Shown piece by piece: positions 1 through 64,000 of a stretch of 64,000 nucleotides of DNA. The first letter of the stretch is position 1. Every line of letters begins with the position of its first letter. The DNA lies in NCBI RefSeq assembly GCF_000312525.1, contig NZ_HE997452.1, positions 166,519 through 230,518 on the forward strand, given 5' to 3'. The position numbers were made by a program, and so were the translations under genes. The notes below the pieces were generated by a model. The model was given only the letters and a program-made list of their open reading frames with translations, searched no databases and was not told where the DNA came from. The DNA comes from Bartonella florencae. GTDB lineage: Bacteria > Pseudomonadota > Alphaproteobacteria > Rhizobiales > Rhizobiaceae.

Positions 1-28
1 TTATATAATCTTATGGAAAAAAGAGAGT

Positions 29-727
29 TTAATTTTCATCTTCTGTTGCAAAAAGCTTCCAATTTGGATCTGACGATAGGCTATTGCGCACAAAGGTCCA
101 AATATCTCTAATTTCTACAATCGCATCAGGATCACCATCTATCGGCTCTCCTTGCTCATTATAGGTTACGGAAATCATTTCACTGATAATACGCACAGTT
201 ACAAATTCGTCCTTGTTCTGTACTGCTGCTGCAACAAACTCAATTTTATTGATTCCAACAAAAGTAAACTGAATTCTTTCATTATTGTTTTCGCGTTTCT
301 CAATGGCAGCACAAAAGCTTTTAAAAACATCTTGAGAAAGCAATTTTTTTAGTTGTTCACGATCACCTTTAGCAAAAGCTGTGACAATCATTTCATAAGC
401 AACCCCTGCACCTTTTATAAAAAATTGAGGAGAAAAATGAAAATCAATTTTGCGAATCGCTCTTAAACCTTCATTTAATGCACTTCCTTCTGGCGAAATT
501 GCATCAATTTCGCTAAAATCATTTTTCTTCGAATTGCCCTTATGAGGGAACGAAACAATATTCTCTGTCGTTTCTGCCTCAGCTTGAGCTTGTTTTTTAG
601 AACAACGCGAATAAGGATCAAAGGGAGGTTTCTCAAAACCAATCCGTTTTCCTAATACATTACGGAGTTGCACAAAAACGATAACCATAATAACAAGAGC
701 TATGACAAGTATAATGTCAAATTCCAT
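29..727 (-). CDS. Tim44-like domain membrane-anchored protein
   Basis: The 232-residue protein starts with one hydrophobic segment (about residues 4-22) and then a charged linker. The C-terminal half (about 95-228) resembles the Tim44/TimA domain: predicted amphipathic helix, then alternating beta strands ending in a W-T-F-V-R pattern. Bacterial TimA proteins are inner-membrane relatives of the mitochondrial import motor subunit Tim44; their bacterial role is not settled. The gene is divergent from fxsA and secB. Placing a Tim44-like protein beside the export chaperone SecB fits an envelope or translocation role, but that is inference. The start ATG at 727 has a GGAG about 10 bases upstream. 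The family call rests on overall pattern rather than one diagnostic motif. Confidence 0.8.
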   Translation of the reverse strand: MEFDIILVIALVIMVIVFVQLRNVLGKRIGFEKPPFDPYSRCSKKQAQAEAETTENIVSFPHKGNSKKNDFSEIDAISPEGSALNEGLRAIRKIDFHFSPQFFIKGAGVAYEMIVTAFAKGDREQLKKLLSQDVFKSFCAAIEKRENNNERIQFTFVGINKIEFVAAAVQNKDEFVTVRIISEMISVTYNEQGEPIDGDPDAIVEIRDIWTFVRNSLSSDPNWKLFATEDEN

Positions 728-748
728 GGGTGCTGTTAATCTCCAAGC

Positions 749-776
749 CTAAAATGATCTGTAATAAACATTTTAG
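749..776. promoter_or_regulatory. 8-bp inverted repeat between timA-like gene and fxsA
   Basis: CTAAAATG (749-756) and CATTTTAG (769-776) are perfect inverted arms around a 12-base loop, 22 bases upstream of the Tim44-like start. It could be an operator or a weak hairpin in the leader. No T-run follows on either strand, so it is not a terminator. Confidence 0.3.
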
Positions 777-931
777 TCAATAGCATTTATCAATAAATAT
801 GTAAAATAAGGAATCTACTATTCAAATGTTTTTATAGCCTCTCTTTATTTTTATAGTTTCTATTCATTTACGTTGAAAAGAATAGCTCTTAATGATTTTT
901 TACTTTAAACTCTCCAAAGAGGAATTTTCAT

Positions 932-1438
932 GTGATAAAGTCTTACCCTATAAATCTTCGCTTTTTTGTCATTATCCTCCTCAGCGCTTTCTTGATAGAA
1001 ATTGCTGGTTTTATCTTTGTTGGCAAAGAAATTGGAATTCTAGCAACTTTGAGTTTGATTGTTCTCACAACAATAGCTGGGAGCCTTTTGTTGCGAATTC
1101 AAGGGGTTAGCCTTTTAAAAAATATACAACGTGAACTTATCCAAGGACGTAGATTAGAAAACAATAGTATAGATGATGTTTTCATCATGGGTGGCGCAAT
1201 TTTGCTTATTCTGCCTGGATTTGTAAGCGATATTTTGGGAATATTACTCCTTATTAAGCCACTGCGTTCTCTTATTTGGCATTTCTTCTCATCATTTAGA
1301 AACAAAATGGGCATTCATACTAAAAATAAAACCAATGCTCAAAAAGATTCTGAAAAAATAATTGACCTTAAAGCAGAAGACTACAAAGTTTATGATACTA
1401 CAGAATCCCCATGGCGTAAAAATGATGATAATCATTGA
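932..1438 (+). CDS. fxsA: FxsA family membrane protein
   Basis: The 168-residue protein has hydrophobic segments at about 8-27, 31-51 and 83-108 and a charged hydrophilic tail after residue 120. The G-x-x-L-L-R-x-Q-G region and the conserved L-P-G-F-x-S-D-x-x-G motif near residue 93 are typical of FxsA. In E. coli FxsA relieves exclusion of phage T7 by the F plasmid; its normal cellular role is unknown. The start is a GTG at 932 with AGAGGA eight bases upstream. The overlapping ATG at 930 runs straight into a stop, so GTG is the only sensible start. It lies 145 bases upstream of secB on the same strand, a pairing common in Rhizobiales. Confidence 0.88.
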   Translation: MIKSYPINLRFFVIILLSAFLIEIAGFIFVGKEIGILATLSLIVLTTIAGSLLLRIQGVSLLKNIQRELIQGRRLENNSIDDVFIMGGAILLILPGFVSDILGILLLIKPLRSLIWHFFSSFRNKMGIHTKNKTNAQKDSEKIIDLKAEDYKVYDTTESPWRKNDDNH

Positions 1439-1494
1439 AACGCTAAAAAATTCTGTAATGAACTAAAAAAATCAGCAAGACAAGAAGAGCGTTT

Positions 1495-1512
1495 CTTGCA
1501 ACCTTTTGCAAG
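1495..1512. promoter_or_regulatory. Perfect 7-bp palindrome upstream of secB
   Basis: CTTGCAA (1495-1501) and TTGCAAG (1506-1512) are separated by CCTT. The element lies about 70 bases before the secB start and is not followed by a T-run, so it could be an operator or a leader hairpin. No regulator can be named from the sequence. Confidence 0.3.
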
Positions 1513-1583
1513 GCATGATAACCAGCTTGATCTTTAGATCTAGATAGAAATATATACATCATTATAATGAGAAGGTTTGTACT

Positions 1584-2066
1584 ATGGCCGAAAGTGAAAT
1601 AAACAACAGTGGTGGAGAGCCCGTTTTTGCTGTATTAACTCAATATTTAAAAGATTTCTCATTCGAGAATCCGAGCGCTCCTCGTTCACTGCGTCCGCGT
1701 GAAAAAGCACCACAAATCGATATCAATATTAATGTCAATGCGAATCCAGTTGGTGATGACAATTATGATGTCGTTTTGTCCCTCTCCGTAAAAGCAGCTG
1801 ATGATGCTGAAACATTGTTTCATGTAGAGCTCATTTATGGCGGTGTTTTCCATATTAAAAACATTCCACAAGAGCATGTTATGCCTCTTGTTTTTATTGA
1901 ATGTCCTCGTCTTTTGTTTCCATTTGCGCGACAAATCATATCTGATGCTACCCAAAATGGTGGTTTTCCGCCTTTGTGGCTTGACCCGATTGATTTTGCA
2001 GCATTGTTTCAAAAACGTCTTGCTGAAGAACAAAAAGACAATCAGAGCCAAACGCAACCTTCTTAA
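1584..2066 (+). CDS. secB: Protein-export chaperone SecB
   Basis: This is the cytosolic homotetrameric chaperone that keeps secretory preproteins unfolded and hands them to SecA. The length (160 residues) fits alphaproteobacterial SecB. The core is recognisable: I-D-I-N-I-N-V in the first strand, [11 protein letters not shown], and the conserved C-P-x-L-L-F-P-F-A-R-x-x-I-x-x-x-T-x-x-G-G-F-P-P-L-x-L-x-P-I-D-F stretch in the second half. The start ATG at 1584 has GAGAAGG about eight bases upstream. It is followed immediately by a bidirectional terminator shared with convergent maeB. Confidence 0.97.
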
Positions 2067-2084
2067 AAGTTTGTTTTTTATTAC

Positions 2085-2120
2085 AAAAAAGGCCCTGAAA
2101 TATCAGTGGCCTTTATTTTT
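2085..2120. terminator. Bidirectional terminator between secB and maeB
   Basis: GGCC-CTGA (2091-2098) pairs with TCAG-T-GGCC (2103-2111) around a short AATA loop, with one bulged T. A-rich and T-rich flanks on both sides give a U-tract in each direction. It sits exactly between the convergent stops of secB (2066) and maeB (2120). Confidence 0.75.
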
Positions 2121-4471
2121 TACAATTTTTTCGCATGGTAAGCCGCAAGCATTGCAATATTGACAACATCGGTGTCATTTCCACTAAATGGAACAATTTG
2201 AACAGATTTTTCTAATCCAATCAAAATAGGTCCAATAATGGTCGCCTCACCAAGCTCTTGCAACATTTTGTTCGCAATAGAAGAGGCATGAAATCCAGGC
2301 ATTATTAAAATATTCGCTGGTTTCGTTAATCCCATAAAGGGATATTGCTGCATCAATTTTAAATTGAGCGCCACATCAGCACTCATTTCTCCATCAAATT
2401 CAAAGTCAACTCGACGTTCATGCAAAATATTAATAGCATCCTGAATATGCTGCGTAACTTTTCCTTTCATGTAACCAAAAGTAGAAAATGCTACAAAAGC
2501 AACTCTTGACTGATATCCAAACCCATGAACAAAAGACGCTGTTTGTTCCGCTATATCAGCAAGTTCTTCAGCGTTAGGATCTTCATAAACAGCAGTATCC
2601 GCAATAAATACAGTTCGCCCACGGCAAATAGCCATTGAGATACCAATCAACCGTTCTTTTGGTTTTTCATCAATCACTCGACGTATATCAATCAGCGCTG
2701 TTTCATAATTGCGTGTTACCCCTGTAACCATGGCATCAGCATCGCCTAGTGCGACCATACAAGCAGCAAAATAATTGCGGTCATTATTGATACGACGGTG
2801 ACAATCACGCAACAACCAACCTTGGCGTTGCATTTTCGTATAAAGATAATTCGCATAAGCATCCGTGCGACAGGAAAGCTTAGCGTTCATGATAGAAATA
2901 CCTTCACGCTCAAGGTCAATACCAGCAACAGCAGCAGTTTCTTTCACTTGTTCTTCACGACCAATCAAAATCACTTTTCCTAGTTTTTGATGAACATAGG
3001 AAACAGCAGCCCGCATGATCGGCTCTTCTTCACCTTCTGCAAAAACGATTTGTTTTGGGGCTTGACGAACATGATTATAAACGCCACGCATCATGGAAGA
3101 AGTTGGATCACGTCTTGCATTCAAATCACGCTCATAAGCTTCTAAATCATCAATGTGCTTCTGGGCAACACCGCTTTCCATTGCTGCTTTTGCCACCGCC
3201 ATTGAAACAACTGTAAACAAACGTGGATCAAAAGGAACAGGGATGATATAATTTGGCCCAAATTTTAATCGCTTTCCACGGTAGGCTTCTGCAACACTGT
3301 CAGGCACTTCCTCATGCGCCAAACGAGCAAGAGCCTTTGCAGCAGCAATCTTCATATCCTCATTGATAACCGTTGCACGAACATCAAGTGCACCACGAAA
3401 AATATAAGGAAAACAAAGAACATTGTTAATCTGATTTGGATAATCCGAGCGACCTGTTGCCACAATGGCATCACTACGTACTTGCATAACCTCTTCTGGG
3501 GTAATTTCTGGATCGGGATTAGCCATAGCAAAAATGATCGGCCGTGGTGCCATGGACTTTACCATCTCAGGGGTAATTGCACCTTTAGCAGAAACCCCAA
3601 AAAACATGTCAGCGCCTTCCATTGCTTCAGCAAGTGTACGTTTATCCGTTCGAACAGCATGGGCAGACTTCCACTGATTCATTCCCTCTTTACGCCCTTC
3701 ATAGACAACACCCTTTGTATCACAAAGGATAATATTTTCAGATCGAAATCCCATCGCCTTAATCAGTTCAATACAAGCAATACCGGCAGAACCAGCACCA
3801 TTACAGACTAACCGCGTATTTTGCATATCACGCCCTGTTAGCTTCAAAGCATTGAGCGCACCAGCAGCGACAATAATTGCTGTACCATGTTGATCATCAT
3901 GAAAAACAGGAATCTTCATTACCTCGCGTAAGCGGCTCTCAATCATAAAACACTCTGGTGCTTTAATATCTTCAAGATTGATGCCACCAAAAGAAGGTTC
4001 CAAATGACGCACAAGATTGATAAAAGTTTCTGGATCGTTTGTATCAATTTCTAGATCAATGGAATCAATATCGGCAAAGCGTTTAAAAAGCACTGCTTTG
4101 CCTTCCATCACTGGCTTAGATGCAAGAGCACCTAAATTGCCTAAACCCAAAATAGCTGTTCCATTTGAGATAACCGCAACAAGATTGCCCTTTGCTGTGT
4201 AATCATAAGCACAGGCTGGATTTTGAGCAATGGCTTTAACCGGAACAGCAACACCTGGTGAATAAGCAAGTGCTAAATCATGCTGTGTTGCCATAGACTT
4301 AGTTGCAACAATTTCAAGCTTTCCAGGCCGACCACGACTATGAAAATCAAGGGCTTCTCGCTCACTAGCGTTATAAATCGTTTGAGATGTCTTTTGATCT
4401 TGCTCACTTTTTTTCATATCACTCAATCTTCTCCACAAACCTTGCAAATTCTGCTCTATAATGTGTGTCAT
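2120..4471 (-). CDS. maeB: NADP-dependent malic enzyme with phosphotransacetylase-like domain
   Basis: MaeB decarboxylates malate oxidatively to pyruvate with NADP reduction in the cytosol. At up to 783 residues it is the long hybrid form. Roughly residues 20-450 are the malic enzyme domain, with the substrate-side A-Y-S-P-G-V-A motif, H-D-D-Q-H-G-T and the nucleotide-binding G-A-G-S-A-G. From about 470 on it carries a phosphotransacetylase-like domain, which in this family is generally regulatory rather than catalytic. Two starts are possible: ATG at 4471, with no good ribosome site, and ATG at 4417 (M-K-K-S-E-Q), which has a GAG-containing site. I favour 4417 slightly. The gene is divergent from mutS. 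Confidence 0.93.
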   Translation of the reverse strand: MTHIIEQNLQGLWRRLSDMKKSEQDQKTSQTIYNASEREALDFHSRGRPGKLEIVATKSMATQHDLALAYSPGVAVPVKAIAQNPACAYDYTAKGNLVAVISNGTAILGLGNLGALASKPVMEGKAVLFKRFADIDSIDLEIDTNDPETFINLVRHLEPSFGGINLEDIKAPECFMIESRLREVMKIPVFHDDQHGTAIIVAAGALNALKLTGRDMQNTRLVCNGAGSAGIACIELIKAMGFRSENIILCDTKGVVYEGRKEGMNQWKSAHAVRTDKRTLAEAMEGADMFFGVSAKGAITPEMVKSMAPRPIIFAMANPDPEITPEEVMQVRSDAIVATGRSDYPNQINNVLCFPYIFRGALDVRATVINEDMKIAAAKALARLAHEEVPDSVAEAYRGKRLKFGPNYIIPVPFDPRLFTVVSMAVAKAAMESGVAQKHIDDLEAYERDLNARRDPTSSMMRGVYNHVRQAPKQIVFAEGEEEPIMRAAVSYVHQKLGKVILIGREEQVKETAAVAGIDLEREGISIMNAKLSCRTDAYANYLYTKMQRQGWLLRDCHRRINNDRNYFAACMVALGDADAMVTGVTRNYETALIDIRRVIDEKPKERLIGISMAICRGRTVFIADTAVYEDPNAEELADIAEQTASFVHGFGYQSRVAFVAFSTFGYMKGKVTQHIQDAINILHERRVDFEFDGEMSADVALNLKLMQQYPFMGLTKPANILIMPGFHASSIANKMLQELGEATIIGPILIGLEKSVQIVPFSGNDTDVVNIAMLAAYHAKKL

Positions 4472-4501
4472 TATCCAATTTTAAAATTTGCTTCACATGC
4501 T

Positions 4502-4520
4502 AGAAATCGCTATGATTTCT
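4502..4520. promoter_or_regulatory. Inverted repeat in the maeB-mutS divergent promoter region
   Basis: AGAAATC (4502-4508) and GATTTCT (4514-4520) flank a 5-base loop, 31 bases from the longer maeB start. It may be an operator serving either gene; no regulator can be assigned. Confidence 0.28.
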
Positions 4521-4627
4521 CTTACAAATACGATTATGCATTTTAATTCAGAGATAATGAAGATAAGCCTTGAAGTAAACAAAAAAGGATATCAAAGCTT
4601 CACTTGAGAGAGACAGGCACACAAAAC

Positions 4628-7372
4628 ATGGAGAAGAAAATAAACCATAAAAATAATTTAATTCCACAGCCCGCTCCCTCATCTGCTTCTCATCAACAAC
4701 GTCTCACACCTATGATGGAGCAATATATAGAAATCAAGGCAGTCAATAATGATTCCCTGCTTTTTTATCGTATGGGTGATTTCTATGAACTCTTTTTTAA
4801 TGATGCGGTTGAAGCTTCTCAAGCTTTAGGAATTACACTCACAACACGTGGAAAACATTTGGGTGAAGATATTCCTATGTGTGGTGTTCCTGTTCATGCT
4901 GCTGATGATTATTTGCAAAAACTCATTGCTCGCGGATACCGCGTTGCTGTTTGTGAACAAACAGAAGATCCTGCAGAAGCAAAAAAACGTGGATCAAAAT
5001 CGGTTGTTCGCCGTGATGTCGTCCGCCTTGTAACACCTGGAACCATAACCGAAGAAAAGCTCCTTGATCCAACGCGTGCGAATTATCTGATGACACTTGC
5101 CCGCATCAAAACTCATGAGGGAGAAGATTTTGCGCTTTCTTGGATTGATATCTCAACAGGCATCTTCCGTGTAACCGAAAGCCGTCATGAAAAACTTTTG
5201 GCAGACATTATGCGCGTAGACCCACAAGAAATCATTGTGGCTGATTCTTTTTTTCATGATAAATCCCACAAGGCACTTTTTCATGTGCTGGATCGCATCA
5301 TTTCTCCTCAACCTGCTAGTCTCTTTGATGCAGTTACCGCTGAACGCGATATTTGCAGTTATTTTAAACTCTCAACCCTTGAAGGTGTTGCCGATTATTC
5401 GCGTCCAGAACTTTCTGCAATTGCTGCTGCTATTCGTTATATCGAAAAAACACAAATCACACATCGTCCTCCTCTCATGCGTCCTGAGCGCCAAAATGAA
5501 AGTGCTACCCTTTTCATTGATGCTGCAACCAGACTCAGTCTTGAATTGGTTCGAACCACATCAGGACAACGAGATGGAAGCTTATTAAAAGCCATTGATC
5601 GCACTGTCACGGGAGGAGGATCACGTCTTCTTGTTGATCGCCTTATTGCTCCTCTTACCACGCCTTCGGCTATTGAACATCGTCTCAATTCGGTTGCCTT
5701 TTTTTTACGAAACACCTCCCTTGCAGAAGCCATAAAGCTTATTTTAAAAGGGGGACCAGATATGCCGCGCGCAGTTTCACGTTTGGCACTTGGACGAGGT
5801 GGTCCTCGTGATATGGCAGCAATCCAGCGCGGCTTTGAAATTATTCGTGAGATTCACCAGCTTCTTAACAATGAATTGCTTCCTCAAGAAATAAGTGACG
5901 TACAACAGGTTTTCTCACATCTCCCTACTGCTTTACATTGTCATTTAGAAAAAGCATTAGCGGATGATCTTCCATTGCTTAAACGTGATGGCGGTTTCAT
6001 TCGCCCGCAATATCATAAAGAGCTCGATGAAATGCGTGCTTTACGCGATGAATCTCGCCGTGTTATTTTGGAACTTCAAGCGCAATATGCCCAAGAAACA
6101 GATATTAAGACTCTTAAAATCAAGCATAATAATATTCTAGGCTACTTCATTGAAGTAACCAATATACAAGCATCTGCACTTACCAATAGCCCGCAAGCCA
6201 AAGCACGTTTTATTCATCGCCAAACAATGGCAAGTGCTATGCGCTTTACCACAACAGAACTTGCCGACCTTGAAAGCCGTATTGCCCATGCCGCTAACCA
6301 CGCTATGACACTTGAGCTAGAAATTTTTGATACTCTTGTGCATGAAATTACTGAACAGGTTGATTTCATTCATAACGCTGCTGAAGCACTTGCTATTTTG
6401 GATGTATCGGTTGCATTGGCGCATCTGGCTGAAGAACAAGGATATTGTCGTCCTAAAATTGATCATTCTCTTACCTTTCATATCACCGCGGGGCGCCATC
6501 CTGTCGTAGAGCAAGCGCTTCGTAAACAAGCAGCAGAGCCTTTTGTTGCCAATAACTGTGATCTATCCGTACAAGATAATCATCAATATGCGGCAATCTG
6601 GCTGTTGACAGGCCCCAATATGGGAGGAAAATCTACTTTTTTACGGCAAAATGCTCTCATTGCTATTATGGCGCAAATGGGTTCCTTCGTTCCAGCGGCT
6701 TCAGCACATGTCGGCGTTGTTGATCGCTTATTTAGTCGTGTTGGTGCTTCTGATGATCTTGCACGAGGACGCTCAACTTTTATGATGGAAATGGTTGAAA
6801 CAGCAACGATTCTTAATCATGCTAGTCACAAGTCCCTTGTGATTCTTGATGAAATTGGACGGGGAACATCAACCTTTGATGGCCTTTCCATTGCTTGGGC
6901 TGCCGTTGAATATCTTCATGAAGTTAATCACTGTCGTGCTATTCTTGCCACGCATTTTCATGAAATGACAGCCCTGACCGAAAAGCTTGAACGCCTTCAT
7001 AATGTTACAATGAAAGTTAAAAATTGGGATGGTGAGGTGGTTTTTCTTCATGAAGTAACACCAGGCGCCGCAGATCGGTCCTATGGCGTACAAGTTGCAA
7101 AGCTTGCCGGTCTTCCACCAGCCGTTATTACCCGTGCTACAAATGTGCTACATCAATTAGAACAGGGTGAAATGGCTGGAAAAGGACATAAACTCATTGA
7201 TGATTTGCCACTCTTTTCCCTTAAAGCAGCATCTCCTGCAAATGAAAAAATACAAAAACATTGTGCGCTTCATGAAGCTTTAAAAAATATCCATCCTGAT
7301 GAACTTTCTCCTAAGCAAGCTTTAGAAGCACTTTATCACCTTAAACAATTGGAAAAAAATAATCCTTTATAA
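4628..7372 (+). CDS. mutS: DNA mismatch repair protein MutS
   Basis: MutS recognises mismatches and small loops and starts methyl-independent or MutL-dependent repair. With the ATG at 4628 it has 914 residues. The mismatch-reading motif F-Y-E is at residues 52-54 in the context G-D-F-Y-E-L-F. The ABC-type ATPase domain carries Walker [10 protein letters not shown] at about 662-670, Walker [16 protein letters not shown], and the H-loop T-H-F-H-E. The open frame extends 8 codons upstream to a TTG at 4604, but ATG at 4628 is the more usual start; neither has an ideal ribosome site. The gene is complete, so loss of mismatch repair is not indicated. Confidence 0.97.
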
Positions 7373-7700
7373 TAAATCAAATAATGTTTTTATGCATATT
7401 AGATTTTACGCTTATATTGTCATCGCTTTCATGCAAAATCTGTTAAGAAACCTTACATGGATACAAATACAGTGAGTGCATAAAATTTTTCTAAACCCAA
7501 TTGTTTCTTTTCCTATAAAAAAATTCGTGGCACCCAAAAATCATAGCACTTGTTTTTATTTCTCTGGCAAAATCTTATGTATTCTGGTTTAAAATATTTT
7601 TCCAGAGCATATCAATTTATCAGCTTGGAATAGTATGAAAAACACTTACCAAATCTTTCATAACTCTGTTCATTTTCCATAAACCGGATTTTTTACATAA
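7373..7700. other. 328-bp intergenic gap, mutS / ilvD (convergent)
   Basis: AT-rich sequence between the convergent mutS and ilvD stops. I find no coding frame, RNA gene or convincing hairpin with a T-run. It looks like decayed or neutral spacer. Confidence 0.6.
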
Positions 7701-9539
7701 TCATATGCTACGGACTGCCCCCTTTGAAGCAGAAGTTGTCATTGCTGCATAGGCTTTGAGAGCTTTCGAGACTTTACGCTCACGCTTCTCATCTGGTTGC
7801 CAAGCTGTTTTTCCTTTTGCTTCCATTTTGGCGCGACGCTGCATCAACTCAATATCATCAACCAACATATGAATGGTGCGATTAGGAATATCAATTTCTA
7901 TGATATCGCCCTCTTCTACCAAAGCAATCGCTCCCCCTTCAGCAGCCTCTGGAGAAATATGTCCGATCGAGAGCCCAGAACTCCCTCCTGAAAAACGACC
8001 ATCCGTTATAAGCGCACAGACTTTCCCTAATCCTTTGGATTTAAGATAACTGGTTGGATAGAGCATTTCTTGCATCCCAGGCCCACCGCGTGGACCTTCA
8101 TAACGAATTAAAACAATATCACCTGATTTAATTTTATCATTTAAAATTGCTGAAACCGCAGAATCTTGGCTTTCAAAAATTCTTGCTGTGCCTTTAAAAG
8201 TTAAAATGGATGGGTCAACACCTGCTGTTTTTACAATACAGCCATCTTTTGCAAGATTCCCATAAAGAACAGCCAATCCTCCATCTTGCGAATAAGCATG
8301 TTTCCTCTCACGAATCACTCCGTTTTCACGATCAAGATCAAGAGTTTCATAGCGACAAAATTGACTAAAGGCTGTTTGTGTTGGAATACCACCAGGCGCT
8401 GCGCGATAAAATTCATGAACCGCTGGTTCATGTGTCTGTTTCACATCCCAATGACAAAGCGCTTCTTTCATCGTTTTTGCATGGACCGTATAAACAGAAG
8501 TATCAATGAGTCCGGCCGCATCCAATTCGCCCAAAAGCCCCATAACGCCCCCAGCACGATGAACATCTTCCATATGCACATTTGCAATAGAAGGTGCAAC
8601 CTTACATAAAACAGGAACACGACGCGAAAGGCGATCAATATCCGTCATGGTAAAATCCACCTCACCTTCTTGCGCCGCTGCTAAAAGATGTAGAACAGTA
8701 TTGGTTGATCCCCCCATAGCAATATCCACAGTCATGGCATTTTCAAAAGCCTTGCGTGAAGCAATCGAGCGCGGCAAAATTGTCGCATCTTTTTGTTCAT
8801 AATAACGCTTGACCAATGCAACAATTTGTCGTCCAGCCTCTTCAAAAAGCATCTGACGATCTCTATGCGTTGCTAATACTGACCCATTGCCCGGAAGAGA
8901 AAGTCCTAACGCTTCGGTCAAACAATTCATAGAATTAGCCGTAAACATTCCTGAACAAGAACCACATGTAGGACAAGCAGAACGCTCCATTTCAGCAACT
9001 TCTTCTTCTGAATTATATTCCGAAGCTGCAGCAACCATGGCATCGACAAGATCAACAGTAAGATCCTGACCTTTCCATTTAATTTTACCTGCTTCCATAG
9101 GACCGCCTGAAACAAAGATTGTTGGAATATTCAAGCGTAAGGACGCCATTAACATACCAGGCGTAATTTTGTCACAATTGGAAATGCAAACAATTGCATC
9201 AGCACAATGTGCATTGACCATATATTCAACAGAATCAGCAATGATTTCACGCGAAGGTAAAGAATAAAGCATTCCATCATGCCCCATAGCAATTCCATCA
9301 TCTACAGCAATGGTATTAAACTCTTTCGCAACACCGCCAGCAATTGCTATCTGTTGTGCGACCAATTGTCCAAGATCTTTTAAGTGAACATGCCCTGGCA
9401 CAAATTGGGTAAAAGAATTCGCAATGGCAATAATAGGTTTACCAAAATCAGTCTCTTTCATCCCTGTTGCACGCCAAAGACCACGCGCCCCTGCCATATT
9501 GCGTCCATGCGTCGATATTCTTGAACGGTAAGAAGGCAT
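7701..9539 (-). CDS. ilvD: Dihydroxy-acid dehydratase
   Basis: IlvD dehydrates dihydroxy-acids in isoleucine and valine synthesis (third common step, feeding branched-chain transaminase and also pantothenate). At 612 residues it has the family's usual length. Iron-sulfur ligands are visible: Cys122 in [10 protein letters not shown] and Cys189/192/195 in [11 protein letters not shown]. The C-terminal G-R-F-S-G-G-S-S-G motif is also present. The start ATG at 9539 has GAGGGG about 8 bases upstream. It stands alone, with a non-coding gap on each side. Confidence 0.97.
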
Positions 9540-10049
9540 TATTTTTTCCCCTCAAATAATTCCAATTTCTCTGTTGTGCTGCAATATACTCTTAAAAACA
9601 AGAGTTCTCCTGTGATAAATAAAAAAAGCCTCTTATTGAAACATTTAAATCACAAATTTGAGAACCAATGCATAAGCCTTCTTCGATAGCTATTGTTTAT
9701 CATTCAAATACAAGTTTCTTCAAAAAACGATCACGAAGGCTTTTAAAAACCTATAACAGCTATCTTTTAGCTGCATAAAAATCTTTAAATTTAAACAACA
9801 AAGGTGAGAACAAATGTTCCCTTTTTTATAAAGAGATTTGCTCAATCACCCAATATTAACAATCTACTCTTGCACTTTTATGACAAGAAAATCCCAATGA
9901 ATATTAATGCATAGCCAATAAGTGTAACCAGACTGATTATGGAATTGTTGAAAATATGAAGAAACATTCCTACAGATTAAGAGGGCATTTCTTAACACAG
10001 TATATAAGTTTTTTAAGATCACTATTCTCTTAAAAAATATTGATCTTTG
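9540..10049. other. 510-bp intergenic region between ilvD and tRNA-Ala
   Basis: There is no believable protein gene here. It holds the ilvD leader with a small hairpin, ACTCTT (9588-9593) and AAGAGT (9600-9605), and a possible plus-strand RNA unit (separate entry at 9674-9827). A minus-strand open frame at 9864-10094 runs into the tRNA gene and is spurious. Confidence 0.55.
9674..9827 (+). ncRNA. Candidate plus-strand small RNA ending in a terminator-like hairpin
   Basis: Three inverted repeats occur in series. AAGCCTTC (9674-9681) pairs perfectly with GAAGGCTT (9735-9742). CAGCTA (9757-9762) pairs with TAGCTG (9768-9773). GAACA (9808-9812) pairs with TGTTC (9815-9819), followed closely by six T (9822-9827). 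No plus-strand gene lies upstream that would need this terminator. No good promoter was found, so this is a weak candidate. Confidence 0.3.
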
Positions 10050-10125
<76 letters not shown>

Positions 10126-10137
10126 ACAATAAAAACA

Positions 10138-10165
10138 GCTATATCTTTAAGGAAGGTAGTAACAA
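10138..10165 (-). promoter_or_regulatory. Candidate promoter of tRNA-Ala
   Basis: On the minus strand TTGTTA (10165-10160), a 16-base spacer and TATAGC (10143-10138) resemble a sigma-70 promoter, 12 bases before the mature 5' end. It overlaps a TTAAGG/CCTTAA inverted repeat (10147-10152 and 10166-10171). Confidence 0.4.
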
Positions 10166-10259
10166 CCTTAATAAAAGCCTTCTAGAATGATCAAAATCGA
10201 AGATCAAGAAGAATCTTGCATCCCCATTAAAAGAATAGCCTTACAACTCTCCTGAATTT

Positions 10260-10640
10260 TTAAGAATCATCATCGTTAGAAACACCACCTCCGAGAATAT
10301 CGGCAACATCATCATCCTCATCATCCTCATCGTGAGACAAAAAGGTGTCATCATCATCACCAAGATCAACATCACCATCCTCTAAATCAGGAAGATCATC
10401 ATCTTTAGAATCGTCACCATCTTCTTCAAGAAGCATAAAAGCAGATTTCTCAAGCGCTGTATCAAGCTCTTCAGTATCAACATCCTCTTCATTATTTGCT
10501 TCAGCTGCCGCAACCTCAAAATAAGAACGCGGATAAGAAATCCCTGTGTAAGGCGATACGATAGGGTCGCGGTTAAGATCGTAAAATTTCTTTCCCGTTT
10601 CTGGATCAACACGCTTAGTTCCAAGATCCTGTTTTGCCAT
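10260..10640 (-). CDS. TIGR02300 family protein with acidic tail
   Basis: The 126-residue protein begins with the conserved TIGR02300 block: M-A-K-x-D-L-G-T-K-R, then C-terminal to that K-F-Y-D-L-N-R-D-P-I-V-S-P-Y-T-G. After residue 55 it becomes extremely acidic and repetitive (runs of Asp and Glu), ending G-G-G-V-S-N-D-D-D-S. The family is restricted to Alphaproteobacteria, and its function is unknown. The N-terminal block looks like a zinc-ribbon remnant without its cysteines. It is divergent from aroA with 188 bases between; the AAAGAGG ribosome site lies 7 bases or more upstream of ATG 10640. Confidence 0.88.
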   Translation of the reverse strand: MAKQDLGTKRVDPETGKKFYDLNRDPIVSPYTGISYPRSYFEVAAAEANNEEDVDTEELDTALEKSAFMLLEEDGDDSKDDDLPDLEDGDVDLGDDDDTFLSHDEDDEDDDVADILGGGVSNDDDS

Positions 10641-10792
10641 GAATCATGCCTCTTTTGGTTAACTATAATTTTGTTAAAAAATAAATTTTATGGTGCTTAA
10701 TCAAAAAATAAGGTCTTTGTCAAAGATAAATACATCATTTCACATTGATTTCCTCATGACGCCCTTAAAAGCATATGCTAAAGAAAACTTAA

Positions 10793-12801
<2,009 letters not shown>

Positions 12802-12838
12802 AACCGTTAAGGTGATTTCCGGCCGTGCGCTAATTTTT

Positions 12839-12918
12839 CTTCCTGTATTAAGGGAAAAGGCAGGAAGTTACATCGTGTCAACACTAACCTAGCGCTTATA
12901 CCTTGTAAATTTAAGGTA
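12839..12918 (+). promoter_or_regulatory. Structured rpsA leader (two hairpins)
   Basis: CTTCCTG (12839-12845) pairs with CAGGAAG (12861-12867). TACCTT (12899-12904) pairs with AAGGTA (12913-12918), ending 6 bases before the rpsA AGGAG site. Neither is followed by a T-run. Ribosomal protein S1 represses its own mRNA in E. coli through leader hairpins, so a similar role is plausible but unproven here. Confidence 0.4.
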
Positions 12919-12934
12919 TGTATCAGGAGTTCTT

Positions 12935-14635
12935 ATGTCACAATACAATCCTACAACAGCGGATTTCGAAGCCCTTCTCATGGAATCTTTTCAAACCAAT
13001 GATCTTAGTGAAGGATCCGTTGTTAAAGGCCGTATCATTGCAATCGAAAAAGACATGGCCATTATTGATGCTGGACTTAAAGTCGAAGGACGTATTCCAC
13101 TCAAAGAGTTTGGAGCTAAAGGAAAAGATGGCTCCTTGCAAATTGGCGATGAAGTTGAAGTTTACATTGAACGCATTGAAAATGCGATGGGAGAAGCTGT
13201 CTTATCGCGTGAAAAAGCACGGCGTGAAGAAAGCTGGATTCGTTTAGAAGAAAAATTCAATGCTGGTGTGCGTGTCGATGGTGTGATCTTTAGTCAAGTC
13301 AAAGGTGGCTTTACAGTCGATCTTGATGGTGCTGTTGCATTTTTGCCTCGTAGCCAAGTTGATATTCGCCCCATTCGTGATGTTTCACCTCTCATGCATA
13401 ATGCACAATCCTTTGAAATTTTAAAAATGGATCGTCGTCGTGGCAATATTGTTGTCTCACGTCGTACTGTTTTAGAGGAAAGTCGTGCCGAGCAACGCTC
13501 AGAAATCGTACAAAATCTCGAAGAAAACCAAATCGTTGAAGGTGTGGTTAAAAATATTACTGATTATGGTGCTTTTGTTGATCTTGGTGGAATCGATGGT
13601 CTCTTACACGTTACGGATATGGCTTGGCGACGTGTTAACCATCCATCTGAAGTACTTACTATTGGGCAAACGATTAAAGTCCAAATTATTCGCATCAATC
13701 AAGATACACACCGTATTTCTCTTGGCATGAAACAACTTGAAAGTGATCCTTGGGAAAGCATTAGTGCAAGATATCCCGTGGGTAAAAAAATCACTGGGGC
13801 TGTTACAAACATTACAGATTACGGTGGTTTTGTTGAAATAGAGCCAGGAATCGAAGGACTGATCCATGTTTCCGAAATGAGTTGGACAAAGAAAAATGTT
13901 CATCCTGGGAAAATTTTATCTACATCACAAGAAGTAGAAGTGGTGGTGCTTGAAATTGATCCTTCTAAACGACGTATTTCTCTTGGCTTAAAGCAAACAT
14001 TTGAAAACCCATGGGAAGCTTTTGCAAATAAATTTCCTGTCAATTCGCAAATCGAAGGAGAAGTTAAAAATAAAACCGAGTTTGGTCTCTTCATTGGTCT
14101 TGAAGGCGATGTTGATGGTATGGTTCATCTCTCTGATCTTGACTGGAATCGTCCTGGTGAACAAGTCATTGATACTTACAATAAAGGGGATGTCGTTAAA
14201 GCTGTGGTTCTGGATGTTGATGTTGAAAAAGAGCGTATCTCTCTTGGAATTAAACAACTGTCCAGCGATAAAGTTGGAGAGGCAGCAGCTTCCGGTGAAC
14301 TTCGCAAAGGCGCTGTTGTAACATGTGAAGTGACAGCCGTGAATGAAAATGACATCGGTGTAAAATTGATTGATCACAATCTTGAAACGACCATTCGCCG
14401 TGCTGATTTGGCTCGTGATCGTGATGAACAACGTCCTGAACGCTTTTCAATTGGTCAGAGAGTGGATGCCCGCATCACTACATTTGATAAGAAAACACGT
14501 AAAATCTCAGTGTCTATCAAAGCTTTAGAAATTGCAGAGGAAAAAGAAGCTGTTGCACAATATGGTTCTACAGATTCAGGAGCTTCGCTTGGTGATATTC
14601 TTGGTGCTGCTTTGAAAAAACAAGAACAAGATTAA
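12935..14635 (+). CDS. rpsA: 30S ribosomal protein S1
   Basis: S1 brings mRNA to the ribosome. The 566-residue protein carries six S1 (OB-fold) repeats. The third to sixth are easily seen through repeated V-K-x-I-T-D-Y-G-A-F-V-D-L-x-x-I-D-G-L-L-H-V-type motifs and R-I-S-L-G-x-K-Q-L ends; the first two are the divergent ribosome-binding repeats. The length matches the alphaproteobacterial form. The ATG at 12935 has AGGAG at 12925-12929. It is followed by a strong terminator. Confidence 0.98.
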   Translation: MSQYNPTTADFEALLMESFQTNDLSEGSVVKGRIIAIEKDMAIIDAGLKVEGRIPLKEFGAKGKDGSLQIGDEVEVYIERIENAMGEAVLSREKARREESWIRLEEKFNAGVRVDGVIFSQVKGGFTVDLDGAVAFLPRSQVDIRPIRDVSPLMHNAQSFEILKMDRRRGNIVVSRRTVLEESRAEQRSEIVQNLEENQIVEGVVKNITDYGAFVDLGGIDGLLHVTDMAWRRVNHPSEVLTIGQTIKVQIIRINQDTHRISLGMKQLESDPWESISARYPVGKKITGAVTNITDYGGFVEIEPGIEGLIHVSEMSWTKKNVHPGKILSTSQEVEVVVLEIDPSKRRISLGLKQTFENPWEAFANKFPVNSQIEGEVKNKTEFGLFIGLEGDVDGMVHLSDLDWNRPGEQVIDTYNKGDVVKAVVLDVDVEKERISLGIKQLSSDKVGEAAASGELRKGAVVTCEVTAVNENDIGVKLIDHNLETTIRRADLARDRDEQRPERFSIGQRVDARITTFDKKTRKISVSIKALEIAEEKEAVAQYGSTDSGASLGDILGAALKKQEQD

Positions 14636-14665
14636 TGTGCAATTTTTAAAATAATTGTTCAAATT

Positions 14666-14703
14666 AAGGTCGCTCATCTTTTTAGCGACCTTTTTTATTT
14701 TTC
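14666..14703 (+). terminator. Intrinsic terminator of rpsA
   Basis: AAGGTCGCT (14666-14674) pairs perfectly with AGCGACCTT (14684-14692), followed by a long T-rich tract. Confidence 0.9.
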
Positions 14704-14860
14704 AAGAAAATTATATGCTTGTTTTTCCAATTGCTTCCTCAAAAATTGCAAATATTCTCAAAGAAAAACAAAAAGTTTGTTTTTTGCCTATAAACGGCCC
14801 ATTATTAAAATAAAACATTTACGAACTATTAAACATAAAGAAACTACGTATTAAATAGCA

Positions 14861-17800
14861 ATGGGACATTATGGTGTGCACAATATCTCTCATGGAATGT
14901 TTTTTTCTCAACAAACTAAAATGCATCATTTTACTAAGATCCATTTTCCTCTTCGCTCAACTTATAAAACGCAGGATGAACTTTATAAATTAGGCCAAGA
15001 TATCGCCTCTAAAAAAGAAATTTTACTGCCTGAATATAAAGGAGAAAATTATTTTTACAGAAGATTGAATGAAAACACAAAACTCATTCTCCGTGTCTTT
15101 CATACCAGTGATATTGCCGCTCGCAACGATGAAACCATTGCACCATCCGCTCAATGGCTTATTGATAATCATTATACAATTGATAAAACCATACAACAGC
15201 TACGCCGTAACTTATCCAAATCCTTCATCAAGCAACTTCCCCCTTATCAACAAGGAGCAGATATACCACGTATCTTTGTTTTGGCTTGGCTTTATATCGC
15301 CCATACAGATAGTGAATTTTCACAAAAAACACTCACAGCTATGATCAACGGATTTCAAGAAATTTGTGCCCTAAAAATTGGCGAATTATGGGCACTTCCT
15401 TCTGTTATACAAATGCTGCTCATTGAAAATGTCTATCGTCTTTCACTACGCATCGAACAAACACTTTATATGCGTCATCTTGCAAATAAAGTTGCTCATC
15501 AAATTTTTCTTGCAGACAATGAAATAAAATTACACTCTCTTTTTACACGTTATAAATCTTTCACTGTTAATCCAAGTTTTTCAGCACATTTATTTTACCG
15601 TCTACGCAGTGCACCTGTTGATTCAACAACAGCATTAACTTGGCTTGAAAAACAATTACAAAACAAAGACAGTAACCCAGAAACTGCTACAGCAGATGAA
15701 CATACATACCAAGCCGCAGATGGTGTGACCATGGGCAATATTGTCCGCTCCCTTAAAGCTATTGATAACGTTGATTGGACAACATGGTTTGAAACTGTCA
15801 GCTCTGTAGATTCTATCTTGCGTGAAAAGAGTGATTTTTCCGAAATTGATTCTCACTCACGTAATATCTATCGGCAAGTCATTGAAAAAATTGCACGCTT
15901 TTCGACTCTTAGTGAATTGGAGGTTGCACACAAAGCTATAGAAATGACATATTCCACTTCTGAAAAGATACAGCATCATCCCTCTATTGGATGGTATCTT
16001 GTCGGTGATGGACGTTATGCTTTTGAAAAAGCCTGTGGTTACACCCCATCTTTACTTGTAAAGTGGGCACGATTTTTTTCCTGCTCAAAGATAGGAATCA
16101 TTGCCATTCCTGTTTCTTTTTTAACGCTGACTCTTTTACTTGCAACCTACACTCTCTTACAGATATCTGGCATAACACCATGGATGGCTGTGCTTTTTAC
16201 TGCATTAGCGCTTTTTCCTGCTATGGATGCTGCTTTTGCTTTCTTCAACTCTATTGTTTCATGGACTATTCCATCAAAACAGCTCATCGGTTATGAATAT
16301 AAAGAAGGTATTCCGGAATACGCACGCACAATGGTTGTTGTGCCTACTTTAATTACCTCACACGATGATATTGATGAACAAGTACACAATCTTGAAGTGC
16401 ATTATCTTTGCAACCCAAAAGGTGCCATCCATTTTGCACTTATCACAGACTGGGTTGATGCTCTCTTCGAGCAAACACAAGATGATCTTGATCTTTTGAA
16501 TTATGCGCAAAAGAGCATTGATAAACTCAATTGCCGTTATCATCGCAATGATATCCCTCTCTTTTTTCTTTTACATCGTCGACGCCTTTATAATCCCAGC
16601 GAAAAATGCTGGATGGGATGGGAACGCAAACGTGGCAAACTTCATGAACTCAATTTATTATTAAGAGGTGATAAAAACACAAGCTTTTACCCAACCAATC
16701 CACATCTTCCTATGGATTGCCGTTTTGTTATGACACTGGATGCTGATACACGCCTTACCCCTGAAAGCGTTACAAAACTCGTTGGAAAACTTAACCATCC
16801 ACTTAACCACCCCATTTTTGACCAGCAAAACGGAAGTGTTGTAAAGGGCTATAGCATTTTACAACCCCGTATTACACCTTCTCTTACAACAGGAAAAGAA
16901 ACATCACTTTTACAACAGATTTTTTCTACTAATCGTGGCATTGATCCTTATGTCTTTGCTGTTTCTGATACCTATCAAGATCTTTTGGGAGAAGGGACTT
17001 TTATTGGCAAAGGACTTTATCATATTGATGCCTTTCAACAAGCACTTGATGGAAAAATTAAAGAAAATACTGTTCTTAGTCATGACCTTTTGGAAGGAGG
17101 ATATGCCCGTGCTGCGTTGGTAAGTGATATAGAAGTTATTGAAGATTATCCCACAACCTACAATGTTGATGCTATGCGACAACACCGCTGGATTCGCGGT
17201 GATTGGCAACTTTTGCCTTATCTTTTTTCCCACCGAAAAATAAACTCCATTACACGGTGGAAAATGCAAGATAATTTGCGTCGTTCTCTTACACCATTAA
17301 TGTGGTTGATTGCAGCAATCACAGGGTGGTTTCTTTTACCTTTAAAGAGTGCAATCATCTGGCAAATATTCTTGATTTTTAGCCCCTTCATCTCACTTAT
17401 TTTAGACGTCTTAAAAACGCTTATTCCATCACATATTGATTATTCTTTGCGCGCATATCTTCAATTAATTTTTAAAAAAATCACCCTTACTGCTGCAAAT
17501 ATATTTCTTAAAATTACATTCCTTGCTCATTCCGCTTATTTTATGACGAATGCAATTATACGAACTCTCTATCGCATGACAATTTCAAAACAACATCTTC
17601 TTGAATGGAAAACCTCAGCTGCGATGAAATCAACCCCTAATAGTTTGAGTTTTTATATTCTTATAATGTGGCCAGCATCACTTTTGGGGGTTCTGGCCAC
17701 AACATTGTTTCTCTTTTCGAATACTTCCGGCAGCTTTATCGCTTTACCCTTTGGGTTCATATGGTTTTTTTCACCCTTGATTGCGTGGTTTGTCAGTCAA

Positions 17801-20800
17801 ACTTCAACATTTCAAGATACCCTTGATATATCTTCTGAAGATAAAAAAGCACTGCGATCTATTGCACGGCGGACATGGCTTTATTATGCAACCTTTGTTA
17901 ATGCGCAAAGCAATTATTTACCCCCCGATAATTTCCAAGAAGATCCTGAACCTCTTGTTGCTCATCGCACGTCTCCTACAAATATTGGAGTTTATCTTCT
18001 TTCCATTATAGCTGCACGTGATTTTGGCTGGATTAGTTTTGAAGAAACCATAAAACGTATTGAATATACATTAAACTCTCTTACAAAAATGGAAAAATTC
18101 CGTGGGCACCTCTACAATTGGTATGCAACAGATACCCTTAAACCTCTTTTGCCCACTTATGTATCAACCGTTGATTCAGGTAATCTCGCTGGCCATTTGA
18201 TAGCACTCTCTTCAGCCTTAAGGGAATGGGCTAAAAAACCTCATGTTTTTTTTCAAAGTGATCTGGCAGGCTTATCTGATGTTCATACTGTTCTTGAAGA
18301 AACTATCAAAGAAATTCCGAATAATGAGCATAATTTACATCCATTACGCCAAAAAATCGAAGAACATATCACCAATTTTCATCGCTCTCTCAGTGCTTTT
18401 GTAGCAAAACAAGATACTCTTCTTTCTCACATTACTAGTCTTGCGCTTACTGCCCGTGATATTGTGCACTTAACAGATGAACTTAATGAAAAAGTTCAAA
18501 CAACAGAATCCGCACGTGCTCTTTCTTGGGCAAAATGCCTTGTAGAAACTTGTGAAGCTCATCATTATGACGCTACTGGTGACTATGACAACGAAAAACT
18601 ATGTGAACAATTAAATATCTTAGCTATAACGGCACGGCAAATAGCTTTTGATATGAAATTTGACTTTTTAGAACAGCCTGAACGACATCTCTTATCTATC
18701 GGATATCGTGTTCAAGAAAACAAACTCGATGAAAATTGTTATGATCTGCTTGCTTCAGAAGCACGTCTTGCAAGCTTTTTTGCTATAGCAAAAGGAGATA
18801 TAAAACTTAAATATTGGTTTCATCTTGGTCGACTCCTCGTCCCTATTGGTTGGAACGGTGCACTTTTATCATGGTCTGGTTCTATATTCGAATATCTTAT
18901 GCCATCTCTTGTTATGCATGAACCTTTGAAGTCTCTCCTAGATCAAACACATCGACTGATTATTCGTCATCAAATAAAATACGCCCACAAACGCGGATTA
19001 CCATGGGGTATTTCGGAAGCTGCATTTAATGCTCGTGACCACTTAATGAACTACCAATATGCTAATTTTGGTGTTCCAAGCCTAGGACTCCAACGTGGTC
19101 TCTCACGTAATGCTGTTATTGCTCCCTATGCCAGCCTGCTAGCGGCACAATATGTACCTCACAAAGCCGTAAATAATTTAAAACGGTTGCGTGATTTTGG
19201 AACTTTAGGAACATATGGTTATTACGATTCTATTGACTTTACCGCCTCACGCGTAAAGACAGGAGAAAAATACGCTGTTGTACGAAATTATTACGCACAC
19301 CATCACGGCATGTCCATTCTCGCTGTTGACAATGTTATTTTTCAAGGACGAATGCGTGATCGCTTTCACCGTGATCCAATCATTGAAGCCGTACAATTGT
19401 TATTACAGGAAAGAGCGCCACACCACATTCCTATCATTCATACCAAAGTTGTTTATCACATGCGTGATAATTCTCAAGAATTTAACGACGCCCCTTTGCG
19501 CATTATCAAAAACCCACTGCTTAAACCACGTGCAACTTTGCTCTTATCCAATGGTTCCTATTCTACAATGTTGACAGCGAATGGTTCTGGCTACAGCCGT
19601 TGGCATGATTATGCAATTACGCGCTTTATTCCTGATGCAACAGAAGATCAACAAGGTACTTTATTCTTTATACGTGATACGCATAGTGGTCGGTGGTGGT
19701 CGGTTACAGGTGAACCAACACGTGTTGTTGAAGAAGAAGCAGTCTGCACTTTTACAGATGAAAAAGCTGAATATACAAAAGTGGTTGATGGTATTAAATC
19801 AACACTTGAATGTCTTATTACATCTGCAGGGTGTGGCGAAGGTAGACGTATTCAACTTATGAATACAACACATAAAGACCGTCTCATTGAAGTAACCTCT
19901 TATGGTGAACTTACACTTGCAACTATAGACTCAGATTGTGCTCATCCTGTCTTTTCACGTATGTTTATAGAGACAGAAATTGCTGAAGAAGGAAAAATAA
20001 TTTTTGCTAAAAGGCGTAAACGCTCTCCTCATGACCCTGAGATTCATATTGCCCATTTTGTCACTGATCCAACGAATACTCTCAGAGAAACAGAAGCTGA
20101 AACAAATCGTTCGTTATTTATTGGTCGAGGGCGTTCTATTCACCAACCTGCTGCATTTGATAAAAATACTCGTTTTCGTAACAGTCAAGGGTGTGTTCTT
20201 GATCCGATTGTCTCACTGCGATGCCGTGTAAAAATTCCAGCACATGAAAAAGTTGAGCTCATTTTTTGGACTTTTGCTGCGCATACAAAAGAAACCCTAC
20301 TCAATCATATTAAACATTATCGACAACCCAATATATTCCAGCAAGAATTTTCAATGGCATGGACACGCTCGCAAGTATCGCTGTATCAGAGCGGTATTGA
20401 CCTTAAAAAAGCTATTATCTATCAAAAATATGCAACACCACTTATCTATCCTGATCAAACATGGCGTCTTCCTCCAAAAAACTTAGCAAAAAAACTTGGT
20501 CAACAATCTGATCTTTGGCCCATGTCCATTTCAGGAGACATTCCACTGTGTCTTCTCAGATTAAATAACGAGGGAGATATTGCTGTTGTGCATGAGTTGT
20601 TGAAAGCTCATGAATATTGGCGTATGCGTGGGCTCATTGTTGATCTGGTTATTCTCAATGAACAAGCGTCTTCCTATATACAGAATACGCAACATGCTGT
20701 TGAATGGGTATGTGAATCTTATCGCTACCACACTCATAACACAGAGGAACGTCAACATATTTTTACGCTTCGGCGTGATCAAATGAATGAACAGAGTTTT

Positions 20801-23455
20801 AATACACTTCTTGCATCAGCTTGTATTGTTTTGCACGCCCAAAGTGGTTCTTTATCTGAACAGCTGAAACGAATTAATGGGAGTGATTTCGATTTAGCAA
20901 CTCGTAAGAGTCATCAAGAGTTTCATTATAAATTAAACTTCCAAAAAAATAGCGAAGAAAGATATGGAACAAAACAAACCGAACAAAGCCTCTTTTCTTC
21001 CATTGGTCTTATCAGTCAACAAAAATCTTTTCCTATCCTCGTTGACGGAAAAGACCTGCAATATTGGAATGGTTATGGTGGATTTAATCATCATAACTAT
21101 TATGTGATCCGTCTTCGAGGACATACCACCACACCCCATCCGTGGATTAACGTCATTGCTAACAAAAGCTTTGGCTTTCATGTGTCTGCTGAAGGGGCAC
21201 TCTTTACTTGGGCTCACAATAGCCGCGATTATCAATTGACCCCTTGGAGCAATGATCCTGTTTCCAATCGCCCAGGAGAAGCTCTTTATCTTGTAGATCG
21301 CCTGTCTTTAAAACGTTTCTCACCCGTTTCTGCTGTAGAATGTGACGAAAATATTGTCTACGAGGCTTGTCATGGTTTTGGATTCTCAACTTTTAAATCG
21401 ACACATTCAGAAATCGCATTAGAACTGACTCATACACTCGACCTAGAGAAACCTGTTCGCTTTTCACGTCTTATCCTCAGGAATGAAGGGGAAAAACCAC
21501 GCAGTTTACGCCTTTATAATTATGTTGAATGGGTTTTGGGAAATGTCCGTACAAAATATGCTCCCTTTATTGTTCCCTCTTATGAGGCTAAATGGGGGAC
21601 ACATTTTATTCAAAATCCCTATCATATTGAAAAATCTCAACAAGTCACATTTTTATCAGCATCCGAAATGCCAACCAGCACCACAACCAATCGCAGCGAA
21701 TTTATCGGTGCAACAGGAACCGTAACACATCCAAATGCGATCCATAAAGCCAGTGCACTTTCCAATACCATTGAAGCAGGATGTGATCCTTGTTCAGCAT
21801 TTGCTTATGATATTGACCTTCTTCCAGGACAAACAAAAGAAATCATCTTCTATCTTGGCTGCGCTGAAAATAGAAAAGAAGCTGAAAAATTACTCAATCA
21901 AGTACGTGCAAGTGATTTTGAAACTTTGCTTACACAACAAAAACAATATTGGAGTGATTTTGTTTCTCCACTCCAAGTAAAAACACCCGATCCCTCTTTT
22001 GATATTATGGTCAATTATTGGCTTCCTTACCAAATCTATGCTTGCCGTATGATGGCACGTGCTGCCTTTTATCAAGCCAGTGGTGCATTTGGCTTCCGTG
22101 ACCAATTACAAGATAGCCTCTCTTTATTATTATTAAAACCACAACTAGCACGTGAACAATTGTTAAATGCCGTGGCACATCAATTCCCTGAAGGTGATGT
22201 ACAGCATTGGTGGCTACCTGACACCAATGCTGGTGTTCGCACACGCATTTCTGATGATATTGTTTGGCTTGCATATGCAACAGCTCTTTATGTTAATAGC
22301 ACTGGAGATGATGCTTTTCTTGATACTCTCATCCCCTTTATTGAAGGAGATGTTCTCAATAGTGGGCAACAGGATTCTTATTTTCAATCCACCCAATCCT
22401 CAAAGGTTGCAACACTTTATGAACACTGTGCTTTAGCTTTAAATCTTGCCATAAAGCGCTGTGGACAACATGGTCTTCCCCTTATTTTAGGGGGTGATTG
22501 GAATGATGGCATGAATTTGGTAGGTACGAAAGGGAAAGGTGAAAGCACTTGGTTAGGATGGTTTCTTGGTACCACACTACAAGCATTTATCCCCCTTGCA
22601 AAAAAACGTGATGACAGCACTCGCGTACAAGAATGGAGTGTGCATTTTGAGCGTTTGAAAAAATCTCTAGAAAAAAATGCTTGGGATGGTGCTTGGTATC
22701 GACGTGGTTATTTTGATGATGGAACCCCTCTTGGCTCTCAAATCAATGATGAATGCCAAATTGATACCATTGCTCAATCTTGGGCTGTCATTTCTCAAAT
22801 GGCACCGCTCGAGCGCCAAAAACAGGCTATGACCTCAATGCTTGAACGTCTCTATGATGAAAAGGGAAAACTTCTACGTCTTTTCTGGCCCCCTTTTGAT
22901 AAAACAACTCTCGAACCCGGTTATATAAAAGGTTATCCCCCAGGTATTCGAGAAAATGGTGGTCAATATACCCATGGCGCTATTTGGAGCATTTTAGCGC
23001 TTGCACAAATGGACGAAAGCGATAAAGCCTATCATTTATTTTCCACGATTAACCCTATTAATCATGGACAAAATCCTGAAACTTATCGTGTTGAACCTTA
23101 TGTGATGGCCGCAGATATCTACGCCGTTGAACCACACCGTGGGCAAGGGGGGTGGACATGGTATACAGGTTCAGCAGGCTGGTTCTACCACGCTGCAACA
23201 CAAGCAATTCTTGGAATACAGCGTCAAGGAGATATGTTGTTTTTAAAGCCACATTTACCCTCTATTTGGCCCGAATATGAAGCAAAAATGAAATTTTATG
23301 AGGCTGTTTATATTCTTAAAGTGAAATGGGGATCTAAAAATACACTCAGTGTTAATGGGAGAAAATATGCTCATGTTCAAACAGGAATAAAGTTGGAAAA
23401 AACTGGAAAACATGAAGTCATACGCACACTTAAATCCTCAGAACAGCAAAACTAA
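14861..23455 (+). CDS. ndvB: Cyclic beta-1,2-glucan synthase (NdvB/ChvB/Cgs)
   Basis: This giant inner-membrane enzyme (2864 residues; Brucella Cgs is about 2,870) starts, elongates, trims and cyclises beta-1,2-glucan from UDP-glucose. About 1-400 is an N-terminal cytosolic region. Membrane segments lie near 410-475. The GT84 glycosyltransferase domain has L-D-A-D-T at 626-630 and the R-Q-H-R-W motif at 773-777. More membrane segments occur near 815-865, 895-920 and 945-1000. A large glycoside-domain region follows, and a C-terminal GH94 phosphorylase-like domain sets chain length, with G-G-D-W-N-D-G at about 2544-2550 and [10 protein letters not shown]. The ATG at 14861 has no clear ribosome site. 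The frame is intact. The exporter gene (ndvA/cgt) is not in the window. Confidence 0.95.
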
Positions 23456-23570
23456 AGGTTTTTTTACTCTTGCTCAAAATCTTAGAATTTTTATATTATC
23501 TCTCATTTTTATATGGAACTTTCTGGAGTACGAAAATTTTAAATTCTATGAAACAGAAGGAAAGAAGATT

Positions 23571-24875
23571 ATGAATCATCCAGATATCGCAAGACGTGTT
23601 TATAATCATACTTGGAAACTTGATCCTATTATTCGTTCACTTCTTGATACAGACTTTTATAAACTTCTTATGATACAGATGATTTGGGGGCTTTATCCCA
23701 ATGTCAATGTTACCTTCTCCCTCATAAACCGCACAAAAACAATACGTCTTGCTGACGATATTGATGAGAGTGAGTTGCGTGCCCAACTTGATCACGCTCT
23801 TAGTTTGCGCTTTACGAAAAAAGAAATGATCTGGCTTGCTGGCAATACATTTTATGGACGCAAACAAATTTTTACACCAGATTTTCTTCGTTGGCTTGAA
23901 AATTTTCAACTCCCAGAATATGAACTCACCCGCAAAGATGGCCAATATATTCTTCATTTTTATGGTTCATGGGCTCATAGCTCTATGTGGGAAATTCCAG
24001 CCCTTGCTATTGTCAGTGAATTGCGTTCACGAGCTGCTATGAAAAAATTGGATCGCTTTGCTCTTGATGTACTTTATGCACGTGCTAAAGCAAAAATGTG
24101 GGGTAAAGTTGAACGTCTTAAAAAATTGCCTGATATTAAAATATCCGACTTTGGTACAAGACGTCGCCATTCTTTTTTATGGCAGAACTGGTGTGTTGAA
24201 GCATTAAAAGAAGGTATTGGTAATTCTTTTACAGGAACTTCTAATGTCCTTCTTGCCATGGATACAGATTTAGAAGCTCTTGGAACCAATGCGCATGAAT
24301 TGCCTATGGTCGTTGCAGCTCTCAGCAAAAACAATGATGAATTACGCAGAGCTCCGTATCAAGTTTTACAAGATTGGAATCGTTATTATGGTGGGAATCT
24401 TCTGATTGTTCTACCTGATACCTTTGGTACAGAAGCATTTTTATACGATGCCCCAGATTGGGTAGCAGATTGGACGGGTTTTAGACCGGATAGCGCTCCC
24501 CCTATTGAAGGGGGCGAACGCATTATTCAATGGTGGAAAGAAAAAGGCAAAGATCCACGCGAAAAACTCTTAATTTTTTCTGATGCACTTGATGTCGATA
24601 CAATTGAAAAAACCTATCGCCATTTCCACGGAAAAGTGCGCATGAGTTTTGGCTGGGGAACAGACTTGACGAATGATTTTGCAGGCTGCGCCCCTCAAGA
24701 AATCGCAACCCTTGATGCTCTTTCCCTTGTTTGTAAAGTGACCCGTGCTAATGGACGGCCAGCCGTAAAACTTTCAGATAATCCTGAAAAAACCATCGGT
24801 GAACTGCAAGAAATAAAACGTTATATCAACTTTTTTGGCAATGAAAAACGCTTTGCCAAACCTATAAGGATTTAA
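23571..24875 (+). CDS. pncB: Nicotinate phosphoribosyltransferase
   Basis: PncB salvages nicotinate into nicotinate mononucleotide for NAD synthesis. With ATG 23571 it has 434 residues, the normal length. Family blocks are clear: [11 protein letters not shown] near residue 22, F-G-T-R-R-R-H-S in the middle, T-G-T-S-N-V, and [10 protein letters not shown] near the end. The frame is open back to 23412, overlapping the glucan synthase gene, but that extension is low-complexity. The good GAAGGAAAG site just before 23571 fixes the start. Confidence 0.96.
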
Positions 24876-25229
24876 ATTATAAGCGTATCTCTATAAAATT
24901 AAAACAGACAGTTATAATCACTTTACGCCGAGATAGATAGATGTAGCTTCTATTAGCATTTTTAAAGTAGCATCTTTTGATAAAAGCGCTCTATCACTAC
25001 TCCTAAAAGTGACTTACTCTGATTATGGTCTTCCTATATAGCTTTTTTTGCTCATAAAATATTTTACGAACACATCATTCACTGCAATAAATCGCTCTAA
25101 AAGGTTTATTATCTCATATATATTTTTGATATTTGTAACCCTGCAATTGAAAGTAAAAAATCTCTGCCAATAGCTCTAACAAACCTGTCAATCAAAAAAC
25201 TATTTGGTTTGTGCCAATTCTTTCTCTCA
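24876..25229. other. 354-bp intergenic gap, pncB / DUF454 gene
   Basis: AT-rich, with no coding frame. One small hairpin (TCACT...AGTGA near 25005-25025, loop containing ACTCCTAA) is seen but has no T-run. I see no gene. Confidence 0.55.
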
Positions 25230-25616
25230 TTATGAAGATGGGCGCGTTACTATATAAATGGCAATAAGCAGTAAAAGTGCAGCAACCAATAAAGCAAACC
25301 ACAAAACAGGATGCGCTATTATTAGAAAAGATAAAAAACCACCTGCTATACTTATGACCGCCAAAATTTTAATAAATGTAGAAACAGCCTTTTTTTCTTC
25401 CCACTGCTTAATAGGTGGACCAAAGACGGGGTGATTATGCAACCAACGATGAAAACGCGGTGATGAGCGAGCGAAGCACCATGAAGCAATTAATAAAAAT
25501 GGCACAGTTGGCATAATAGGTAATACTATACCGATAACCGCCAATACAATCATTGCACAACCTGCTACATAATAGCAAATACGCAAAGGGCGAGATATTT
25601 TAAAATCTTTTTTCAT
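25230..25616 (-). CDS. DUF454 / YbaN family inner-membrane protein
   Basis: This 128-residue protein shows the YbaN pattern. It has a first hydrophobic segment around 13-33 with G-I-V-L-P-I-M-P-T-V-P-F-L-L, then the conserved C-F-A-R-S-S-P-R-F-H-R-W-L-x-x-H-P-x-F-G-P-x-I-K-x-W cytosolic loop, then two hydrophobic segments at about 80-120. The function of the family is unknown. AAGAGG directly abuts the ATG, which is unusually close for a ribosome site, so the start is slightly uncertain. It lies downstream of the sit operon and the candidate small RNA but is probably expressed separately. Confidence 0.85.
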   Translation of the reverse strand: MKKDFKISRPLRICYYVAGCAMIVLAVIGIVLPIMPTVPFLLIASWCFARSSPRFHRWLHNHPVFGPPIKQWEEKKAVSTFIKILAVISIAGGFLSFLIIAHPVLWFALLVAALLLLIAIYIVTRPSS

Positions 25617-25807
25617 CCTCTTGTATTATTTCTCTCCATGTAAGATAACTCTACATATTTTCTTACTTTTTTATATCATAACTCACGCATATTACTTTAT
25701 TTATCATTGTATTTTCTGTGACAACTTCTTCTAAAGCACAAAACAGTTTACGCAGTGTGAGGATCATTTTAAAATTTTCAAGAAATAGAAATAAATTTCA
25801 GGAAAAG

Positions 25808-25926
25808 AAAAAATAAAAAGGCTGCAGAATAAATCAATGCAGCCTCTTAATTACGAATGCAGTGTTGGGGGGAGAAATACATACTGCATTCATCCACTAG
25901 GTGTTAGGAGGAAAATAACCTAGCGC
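25808..25926 (-). ncRNA. Candidate anti-Shine-Dalgarno small RNA (alpha-r14 / cuckoo / CcsR-like)
   Basis: Read on the minus strand this is about 119 nt with three hairpins. Hairpin 1: CTAGGT (25923-25918) and ACCTAG (25902-25897), loop containing CCTCCT. Hairpin 2: GAATGCAGT (25891-25883) and ACTGCATTC (25863-25855), loop containing CTCCCCCC. Hairpin 3: AGGCTGCA (25845-25838) and TGCAGCCT (25826-25819), followed by TTTTTATTTTTT, an intrinsic terminator. Two C-rich anti-Shine-Dalgarno loops plus a terminator is the layout described for the alphaproteobacterial alpha-r14/cuckoo family and Rhodobacter CcsR RNAs. A CTTGTC-N17-ATAAAA promoter-like pair at 25961-25933 would start the RNA near 25926. 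It lies 77 bases after sitD, so a processed 3' UTR of the sit mRNA is an alternative. Confidence 0.65.
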
Positions 25927-26002
25927 CGTGCCTTTTATTTAAAACAAACATAAGAGACAAGACACAAAAATGCATGGCTGATATGCATAAACTTTAGAAA
26001 AT

Positions 26003-26908
26003 TCAAATTTCTTGGACCGTGGTTCGGCGAAAGAAAATCGACGTGAAAATAGCAATAAAAATCAGTGTCAAAATCAATACAATTGTTGAAGCAGAATCAG
26101 AACCGATAAATAAGCTAAGATAAATCCCTAAAAAACCAGAAAAAGCTGCAACAAATATAGCAATTACCAACATAAAAGAAAATCGTTTTGTGACAAGATA
26201 AGCAATTGCTCCTGGTGCTATCAGTAAAGAAATAACAAGCACAATTCCAACAGCTTTCAAAGCTGCAACAATCGTGAGAGAAATCATCGTTAAAAGAGTA
26301 TAATGGAGCAATGATATTCGCAACCCCATTGCACGACCTTGTACCGAATCAAAAATATACAGCATAAAATCACGCCATTTTGCTGCTAAAATAAAAGTAA
26401 CAATGGCAGAAATGATTGCTGTCTGTGTAATATCAAGCCAATTAACGCCCAACAGATTACCAAATAGAATATGATTTAAATCTAAGCTACTATAAATAGA
26501 TGTTGCCAAAACAAGCCCTAAACCAAACATCGATGAAAAAACAACACCCATCACTGTATCCTGTTTGATACGACTATTGCTTCCTAAAAAACCTGTTGTA
26601 AGTGCACAAACCATACCCGCAACAAAAGCACCACAAGTAATCAAAGTCATAGTAATATTCTCTGGACGCATATGCTGAAACCAAGCAAAGGGCAAAGAAG
26701 TTAAAAATGCTATCACCCACGGTGTTGCCATATAACCAACAACAACACCTGGAAAAACTGCATGGGAAATGGCATCGCCTAACAGAGCCCATCCTTTCAA
26801 AATAAGAAAACAGGAAAGCATTGCCATTGGAACAGAAAGGATTATAACAATAAGCATGCCTTTCAGCATAAAAGAAAACTGAAAAGGAAGTAGTAATTGA
26901 TCAATCAT
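26003..26908 (-). CDS. sitD: Manganese/iron ABC transporter permease SitD (YfeD)
   Basis: This 301-residue polytopic membrane protein of the ABC-3 family has about eight hydrophobic segments. It has the family hallmark G-W-A-L-L-G-D-A-I-S-H-A-V-F-P-G-V near residue 35, the site that contacts the ATPase, and a late G-I-V-L-V-I-S-L-L-I-A-P-G-A-I-A-Y segment. It should pair with SitC to form the channel. It is last in the operon and its ATG overlaps the sitC stop by four bases. Confidence 0.93.
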   Translation of the reverse strand: MIDQLLLPFQFSFMLKGMLIVIILSVPMAMLSCFLILKGWALLGDAISHAVFPGVVVGYMATPWVIAFLTSLPFAWFQHMRPENITMTLITCGAFVAGMVCALTTGFLGSNSRIKQDTVMGVVFSSMFGLGLVLATSIYSSLDLNHILFGNLLGVNWLDITQTAIISAIVTFILAAKWRDFMLYIFDSVQGRAMGLRISLLHYTLLTMISLTIVAALKAVGIVLVISLLIAPGAIAYLVTKRFSFMLVIAIFVAAFSGFLGIYLSLFIGSDSASTIVLILTLIFIAIFTSIFFRRTTVQEI

Positions 26909-27771
26909 GATAACATCACACCTTTTTTTGCTGCACTTATCCGTAAACGCGCAGCAATATAACCGTGTTTAGGAGCAAAAATAAAAGCTAACATAAATAA
27001 GAATGCTTGAAAAAGAACGACAACACCACCCGTTTGTGCATTCAAAAAATAACTCACATAAACACCTAATACGCTTGTGAATGTCCCAATTATAACTGCA
27101 ATAACCAAGATATTCACAAAACGATCACTTAAAAAATAAGCTGTTGCCCCAGGAGTTACAACCAAACAAATAACCAAAAATGCTCCAACCGTTTGCATAG
27201 CAGCAACGGTACAAGCAGCAAGCAGTGTGAAAAAGAGAATCTTTAAAAACTTTACGTTCAATCCAATGGCACGTGCGTGTGTTTCATCAAATAAAGAAAC
27301 AAGGAGATCTTTCCATTTCAAAAGCAATATAAGTAAAGAGAAAAAGCCAATAAAAGCCAATTGTATAATATCTGATGAACTGACTGCTAAAATATTTCCT
27401 AAAACAATCGTATCAATATTAACAGCCATTGGTTTTAATGATTTGAGAAATAATCCAAAAGCAAAAAAGGAAGAAAAAATGAGACCAATAATAGTATCTT
27501 CTTTCAGTTTTGTCCTCTGATTAAAAAACAACATTGCTGCTGCTGCAAGACCACCAGAAAAAAAAGCTCCCACAGAAAAAGGTAAGCCTAGAAGATAAGC
27601 TCCTGCAACACCAGGGACAATAGAATGAGAAAGTGCATCGCCAATAAGTGACCAACCTTTTAACATCAAAAAAGCAGAAAGAAAGGCACAAACACAGCCA
27701 ACTAACCCCGAAACCCACATCGCATTCACCATATATTGATAGCTCAGTGGCTCAAGCAACCAAGAAATCAT
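26905..27771 (-). CDS. sitC: Manganese/iron ABC transporter permease SitC (YfeC)
   Basis: A second ABC-3 permease of 288 residues, clearly paralogous to Sit[20 protein letters not shown] near residue 37 and [14 protein letters not shown] later. About eight membrane segments are seen. Four-base stop/start overlaps with sitB upstream and sitD downstream indicate one polycistronic mRNA with coupled translation. Confidence 0.93.
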
Positions 27772-28598
27772 GCAACATTCTCCATTTTTTGAATATTCTC
27801 ATGAACAGTAGATCCTTTTTTCCCCATAAAGACATCCCCTTTGTTACCACCTTGAAAATCAAAAATATGATGATGCAAAGATCCACCAAAAGTTTTCTCC
27901 AAATTTTCCTTGGTAAAGACAGTTTCTGTTAGCCCCGAAGCCAAAACCGTTCCTTTGATTAGAAGCGTATGATCACAAAATTCCGGAACAGAACCTAAAT
28001 TGTGGGTAGAAACCAAGATCACTGCTCCTTCTTTACGAAGATCTTGTAACAAAGCAATGATTTTATCTTCTGTTGTAACATCAACCCCTGTAAACGGTTC
28101 ATCTAATAAAATAGCTTTTGCTTTCTGTGCCAGAGCACGCGCCAGAAAAACACGCTTTTTCTGGCCACCAGAAAGTTCTCCAATCTGGCGCTTAGCAAAA
28201 GGCAACATATCCACGCGTTCCAAAGCAACACGCACAGCTTCATAATCCCGTGCCCGTGCATAACGAAAAAAGTTCATGTGACCATAACGTCCCATCAAGA
28301 CAACATCTTCAACAAGAACAGGAAAATTCCAATCAACATCTTCACTCTGAGGAACATAAGCAATGAGGTTTTTTTTCAAAGCCGTATCAACGGGTAAACC
28401 AAACATGCGAATTTTTCCTTTTGAAGGACGCACAAACCCCATAATTGCTTTAAATAATGTTGACTTACCTGATCCATTTACGCCAACCAATGCGGTAATA
28501 GAACCCCTTGGGCTTTCAAAATCTACCTCGCGTAAAGCTGTATGTCCATTACGATAAGTTACTGTTACCTCTTGGGCAAATATTCCAGATTTCGTCAT
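27768..28598 (-). CDS. sitB: Manganese/iron ABC transporter ATP-binding protein SitB (YfeB)
   Basis: This 276-residue cytosolic ATPase has Walker [10 protein letters not shown] at 39-47, the ABC signature L-S-G-G-Q-K-K-R at about 142-149, Walker [13 protein letters not shown] and the switch histidine in V-S-T-H-N-L. The C-terminal extension after residue 235 is His-rich ([10 protein letters not shown]). It drives import by the SitC/SitD channel and overlaps both neighbours by four bases. Confidence 0.94.
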
Positions 28599-29503
28599 TG
28601 GCTTTTTACTCCCTCTAATAAGGCATTGCTAATACGTCCACTTGTGACACGTAATAAATCAATATAAGTGGGTACCTCACCATTTTTCTCACTCAGAGAA
28701 TCAACATAAAGAACACCGCCGTATTTAGCCCCTGTTTCTCTTGCGACTTGTTTAGCAGGTGCTGGAGAAATTGTGCTCTCAGAAAAAATTGCATGAATAT
28801 TGTATTTGCGAACCATATCAATAACATGCTTAACTTGTTGCGGCGTTCCTTGTTGATCCGCATTAATAGGCCATAAATAAAGTTCTTTTAGATCAAAATC
28901 ACGTGCCAAATAGCTAAAGGCACCCTCACTGGTTACAAGCCAGCGTTTATCTTGAGGAACAGCTGCCAATTCAGCTCTAATGGGATCAATCGTTGCGCGA
29001 ATCTTTTGCTTATAAATTTCAGCATTTTCTTTATAAATAGCAGCATTTTCAGGATCATATTTTACGAAAGCATCGCGAATATTATCAACGTAAATCAGAG
29101 CAGAAGTCGGTGACATCCATGCATGGGGATTTGGCTTACCACTAAAGGGACCCTCACCAATTGTAATAGGTACAATACCTTTTGAAACAACAACACTTGG
29201 AACATCCTTGATGTTTTGAAAAAACTTTTCAAACCAAAGTTCTAACTCTAATCCATTCCAAAATACAAGGTTGGCCCCTTGGGCACGCATAAGATCGCGG
29301 GGGGTGGGCTGATATTCATGAATTTCTGCACCTGGTTTTGTAATGGATTCAACATCAGCAGCATCACCTGCTACATTGCGCGCCATATCAGCAATAATAG
29401 TGAATGTTGTAACAGCTTTAAATTTACCAGCAGATAAAGCAAAATTGGGTGTAAAAAAAATAATATTCCCAAAAACTATGGTGAAAAACGTTCTTACGTT
29501 CAT
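28595..29503 (-). CDS. sitA: Manganese/iron-binding periplasmic protein SitA (YfeA)
   Basis: This 302-residue cluster A-I solute-binding protein has a signal peptide (about 1-25, ending A-L-S-A). The expected four metal ligands are visible: His62 (E-I-H-E-Y), His127 (N-P-H-A-W), Glu193 (T-S-E-G-A-F) and Asp268 (Y-V-D-S-L). His-His-Glu-Asp is the Mn/Fe-type set seen in PsaA and SitA; zinc binders such as ZnuA carry a third histidine. This argues for manganese or ferrous iron rather than zinc. It is first in the sitABCD operon, with a possible Fur/Mur-type operator upstream. Confidence 0.94.
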
Positions 29504-29535
29504 TGATTCTCTCTTTCCTTATATGCTTTCTTTTT

Positions 29536-29567
29536 ATTGCGAATAATTTGCATTATCATTTAGCAAT
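29536..29567 (-). promoter_or_regulatory. Candidate Fur/Mur-type operator upstream of sitA
   Basis: Minus-strand GATAAT-GCAA-ATTATTC (29557-29541) is a near-palindrome, enclosed by a perfect outer pair ATTGC (29536-29540) and GCAAT (29563-29567). It lies 38-53 bases upstream of the sitA ATG, where a promoter-blocking repressor would bind. It resembles Fur-family boxes; in Rhizobiales the Fur homologue Mur represses sit genes in response to manganese. The match is by eye only. Confidence 0.45.
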
Positions 29568-29723
29568 AGCAGTTATCTTTTATGTTTGCAATGAAGGATT
29601 AGAAGAAAAATAATCTTTCAAGATGTTTCAAAACAGTATTTTTCATCTTGAAAAAATTGATGATTTAAAGTGAGCTTATTTTGATAAAAAATCTCTTTCA
29701 AGAAGCTCTATCGCTCTTGAATA

Positions 29724-29750
29724 CTAAAAAGGAGCACTTAAAAATGCTCC
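29724..29750 (-). terminator. Intrinsic terminator of pheT
   Basis: On the minus strand GGAGCA (29750-29745) pairs with TGCTCC (29736-29731), followed by TTTTT (29730-29726), 37 bases after the pheT stop. Confidence 0.85.
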
Positions 29751-29786
29751 CACTTTATGCAAATGTCTTATAAAAAATGCGAAAAC

Positions 29787-32201
29787 TCAGCAGCGCAAAC
29801 ATGCACCTGTCATTTTGGCAACATTCTCCACTATCTTTAAGGCAAGCTCTTCCAAATCTTCATCTGTTAGAGTTCGCTCCATGGGCTGAAGGGTTACTTC
29901 AATCGCAACAGATTTTTTATCTTCCCCAAGGCTTGAATCTTCAAAAATATCAAAAACCTGCACTGAATGAATAAGCTTTTTATCGGCTCCACTTGCAGCA
30001 CGCACAATAAGAGAAGAGGCAACAGTTTTATCAGCTACAAAAGCAAAATCACGCCGCACCATTTGAAAAGGCGAGAGTTTCAAAGGAGGACGGCTTTTGG
30101 TTGTTTTTTTCTTTGATTCTGGAATTTGATCAAGAAAAACTTCAAAACCACATACAGGGCCACTGACATCTAACTTTTCTAATGTAGCTGGATGAAAAAC
30201 GCCAAAAAAACCGAGAGTAACCTTTGATCCAAGCCTCATTATTCCTGAACGACCAGGATGATACCAATCAGGCGCCCCAACTTCAATTTGAACCTTGTCA
30301 CTGTCTATACCACATGCTTCTAAAACAGCCAATGCATCTGCTTTTGCATCAAAAACATCAACGGCTGTTGCATTTCCATTCCAAAAGCGCCCTGCTCCTT
30401 TAAATTGTTCTGTTCCACGACGAATCCCACTCGCAACACGATGTTGTTTATCAGGGCTGTCGCCTTCATAAACGTTGGAAACTTCAAACAAAGCAAGATC
30501 TGGAAAACCACGATCAGCATTGCGCTGTGCTGCCACCAACAAACCTGGCAAAAGAGAAGGACGCATCACCGACATATCCGCAGAAATAGGATTTACTAAT
30601 TTAAGTCGTGCTTGACCTCCATCAAAAGCAAACGCCTGATTTTCAGAAATAAAGGACCACGTTACAGCCTCTTTCATACCGCGATGTGCCAAAGTCAAAC
30701 GTGTAAGACGTGAACGAAGCTGTGAAACTGTTAAAACTGGGCCTTTGCCTTCTGTAAAATTCTCCAATGGAATAGGCTCAATTTTCTCTAACCCATAAAT
30801 CCTCATCACCTCTTCTACTAAATCGGCTTTACCACCAATATCAGGGCGCCATGTTGGAACTTTAACCGTAACGATATCTCCCTTTCCTTCAATACAAAAG
30901 CCAAGCTTTTCTAAAATAGCGATGACTTGTTCGTGCTCTATTTGCAAATGTGTTAAACGTTTAATTTCAGAAAAAGGGAAAGAAATCTGATTAACTGCTG
31001 GTTGCTGATAACCAACAACCTTTTTCTTGGATACTTCACCACCACAAAGACGCAAGGTTAATTCTGTTGCAATCTCAAGCCCTGTTTCCATAAAAGCTGG
31101 ATCAACACCTCTTTCAAACCGATAACGCGCATCACTGATAAGGCCTAATGCACGCCCCGTTTGCGCAATGCTCTTTGTATCCCATAATGCTGATTCAATA
31201 ATAACACGCCGTGTCGTCTCATCACAGCTTGTTCTCTCACCACCCATGATACCAGCAATGGAAACAACACCCTCTTCATCGGCAATGACACAATCTTTCA
31301 TGCCCAAATTATAGGTTTTTCCATTCAGTGCTTGAAGCTTTTCACCTTCATGGGCACAGCGTACATACAAATTGCCTTTAATTTTATCCGCATCAAAAAC
31401 ATGAAGCGGACGACCAAGATCAAAACTGATGTAATTTGTCATATCAACCAATGCATTAATTGGCCTTAAACCGATTGCACTTAAACGCCGCTGCATCCAT
31501 TGTGGTGATGAACCATTTTGAACATTACGCACTTCACGCCAAGCAAACCCTAAACATAAGGATGTGCTGGACGAGAAATCTAAAGAAACATCAAGTGGTG
31601 TTTCAAAGGTAACATCGAATTGTGGTAAGGATAATTCTTTTAATTTTCCTACTCCAGCAGCAGCAAGATCACGGGCAATGCCGCGAACACCGGTGCAATC
31701 AGAACGATTAGGAGTCAAACCAACATCAATGATCGGATCATCTAAACCAGCATAAGCTGCAAATGCCCTTCCAATAGGTGCATCTTCTGGAAGCTCGATA
31801 ATCCCATCATGTTCACCTGATAACTCAAGTTCGGCCGATGAACACATCATTCCAAAACTCTCAACACCGCGGATTTTTCCTACCGATAGCGTTACATCAA
31901 GTCCTGGTACATAAGTCCCTAGTAACGCAAGGACACCAACAAGTCCAGCGCGTGCATTTGGTGCACCGCAGATAACTTGTAGAGGTGTAGCAGAACCTGT
32001 ATCGACTGATAAAATCTGGAGTTTATCTGCATCAGGATGTTTTTCTGCCGTTAAAACTTTCGCAATAACAAATCCTTTTAAAGAAGAACGGTCATCAACA
32101 TGGTCAACCTCAAGCCCTATAGCCGTTAGTTTCTCACAAATTTCATCCAAAGACGCATCTGTCTCTAAGTGATCTTTTAACCACGACAATGTAAATTTCA
32201 T
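29787..32201 (-). CDS. pheT: Phenylalanyl-tRNA synthetase beta chain
   Basis: PheT is the 804-residue beta subunit of the alpha2-beta2 enzyme that charges tRNA-Phe. The N-terminal EMAP-type tRNA-binding domain (about 40-150) shows A-x-K-H-P-D-A-D-K-L. The middle carries the B5 domain and editing region. The last about 95 residues form the FDX-ACB anticodon-binding domain ([13 protein letters not shown], ending M-T-G-A-C-L-R). It follows pheS by 43 bases and ends in its own terminator. Confidence 0.97.
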
Positions 32202-32244
32202 TTTAAAACCTCACATCAAAGCTTCTGATAAGATCACAAATTTC

Positions 32245-33318
32245 TTAAACTGGAAAAAAAGCTGGCATATCAAAACAACGAAAACCATAATGATCTAACC
32301 AACGTAGATCAGCATCAAAAAAAGCCCGTAAATCAGGCATACCGTATTTTAACATGGCAATCCGATCAATGCCCATACCCCATGCAAAACCTTGATACTC
32401 ATCGGGATCTAAACCAACATTTTTTAAGACATGAGGATGCACCATTCCACACCCTAAGATTTCTAACCAATCCTCTCCTTCTCCAAATTTTACTTCTGAA
32501 CCAGAGCGATCACATTGAATATCTACTTCCATAGACGGTTCTGTAAAAGGAAAAAAAGAAGGACGAAAACGCATCTTTACTGAAGGAACTTCAAAAAAGG
32601 CTTTACAAAAAGTCTCATGCAACCACATCATATGAGCAATGGTAGAAGTTTTATCAATCACAAGACCTTCTACCTGATGAAACATGGGCGAATGCGTCGC
32701 ATCCGAATCCATACGATATGTTTTCCCAGGAATAATAATGCGTATCGGTGCTTTTTGCTTTTCCATGGTACGAATTTGCACAGGCGAGGTATGGGTGCGT
32801 AATAATTTCCGCTCTCCCATTTTATCAACATCAAAAAAGAAGGTATCATGCATTTCGCGCGCTGGATGACCTTCAGGAAAATTCAAGGCCGTAAAATTAT
32901 AATAATCTGTTTCAATATCTGGTCCTTCTGCAAGAGAAAAGCCCATCTTCGTGTAAATAGCTATAATTTCCTCAATGACCTGTGAGATTGGATGAATACG
33001 CCCCCGTTCCATAGGCGAAGAACGAACAGGTAAGGTTACATCAATTTTTTCACGAGAAAGGCGTGCATCCATGGCTTGGCGCCTCAAAAAATCACGCTTT
33101 TGCGTCCATAATTCTAAAATGCGATTTTTTAACTCATTAAGAGCTGGGCCAACTTTTTGACGCTCACTAGCATCCATTTTTCCTAATGCTTTTAATCTTT
33201 CAGAGATGCTGCCCTTTTTGCCTAATGCTGCAATACGCACTGTTTCAAGTGCTTGTTCATCACCAGCTGCCTCTAAAGCTAAACAAATTTCTTGTTCCAA
33301 ACGCTCAATGTCGCTCAT
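32245..33318 (-). CDS. pheS: Phenylalanyl-tRNA synthetase alpha chain
   Basis: The 357-residue catalytic subunit is a class II synthetase. It has an N-terminal coiled-coil (about 1-90) that reaches the tRNA. Motif 2 contains [12 protein letters not shown], and motif 3 contains [17 protein letters not shown]. The [17 protein letters not shown] segment lines the active site. It is separated from rplT by a terminator-like hairpin, so its transcription is probably tuned or independent. Confidence 0.97.
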
Positions 33319-33341
33319 ATCATTGCCTATTTTTTGAATAG

Positions 33342-33374
33342 AAAAAAACCCGCACTAGCAAAAACCAGTACGGG
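33342..33374 (-). terminator. Terminator or attenuator between rplT and pheS
   Basis: On the minus strand CCCGTACT (33374-33367) pairs with AGTGCGGG (33356-33349) with one mismatch, followed by seven T. It lies 40 bases after the rplT stop and 24 bases before the pheS start. It either ends the rpmI-rplT mRNA or attenuates read-through into pheST. Confidence 0.7.
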
Positions 33375-33413
33375 ACCCCGAATAAATCAATGCTTTAAGA
33401 GAACACGACTGGC

Positions 33414-33815
33414 TTATTTGACAGCGCCTTCAAAAGCATTAGGCGTTGTATTTTTCAAATATTCCAACGCCTTCTTTGCAGAAGCAACTAAAGCAGAAAA
33501 TGCCGCTTTTTCATGGATTGCTATATCTGAAAGAACTTTACGATCAATTTCAATACCCGCTTTTGATAAACCATCAATAAAGCGACCATATGTTAAGCCT
33601 TCTGCACGAACAGCCGCGTTAATTCTCTGAATCCACAACGCACGGAAAGTACGTTTCCTATTTTTGCGATCACGATAAGCGTATTGTTTTGAACGATCAA
33701 CCGCTGCCTTCGCCGCACGAATGGTATTTTTACGACGACCGTAAAAACCTTCAGCCTGTTTTAGAACTTTTTTGTGCTTAGCGTGCGCCGTTACACCTCT
33801 TTTTACACGTGCCAT
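33414..33815 (-). CDS. rplT: 50S ribosomal protein L20
   Basis: L20 binds 23S rRNA early in large-subunit assembly. At 133 residues it is slightly longer than the E. coli protein. Conserved blocks: [19 protein letters not shown], then [20 protein letters not shown] and [11 protein letters not shown]. It lies 33 bases after rpmI in the same transcript. Confidence 0.98.
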
Positions 33816-33848
33816 GTAATACTCTCCTCAAAATCAAAAGCGTAAGGT

Positions 33849-34052
33849 TTAAATACCATTTGGCAAATAATACTGAATAACTTTTTTGGTATCTTGTTCG
33901 CATAAAACCATCGTTCCGCGTGCATCACGAATAAATTTATTCGAACGTTTAATCATACCATGACGTTTACCTGCAGCTGCTACTTTAACTTTGCCTGACG
34001 CAGTGATTTTAAACCGCTTTTTAGCGGATGATTTGGTCTTCATCTTGGGCAT
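33849..34052 (-). CDS. rpmI: 50S ribosomal protein L35
   Basis: This 67-residue basic protein begins [14 protein letters not shown] and contains [15 protein letters not shown], as L35 does. It starts the rpmI-rplT unit. infC, the usual upstream partner, is not here; a non-coding structured leader precedes the gene. Confidence 0.97.
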
Positions 34053-34123
34053 TTTGCTACTCCATACAATATATAATGTTTATTCATAAAATTTATTTGT
34101 TCATAAAAGTGGATTTATTCACT

Positions 34124-34176
34124 CAAGCGGACCAGCGCTTGAACAAGCATTTAAACAGACACGGCATGCCCTGCCG
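34124..34176 (-). promoter_or_regulatory. Structured leader upstream of rpmI-rplT
   Basis: Two hairpins lie 70-125 bases before rpmI: CAAGCG/CGCTTG (34124-34129 and 34136-34141) and CGGCA/TGCCG (34162-34166 and 34172-34176). L20 represses the rpmI-rplT mRNA in other bacteria by binding a leader structure, so this could be such a site; that is inference only. Confidence 0.38.
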
Positions 34177-34230
34177 GACGGTTCTAACAGCGTTTTCATA
34201 AGCTAATATACACAAAATAGCAAGAGCGTA

Positions 34231-34977
34231 TCAAAAAAAAATCGGAGCTCCATTGCCTTGAACTTCAACCAAAGGTGCTGGAATTGTATTCGTTTTCATT
34301 GCTGCTTTACAGAGATCAGCAATAATGCAGTGTATACATTGTGCTTTACGTGCTTGACAAACATAACGCCCATGCAAAATGAGCCAATGATGCGCATGAC
34401 GTAGATAATGGGTTGGTATAATCTTGAGTAGTTTTTCTTCAACGATATCTGGTGTTTTACCAGGCGCTAAACCAAGACGGTTACTTAAACGAAAAATATG
34501 GGTATCGACCGCTAGTGTAGGCTGACCAAAAGCAATATTTAAGACAACATTGGCCGTTTTACGCCCTACTCCAGGAAGTGCCATAAGTGCTTCACGTGTA
34601 TCTGGCACTTGACCATCATAGTGATCAATTAGGAAATTGCAAAGTGCATAAACATTGCGTGCTTTCGCACGCCAAAGACCAATGCTACGAATATGACGTG
34701 CAATCTCTTCTTCTCCTAATGAAACCATTTTTTCTGGTTGATCAGCGATGCGAAATAATTCTTTTGTTGCTTTATTAACACTGGTATCCGTTGCTTGAGC
34801 CGAAAGCACAACAGCAATCAAAAGAGTAAAAATATCTGTATAAATCAAATCACTCTTAGGAGATGGGCGTTGGACAGAAAAACGGCGAAATATTTCTTCA
34901 ATTTCATCTTCCCTGTATAATATTGCAGAAGATTTTCGTACCTTTGACAATTTTGTTTTTATTGTTCTTTGAGTCAT
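34231..34977 (-). CDS. nth: Endonuclease III (DNA glycosylase/AP lyase)
   Basis: Nth removes oxidised pyrimidines from DNA and nicks the abasic site. In the 248-residue protein the helix-hairpin-helix is L-P-G-V-G-R-K-T-A with catalytic Lys140, and the general base is Asp158 in A-V-D-T-H. The 4Fe-4S ligands Cys207, 214, 217 and 223 follow the expected C-x6-C-x2-C-x5-C spacing. About 28 residues before the core are extra relative to the E. coli enzyme. It is divergent from the hsp20 gene. Confidence 0.96.
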   Translation of the reverse strand: MTQRTIKTKLSKVRKSSAILYREDEIEEIFRRFSVQRPSPKSDLIYTDIFTLLIAVVLSAQATDTSVNKATKELFRIADQPEKMVSLGEEEIARHIRSIGLWRAKARNVYALCNFLIDHYDGQVPDTREALMALPGVGRKTANVVLNIAFGQPTLAVDTHIFRLSNRLGLAPGKTPDIVEEKLLKIIPTHYLRHAHHWLILHGRYVCQARKAQCIHCIIADLCKAAMKTNTIPAPLVEVQGNGAPIFF

Positions 34978-35001
34978 TCTTGAAGTCTCTCAATCTTCTC
35001 T

Positions 35002-35030
35002 CTTGAAGTTATCACCTACACTCGCCATAT
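35002..35030 (+). promoter_or_regulatory. RpoH-type heat-shock promoter of hsp20
   Basis: CTTGAA (35002-35007), a 17-base spacer and CCATAT (35025-35030) match the alphaproteobacterial sigma-32 pattern. The start codon lies 71 bases downstream. The same geometry recurs before grpE and dnaK. Confidence 0.65.
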
Positions 35031-35101
35031 GAGAGAGAAATGCAGCGAACACTTTTTATAGAGTTTGGTCAAGTAAAGCCGCTTTAAAGAGGATATTCAC
35101 A

Positions 35102-35533
35102 ATGACACATGTGACGCCTTTCTCCAATCCCTTTCTTTTAGGATTTGAAACGATAGAAAAAACACTGCGACGTATTGGTAAAGCGGATGAAGCTTATCCA
35201 GCTTATAATATTGAGCGTCTGAACAAAAATGATGAGGCAAATCATATACGCATAACTTTAGCTGTTGCGGGATTTAAAGTCGATAATCTCAATATTCTGC
35301 TCGATGACAATCAACTGATCATTCATGGTAAACAAACAGACAATCAAAATCACCAATATTTATATCATGGTATAGCTGCACGCCAATTTCAACGGATCTT
35401 TGTTCTCGCCGAAGGAATGCACGTTACAAATGCTGAGTTGAAAAATGGACTGTTATCCATTAATCTATATCAACCAAAGTTAAAAAAACAAACAAAACAA
35501 ATTCCAATTAAAATTAGCAATGGTGAGGTATAA
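35102..35533 (+). CDS. Small heat-shock protein, Hsp20/IbpA family
   Basis: This 143-residue chaperone holds unfolding proteins until DnaK acts. Its alpha-crystallin domain (about 36-130) begins A-Y-N-I-E-R and shows I-R-I-T-L-A-V-A-G-F and I-I-H-G-K-Q. The segment R-Q-F-Q-R-I-F-V-L-A-E-G is followed by A-x-L-K-N-G-L-L-S-I-N-L, the A-x-x-x-N-G-x-L signature of the family. The C-terminal I-P-I motif, used to link oligomers, is present. It is upstream of DUF1150 and behind the RpoH-type promoter. Confidence 0.93.
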   Translation: MTHVTPFSNPFLLGFETIEKTLRRIGKADEAYPAYNIERLNKNDEANHIRITLAVAGFKVDNLNILLDDNQLIIHGKQTDNQNHQYLYHGIAARQFQRIFVLAEGMHVTNAELKNGLLSINLYQPKLKKQTKQIPIKISNGEV

Positions 35534-35559
35534 AAGTTAAGGTGTAAAGGAATAAGGAA

Positions 35560-35811
35560 ATGGGAGAACATAAACAAAACTTGTCTTTACAGAATGCGTC
35601 ATATCCTGATGCGGGGCAAATTGCTTATTTGAAAAAAATTTGTACAGATGATTTGGCTAAAAATTTTCCAGATCTTCCACCAATGACCCCAGGCATTACA
35701 ATATGGGCTCTCTTTGGTGAAACAGGTTATCCAATCATTTTATCCGATGAGCGCTCTATCGCTCTTGCGGGAGCTAATGAACATGAGCTACAAATTGTAA
35801 CTCTACACTAA
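35560..35811 (+). CDS. DUF1150 family protein
   Basis: This 83-residue protein lies 26 bases after hsp20, almost certainly in the same transcript. DUF1150 proteins are small and alphaproteobacterial, and in my knowledge they are frequently found next to Hsp20 genes. The conserved core is visible: T-x-x-W-A-L-F-G-E-T-G-Y-P-I-I-L-S-D-E-R-S-I-A-L-A-G-A-N-E-H. No function is established. Cotranscription from an RpoH promoter suggests a role in heat stress. Confidence 0.9.
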   Translation: MGEHKQNLSLQNASYPDAGQIAYLKKICTDDLAKNFPDLPPMTPGITIWALFGETGYPIILSDERSIALAGANEHELQIVTLH

Positions 35812-35816
35812 ATTGC

Positions 35817-35871
35817 TATACGAAGAACAATGGAACTATTTTCATAAATTTTATCCGTTGTTTTTCGTATA
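35817..35871. repeat. 18-bp stem-loop just after the DUF1150 stop
   Basis: The arm at 35817-35834 is complementary along all 18 positions to 35854-35871 (two G-U wobbles), with a 19-base loop. It starts 6 bases after the DUF1150 stop. No T-run follows, so it is not a standard intrinsic terminator. It could stabilise the mRNA 3' end, be a relic of a small inverted-repeat element, or be an RNase III substrate. Confidence 0.6.
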
Positions 35872-36108
35872 TAGTATGGTGTTAAGTTCATTTGATGTGC
35901 TTATCTTTATAGTTGTGAAAATATTAAGAGACATCGTCACTCTTCTATTATTTCATTTACAAACTCTATATGTTGTAATTTTTCTGCATTCAAAATGTAA
36001 ATGCTATTGAGTAATGCCATTTTTATACTTATGCAAGTATAATACCATTATTCTCTTTCTCCTTTAAAGGTGAAGCTAAACCCTTGATTGGCATCTTCAC
36101 AATCCTTT

Positions 36109-36696
36109 TTAACGCCGCCCACATGCCCTTAATTGCTGCTCATATTGTCTGGATATTCTTGCCATACGCTGCGCTGCTTGTGTAAGTGCACCACTAGCGT
36201 GCCCCCCACTGCGGGCATAACCACCGTGCCCCATATGATAATTTAAATAAAGGCTATAAGCATCATTAAACCTCACACCATTGCGTTGAACACTTTGGCG
36301 ATGGTACCAAGCAACAAAATCAGCAGCATCTGCAAAATTGGTACGCCATGCAAAAGACCTGCCCGTAGAGCGCATATACGTTGCCCATGTACTGTCAAGT
36401 GCTTGAGAATAACCATAAGCTGTCGACCGACGTTTCCATGGAATAAAACCAAGCAGTTTTGTACGTGGGGGACGTGCATTATGACGAAAGCCCGATTCCA
36501 TATTAATGGTTGCAAGAATAATAGGCATAGGAATCCCGTAACGCATTTCTGCTCTTTGAGACGCCTTTCCCCAATTATCAAAAAAACTATCCTTATGTGC
36601 TAAAATGGCACAAGCGTTATGTGTAGGGATGTGAGAGGTTGTTGCGCATCCGCCTAACAGAAACACCAATGCCGCTAAAAACAAAAGGTGCCGCAT
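36109..36696 (-). CDS. Lytic transglycosylase-like lipoprotein (SLT domain)
   Basis: The 195-residue protein has a lipoprotein signal peptide: hydrophobic 3-14 and lipobox L-L-G-G-C with Cys17 as the lipidated residue. From about 40 to 165 it has a lysozyme-like SLT fold, with the catalytic glutamate at Glu67 in I-N-M-E-S-G-F and A-Y-G-Y-S-Q-A-L-D-S-T-W after it, and it is arginine-rich near the C-terminus. It is probably an outer-membrane-anchored muramidase that cleaves peptidoglycan. It stands alone, between the heat-shock pair and rmuC. Confidence 0.85.
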   Translation of the reverse strand: MRHLLFLAALVFLLGGCATTSHIPTHNACAILAHKDSFFDNWGKASQRAEMRYGIPMPIILATINMESGFRHNARPPRTKLLGFIPWKRRSTAYGYSQALDSTWATYMRSTGRSFAWRTNFADAADFVAWYHRQSVQRNGVRFNDAYSLYLNYHMGHGGYARSGGHASGALTQAAQRMARISRQYEQQLRACGRR

Positions 36697-36797
36697 ATTC
36701 TTTCTTCCTCTTACTTAGGAAATAAAACAAGCCATGAATACTAAAAAATTATTACCAATCCATAAAGAATATGCACATAATAATTGGGAGCTTTATT

Positions 36798-37982
36798 TTA
36801 TTCTTCATCAACCAAATGCAATGTTTGGGGTTGAAGAGCTGTTATCATTTCGGTTCGCTCAGCGTCGTTGCTTTTTAATTCAAAAGACTCAATACGGTTA
36901 GCCCGTTTCATAATTTTAGAGGATGATATTAAAATCCCTTCTATATCTTCACCAGCTTTGTAAAAATGCTTCTGTAGTGCGCGAACACGCGTATCCATTC
37001 GCCCAAAATCTTCCATCAACTTTGCTACTTCTGACTGAATCAAATGTGCTTGTTCACGCATCCGCGCATCTTTCATAATGGTTTGTACAACCTGAACAGA
37101 GAGCATCAATAAAGACGGCGATACAATAATCACGTGTGCTCTATTGGCTTTTTGTACCAATGGCTCAAAATCTTCATAAATTGTTGCAAAAATCGATTCC
37201 GATGGCACAAAGAGAAAAGCGGTATCATGGGTTTCTCCAGGAATGAGATATTTTTGTGCAATATCACGAATATGAACTTCCATATCAGTGCGAAATTGGC
37301 GTTCTGCCTCTTGACGCTCTTGAGCTATCGTTGCTTTGCGCATGGCATTCCAAGCTTCCAGAGGAAATTTAGCATCCACAACAAGAGAAGGTGCTTTATT
37401 TGGCATGTGAATGAGACAATCTGGCCGTTTTCCATTGGAAAGAACTGCCTGAAAAACATAAGAATTGACTGGTAGAGCATCGGCAATAATCGCCTCCATA
37501 CGCCCTTGACCAAAAGCGCCACGCGTCTGCTTATTGCTTAAAATGGCCTGCAGTTGCACAACCTGTCCGGTAAGTGACTGAATATTATTTTGCGCTGCAT
37601 CAATGACTGCTAAACGCTCTTGCAAACGATTCAAATTCTCATAAGTTGATTTTGTCTGTACCTGAAGTGTTTGCCCTATATTGGCTGTCATACCATTGAG
37701 TTGCTCACTGAGTGATTTATTCAATTCAGCCTGCCTTTGACCAAAAATTTCAGCCATCGTTTGCATTCGCCCTTGCATTTCAGCTTGTGTTTTGAGCAAT
37801 GTAGCCATCTGCTCTTGTGCCTCACGAGCATGCTTGGCAACTTCACTTTCCAAAAGTGCCTTTTTCCGATGAGAATAAATCAACATAAAACATGCTAAGC
37901 AAACGAGTATCAGTAAAAATAGAATACCGAGTTTCGTAAAAGATTCATCAGCAAGTATAAAAGAAAAAAACGAATCAAACAT
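36798..37982 (-). CDS. rmuC: DNA recombination protein RmuC homologue
   Basis: This 394-residue protein has one N-terminal membrane anchor (about 15-36), a long coiled-coil (about 40-160, rich in Glu and Gln), and a C-terminal nuclease-like RmuC domain. The domain shows R-G-A-F-G-Q-G-R-M-E, K-R-P-D-C-L-I-H and V-V-D-A-K-F-P-L-E-A-W, the D-A-K motif resembling the PD-(D/E)XK fold. RmuC limits inversions between short inverted repeats in E. coli. It is divergent from def. Confidence 0.92.
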   Translation of the reverse strand: MFDSFFSFILADESFTKLGILFLLILVCLACFMLIYSHRKKALLESEVAKHAREAQEQMATLLKTQAEMQGRMQTMAEIFGQRQAELNKSLSEQLNGMTANIGQTLQVQTKSTYENLNRLQERLAVIDAAQNNIQSLTGQVVQLQAILSNKQTRGAFGQGRMEAIIADALPVNSYVFQAVLSNGKRPDCLIHMPNKAPSLVVDAKFPLEAWNAMRKATIAQERQEAERQFRTDMEVHIRDIAQKYLIPGETHDTAFLFVPSESIFATIYEDFEPLVQKANRAHVIIVSPSLLMLSVQVVQTIMKDARMREQAHLIQSEVAKLMEDFGRMDTRVRALQKHFYKAGEDIEGILISSSKIMKRANRIESFELKSNDAERTEMITALQPQTLHLVDEE

Positions 37983-38073
37983 GAGAAGTAATATAACGCC
38001 CTCATTATAAAAAAGTGCAAGAATTTGTCATTCAATATTGACCCATAACAAAGCATTGATTAATCTGTGCCCT

Positions 38074-38610
38074 ATGCCAATAAGATCTTTAGTTACTTTA
38101 CCGGACCCAATTTTACGAGAAGTGTCCAAACCCATCGAGCATATTGATGCAGCCCTCCAAAGGCTTGCTGATGATATGTTGGAAACGATGTATGATGCCC
38201 ACGGTATTGGTCTTGCTGCTATTCAGATTGGAATACCACTGCGCATGTTGGTTATGGATGTCTCTGGAAATTCTGAAGATGAGCAAAAAAAACCGCTTGT
38301 TATTATCAATCCTGAAATCTTATGGCTTTCAGAAGAACGTAATATTCACAAAGAAGGTTGTCTTTCTATTCCTGACTATTTTGCAGAAGTTGAACGCCCT
38401 AAACGCCTGCGTGTTCGTTATCAGAACCGTGAAAGACAACAAACAGAAATTGAAGCAGATGATCTCTTGTCCACTTGCTTGCAACATGAAATTGATCATT
38501 TAGATGGGCGTCTTTTTATTGATTACATTTCAAAAATCAAACGTGATATGGTGATACGAAAATTTAAAAAACGCGCAAAAGAAAAAACGACACAGGAAGC
38601 AATTTTATAA
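38074..38610 (+). CDS. def: Peptide deformylase
   Basis: Def removes the formyl group from new proteins; it is a metalloenzyme with Fe or Zn. The three motifs are clear: G-I-G-L-A-A-I-Q (44-51), E-G-C-L-S (94-98) with metal ligand Cys96, and Q-H-E-I-D-H (137-142) with His138, Glu139 and His142. Using ATG 38074 it has 178 residues; an upstream TTG at 38038 is less likely. No clear ribosome site is visible. It begins the def-fmt-truA operon. Confidence 0.96.
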
Positions 38611-39539
38611 TGGCATTACGGTTGAGTTTTATGGGAACACCGAGTTTTTCTGTTCCCATTTTGAACGCTTTGTTAGATGCCGGCCATGATGTTGTCGCCG
38701 TTTATAGTCAACCCCCTCGCCCAGCAGGACGTCGTGGTCTCAAACTCGTCCCCTCACCTGTGCAAAATGCAGCAGAAGAAAAATCTATTCCTGTATTCAC
38801 GCCCCAAACACTCAAAACAACCGAACAGCAAGCCCAATTTGCAGCGCTTCGTGTTGATGCTGCTATTGTGGTTGCCTATGGACTCCTCTTACCGAAAGCT
38901 ATTCTTGAAACACCGCGTTTTGGATGTTTTAATGCCCATGCTTCGCTTTTACCACGGTGGCGTGGTGCCGCACCTCTTCAGCGTGCAATTATGGCTGGAG
39001 ATGAGGAAACGGGGATGATGATTATGAAAATGGATGAAGGACTTGATACAGGGCCTATTGCCCTCTCACGCTCTCTCCCCATCACTGATACCACCACCAC
39101 GGATAAACTTTCAAACAAACTTTCATATATCGGTGCAGAACTTATGATAGAAGTTCTATCAGCTCTAGAAAAAGGACAGCTCCAACTTACCCCGCAATCA
39201 GCAGAAGGCATTACCTATGCTGCCAAAATCAAAAAAGAAGAAACCCGCATTGATTGGACAAAATCTGCTGAATTTATTCATCGATATATCCGTGCACTCT
39301 CTCCCTTTCCTGGCTGCTGGTGCAACATGAATATCGCTGGACAAGAAGAACGCGTAAAAATTCTTGGAAGTCGTTTAACAACAGGCCCTTCTCTTGAAAT
39401 TGGTCGAATAGAACCAGATTCTTTGATTGTCCATTGTGGACAAGGACGTCTTGAAATAACCCATCTGCAAAGATCTGGTGGTAAAGTCCTTGAGAGTGCA
39501 AGCTTTTTGCGAGGCGCTCATATTTCTGCTGTTTTTTGA
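38610..39539 (+). CDS. fmt: Methionyl-tRNA formyltransferase
   Basis: Fmt formylates Met-tRNA(fMet) using 10-formyl-tetrahydrofolate. The 309-residue protein has [10 protein letters not shown] near the start, the active-site [15 protein letters not shown], and the D-E-G-L-D-T-G-P motif. Its ATG shares one base with the def stop (TAATG), and AGGAAG lies just before. It ends one base before truA. Confidence 0.97.
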
Positions 39540-39540
39540 T

Positions 39541-40284
39541 ATGCCACGTTTTAAACTCACTCTTGAATACGATGGATCAAATTATGCTGGCTGGCAACGT
39601 CAAGCAGAGCTTCATACTATACAAGGAGCTCTTGAACTGGCGATTTTTCGTTTTAGTGGACAACAATTAACCATTAAAACAGCAGGGCGAACAGATGCAG
39701 GGGTCCATGCCACAGGACAAGTTGCCCATGTTGATTTTGAAAAAAACTGGCATACGCATACAGTGCGTGATGCGCTTAATGCTCTTTTACGTCAACAGGG
39801 GGAAGCGATTTCAATCTTAAACGTAGAAAATGTCCCTGATGATTTTGATGCACGATTTTCCGCCATTAAACGTCATTATCTTTTTAAAATTCTCAATCGC
39901 CGCTCTCCACCAGCCCTAAATGCCAAACGCGTGTGGTGGTTGCCAAAGCCTCTTAATGCGCAAGCTATGCATGAAGCGGCTCAAAAACTTGTAGGACAAC
40001 ATGATTTTACCACTTTTCGCTCGGTCCATTGCCAAGCCAAAAGCCCTATTCGTACCCTTGAATGTCTCGATGTTCAAAGAGAAGGAGAAGAGATCTTTCT
40101 CTATGCACGGGCGCGTTCTTTTCTGCATCATCAAATCCGTTCCTTTGCAGGAAGTCTCATGGAAGTTGGTGTTGGGCGCTGGAGTCCTCAAGATCTTGAG
40201 GAAGCTCTCCATGCTAAAGATCGAACACGTTGTGGTGTTATTGCACCACCTTCAGGACTTTATTTGACTAAGGTAGAATATTAA
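39541..40284 (+). CDS. truA: tRNA pseudouridine synthase A
   Basis: TruA makes pseudouridine at positions 38-40 of tRNA anticodon arms. The 247-residue protein begins [12 protein letters not shown] and has the catalytic Asp52 in G-R-T-D-A-G-V-H-A. The frame is open upstream to 39478 inside fmt, but the ATG at 39541, one base after the fmt stop, gives the family's normal start. It is third in the def-fmt-truA operon. Confidence 0.96.
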
Positions 40285-40315
40285 TTATCCTTCAAGGTTC
40301 CTTCTTAAAGGGCAA

Positions 40316-41179
40316 TTAAGGGAGCTTATAAAAGGAACGAATTTCTTCAAAAGCTTCTGCTGCAGTATTAACAAATTTTACCAAATTAATATCAGAAGGA
40401 GAAATTGTACCTTGCGCTGATAAATAATCAAAATTGATCACATTGTCCCAAAATTCTTTGCCAAAGAGTAAAATCGGAACCTGTTTCATACGCCTTGTCT
40501 GTATTAAAGTTAATGTCTCAAACAGCTCATCTAGAGTCCCAAATCCTCCAGGAAAAATCGCTAATGCCTTTGCCCGCATAAGAAAATGCATTTTGCGCAT
40601 CCCTAAATAATGAAAATTAAAACATAAATGCGGCGTTATATAAGGATTAGGATTCTGCTCATGAGGTAAAACAACATTCAAACCAATAGTTGGTGCACCA
40701 ACATCAATGGCACCACGATTTCCTGCTTCCATTATCCCTGGTCCCCCTCCTGTGACAATAACAAATTCACGATATTCTGTCGTAGCAGAATAGCGTGAGC
40801 ATAAACGTGCAAATTCCCTTGCCTCATCATAGTAATGTGACATAGCATGCAAATTTCTCTTTTGTGTTTCATTTTTTGCGGCCCATGCTGCTTGTCCAGA
40901 TTCAGGAATCCGTGCACTACCAAATAAAACGACTGTTGATTGAATATCATATTCTTGCAGGGTTATTTCCGGTTTTAAAAACTCGAGAGCAATACGTTGT
41001 GAGCGCAGTTCAGGACGCATCATAAAATCCTGATCGATATACGCTAAACGATAAGTAGGCGAACAAATTTGCTCTGTATCAGAGACCTTATCTATCTGTT
41101 CTATAGCATCCTTTGCGTGAATAAGTGGTGTCCAAACCGTTTTATTTTCTCTTCTTTTTTTCTTATTGTCTTTTTTCAT
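40316..41179 (-). CDS. LOG/TIGR00730 family Rossmann-fold protein
   Basis: The 287-residue protein carries the LOG-family signatures G-G-G-P-G-I-M-E-A-G-N-R-G-A and P-G-G-F-G-T-L-D-E-L-F-E. LOG enzymes release cytokinin bases from their ribotides. Many bacterial members are AMP or nucleotide 5'-monophosphate nucleosidases of general metabolism. The first about 90 residues (rich in Lys, then acidic) are an N-terminal extension. Its substrate cannot be read from sequence. It is convergent with truA. Confidence 0.9.
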   Translation of the reverse strand: MKKDNKKKRRENKTVWTPLIHAKDAIEQIDKVSDTEQICSPTYRLAYIDQDFMMRPELRSQRIALEFLKPEITLQEYDIQSTVVLFGSARIPESGQAAWAAKNETQKRNLHAMSHYYDEAREFARLCSRYSATTEYREFVIVTGGGPGIMEAGNRGAIDVGAPTIGLNVVLPHEQNPNPYITPHLCFNFHYLGMRKMHFLMRAKALAIFPGGFGTLDELFETLTLIQTRRMKQVPILLFGKEFWDNVINFDYLSAQGTISPSDINLVKFVNTAAEAFEEIRSFYKLP

Positions 41180-41285
41180 GCACTTGTCCTACTTCTTCAT
41201 CACTTTATTGACTGAACCTATTTCCTCCCCTAAATTATAAGGAATAAATCTTGAAGCTTTCAACTTGTTTAACGGAACTCTGATC

Positions 41286-42134
41286 ATGACTAATCTTACA
41301 CAACTTGAAATGATTATTGAAAAAGCATTTGACGATCGCGATTCTATCAATACTACAACAAAGGGGGAAATTCGTGAGAGTGTAGAACATGCATTAAACC
41401 TTCTTGATAAAGGAAAAGCCCGTGTTGCAGAACGTCAAAAAAATGGACAATGGCATGTTCACCAATGGCTGAAAAAAGCTGTCCTTCTCTCTTTTCGCCT
41501 CAATCCCATGCATATCATTTCTGGTGGTAGCAATCAATCATATTGGTGGGATAAAGTTCCTTCGAAATTTTCTGGTTGGCAAGAAGATGATTTTCAAAAA
41601 GCGGGGTTCCGTTCCGTTCCTGGAGCGATTGTACGCCATTCTGCCTATATTGCACCAAACGTCATACTCATGCCATCTTTTGTCAATCTTGGCGCTTTTG
41701 TCGATGAGGGCACAATGGTTGATACATGGACAACCGTTGGTTCTTGCGCACAAATTGGCAAACATGTTCATCTTTCTGGTGGTGTTGGAATCGGTGGTGT
41801 TTTAGAACCACTGCAAGCAAATCCAACCATTATTGAAGACCATTGCTTTATTGGTGCACGCTCTGAAGTTGTTGAAGGCTGTATTATTCGTGAAGGCGCT
41901 GTTTTAGGAATGGGCGTTTTTATTGGAAAATCCACCAAGATTATTGATCGTACAACCGGTGAAATTTTTATAGGCGAAGTTCCCCCCTATTCTGTTGTGG
42001 TTCCAGGTTCCCTCCCCAGTAAACCACTGTCAAATGGTGAAGCGGGTCCAAATCTTTATTGTGCTGTTATAGTGAAACGTGTTGATCAAAAGACGCGAGA
42101 AAAAACATCTATTAATGATCTTTTGCGCCATTAA
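41286..42134 (+). CDS. dapD: 2,3,4,5-tetrahydropyridine-2,6-dicarboxylate N-succinyltransferase
   Basis: DapD succinylates tetrahydrodipicolinate in the succinylase branch of lysine and meso-diaminopimelate synthesis; DapE, also in this window, removes the succinyl group later. With ATG 41286 it has 282 residues. The left-handed parallel beta-helix region is plain: [10 protein letters not shown][10 protein letters not shown] and [15 protein letters not shown] 7 codons upstream also opens the frame but is less likely. Confidence 0.97.
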
Positions 42135-42169
42135 AGTGCAGTTTTTAAAAACTCTAGCTAATAAACAAA

Positions 42170-42214
42170 ATAAAAAAGCAAAATGAATAAGGGAGGATAC
42201 TCCCTTATTTTGCT
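42170..42214 (-). terminator. Intrinsic terminator overlapping the lepA stop codon
   Basis: The hairpin arms AATAAGGGAG (42186-42195) and CTCCCTTATT (42200-42209) are extended outward by AGCAAAAT/ATTTTGCT-type pairing. On the minus strand it is followed by TTTTTTATTTTGTTT. The first arm on the minus strand overlaps the second base of the lepA stop codon TAG (42215-42213), so terminator and gene end are fused. Confidence 0.8.
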
Positions 42215-44018
42215 ATTTACTCATTTTGAGTGCTTGAATAAAAGCTGACTGTGGAATTTCTACTTTTCCAAATTGGCGCATCCGCTTTTTGCCTTCTTTT
42301 TGCTTTTCTAAAAGTTTGCGCTTACGCGTGACATCGCCCCCATAACATTTTGCTGTTACGTCTTTACGCAAAGCACGAATTGTTTCACGCGCAATGATCT
42401 TACCACCTATTGCTGCTTGAACTGGAATCTGAAACATATGCTGTGGAATAAGGTCCTTTAGTTTCTCACACAGTGAACGTCCGCGTTTTTCTGCAATAGT
42501 ACGGTGCACAAGCATTGACAATGCATCAATAGGCTCCCCATTCACCAAAATAGACATTTTTACTAAATCGCCCTCTACATAATCCGTCATCTGATAATCA
42601 AAGGAAGCATAACCCTTTGAGATTGATTTTAGACGATCATAAAAATCAAAAACGACTTCATTGAGTGGTAAATCATATGTCACCATGGCGCGTGTTCCAA
42701 CATAGGACAAACTCACCTGTATCCCTCGGCGTTCTTGGCAAAGTTCTAAAATTGACCCAAGATAGTTATCAGGAGTCATGATCGTCGCTCTAATCCATGG
42801 TTCTTCGATAGAAGAAATTTTAACAATATCAGGCATATCTGCTGGATTATGGAGTTCCTTGACAGAACCATCATTCATATTCATGCGATAAACAACCGAA
42901 GGTGCAGTGGCAATTAAATCCAAATTAAATTCGCGCTCTAATCGCTCTTGAATAATTTCAAGATGAAGAAGCCCTAAAAATCCACAACGAAAACCAAATC
43001 CCAAAGCCGCTGATGTTTCCATTTCAAAGGAAAAACTCGCATCGTTTAAGCGTAATTTGCCCATGGCTGCACGCAAATTTTCAAAATCAGCTGCATCTAT
43101 GGGAAAGAGTCCACAAAAGACAACTGGTTGTGCAGGTTTAAAACCTGGCAAGGCCTCTTCACAAGGGCGGCGTTCTTCCGTAATGGTATCACCAACCCGC
43201 GTATCTGCAACTTCTTTGATAGAAGCGGTTATAAAGCCAATCTCGCCCGGACCTAATTCATCAACTTGAATCATTTTGGGAGTAAAAACACCAACCCGTT
43301 CAACAGGATATTTTGCCCCTGTCCCCATCATGCGAATGGTTTGACCTTTTTTCAATACACCATCAATGACTCGTACCAAAACGATGACACCAAGATACGC
43401 ATCATACCAGCTATCAACCAACATCGCCTTTAAAGGCTTGTTAACATCACCAGTATGGGGAGGTGGCAATTGTGCAACAATTGCTTCTAAAACATCAGAA
43501 ACACCTAAGCCTGTTTTTGCTGATATTTCCACAGCCTCAGATGTATCGATACCTATCACATCCTCAATTTGTTCCTTTACACGCTCAGGTTCCGCCGCGG
43601 GAAGATCAACCTTATTAAGTACAACAACCAACTCATGTGAATTATCAATAGCTTGATAAACATTTGCTAATGTCTGTGCCTCTACACCTTGGCTCGCATC
43701 TACCACCAATAGCGAACCTTCACACGCTGCCAATGATCGCGAAACTTCATAAGCAAAATCCACATGGCCTGGTGTATCAATAAGATTTAAAATATAGGTT
43801 TCACCATTTTTTGCTTTATAGTGCAAACGTACCGTTTGTGCCTTAATAGTAATCCCACGTTCGCGCTCAATATCCATGGAATCGAGCACTTGCTCTTTCA
43901 TCTCGCGGGTCTCAAGCCCCCCAGTCATTTGAATCAGACGATCTGCTAAAGTCGACTTTCCATGGTCTATATGCGCCACAATGGAAAAATTACGGATATA
44001 ATTACGATCTATTGTCAT
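42213..44018 (-). CDS. lepA: Elongation factor 4 (LepA)
   Basis: LepA is a ribosome-dependent GTPase linked to translation initiation and back-translocation. The 601-residue protein has G1 A-H-I-D-H-G-K-S-T at 15-23, G2 [10 protein letters not shown]3 D-T-P-G-H-V-D-F and G4 N-K-V-D-L. The LepA-specific C-terminal domain ends with [15 protein letters not shown] sits at 44065-44060 in the upstream region. Confidence 0.98.
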
Positions 44019-44593
44019 AGGGGCGATTTAGCAAAGAATAGCACAAAAGGCAAAGACCAATTATACCTCTCCAAAAGCCTTTCAAAAATATAAATAAAAA
44101 AATTCTCAAAACATCACTCCTCATAACCTAAAAAATGAGGTTTTTGTTTGCTCATCCATAGAAATCATTGAAAACACCCAAACGCTCTTCACTTTTTCAT
44201 ATTCGTTGATCTTAACTGATATGCCGTACATTATAGAATATGCGTATACAGTCTTGCGATAAAGTTCATAAAAACTATTCTCTTTCTTTTCTTAATAAGC
44301 TTTGTGCCAACACCATCATACCATCATTCTTTTTACCAATTCTCAATGTTGCCGATAGCTCTTACATTTGAAAGCATTCGTAAAAGAACTTCTTACTTCT
44401 TTTTAAAACGATTTCATCCCTATGCTCACCACTTGTGATATGTAAGCAACACAATTTCATTTGATGCAATATAAATCATCAATTATCATTATGAATCAAT
44501 AAGTTATATCAATTATAATAATAACCCACTTAATTTCATTAAAGAAATAGAAATATTTTCAGATGCTAATATCATAATAAAAGAGAAGCAAAA
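44019..44593. other. 575-bp intergenic gap, lepA / EamA gene
   Basis: No coding frame is credible. The only structured signal is a plus-strand terminator-like hairpin at 44119-44145 (separate entry). The left part contains the lepA promoter region. The remainder is very AT-rich and looks like decayed DNA. Confidence 0.55.
44119..44145 (+). terminator. Orphan terminator-like hairpin
   Basis: CCTCAT (44119-44124) pairs with ATGAGG (44135-44140), followed by TTTTTGTTT. No plus-strand gene lies within 1.9 kb upstream, so this would end an unannotated transcript or be a chance or relic feature. Confidence 0.4.
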
Positions 44594-45508
44594 TTAATCA
44601 ATCTTTTCGGTTGTTTTAACTTTCTTGCGCCATTGTGACGGTTGTAATTCAGCCACCACAATTCCAATCAGGATGAGCGCTCCTCCTAATAAAGCTAAAG
44701 GGGATAAACGTTCACCAGCCAAACGTCCAACAATACCAGCCCATACAGGTTCGCCTGCATAAATGAGTGTTGCGCGTGTCGGCGAAATAGACTTTTGGGC
44801 CCAATTCATCGCCAATTGAATGATCGCACTCATCAATGCCAAACCTATTCCGATAGTCAACCATATCCATGAAAATTCAGGAATGCTTTCACCCATCAAA
44901 GGCATACAAAAAAATGAAAAAAGACCACTAAAGAATAACTGTATAATTGTTACACGCCTACTATCAACTCTATTGGCAAAAACTCCAATGAGTATAACTT
45001 CTCCTGCAATTGCTAAAGCACCTAATAAAGTTAGAATTTCACCTTTTGAAAAATCAAAACTTCCCGGCTTTTGTCCGGAAATAAAGATAAGCCCGACAAA
45101 AGCAAAAACAATACCAACCCAACAGGCTAGTCGGGGAGGCTTTTTAAAAACAATCCATTGTAATATTGGAACCATCGGAACATAAAGCGCCGTGATAAAT
45201 GCTGACTGACTACTAATAATGGTTTGAAGTCCCGTAGCTTGTAAGGCGTAACCCAAAAACATCCCTACACCAATAGCCATCCCAGCAAAAATTTCATAAA
45301 CAGTTACACCTTTCATAGAGCGGCAAAAAATTGCTCCACATATCAATGATGCAACAATAAAACGGAATCCAACAAAAAACAGAGGACCACTATAGCGCAC
45401 CGCGATGTGAACCACTAAAAATGTAATACCCCACAATATGGTCGCAGCAAATAATGCTAATTCTGGTTTGCTTAACAAAGAATGCTTTAACTGTTTTATA
45501 CTAGTCAT
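44594..45508 (-). CDS. EamA/DMT family transporter
   Basis: The 304-residue protein has ten hydrophobic segments arranged as two EamA repeats, the layout of the drug/metabolite transporter superfamily. The first repeat begins L-A-L-F-A-A-T-I-L-W-G-I-T-F; the second ends with a P-V-W-A-G-I-x-G-x-L-x-G-E motif. The substrate is not predictable. It starts 33 bases after argB on the same strand, with AGGAAGG before the ATG, so the two are likely cotranscribed. Confidence 0.9.
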   Translation of the reverse strand: MTSIKQLKHSLLSKPELALFAATILWGITFLVVHIAVRYSGPLFFVGFRFIVASLICGAIFCRSMKGVTVYEIFAGMAIGVGMFLGYALQATGLQTIISSQSAFITALYVPMVPILQWIVFKKPPRLACWVGIVFAFVGLIFISGQKPGSFDFSKGEILTLLGALAIAGEVILIGVFANRVDSRRVTIIQLFFSGLFSFFCMPLMGESIPEFSWIWLTIGIGLALMSAIIQLAMNWAQKSISPTRATLIYAGEPVWAGIVGRLAGERLSPLALLGGALILIGIVVAELQPSQWRKKVKTTEKID

Positions 45509-45541
45509 GAAAGGTGCCTTCCTCCAGTTCTTCTCTATACC

Positions 45542-46447
45542 TTATGAAATAATAAGTGTTCCAACTCCTTGTTCGGTAAATAATTCTAGCAAGACAGAAT
45601 GGGGCGTTTTGCCATTTAAAATAACAACACCTTCCACACCATTTTGAAGAGCTTTTATACAAGTTTCTACTTTCGGGATCATACCCCCTGAAATGGTTCC
45701 ATTTTTAATGAGATTTTCAGCCTCAGAAATTGTTAATTCTTTTAAAAGCTTACCCTGTTTATCCAAAACACCAGGAACATCTGTTAAAAATAAAAGACGT
45801 TTGGCCTCTAATGCACCGGCAATGGCTCCAGCAAAAACATCAGCATTAATATTATAGGTTTTACCATCACGACCTGGGGCTACAGGAGCAAGAACTGGAA
45901 TCATTTCAGAACATGCCAAGAGATCCAGCAATGTACGATCAATTTCAACAGGTTCGCCAACAAATCCTAAATCTAAAACACGTTCTATATGGGAATCAGG
46001 ATCAATGACAGTTTTATAAGCCTTCTCAGCAAAAACCATATTGCCATCCTTGCCACATAACCCTATGGCCCACTCACCCTCTGCATTGATGAGAGCGACT
46101 ATTTCTTTATTTATGGAACCTGCCAAAACCATTTCAACGACTTCAACAATCCGCTCATCAGTTACACGTAAACCGTTTTCAAATCGCGATTCAATCCCCA
46201 TTTTCATCAAAATTTCAGCAATTTGAGGTCCACCACCATGGACAACAACAGGATTGATTCCTGATTGCTTCAACAGAGCAATATCACGCGCAAATGCCCG
46301 CCCCAAAGAAGGATCACCCATCGCGTGACCACCATATTTTACAACAACCGTTTCATTTTCGTATTTTTGCATATAGGGTAGAGCAGACGATAAAAACGCT
46401 GCTTGTTTTTCAAAAACACCTTCAACATCATTTTCAACTTTATCCAT
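45542..46447 (-). CDS. argB: Acetylglutamate kinase
   Basis: ArgB phosphorylates N-acetylglutamate, the second arginine-synthesis step. The 301-residue protein has [10 protein letters not shown] at about 35, V-V-H-G-G-G-P-Q-I and the P-V-L-A-P-V-A nucleotide region; the last part has S-G-G-M-I-P-K. ATG 46447 is preferred over the TTG at 46450 because GGAGG (46460-46456) lies 8 bases from the ATG. In many relatives argB follows yidC-engB; here 764 non-coding bases are upstream instead. Confidence 0.96.
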
Positions 46448-46450
46448 CAA

Positions 46451-47214
46451 AAGAGCCTCCTCATCACTTTTTGCCCTCTCTTAAGCAGAAGAGAAAAAAA
46501 GTGAAAACAAATTTTACTCTACCCATCTCCCTGAAAATATTTATTTTTTAATTATCACAAAAATTATAACGAAATGAACAAAGGTAGATTTCTTAAAACA
46601 ATTAGTATCTACAATTAAATAAAATAGGGGTATAAAATATCATTGTTGTATGACCATTATGTAAAATGGAAGCAGAAATTAGAAAAACTTTTAACCCACG
46701 CCCGTATACACTAAACTTACTGTTTTATCCTTGAATCTTTAACAATGAATAGGAAGATATACAACAATTGATTTTATAAGATGAAAATAAAAATCATGAT
46801 GAGATTCGCCGTATCATTATAGATGAAAAAGCTCTATTACCTATCTGTTCTTCTTTTTTCTCAATCCTTGAAAATAAGAAAAGATCAATTAAACGGTTTA
46901 CTGTCACGAATTTTATAGAGAGAGATAATAGTAAAATACTGCTTTGTATCCTTACCCAAGACAGAAAATTTCCCTTGAAAAGAGCTATAAAATTGTTCTT
47001 ACTGTTTCTTCTCTCTGGGTGATACTCTTAATGCTTGAAGTTATCCATAGAGAACAACAAAACAGCATCCTAAAACATAGATTCCTTTTCTCTTTTGGAA
47101 ATTTCAAGAACGCAAAAACATTAATCCTTACAAAAATTGTGATGTAATAAAAAATCTAATAAAAATAATCTTATTAGCATACTCTTTCCCATAATGAATC
47201 CTCGTGCATATTCA
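46451..47214. other. 764-bp gap with decayed coding fragments, argB / dnaJ
   Basis: No intact gene is recognised. Open stretches occur on the plus strand: one of about 80 codons from about 46783 to 47023 without a normal start, a 31-codon frame with a signal-like beginning (M-K-K-L-Y-Y-L-S-V-L-L), and a 67-codon frame at 46944-47147. They overlap in different frames, with no ribosome sites. I read this as a decayed gene or genes of unknown identity. Confidence 0.4.
47150..47178 (-). terminator. Weak AT-rich terminator after dnaJ
   Basis: CTAATAA (47156-47162) pairs with TTATTAG (47171-47177); on the minus strand a run of T follows. The stem is A-T rich, so termination may be inefficient. It lies 37 bases after the dnaJ stop. 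Confidence 0.45.
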
Positions 47215-48363
47215 CTAATTTTTTCTCGAAATATTTTCAAAAAAATCTTTCATACGTGAAAAGAAACCATGGGACTGTGGTGAATTCTCATGATTTGAAA
47301 GCGTTTCAAATTTTTGCAATAATTCGCGTTGCTCTTGTGTTAATTTCTGCGGTGTTTCAATCGTGATATGAATATAAAGATCACCCCTTTCTTGCTGACG
47401 ACGCAACATGGGCATGCCTTTTCCCTTAAGGCGAAACTGACGTCCATTTTGTGTACCTTCTGGAACCTTCACACGTGCTTTGACACCATCAAGGTCAGAA
47501 ACCTCAAACTCGCCTCCTAAAGCAGCTGTTACCATAGAAATAGGAACACGACAGTGAATATCTGCCCCTTCTCGCTGAAAAAACTCATGCGGTTTAATGG
47601 AAAGAAAAATATAAAGATCACCGCTAGGGCCACCACGAATACCCGCATCTCCTTCACCAGAAAGGCGAATACGCGTACCATCTTCAATACCAGCTGGAAT
47701 GTTCACACTCAATGAACGTTTCTTTTCCACCCTTCTCGTTCCTTGGCATTTAGGGCATGGATTGGTAATGGTTTCACCGCGTCCATGACATGTAGGACAT
47801 GTGCGCTCGATAGAAAAGAAGCCTTGGGCAGCACGTACACGACCAGCTCCATGACAAGTTCCACAGACTTGTGGTTGAGAACCCTTTTTCGCACCTGATC
47901 CTTCACAAGCATCACAAGTAACAGAACTTGGAATATTAATCTGTGCAGTTTTTCCTGAAAATGCCTCCTCCAAAGTCACTTCCATGTTATAACTCAAATC
48001 AGCACCACGTTCGCGCCCATCACTACGCTTACGCTGCATTCCTCCCATAATTTCACCAAAAAAATCTTCGAAAATATCAGCAAATCCACCACCTGCAGCA
48101 AAACCTCCAAAGGGATTCGCTCCTGCATGGTCATTATTTTCAAAGGCAGCATGACCAAAGCGGTCATATGCAGCACGCTTTTGAGGATCTTTGAGAACTT
48201 CATAAGCCTCGCCAATTTCCTTGAACTTTCGCTCTGCCTCTTTATCTCCTGCGTTGCGATCAGGATGATATTGCATTGCCAACTTACGAAAAGCAGACTT
48301 TAGCTTTTTATCATCACATTCGCGCGTTACGCCAAGAATTTCATAATAATCAACCTTCATCAT
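47215..48363 (-). CDS. dnaJ: Chaperone protein DnaJ
   Basis: DnaJ delivers unfolded proteins to DnaK and stimulates its ATPase. The 382-residue protein has the J-domain with Y-H-P-D-R-N (the H-P-D loop near 33-35), a Gly/Phe-rich linker, four zinc-binding C-x-x-C-x-G-x-G repeats (about 145-215, e.g. C-D-A-C-E-G-S-G and C-P-T-C-H-G-R-G), and a C-terminal substrate domain. The protein begins M-M; either ATG (48363 or 48360) may start it. It follows dnaK in the same orientation. Confidence 0.97.
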
Positions 48364-48464
48364 GTATTCCTGATAATTTCTTTGTCATCCATCTTCATGG
48401 ATCATGATTTACTTTTAATTTATATTTTTAGAAAAAAAGTTGCAACTTATCTCAAATAACAAAG

Positions 48465-48490
48465 CCCAGCCTTAATCTTTAAAGGCTGGG
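48465..48490 (-). terminator. Hairpin between dnaK and dnaJ
   Basis: CCCAGCCTT (48490-48482 on the minus strand) pairs with AAGGCTGGG (48473-48465), a 9-bp perfect stem, followed by the imperfect T-rich CTTTGTTATTT. It probably ends most dnaK transcripts, letting some read-through reach dnaJ. Confidence 0.65.
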
Positions 48491-48520
48491 TTTATTCATC
48501 AATCAACACATTTGCTTACA

Positions 48521-50413
48521 TTATTTCTTTTTATCATTAATTTCTTCAAAATCAGCATCAACAACATCATCATCCTTTGTATCTGTTTCAGTGTTTTCTG
48601 TTGCTGCTTGTGAAGCTTCATACATCGCTTGTCCAAGCTTCATACTAACTTCTGCTAATTTCTGCATCTTTGTTGTTACTTCTTCAGTATCGGTACCATC
48701 AAGTGCAGTCTTCAAATCAGATATTGCTGTTTCAATCTGTTCCTTTTCTTCAGAAGAAACCTTATCGCCATACTCTTTCAGCGATTTCTCAGTTGAATGC
48801 ATAAGAGCTTCCGCTTGATTTCTCGCTTCAACACCTTCACGACGCTTTTTATCCTCGGCCGCATGCTCTTCTGCGTCTTTTACCATTTTTTCAATGTCAG
48901 CATCACTTAAACCACCTGATGCTTGAATACGTATCTGATGCTCTTTGCCCGTTCCTTTATCCTTGGCAGAAACATTGACAATACCATTTGCATCAATATC
49001 AAAAGTAACCTCAATCTGAGGCATACCACGCGGAGCTGGTGGAATACCAACAAGATCAAACTGAGCTAATAATTTGTTATCACTAGCCATTTCGCGTTCA
49101 CCTTGGAATACACGAATAGTCACAGCATTTTGATTATCATCAGCCGTTGAAAAAACTTGCGATTTTTTCGTTGGAATAGTGGTATTGCGTTCAATAAGAC
49201 GTGTAAAGACTCCCCCCAATGTTTCAATACCTAAAGATAAAGGTGTCACATCCAACAGCAATACATCTTTTACATCACCTTGCAATACCCCCCCTTGAAT
49301 GGCAGCGCCCATAGCAACAACTTCATCAGGATTAACACCTTTGTGTGGATCTTTGCCAAAGAAGCTTTGAACAACTTCTTGAATCTTGGGCATACGTGTC
49401 ATACCACCCACTAAAACAACTTCGTCAATCTCACCAGCTTTTAGTCCTGCATCTTTCAATGCGGCTTTACAAGGTTCGATAGTCCGTTGAACCAAATCAT
49501 CAACGAGAGATTCAAATTTTGCCCGCGTTAGTTTCATCGTTAGGTGTTTTGGACCAGATTGATCAGCAGTAATAAATGGCAAATTAATTTCCGTTTGTTG
49601 TGAGGAAGAAAGCTCAATCTTTGCTTTTTCTGCCGCTTCTTTTAAGCGTTGCAATGCGAGCTTATCATTCTTTAGATCAATCCCTTGTTCTTTCTTGAAT
49701 TCATCGGCAAAATAACCGACCAAGCGCATATCAAAATCTTCACCACCTAAAAACGTATCTCCATTGGTTGATTTCACTTCAAAAACGCCATCTCCAATTT
49801 CAAGGACAGAAATATCAAATGTACCACCACCAAGATCATAAACAGCAATGGTTTTTCCATCTTTTTTATCCAAACCATACGCTAAAGCTGCAGCTGTCGG
49901 CTCATTGATAATCCGTAAAACCTCTAATCCAGCAATTTTACCTGCATCTTTGGTAGCTTGGCGCTGTGCATCATTGAAATAAGCAGGAACCGTAATAACC
50001 GCTTGCTCAACTTTTTCACCAAGATAAGACTCGGCCGTTTCTTTCATCTTTTGCAAAATCATAGCGGAAATTTGTGACGGAGAATATTTCTTACCCGCTT
50101 CTTCAACCCATGCATCACCATTGTCACCTTTAACAATTTTATAAGGCACAAGCGCTTTATCTTTTTCAACCATGGGATCATCAAAACGGCGCCCAATTAA
50201 ACGCTTAACCGCAAAAACCGTTCCTTCAGGGTTTGTTACCGCTTGCCGTTTAGCAGGTTGCCCAATAAGCCGCTCTCCACCATCCGTAAAAGCAACAACC
50301 GAAGGTGTTGTCCGCGCTCCTTCTGAATTTTCAATGACCTTTGCGTTTTTGCCATCCATAACAGCAACACAAGAGTTCGTTGTCCCTAAATCAATACCAA
50401 TTACTTTTGCCAT
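48521..50413 (-). CDS. dnaK: Chaperone protein DnaK (Hsp70)
   Basis: The 630-residue Hsp70 has the actin-like ATPase domain ([12 protein letters not shown] near the start, [13 protein letters not shown] and [10 protein letters not shown]), a substrate domain from about 395 ([14 protein letters not shown]), and a C-terminal lid. The C-terminus is acidic ([11 protein letters not shown]) as usual. An RpoH-like promoter lies upstream at 50557-50585. GrpE and HrcA are encoded elsewhere in the window. Confidence 0.98.
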
Positions 50414-50556
50414 ATTATATTCTCCATTTCAGCAAGCTACCTCAACCTTCATCAAGCATTTCTATAAGACAGCTCCTCATAACACTCAAAGCCTGCACCT
50501 CACTTCAAGTTACACAAACAATAAACTGCAAGTCGCAACAAGCCTTTCTGTCTCGT

Positions 50557-50585
50557 ATATAAGAACAGGCTCTTATCGCTACAAG
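50557..50585 (-). promoter_or_regulatory. RpoH-like promoter of dnaK
   Basis: On the minus strand CTTGTA (50585-50580), a 17-base spacer and TTATAT (50562-50557). The three bases before CTTG are CTC, as at hsp20. It also fits a sigma-70 promoter (TTGTAG-N17-TATATA), so it may be dual. It starts about 145 bases before the ATG. Confidence 0.5.
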
Positions 50586-50765
50586 AGAGACATAAGAGAA
50601 ACATTCTTAAAATAAAAATTTTCTTTTAAAATAGGCATTCTATTAACACGCAAACGCCCTTTTACTGATAAGACAGCATCATAGCATGTCTTTATTTACG
50701 ATGTTCACAAACATATCAACCTATAAAATTGGAAAAATAAAAATTGCATCTTTTTCCTTAATCTC

Positions 50766-51112
50766 TCATAGCAACATGAGATCATGATAGGGAATTCCAA
50801 TATCACTTAAAGGCAAATAACTTACACCACAAATATCACAATCTCTTTTAACCAAATATCTAGAATAACAATTTTTTACATGATCAATAAATGCGATGTT
50901 TTTTACACCCATCTCATCTATAGCGTTAAACATCATTTTTACACTGTCTGTGAAAATATCATCTGTCAATTTACTCTTACACAGCTCTGCTTTTGAGAGC
51001 TACGCTTTGAATAAGCCTAATCTCACTTTATTCTTCGGCAGATTAAATCCGCGAATAGAGCGAAAAATATCCTTTTGCCTTTAAATGCACCATTAAAGTC
51101 TAAAAGGTCCAT
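50766..51112 (-). pseudogene. Possible decayed small gene
   Basis: A 29-codon frame at 51112-51023 starts with ATG behind a good GGAGTGGAGGT-type site (M-D-L-L-D-F-N-G-A-F-K). A second frame at 50969-50766 reads 67 codons from a TTG and contains a C-D-I-C-G motif and the ordered string K-N-I-A-F-I-D-H-V-K. They are in different frames, separated by stop codons. One disrupted gene would explain both. I do not recognise the family. Confidence 0.3.
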
Positions 51113-51229
51113 ACCTCCACTCCTTGATTCATATAACTCTAGCAATTCTTTCTTTTATTTTGAATAAAAACTCTGCTAAAAATGAAAGAAAGCATTCACA
51201 AGTGAATCTAAATAAAGGAGGGTAAAACA

Positions 51230-51784
51230 ATGATCGTATTATTTATGGAGAAAACAAAAAAGCTCGTATCCCAATATAAAACTTACACACACTATCCATT
51301 CAAAAAAGTTATCACAAATATCGTGTGGGCTTTTCTTTTTGCTTGTATAGCCCACCCTGCAACCGCCCAACAATATAAGGTTGGAGACATAGAAATCCTT
51401 CACCCTTGGACGCGTGAAACACCTAGAGGTATAAAAGTTGGTAGCGGTTATCTCTACATCATTAATCATGGTAATCTCCCAGATCGTTTGATGTCTGTTT
51501 CAACAAAAGGAGTAAAAACAACAGAAATCCATTCCATGGCAGTTGTTAACGATATTATGAAAATGGAAAAAATGCACCATGGTATTGAAATTCCAGGCAA
51601 TGGCGAAATAACCCTTAAACCTGGTGGTGATCATCTTATGTTCATGGGGCTTTCACAACCATTCAAACTAGGTGAAAAAATCAGTGCAAAATTGACGTTT
51701 GAGAAAGCAGGAACTGTTGACGTTGATTTCTCTGTAAATGCTATGGCAGGAAAATCACCTACCAAATCAATGCCTCATCACTAA
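51230..51784 (+). CDS. Periplasmic copper chaperone PCu(A)C family
   Basis: These proteins carry Cu(I) in the periplasm to cytochrome oxidase. The 184-residue protein has a long N-terminal region with a hydrophobic segment at about 30-44 ending A-T-A-Q. The mature domain starts near 48 with I-E-I-L-H-P-W-T-R-E-T-P. The copper ligands fit the H-x-M...H-x-M pattern: His101 and Met103 in E-I-H-S-M, then a Met-rich stretch at 110-115, then His135 and Met137 in G-G-D-H-L-M. AAGGAGGG precedes ATG 51230; an internal ATG at residue 6 would shorten the leader. Confidence 0.92.
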   Translation: MIVLFMEKTKKLVSQYKTYTHYPFKKVITNIVWAFLFACIAHPATAQQYKVGDIEILHPWTRETPRGIKVGSGYLYIINHGNLPDRLMSVSTKGVKTTEIHSMAVVNDIMKMEKMHHGIEIPGNGEITLKPGGDHLMFMGLSQPFKLGEKISAKLTFEKAGTVDVDFSVNAMAGKSPTKSMPHH

Positions 51785-51815
51785 GTTTTTTCATCTCTCT
51801 CCATCAAAAATAAAC

Positions 51816-51836
51816 AGCGTGGAAATTTTTCCACGC
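51816..51836. terminator. Bidirectional terminator between copper chaperone and kbp-like genes
   Basis: AGCGTGGAAA pairs with TTTCCACGCT across 51816-51836 with a one-base loop centre. T-rich sequence follows on both strands. The genes on either side are convergent. Confidence 0.75.
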
Positions 51837-51906
51837 TCCTTATTTTCATTTAACACTATAGAATAACAGACAGTAAAGAAATGAAAAACTTACTCTCTTT
51901 CTTCAT

Positions 51907-52362
51907 TTAAGCGTGATTAATCTCAGGAATACGCAAAACTTGTCCAAGATAAATTTTATCAGGAGATTTTAGCATTGGCTTATTGGCTTCAAAAATAAAT
52001 GTGTTTTTATCACCTTGCCCCTTTCCATAAATTTTTTCGGCAATCTTCCAAAGATTATCACCAGATTTAACCTCATAAAAGTGAGAAGCTTTTACAGGTG
52101 AAGTCTCTGTAACCTTTAATTGATCGATATCAACAGAAGAAATCCCTTGCGAATTACCAACAACCAAAAGAGCTTTTTCAAGCGTCTCTCTATCTGGAAC
52201 CACACCACTCAAAATAGCTTTACCATTTTCAACCTGAATATTCACTCTTTCTGTATCAAGTTGGAAATTCTCGAATGCAGCTTTAAAGTCCTTCTCTTCT
52301 GGCTCATGATTTCCAATACCAAGCTTTTCGCCAACCGTTTTAATAAAATTAAACAATCCCAT
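51907..52362 (-). CDS. kbp: BON-LysM protein, Kbp/YgaU-like
   Basis: The 151-residue protein starts M-G-L-F-N-F-I-K-T-V-G-E-K-L-G and ends with F-E-A-N-K-P-M-L-K-S-P-D-K-I-Y-L-G-Q-V-L-R-I-P, both very close to E. coli YgaU/Kbp, a cytosolic potassium-binding protein. An N-terminal BON domain covers about 25-85 and a LysM domain 98-148 (Y-E-V-K-S-G-D-N-L-W-K-I-A). There is no signal peptide. ATG 52362 is chosen because AAGGAGAG lies directly upstream; the frame is open 14 codons further. Confidence 0.88.
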   Translation of the reverse strand: MGLFNFIKTVGEKLGIGNHEPEEKDFKAAFENFQLDTERVNIQVENGKAILSGVVPDRETLEKALLVVGNSQGISSVDIDQLKVTETSPVKASHFYEVKSGDNLWKIAEKIYGKGQGDKNTFIFEANKPMLKSPDKIYLGQVLRIPEINHA

Positions 52363-52660
52363 TATGCTCTCCTTTTGTGCAGTGGAAACAATTTTTTTGC
52401 ACATATGTCACTACACTCTTTCCTTTGCTGTTAAAAACAGATAGGCGGTTTTTCTAAACTTCAACAATCAAAAATAAATTTGTTCAATTCTGAAACAAAA
52501 CAATACTAAATTTTGAGAAAAAACATCTTAATAAAAATTTTCTCTTAAATGAAGGGATCTTTACATGCACAAAAACATTATAAAATTACAAAGATAAGGT
52601 AAGATTTTACCGTAAAAATGAAAGGGGGTTTACTTTGCTACAATTTGTACCACATTTGTT

Positions 52661-52689
52661 TTGCAAAAAAAATGTGAACTCCCATATAA
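52661..52689 (+). promoter_or_regulatory. Candidate sigma-70 promoter of batR
   Basis: TTGCAA (52661-52666), a 17-base spacer and ATATAA (52684-52689). The predicted start of transcription is near 52696. An inverted repeat CACATTT/AAATGTG (52651-52657 and 52670-52676) overlaps the -35 region. Confidence 0.5.
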
Positions 52690-52703
52690 ATAGCGTGGAT
52701 AGT

Positions 52704-52718
52704 TTGCTATTATAGCAA
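52704..52718. promoter_or_regulatory. Perfect 15-bp palindrome in the batR 5' UTR
   Basis: TTGCTAT-T-ATAGCAA is a perfect 7-1-7 palindrome, 8 bases after the predicted transcription start and 20 bases before the batR ATG. It could be an operator (possibly self-control) or a leader element. Confidence 0.5.
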
Positions 52719-52737
52719 TAGAAAGGTCTAAGAAGCC

Positions 52738-53460
52738 ATGAAAGATACACCAACAATCACGCAAACCATTGTACTTGTTGATGATGATCGCAATATTTTG
52801 ACATCTTTATCTTTTGCGCTTGAGACAGAAGGCTATCGGGTTGAAAGCTATACAGACGGAGCATCTGCACTCAAAGGTTTAACACTCCATCCCCCACATT
52901 TAGCTATTTTCGATATTAAAATGCCCCGAATGGATGGAATGGAGCTTTTGCGTCGATTGCGTCAAAAATCTGATATTCCTGTTATTTTTCTCACTTCTAA
53001 AGATGATGAAATTGATGAACTGTTTGGTCTTAAAATGGGAGCTGACGATTTTATTACCAAACCTTTCTCTCAACGTCTTCTCATTGAGCGTGTCAAAGCT
53101 ATTTTGCGCCGTTCCAATGCGCGCAACCAACCGCTTGCAACAGGAACTTCTCCTACCTCTTCTCTTAAACGCGGAGATCTGGTGATGGATCAAGAACGTC
53201 ATACCTGTACATGGAAAGATAAACCTGTTATTTTAACGGTCACGGAATTTTTGATTCTACAGACCCTAGCACAAAGACCAGGAGTAGTAAAAAGTCGTGA
53301 TGCTTTGATGGATGCTGCTTATAGTGATCAAGTCTATGTAGATGACCGCACCATTGATAGTCACATTAAACGTCTGCGTAAAAAGTTTAAACAAGTGGAT
53401 GATGATTTTGCAATGATTGAAACACTGTACGGTGTAGGCTATCGTTTCCACGAGGTATAA
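52738..53460 (+). CDS. batR: Response regulator BatR (ChvI family)
   Basis: BatR is the 240-residue OmpR-type response regulator of the BatR/BatS system, the Bartonella counterpart of ChvI/ChvG and Brucella BvrR/BvrS. In published work it activates the VirB/D4 type IV secretion genes at host pH. The receiver has acidic residues at 15-17 (D-D-D), the phospho-acceptor Asp59 ([10 protein letters not shown]) and Lys108 (T-K-P-F). A winged-helix DNA-binding domain covers about 140-240 ([14 protein letters not shown]). It is followed by batS 39 bases later. Confidence 0.95.
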
Positions 53461-53499
53461 AACTCTTTTGTCGCAAAAGTTTGAACAGCGATCAAATCG

Positions 53500-55287
53500 A
53501 TGACAAAAAATATTCAACTGGAAACTTTGCAAAAAACGACAAAAAAAAATGGTATTCTATCAACGCCGTTTCCTATGTCTGCTTATTTGCACCTTCGAGT
53601 ACAACGTCTTCTTAGACAATTGCTTTTTTCTAGTCTCACACGCCGCATTGTCATATTAAATATTGCTGCTCTTGCTGTTCTGGTTACAGGTATTTTATAC
53701 CTTAATCAATTCCGTGATGGTCTCATTGAAACGAAAATTAAAAGTTTATCCATCCAAGGAAAAATTATCGCTGGAGCCATTGCCGCTTCTGCAACGGTAG
53801 ATACCAATTCTATCCTTATTGATCCACAAAAACTTTTAGAATTACACGCTGGTGAAAGCGTTACTCCTGCACCTCAATCAACCGATTCTTGGGATTTTCC
53901 CATTAACCCTGAACAAGTCGCCCCCCTTTTACGACGCCTCATCACACCAAAAACAACGAGAGCACGTATCTATGATCGTGATGCGACTTTACTTCTTGAT
54001 TCGCGTGTTCTTTATTCTGGTGGTGAAGTTTTTAGCTATGACTTACCTCCACTTAAAACAGAACAAAACATGTGGGAACGCTTTTCCTCATGGTTTTCAC
54101 GCACATTTTATGGTGATAATATTGCTCTTGGTAGAGAACAGGTAAAAAACAATGATATTGCTTACCCAGAAGTGTATCAAGCATTAAACGGATCTCTTGC
54201 TACTAATAAACGACGTAACAGACAAGGTCAACTCATCGTTTCCGTTGCCGTTCCTGTTCAACGCTATCGTGCAGTGGTCGGAGCACTTCTTCTTTCAACA
54301 ACGGGTTCAGATATTGATAATATTGTAAAAGGCGAAAGATTGGTTATTGTTAAAGTCTTTATTGTGGTAGGAAGTGTGCTTTTGGTCCTTTCTCTCTTTT
54401 TAGCTCATACGATTGCACATCCCTTAAGCAAATTATCTGCCTCTGCTAATCGTGTGCGCAATGGCAATAATAAGCGCGTGGAAATTCCTGATTTTTCAAT
54501 GCGTGAAGATGAAATTGGCCATCTTTCAACCTCTATTCGTGATATGACAAATGCCCTTTATATGCGTATTGAAGCCATTGAACGCTTTGCCGCTGATGTA
54601 AGTCATGAATTAAAAAATCCCCTCACCTCTCTACGCAGTGCCGTTGAAACACTTCCCTTAGCTAAAAATGAAGAAGCACGAGAACAATTGTTTGAAATTA
54701 TTCAGCATGATGTGCGTCGTCTTGATCGTTTGATTTCCGATATTTCTGATGCTTCACGGCTGGATGCAGAACTTGCGCGTGAAACTGCACAGATCGTTGA
54801 TATGAAACTGCTTTTGGAAAGCCTTGTTCATGCTGTTCAAGAAGTGTACCGTAATAGGCAAACTATTGATATAAGCCTTAATATTGTTCCGCGCCCTCAT
54901 GGAAAAGCCTATCTCGTATTGGGACATGAACTTCGTTTGGGACAAGTTATGTCTAATCTTATTGAAAACGCACGTTCCTTTATTCCCCATGAGAGCGGTG
55001 AAATTTGTATAACTATGAAAAGTCATGCTTCAACTCTTATTTTAACTATTGAAGATAATGGACCTGGTATTCGCTCAGAAAATATTGAACACATTTTTGA
55101 ACGTTTTTATACTGATCGACCAAATGAAGATAGTTTTGGTCAAAATTCAGGCCTCGGCCTTTCTATTAGTCGGCAAATCATTGAAGCTCATAATGGGACA
55201 ATTAAAGCTGAAAATATTGTTGATCCAGAACTTGGAAATCGTAAAATGGGCGCACGTTTTATTATTATGCTTCCCCTCGTTAAATAA
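53500..55287 (+). CDS. batS: Sensor histidine kinase BatS (ChvG family)
   Basis: The 595-residue inner-membrane kinase has membrane segments at about 50-68 and 285-305 enclosing a large periplasmic sensing domain. A HAMP segment follows (about 305-360). The phospho-acceptor is His369 in S-H-E-L-K-N-P-L-T-S-L. The ATP domain has N-L-I-E-N-A-R-S-F and E-D-N-G-P-G-I, with G-L-G-L-S-I-S in the lid. It phosphorylates BatR. It is followed by hprK, 22 bases downstream. Confidence 0.95.
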   Translation: MTKNIQLETLQKTTKKNGILSTPFPMSAYLHLRVQRLLRQLLFSSLTRRIVILNIAALAVLVTGILYLNQFRDGLIETKIKSLSIQGKIIAGAIAASATVDTNSILIDPQKLLELHAGESVTPAPQSTDSWDFPINPEQVAPLLRRLITPKTTRARIYDRDATLLLDSRVLYSGGEVFSYDLPPLKTEQNMWERFSSWFSRTFYGDNIALGREQVKNNDIAYPEVYQALNGSLATNKRRNRQGQLIVSVAVPVQRYRAVVGALLLSTTGSDIDNIVKGERLVIVKVFIVVGSVLLVLSLFLAHTIAHPLSKLSASANRVRNGNNKRVEIPDFSMREDEIGHLSTSIRDMTNALYMRIEAIERFAADVSHELKNPLTSLRSAVETLPLAKNEEAREQLFEIIQHDVRRLDRLISDISDASRLDAELARETAQIVDMKLLLESLVHAVQEVYRNRQTIDISLNIVPRPHGKAYLVLGHELRLGQVMSNLIENARSFIPHESGEICITMKSHASTLILTIEDNGPGIRSENIEHIFERFYTDRPNEDSFGQNSGLGLSISRQIIEAHNGTIKAENIVDPELGNRKMGARFIIMLPLVK

Positions 55288-55309
55288 ATTTTTATCCAGA
55301 GCAAAAAGC

Positions 55310-55774
55310 ATGACAAAAAAAAATGAAATACTCCATGCAAATTGTCTTCAACTGGGAGGGAAAGGTCTGTTAATTATAGGTCCGTCGGGATCAGGAAAAT
55401 CAACCCTTACTCTCTCGCTGCTTGAGCGTGCTGAATGGTCAAAACGCGAAGCAAAACTTATCAGTGATGATTATACAACGCTCCGCGCAGAAAATGGAAA
55501 ACTTCACGGATATACTCCAGAAGGTTTGCAGGGCGGTATTGAGATTCGCGGTGCTGGCCTTTATATGATAGAGTTTGAAAAACAAACGATTATTGATTGC
55601 GTTATTCTTCTTGGCCCTGAATATGAACGTTTTTCCACAAATCAAACTTTTCAATTTGCAGATCTACACATTCCTCTTTTAAAGCTCCCAAGCCTTCATG
55701 AAGCTGATTGTACAGCTATTTGTCAGGCTATTGAAGCATTCTTTTTTAGAAAAATATGGCGTAAATCGGTCTAA
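55310..55774 (+). CDS. hprK: HPr kinase/phosphorylase, short form
   Basis: This enzyme modifies a serine of HPr. At 154 residues only the C-terminal kinase domain is present; the N-terminal half of the Firmicutes enzyme is absent, as is usual in alphaproteobacteria. The P-loop G-P-S-G-S-G-K-S is at 24-31. The I-S-D-D-Y-T segment and the G-G-I-E-I-R-G-A-G-L signature follow. The frame is open 87 codons into batS but that part is out of frame with the family; ATG 55310 is the right start. Confidence 0.92.
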   Translation: MTKKNEILHANCLQLGGKGLLIIGPSGSGKSTLTLSLLERAEWSKREAKLISDDYTTLRAENGKLHGYTPEGLQGGIEIRGAGLYMIEFEKQTIIDCVILLGPEYERFSTNQTFQFADLHIPLLKLPSLHEADCTAICQAIEAFFFRKIWRKSV

Positions 55775-55907
55775 TTTTCTTTCAAATATAAAAAAATCTT
55801 CATTTTTGCCTTTTTTTTGTAAATTTTTCTTGGCAGCAGAATAAAGCTTTGTAAAATACGGTCTCCACCAATACGGTTGGATTTTTAGTGGACAGGAGTT
55901 TGTGTAA

Positions 55908-56297
55908 ATGATTGGACTCGTGCTTGTAACGCACGGTGAGCTGGCTGTTGAATTTCTACATGCGGTGGAACATGTTGTTGGAACACAAGAAAAATTCGCA
56001 ACAATATGTGTCTACCCTGATGATGACATAGATCAGCGCCGAGGTGATATTATCGCTGCCGTTTCCTCTACAGATACAGACCATGGCGTCATTATATTAA
56101 CAGATGTATTCGGTGGAACACCTTCAAATATGGCTATTCCTGCTATTGAAAAAGGACGTGTTGAAATGATTTCAGGTGTTAATTTGCCTATGCTTATTAA
56201 GCTCATTTCTATTCGACAATGTCCTGATATTTCATTATCAGAAGCTTTAAAAATAGCACAAGAAGCAGGACGGAAATATATTAATGTACCAGTATAA
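55908..56297 (+). CDS. PTS EIIA component, mannose family
   Basis: The 129-residue protein has the phospho-acceptor His9 in V-L-V-T-H-G-E-L and the family block D-V-F-G-G-T-P-S-N-M-A. It would take phosphate from HPr. No sugar permease (EIIBC) is nearby, so it serves regulation in a minimal PTS. A possible leader hairpin (TCCAC 55864-55868 with GTGGA 55888-55892) lies just upstream of the AGGAG site and could limit translation. Confidence 0.93.
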   Translation: MIGLVLVTHGELAVEFLHAVEHVVGTQEKFATICVYPDDDIDQRRGDIIAAVSSTDTDHGVIILTDVFGGTPSNMAIPAIEKGRVEMISGVNLPMLIKLISIRQCPDISLSEALKIAQEAGRKYINVPV

Positions 56298-56322
56298 TTT
56301 TATAGCGGATAATTAACAACTA

Positions 56323-56619
56323 ATGCTTTTAAAAGACCCTCTCCCCTCTAAAATAAGCCGTCATTTCAATATTTGTAATAAACGTGGGTTGCATGCACGT
56401 GCTTCTGCAAAATTTGTCCAAACTGTTGACAATTTTAATGCCATTGTTGAAGTCGAAAAAGATGGAAAAATCGTTGGTGGTTCATCAATCATGGGGCTTA
56501 TGATGTTAGCAGCCTCCCGCGGTTGTAATCTCACTATTCGCGTTTGGGGACCAGAAGCAAATGATGCTCTCGATGCTCTTGAAAGACTCATCAATAATAA
56601 ATTTGGAGAAGAAAACTAG
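56323..56619 (+). CDS. ptsH: Phosphocarrier protein HPr
   Basis: The 98-residue protein has the active His24 in K-R-G-L-H-A-R-A-S. The regulatory serine is Ser55 in G-G-S-S-I-M-G-L-M, matching Ser46 of the Firmicutes protein and the substrate of HprK. The first about 12 residues are an extra N-terminal extension. It lies 25 bases after the EIIA gene, in the BatR-BatS-HprK-EIIA-HPr cluster. Confidence 0.94.
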   Translation: MLLKDPLPSKISRHFNICNKRGLHARASAKFVQTVDNFNAIVEVEKDGKIVGGSSIMGLMMLAASRGCNLTIRVWGPEANDALDALERLINNKFGEEN

Positions 56620-57167
56620 ATTTTACATTCCTTAAAAGATATATAACCATCTCTGAAACAAAGACTTCTTGCCATTATTATTTTGATTGGCTTCCTCATT
56701 ATTCTTTAAAAATACCAGTATTTATATTCATTATCGATTAGGATTACGTTTATCATAAGCGTTTTTCTGGCAATTATGTTGTGCAAAATATTTGGTTCGT
56801 TTTCGTTCTCAATTCCCTTTGATTAATTTAAATATTCGTCACCCATTATAGCTGTTGTCATGCTTAATATTTATATTGAAGCCTTTCCAGTTAAAAAGGA
56901 TTTTTATCGCTTACTGAATATGCCCACTTTATCTTAAGCTGAATTTTGGGTGTTTGTAGAGAGAAAACATAGGTAAATACGGTTATTATTGTTTCCATAA
57001 ACATTCTTTTTTAAGTTTCACAAGCTCTATGAATTCAATCCAATAATTATAGAACAACCATTTTTTAGACATTATTTTTCTACAGAATTGCCGTATCCTT
57101 ATTGGTGTGCTTCGCCTTTATCCGCTATTGTGCTTGCAATGGCAAATTTTCATTTTAAGGAGTTACT
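56620..57167. other. 548-bp gap, HPr gene / thpR
   Basis: There is no intact gene. One 36-codon open stretch on the plus strand near 56830-56937 (F-K-Y-S-S-P-I-I-A-V-V-M-L-N-I) has no start or ribosome site. In many Rhizobiales ahcY follows HPr; none is here. The thpR site AAGGAG lies at the right end. Confidence 0.5.
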
Positions 57168-57707
57168 ATGTCTCGCCTATTTAGTGCCCTTCAAATTCCT
57201 CAACAAACAACACAACAACTTGTATCGTTGCAAAATGGCTTACCAAATGCGCAGTGGATCAATCCGCAAAATTTTCACGTCACTTTGTCTTTTTTCGGTG
57301 AAGTTGAAAGTGCTACAGCAGATGCACTTATGCATGCCTTTGACACAATAAAGCTTCCTCCTTTTATGCTACAAATGAAAGGTTTTGACGTTTTTGGTTC
57401 AGAAAACGCTCCACATTCTCTTGTTGTTCGCATTGAACCTTGTGAAATTCTTAATCTTTTACACGAAAAGATGCAATGTATTCGTAGTCATTTGAGGCTA
57501 GAGCCTGATAAAAAACAATTTACTCCGCATATTACTGTTGCGCGACTGCTTGATATTAAGTCTGAAGATCTTCCTCTTTATCTGTCCTCTCGGGGTAATT
57601 TTTCATTTCCTCCCTTTGATGTTGATCATTTTGTTTTATTTTTATCGCCATCCCCCTCAAGCGATGCTCCATATATTGTAAAAGGAAGTTGGCCACTTCA
57701 AAGGTAA
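57168..57707 (+). CDS. thpR: RNA 2',3'-cyclic phosphodiesterase
   Basis: This 179-residue member of the 2H phosphoesterase (LigT) family has the two catalytic histidine motifs H-V-T-L at 37-40 and H-I-T-V at 121-124, and opens cyclic phosphate ends of RNA. AAGGAG precedes ATG 57168. The family was formerly called 2'-5' RNA ligase. It ends in a terminator shared with grpE. Confidence 0.94.
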   Translation: MSRLFSALQIPQQTTQQLVSLQNGLPNAQWINPQNFHVTLSFFGEVESATADALMHAFDTIKLPPFMLQMKGFDVFGSENAPHSLVVRIEPCEILNLLHEKMQCIRSHLRLEPDKKQFTPHITVARLLDIKSEDLPLYLSSRGNFSFPPFDVDHFVLFLSPSPSSDAPYIVKGSWPLQR

Positions 57708-57731
57708 AAGGGTGTTTTAACACCCTTTTAG
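57706..57731. terminator. Bidirectional terminator after thpR
   Basis: AAAAGGGTG (57706-57714) pairs with CACCCTTTT (57721-57729). The stem starts within the thpR stop codon. A/T-rich ends provide a U-tract on both strands; grpE is convergent, ending 85 bases away. Confidence 0.75.
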
Positions 57732-57815
57732 AGCTCTTTTTTATAATGCTTTACGAGTAGGAGATTCGTTCTCTAAGTTCTGTTTCTTTGTTTAAAGTAT
57801 TACTATTGATACGTT

Positions 57816-58478
57816 TTAAGCCGAATCAGATTCAACAGAAGGGTTTTTCGTTCCTCCTTTGGCAACACCCACTATAGCCGGACGTAAAACGCGTTCACCG
57901 ATAATATAACCTGCCTGAACAACTTGCTGAACGGTATTATCTGGCACATCAGTATTAGGGATTTCAAACATCGCTTGATGAAAGTGAGGATCAAATTTTT
58001 GCCCTTCTGGGTGAATTTTTTGTACTCCGTGACGTTCTAGCGCTGCTATCATGGCACGTTCAGTCATTTCCACACCTTCAGCTAATGTTTTCAAACCAGC
58101 ATCATTTTCCTTTGCCCCTTCTGGAATCGCTTCCAAAGCACGATTAAGGTTATCCGAAACAGATAACATGTCACGAGCAAAATTGGCAATTGAATAGGTC
58201 CTAGCATCTGCTACATCACGCGCTGTACGGCGTCGAAGATTTTCCATATCTGCTGCAAGACGTAAAAGTTGATCTTTCAGCTCTTTATTTTCTTCCTGTA
58301 AAGCAACCACAGGATCAATAGATTCCTTTTTATCCTCTTCAACCTCTGCGCACGCCTCGGCTTTACGTGTTTTTAAAAAAGCATCAGCAGCTTTTTTAAG
58401 TGCATCACGATCAGCTGGATTTTTCAAATCGCAATTTTCAAATGAAGCATCAGTCACTTTGTTTTTTTCATCAGACAT
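57816..58478 (-). CDS. grpE: Nucleotide exchange factor GrpE
   Basis: GrpE releases ADP from DnaK. The 220-residue protein has an acidic, coiled-coil N-terminal half (about 30-115), then the conserved F-D-P-x-F-H-Q-A-M-F-E and V[23 protein letters not shown] motifs near the C-terminus. It lies 125 bases after hrcA with its own RpoH-type promoter. Confidence 0.97.
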
Positions 58479-58514
58479 AAAAATTCCATTCCTTCATAAG
58501 ATTTGTTATTCTCG

Positions 58515-58543
58515 ATATCGAAATTTTGTAGACAAAAATCAAG
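58515..58543 (-). promoter_or_regulatory. RpoH-type promoter of grpE
   Basis: On the minus strand CTTGAT (58543-58538, preceded by CCC), a 17-base spacer and CGATAT (58520-58515). The start codon is 37 bases downstream. It is the same geometry as at hsp20. Confidence 0.6.
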
Positions 58544-58603
58544 GGGTATTTACACAATCTTCGTATAACGAATGCCTCTATTATAAATAAACACTCGATT
58601 ATT

Positions 58604-59677
58604 TTAACGCAACAACTGTGATACAAGTTGTGCCGTATAATCAACCATAGGAACAATCCTTGCATAATTAAGCCGTGTGGGCCCAATAACGCCTAAAGCA
58701 CCGATAACTCTCTGCTTTGAATCACGATAAGGCGCTACCACTAAAGAGGAACCAGAAAGCGAAAACAATTTATTTTCTGAACCAATAAAGATACGAACTC
58801 CCGAACCTTCATCCGTTAAATCAAGAAGCTGTGCCATACTTTCACGCGTTTCAAGATCATCAAACAGATGCCGTAACCGTTCTAAATCTTCTTCTGCCTT
58901 CACATCCTCAAGCAAATTGCTGCGCCCACGCACAATAAGATGTATTTTATGATCAGCATCTTCTCCTCCTAGGAGGGCTAACCCCGTTTCTACAAGATGA
59001 TGAGACAAATGATCGAGCGCAGCTCGTGTTTCTGCGCATAAACGCGCAATTTCTTCTTTAGCTTCACGCAATGTGCACCCTTGAATATGGGCGTTGAGAA
59101 AATTCGTTGCTTCTGTCAATTGTGCATGGGTAACCCCTTCCGGTAAGTGAACAATACGATTTTCAACCTCACCTTGTTGGGTGACCAAAACAGCAAGAGC
59201 ATGTTCTCTATCAAGGCGCACAAACTCAATATGCTTTAACGTCCCTTCATATTTCGTTGCCAAAACAAGCCCTGCACCACGTGAAAGATCTGAAAGAACG
59301 CGACTTGCTTGAATAAGAAAATGTTCAACAGATTGTGCGTGACCAGCCTCTTTTACTTGCATTTCAATATTTTCACGCTCCTCATTTGGTAAATCACCGG
59401 CTTCCATAAATGCATCAACAAAAAATCGTAAACCTGATTGTGTCGGCATTCGCCCTGCAGAAACATGAGGTGCATAAATTAAACCAAGATGCTCAAGATC
59501 ACTCATCACATTGCGAATCGTTGCCGGTGATAATGTCTGACGCAAAAGCTTTGAAAGATTTCGTGATCCTACAGGTTCACCATCATTAAGATAGGCTTCC
59601 ACAATATGGCGAAAGATATCCCGCGAACGCTCATCAAGATATTTTAATTCATCATCAATAGGTTTGTGCTTCATCAC
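58604..59677 (-). CDS. hrcA: Heat-inducible transcription repressor HrcA
   Basis: HrcA represses groESL in alphaproteobacteria by binding CIRCE. The 357-residue protein has an N-terminal winged helix with S-P-A-T-I-R-N-V-M-S-D-L-E and G-L-I-Y-A-P-H-V-S-A-G-R-x-P-T-x-x-G-L-R, then a GAF-like ligand or sensing domain and a C-terminal dimer part ending G-P-T-R-L-N-Y. No CIRCE site was found in the window, so its targets lie elsewhere. It is transcribed together with or ahead of grpE. Confidence 0.96.
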   Translation of the reverse strand: MMKHKPIDDELKYLDERSRDIFRHIVEAYLNDGEPVGSRNLSKLLRQTLSPATIRNVMSDLEHLGLIYAPHVSAGRMPTQSGLRFFVDAFMEAGDLPNEERENIEMQVKEAGHAQSVEHFLIQASRVLSDLSRGAGLVLATKYEGTLKHIEFVRLDREHALAVLVTQQGEVENRIVHLPEGVTHAQLTEATNFLNAHIQGCTLREAKEEIARLCAETRAALDHLSHHLVETGLALLGGEDADHKIHLIVRGRSNLLEDVKAEEDLERLRHLFDDLETRESMAQLLDLTDEGSGVRIFIGSENKLFSLSGSSLVVAPYRDSKQRVIGALGVIGPTRLNYARIVPMVDYTAQLVSQLLR

Positions 59678-59707
59678 AATTGTTTCATTACTTTAGACAC
59701 CTCTCTC

Positions 59708-59736
59708 TTATATAAGTTTTTCTAGGGTTTGGTCAA
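59708..59736 (-). promoter_or_regulatory. Sigma-70 type promoter of hrcA
   Basis: On the minus strand TTGACC (59736-59731), a 17-base spacer and ATATAA (59713-59708), 31 bases before the hrcA ATG. The hexamers are strong. Confidence 0.6.
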
Positions 59737-59970
59737 ATAGTCTAAAGTAGTGTAACTATCATATATTTATCATAAAAATGCTATCATCAAAAAAATAGAC
59801 CGTCTATATGTCTTTCGTTGTCATCGCAAAATATGAAAAATTTCATTTGAGTAGAATAATAAACATACAAAAGATGGTATCATATAAAATCTGGCAGAAT
59901 TTGTATATATAAGCATTTTTGTTAATTTTTAGCATGAAATAGCCCTCTCTTTTCACTTCTGGAGAAATAT

Positions 59971-60621
59971 ATGAGAAACATAGCAACCAAAAAACTTGTC
60001 ATTGCAACACATAACACTGGTAAATTGCATGAAATTTCCACTTTGGTTGCTCCATTCGGTTTAACAATACAATCTGCAAAAGAGCTTGGATTGCCAGAGC
60101 CCAAAGAAACCGGTACAACATTTGAAGAAAATGCTTATATAAAAGCCTTTGCAGCAGCAAAAAATACAGGACTTCCTGCTCTTTCTGATGATTCAGGCTT
60201 GGAGGTAGATGCATTGGGGGGTGCACCAGGTGTTTATACAGCAGACCTTGCTCTTCAACCCGATGGCACACGTGATTTTTCAAAAGCTATGCAAAAAATA
60301 GAAGATGAACTCCAAAAAAATGGAGCGCATGAAAAAAGCCAACGAAAATGCCGATTTATATCTGTTATTTGCATTGCATGGCCCGATGCTCACGCAGATT
60401 ATTTTCGCGGGTGCGTTGAAGGGTCATTCATTTGGCCTCCACGGGGAGATAAAGGTTTTGGTTTTGACCCCATTTTTTTACCGAATGGATATGCCAACAC
60501 TTTTGGAGAAATGTCAACAGAGCAAAAACATGGCTGGAAACTCAATGATACAGCACCTCCCCTTTCTCATCGTGCACGCGCCTTCAAACTTTTAGCTGAA
60601 AATCTTTTGATACTCTCATGA
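59971..60621 (+). CDS. rdgB: Non-canonical purine NTP pyrophosphatase
   Basis: RdgB hydrolyses ITP, dITP and XTP to keep them out of DNA and RNA. The 216-residue protein has A-T-H-N-T-G-K at 11-17, F-E-E-N-A-Y-I-K-A, the D-D-S-G-L-E-V-D catalytic motif, and G-F-G-F-D-P-I-F and S-H-R-A-R-A-F near the end. GGAGA lies 6 bases before the ATG. It overlaps hemW by four bases. Confidence 0.97.
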
Positions 60622-61826
60622 ATGAACCTTTTGGTATTTATTTTCACTGGCCCTTTTGTGCTGCAAAATGTCCTTATTGTGATTTTAACTCACACGTTCG
60701 CATCCATGGAGTTGATCAATCACGTTTTGTAACCGCCTTTGAACGTGAAATAGAAACACAATACCATAAAATCGGTCCACGTCACATTACTAGTATTTTT
60801 ATTGGTGGAGGAACTCCCTCTCTTATGACTCCCCAAACTGTTGATGCCTTATTGCAAGCACTGGCAAAAAAATGGACAATCGATGATAAAGTGGAAATCA
60901 CATTAGAAGCCAACCCTTCAAGTGTGGAAGCAGAACGTTTTCGCGGATATCGTGCAGCAGGTGTTAACCGCTTATCTCTAGGGGTACAGGCACTCAATGA
61001 TAAAGCACTGCGACAACTTGGACGCCTCCATGATGTGCAACAAGCTCTTCATGCTATTGCTTTAGCACGGGAAATCTTTCCGCGTTTATCCTTTGATCTC
61101 ATTTATGCACGCCCCGGACAAACGCTTGAACAATGGAAATGTGAACTTTTTCAAGCCATTGATTTAGCAGCCGATCATCTTTCTCTTTATCAACTAACTA
61201 TCGAGGAAGGAACAGCTTTTAAACGGCTTTATGATGCAGGAAGACTTATCCTTCCTGCATCAGAACTGGCAGCAGACCTCTATCATCTAACCCAAGAAAT
61301 AACCACACAACATGGACTGCCAGCTTATGAGATCTCAAATCATGCAATGCCTGGTGCCGAATCAGCACATAATCTTCTCTATTGGCGTTATCACGAATAT
61401 GCAGGCTTTGGTCCAGGGGCCCATGGACGCTTTATTGAGCATGTACCAAATCATTCCTCCCTCTCTTCAAACTCTTCAAAAATAACCGACCCTCAAATTG
61501 AAAACCGTAAACGTTATGTGACAATCAATGAAAAATATCCCGAACATTGGCTTGAATTGGTAGAAAGAACAGGACATGGCTGTATTGAAACCGAACAATT
61601 GACTTTTAAGCAACAAGCAAATGAAATGCTTCTTATGGGGTTGCGTCTTTGTGAAGGTTTGGATCTCTCACGTTATGAAACTTTAAATTCCAAAAGTTTA
61701 CCAATAGAAAAACTTATCGATTTACAACAAAAAGGTCTGGTAAAAATGCTAGGAAACCAACGCCTAAAAGCGACAAACAAAGGACGAATCCTTCTTGATC
61801 ATATCATCTGCCAATTGGCAAATTAA
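60618..61826 (+). CDS. hemW: Radical SAM family heme chaperone HemW
   Basis: HemW inserts heme into respiratory proteins and was earlier misannotated as an oxygen-independent coproporphyrinogen oxidase (hemN). The 402-residue protein has the radical-SAM cluster motif C14-x3-C18-x2-C21 in [10 protein letters not shown], then G-G-G-T-P-S-L-M. The typical HemW motif H-x-x-x-x-x-x-C-x4-G of HemN-specific enzymes is not seen, supporting HemW. It is translationally coupled to rdgB (overlap ATGA). Confidence 0.95.
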
Positions 61827-61927
61827 AATCTTTATAGTTCCAACCTATAAGCATATCAATTGTGACATAATATTTATGGTTTTCAGTGTATAATAAAGAT
61901 GTTTTTGAAAAAATGATTGCCTCTTTT

Positions 61928-63100
61928 TTACGCAAAAAAATCAATGATGAAACGTTCATAAATAGCTGTAAGAGTTTCCATTGCATCAAGAGCTACACAT
62001 TCATCAACCATATGCATAGTTTGCCCTGGTAAACCAAATTCAACCACTGGGCAATAATCTTTAATAAATCGTGCATCCGAAGTTCCCCCTGACGTAGAAC
62101 ATTCTGGTATATGCCCTGTTATGCTTTTAATAGCATTTGATAATGTGAGAACCAATTTATCATTTTGGGTCAAAAAAACATCGCCCAAACCTGGAATCCA
62201 TTCAAGTTGATAATAGGGTAACTGTTCACCGTTGTTTTTTGATTGTACTAAAGTGAGACGTTTTTCAATTTCCCTCATCACTGTTTCTTTTGTCCAAAGA
62301 TCATTGTAGCGGATATTAAAACGGATAATTGTTTGTGCTGGAATCACATTTACTGCAGGGTTACCCGTGTCAATGGTCGTTAATTCCAAATTACTTGGTT
62401 GAAAATTCTCTGTCCCTTGATCTAAAGGCGTTTTTGTCAAAGCTTGAATCAGCCTACTTACTAAAGGCAATGGATTGGCTGCCCGCTCAGGAAAAGCAAC
62501 ATGTCCTTGACGACCTTTTACAGTAATAATACCAGAAATTGACCCTCGACGACCAATTTTTATCACATCACCAACAGCCTTTACACTCGTTGGTTCACCT
62601 ACAAGCGCAGCAGTCCATTTTTCGCCTTTTTGCTCTGCCCATTTAAGAAGCTTTACTGTACCGTTCAGTGCAGGACCTTCTTCATCACCGGTAATCAGAA
62701 GACTGACCATTCCTTTAATGGACCGTTTTTCAAAAACTCGAGCAAGTGCTGCAACAAAACAAGCAATCCCACCCTTCATATCAACAGCACCCCGCCCATA
62801 TAATTTCCCTTGATCTACCACAGCCTCAAAAGGAGGATAAGTCCAGTGTTCCAATGTCCCTGGTGGTACAACATCCGTATGGCCCGCAAACATAAGATGT
62901 GGCCCTTCTTTACCTATTTTGGCATAAAGATTTTCAACATCTTCTGTATTTTCATCAGAAAAAATAGGACGCTCAACACAAAAACCCATTCTTTCTAAAA
63001 ACTGTTCCAAAATTGATAAAACACCCGCTTCATGCGGTGTCACAGAAGGGCAACGAATAAGTGCCTGTAATAACTGGAGTGGATCTGTAAGAACAGGCAT
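61928..63100 (-). CDS. dapE: Succinyl-diaminopimelate desuccinylase
   Basis: DapE cleaves N-succinyl-LL-diaminopimelate in lysine and peptidoglycan precursor synthesis, acting after DapD (also here). The 390-residue di-zinc M20 enzyme has the ligands His74 and Asp76 (G-H-T-D-V-V-P), Asp107 (G-A-V-D-M-K-G-G), Glu140 with the general-base pair G-D-E-E-G, and a late G-x-x-M-H-M-V-D-E motif. ATG 63100 gives the family's usual start; the frame opens five codons more upstream. Confidence 0.96.
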
Positions 63101-63176
63101 AAATAACTCTTCCAATCTGAATTTTAAGAATTGTCAAAGATTATTAAGCTGAATTACAAAAAAGATAAAGCAAAAA

Positions 63177-63254
63177 CATTGAAGACACTCAGCAAACTAA
63201 GCAGGGGAAGACAATTTTGCTGAGGCTTCAATGAATTCCTCATCATGCGATGAG
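63177..63254 (-). ncRNA. Nested double-stem element after YgjP-like gene
   Basis: On the minus strand the outer stem CATTGAAG (63233-63226) pairs with CTTCAATG (63184-63177), and inside it CTCAGCAA (63224-63217) pairs with TTGCTGAG (63195-63188). The loop carries CTTCCCC. A T-rich tract with TTTTTG then TTTTTT follows, as in an intrinsic terminator. A separate 6-bp hairpin CTCATC/GATGAG (63239-63244, 63249-63254) precedes it. It may be the YgjP-like gene terminator or a separate small RNA. Confidence 0.5.
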
Positions 63255-63318
63255 ATAACCATATAATGAAATATCCAATAAAAAGTTCCGTCGAATATTG
63301 TCTTCTTCAAATCTCTTT

Positions 63319-64000
63319 TTATACTTCCAACTTAGAGGAATGAAAATTGATTGCTTGCAGCTTATAACCATTTTCTTTCAACCAAGCGCGATATGTTTTA
63401 CTGTTGGGGCAAAGTTTTTCACAAAGAGCCCAAAATTTGGGTCCGTGATTCATTTCAATAAGATGGGCAACCTCATGCGCAACAACATATTCAACAACTT
63501 CTTTTGGCGCCATAATAAGACGCCACGAGAAAGAGAGATTCCCTCTTATTGAACAAGAACCCCAACGACTTTTTGTATCTTTATAACAAATTGACTTCAC
63601 TTTACGCTCTACTTTATGTGCATAATGCCCCACTAATGGCGTTATAATGAGCGCAGCTTGTTTTTTTAACATATCAGAAATACGTCTTGGCAAATATTCT
63701 AATTGACCATAAACAATAATTTGAGGCTCCTGTCTCATATCCCCTGTAATGATTTCTGTTATTCCACGTCCCTTTTCATGCCTTATAGTATGTGCAACAC
63801 CTAATATAGGAATTGTTGTCCCCTCTTTGAGATAAGAATTTTCATGAAAAATGTGTACACGAGAAAGACGTGTCTCAATCCAAGAACGATGCTTTTCAAT
63901 AAAATCTTGAATCAAACAAGGACTTATTGCTGGTGGCACCGTCACATAAATCTCCTGACCACTTGCATCAATACGTAATGTAAGACGGCACGCATGCTTA
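63319..64000 (-). CDS. YgjP-like (DUF45) zinc metallopeptidase, partial
   Basis: The reading frame extends without a stop through the window edge. The GTG at 63945 is internal, because codons upstream still encode the expected L-R-I-D-A-S-G pattern. The 227 visible residues end with the catalytic motif H-E-V-A-H-L-I-E-M-N-H-G-P-K-F-W near residue 170 of the visible part and R-W-G-S-C-S before it, both DUF45 signatures. DUF45 proteins resemble zinc-dependent peptidases; the physiological role is unknown. The true start lies right of 64000. Confidence 0.9.
   Translation of the reverse strand, partial: KHACRLTLRIDASGQEIYVTVPPAISPCLIQDFIEKHRSWIETRLSRVHIFHENSYLKEGTTIPILGVAHTIRHEKGRGITEIITGDMRQEPQIIVYGQLEYLPRRISDMLKKQAALIITPLVGHYAHKVERKVKSICYKDTKSRWGSCSIRGNLSFSWRLIMAPKEVVEYVVAHEVAHLIEMNHGPKFWALCEKLCPNSKTYRAWLKENGYKLQAINFHSSKLEV

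Follow-up and report, generated by a model that had tools for sequence, protein, structure and literature searches.

A divergent ar14-type small RNA beside the sit operon of Bartonella florencae, with a predicted LsrB/VtlR-type regulator

The window, that is, the whole stretch of 64,000 nucleotides of Bartonella florencae that was analysed, holds on its minus strand a small RNA gene flanked by a sitD-like gene and a DUF454 gene (Table 1). Its transcription probably starts near 25931. No open reading frame of at least 20 codons lies entirely within the RNA on its own strand, and the opposite strand holds one of 28 codons. Elsewhere in the window, a 2864-codon open reading frame (14861-23455, plus strand) presumably encodes a cyclic beta-glucan synthase.

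Table 1. Position of the small RNA gene, its parts, its predicted promoter elements and its neighbours (numbering of the window).
Feature	Position	Strand	Remarks
Small RNA, divergent ar14 (NfeR1/cuckoo-type) ortholog	25814..25931	-	ar14 match across the whole model, below the gathering score
Hairpin 1	25895..25925	-	8 bp including one G-U; 15-nt loop; CCUCCU at 25911-25906
Hairpin 2	25853..25893	-	11 bp including one G-U; 19-nt loop; CUCCCCCC at 25874-25867
Terminator hairpin and T-run	25815..25847 (hairpin 25847-25817)	-	loop without anti-Shine-Dalgarno (anti-SD) motif
LysR-type (LsrB/VtlR-like) box TGCATATCAGCCATGC	25972..25987	-	near-palindrome, predicted from sequence
-35-like element CTTGTC	25956..25961	-	its TTG begins 11 nt past the box
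Weak -10-like element ATAAAA	25933..25938	-	17 nt past the -35-like element; partly conserved
sitD-like metal ABC permease gene	26003..26908	-	upstream neighbour; Pfam ABC-3
DUF454 gene	25230..25616	-	downstream neighbour; Pfam DUF454

The two hairpins with C-rich loops and the terminator that the initial annotation had described on this strand are borne out by both sequence and fold, and its description of the stems as perfect is nearly right, each of hairpins 1 and 2 having one G-U pair. The terminator stem has an 8-bp Watson-Crick core, extendable to 10 bp, and is followed by TTTTT; it was missed by a simple terminator scan that allowed loops of 3-8 nt, the actual loop being 11 nt long. The minimum free energy of the RNA is -38.5 kcal/mol, against -19.5 (sd 3.2) in 200 dinucleotide shuffles (z -5.91). 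Hairpins with a stem of 8 bp or more and CCTCC or CTCCC in the loop number five over the entire window, and the single tandem pair is the RNA locus; 60 dinucleotide-shuffled windows gave a mean of 1.0 single hairpin (maximum 5) and no tandem pairs.

By DNA search, 32 of the 37 Bartonella genomes and none of 24 others from the order showed the RNA. Once the five misses were checked, a copy was present in all 37 (G000-G036), four being recovered by inspection of the locus (G007, G014, G018, G021) and one by the ar14 model (G012). In an alignment of 37 Bartonella copies, which leaves out that of G012 (C65), standard pairs make up 95.9% of the pair cells. The search for compensatory changes in the stems, proposed as a check when the RNA was first described, gives the structure qualified support: the stems score 0.256 for covariation, whereas shuffles average 0.200 (sd 0.007) and six slid controls reach at most 0.089. 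Neither comparison is a clean one, the first being inflated by relatedness and the second favouring a structure taken from one row. Changes on both sides occur somewhere across Bartonella in 9 of the 29 stem pairs, five of these in helix 1, and one of the five covariation measures, the number of further pair types, is not above the shuffles (29 versus 29.2). By this comparative evidence, the RNA gene is real and conserved.

Among Rfam families, ar14 (RF02344) is by far the best for the B. florencae copy, with 34.0 bits against a gathering score of 58.8 (E 1.1e-4 on 501 bases, E 0.0075 among 35 kb), so that the covariance search suggested at the outset names the family and stays below its cut-off; positions 25600-26100 gave no match to ar15 (RF02345) at E up to 10. 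The three hairpins of ar14, with the terminator as the third, are present in this copy, and CCUCCUCCC, described for all three loops in ar14, does not occupy all three here (loop 1 has CCUCCU, loop 2 CUCCCCCC and the terminator loop no such motif). Common descent with accepted members is indicated by the same locus, the same box and stems that can be aligned with those of copies over the cut-off. When 61 Bartonella genomes were searched with the ar14 model, 13 had a match over the cut-off (72.7-87.2 bits), all with SitD nearby, 23 further genomes had weaker matches alone (28-50 bits), and 1 of 14 control genomes matched, below the cut-off. The B. florencae copy was not returned by this whole-genome search or the other ones with ar14, which means that sub-threshold copies are lost in that mode. 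Across the order at large, ar14 was found at E up to 0.001 in 39 of 121 genomes, with 14 over the cut-off, and in 0 of 14 controls. Conversely, a model built from 27 diverged copies (R1, which leaves out the G033 copy, both copies of G009 and the 7 copies of the deep clade) recovers the deep-clade copies at 56-67 bits. Outside Bartonella, it reaches E<0.05 at 4 of 30 ar14 loci, with 35.9 and 32.5 bits as the best scores; scores near 30 are weak evidence, since the same model matched the wrong strand of locus L034 at 30.7 bits.

From these comparisons, the RNA is best described as a divergent ortholog of the ar14 (NfeR1/cuckoo) family. The membership in alpha-r14/cuckoo claimed by the initial annotation thus stands by descent, through same-locus orthologs at 73-87 bits, and does not stand by score; lacking both the cut-off score and the motif in all three loops, the B. 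florencae copy is not counted as canonical ar14. The B. florencae genome yielded no credible second copy (best 11.6 bits, a threshold at which 9 of 14 control genomes match). In 12 of the 13 Bartonella genomes over the cut-off, a second, weaker ar14-like element was noted at 46-58 bits, seen at L125 3236-2859 (minus strand), L124 2620-2967 and L126 2631-2976; the L125 element lies near purH, behind a DUF1127 open reading frame (2992-3144) with a LysR-type box upstream, and resembles the CcaF1-CcsR layout.

The DNA upstream of the RNA is conserved as well. In the 37-copy alignment, the TTGT of the -35-like element is at least 90% conserved, and the strict arrangement of box, 11 nt and TTG is found in 32 copies, the other five deviating. 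The 15 bases 25985-25971 agree at 12 of 15 positions with the Brucella VtlR motif as quoted in PMC12595884, and the other strand of the box fits GCAT-N3-TG-N3-T, a form quoted in PMC7486931; the spacing of the box departs from TGCA-N6-GCAT, the form stated for NfeR1 in PMC10746234. Box and spacing occur exactly twice in the B. florencae genome, at the ar14-type locus and at the locus of an AbcR-like RNA; since the pattern itself derives from these two sites, what the search adds is the absence of a third exact occurrence. At one or two mismatches, three further sites appear (backward control 1), and the loose box pattern alone is noisy, with 160 matches at up to 2 mismatches against 68 in the backward control. 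Among 41 Bartonella genomes, 40 have a match at no more than 1 mismatch, and the 68 box matches (backward control 1) comprise 40 of the ar14-locus type (37 assigned by position and three, from G061-G063, by match sequence alone), 24 of the AbcR type and 4 others. In Bartonella, the box marks mostly an ar14-type and an AbcR-type RNA. A 30-mer taken from the promoter only, searched over GTDB genomes, found 37 stretches, 36 in Bartonella (one genome twice) and one in Candidatus Tokpelaia, and all 37 have an ar14-like copy within 250 bp; the RNA of Candidatus Tokpelaia scores 62.7 bits to ar14, above the cut-off. At the 30 ar14 loci of other genera, the box is found at up to 2 mismatches in 3 and at up to 3 mismatches in 10 (downstream control 2 of 30), so that its exact form is not a general ar14 trait. 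The DNA immediately preceding the RNA (TGTTTTAAATAAAAGGCAC) has an exact 19-nt match at L002 1501-1519, which was considered as a shared promoter and rejected for its reverse orientation; the gene downstream of it in L002 looks to us like pgk.

These elements bear on the promoter class. The upstream CTTGTC-N17-ATAAAA had been read as resembling RpoH geometry, and the arrangement of the RNA as the CcsR layout. An RpoH-driven, CcsR-like stress RNA would agree with the match of the deep-clade copy in L057 to Rfam CcsR1 (28.0 bits, cut-off 65.3) and with CTTG, which is common to the RpoH and RpoD promoter consensus forms. It is nevertheless highly improbable: the -10-like ATAAAA is unlike the RpoH1 form quoted in PMC8844928, no DUF1127 gene lies beside the RNA (the one DUF1127 match of the genome is elsewhere, at C2:383383), and a conserved LysR box is found instead. 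The TTG is conserved, yet the standout is this box, and ar14/NfeR1 in S. meliloti is described as RpoD-dependent and LsrB-activated (PMC10746234, PMC7143759). Neither the RpoH reading nor the CcsR layout, with its DUF1127 neighbour and RpoH promoter, could be upheld.

The position of the RNA after the metal importer had been taken as a hint of a metal link. A SitD match stands beside the RNA in 36 of the 36 Bartonella loci examined, and DUF454 in 35, B. bacilliformis (G009) being the exception. None of 30 ar14 loci of other genera had SitD or DUF454 within its 1.5-kb flanks, some of these loci showing generic ABC similarity to SitB, so that proximity to sit looks like a feature of Bartonella rather than of the family. 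Moreover, in all 7 deep-branching Bartonella loci that were measured, sitD and the RNA lie about 1 kb apart, and in L057 this gap holds a glycosyltransferase-25 gene. With SitD absent beside the RNA in other genera and distant from it in the deep-branching loci, the metal link loses its footing. The same data weigh on the idea that the sit operon simply ends in this RNA, as a 3' untranslated region and terminator devoid of independent function. The RNA starts about 72 nt past the sitD stop, a simple scan finds no terminator between the two, and the RNA terminator could serve sit too; even so, this idea is very unlikely, as the RNA has its own conserved box and TTG, its stems covary, the wide gap recurs in the deep-branching loci, and Candidatus Tokpelaia has box and RNA in an 8-kb locus that gave no match to the seven window neighbours. 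In B. bacilliformis, locus L041 holds tandem RNA copies (5279-5385 and 5539-5654, minus strand), and the DUF454 match is absent from the genome.

The second exact box points to a candidate regulator. The B. florencae genome has a single LysR-type HTH match (E up to 1e-6), and the box sits about 0.75 kb from it, just beyond the end of that gene. The best Rfam family of the RNA behind this box is ar15/AbcR, with 23.6 bits against a cut-off of 40, and its box fits the published GCAT-N3-TG-N3-T on neither strand. The LysR gene (301 aa) adjoins a thioredoxin reductase gene (TIGR01292, above cut-off). Its product matches A. tumefaciens LsrB (PDB 9HH1; PMC11975290) end to end at 442.6 bits, the next match scoring 100.5, and retains C144 and C273, both cysteines conserved among LsrB homologs. 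By its sequence, the only LysR gene found in B. florencae is an LsrB/VtlR ortholog. This gene arrangement has been described in Brucella, with vtlR and abcR2, and in S. meliloti, with lsrB and the abcR genes (PMC12595884, PMC8844928). In Bartonella, each of the 24 AbcR-type boxes has the best LysR match of its genome no more than 3 kb away, the AbcR-type RNA itself having been inspected in the B. florencae genome alone. LsrB/VtlR as the regulator of the ar14-type RNA is therefore put forward as a well-supported prediction. Across 41 Bartonella genomes, LysR-type matches (E up to 1e-6) number exactly one in 32 and 6 to 16 in 9, and these 9 are the genomes whose ar14 copy passes the cut-off; a circuit leading from one LysR protein to two small RNAs seems to be what survived the loss of the other LysR regulators. 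By analogy with LsrB in Agrobacterium and Sinorhizobium, the RNA may receive a redox input, and the oxidative-stress role first proposed by way of the metal importer would survive by this other route. The sole DUF1127 match of the B. florencae genome, mentioned above (L128 1495-1647, plus strand), is preceded, at a distance of about 80 bp, by GCATGTCTGTTAT (L128 1402-1414), a sequence of the form GCAT-N3-TG-N3-T. In Brucella, DUF1127 genes are described as VtlR targets (PMC12595884), and this gene as a third target of the box is suggestive only, as so short a pattern must, by estimate, recur by chance many times.

The loops, which would be the active parts of the RNA, vary across Bartonella. 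Loop 1 keeps CCUCC in 36 of the 37 aligned copies, G020 being the exception. CUCCUCCC is present in 7 terminator loops and, for loop 2, in 17 copies; in place of it, loop 2 holds a C-tract (5-10 C) in 18 copies and CCUCCU in a single one, and one copy shows none of these. Conservation of the loops across Bartonella, whose absence the initial annotation would have counted against its reading, holds for loop 1 and gives way in loop 2, through its C-tracts, and in the terminator loop. All three loops carry CUCCUCCC in 7 of the 37 copies, the aligned ones among those over the ar14 cut-off, which belong to one deep clade, and the strict nonamer CCUCCUCCC is found in all three in 0 of 37; in the B. 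florencae copy, none of the loops has CUCCUCCC. In a tree built from the SitD of 36 genomes, a branch with 100/100 support sets the three-loop clade apart, and the C-tract form of loop 2 is limited to one 100/100 clade. As read from this distribution, the B. florencae form has lost the terminator-loop motif, and its loop 2 has turned into a C-tract. It could be argued that the loop 2 of this one clade is a slippage-prone C-tract, a contingency locus that varies seed length and thereby retunes the targets under the sole remaining LysR regulator; we hold this to be quite unlikely. Within the C-tract clade, G020, sister to G002, has a broken loop 1 (CAUCCU) and CUCCUCCC again in loop 2 (L030 1505-1618, minus strand), as if at least one anti-SD loop must stay; either the active loop may have been exchanged, or the pattern may be an artefact of assembly in this one draft genome of about 390 contigs.

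The current model proposes a trans-acting small RNA of the ar14 type, about 118 nt long, that is activated by LsrB/VtlR and blocks the ribosome-binding sites of chosen mRNAs, and we consider it probable. The LsrB/VtlR-type LysR regulator would bind the box 11 nt upstream of the TTG and activate transcription from an otherwise weak promoter. As expected from the family, loop 1 (UUUUCCUCCUAAC), and perhaps loop 2, would then pair with GGAGG-type ribosome-binding sites and thereby block translation of the chosen mRNAs. Homology, conservation of the locus, structure and the shared box are seen directly, and it is from these that we infer regulator binding and pairing to ribosome-binding sites. In S. 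meliloti, NfeR1 is reported to be undetectable in an lsrB mutant and to silence mRNAs via three redundant anti-SD loops (PMC10746234). Against the ribosome-binding sites of 47 window open reading frames, with rough start sites, the mean pairing energy is -7.4 for loop 1 (shuffled loops -6.7, sd 0.64) and -8.0 for loop 2 (shuffled loops -8.2, sd 0.66). In this sample of window genes alone, neither loop has a clear broad preference for ribosome-binding sites. These values also concern another reading, a general translation brake, in which the loops would imitate the 16S rRNA 3' end and pair unselectively with most Shine-Dalgarno sequences. Loop 1 does carry CCUCCU, which we take to be the hexamer of the rRNA anti-SD, and indiscriminate repression has been proposed by the authors of the BbsR14 work (PMC7717549). 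Such a brake is unlikely here, however: loop 1 reaches -10 kcal/mol at only 11 of the 47 sites, the UUU before and the UAA after the hexamer have changed little among the diverged copies, a pattern compatible with selective pairing, and NfeR1 is reported to act on particular mRNAs (PMC10746234). Selective blocking under LsrB/VtlR remains the reading that we prefer.

The family assignment would tie a Bartonella RNA, BbsR14, which is given no family in the accessible text of PMC7717549, to a well-studied rhizobial family, and it predicts a regulator. No link of any Bartonella RNA to ar14, LsrB or VtlR was found in the literature consulted, which covered few subscription papers. In PMC3927594, Bartonellaceae appear among the families represented in a group of small RNA models, the anti-SD models SmelA075 and SmelA099 included, and the model concerned is left unspecified there.

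Among known systems, the closest is ar14/NfeR1/cuckoo, with which the RNA shares three hairpins, anti-SD loops, a length of about 120 nt, a terminator as third hairpin and a LysR-type box upstream, and whose cut-off is passed by orthologs at the same Bartonella locus. NfeR1/ar14 is described with CCUCCUCCC in all three loops (PMC10746234). In contrast, the B. florencae copy is below the cut-off and has CCUCCU in loop 1 alone, a C-tract in loop 2 and a terminator loop free of the motif; it also differs in the lack of a detected second copy and in a box spacing other than that of NfeR1. BbsR14 of B. bacilliformis, described with two TTCCTCCTAA loops and a higher level at pH 8 than at pH 6 (PMC7717549), appears from its loops to be the counterpart of the RNA: B. 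bacilliformis Ver097 has two tandem copies at the same locus, one of them with two TTCCTCCTAA loops, whereas the B. florencae copy carries this motif in loop 1 only. AbcR/ar15 (RF02345) has a likely member in B. florencae with the same LysR box and spacing, but differs in structure and sequence, the ar14-type RNA having no ar15 match. Finally, CcaF1-CcsR1-4 of Rhodobacter sphaeroides resembles the RNA in its C-rich anti-SD loops and as a stress RNA. The CcsR RNAs (RF02791), however, are reported to share a transcript and its RpoH promoter with a DUF1127 gene (PMC10253847); neither such a gene nor such a promoter is seen at the RNA locus, where the neighbours are sitD and DUF454.
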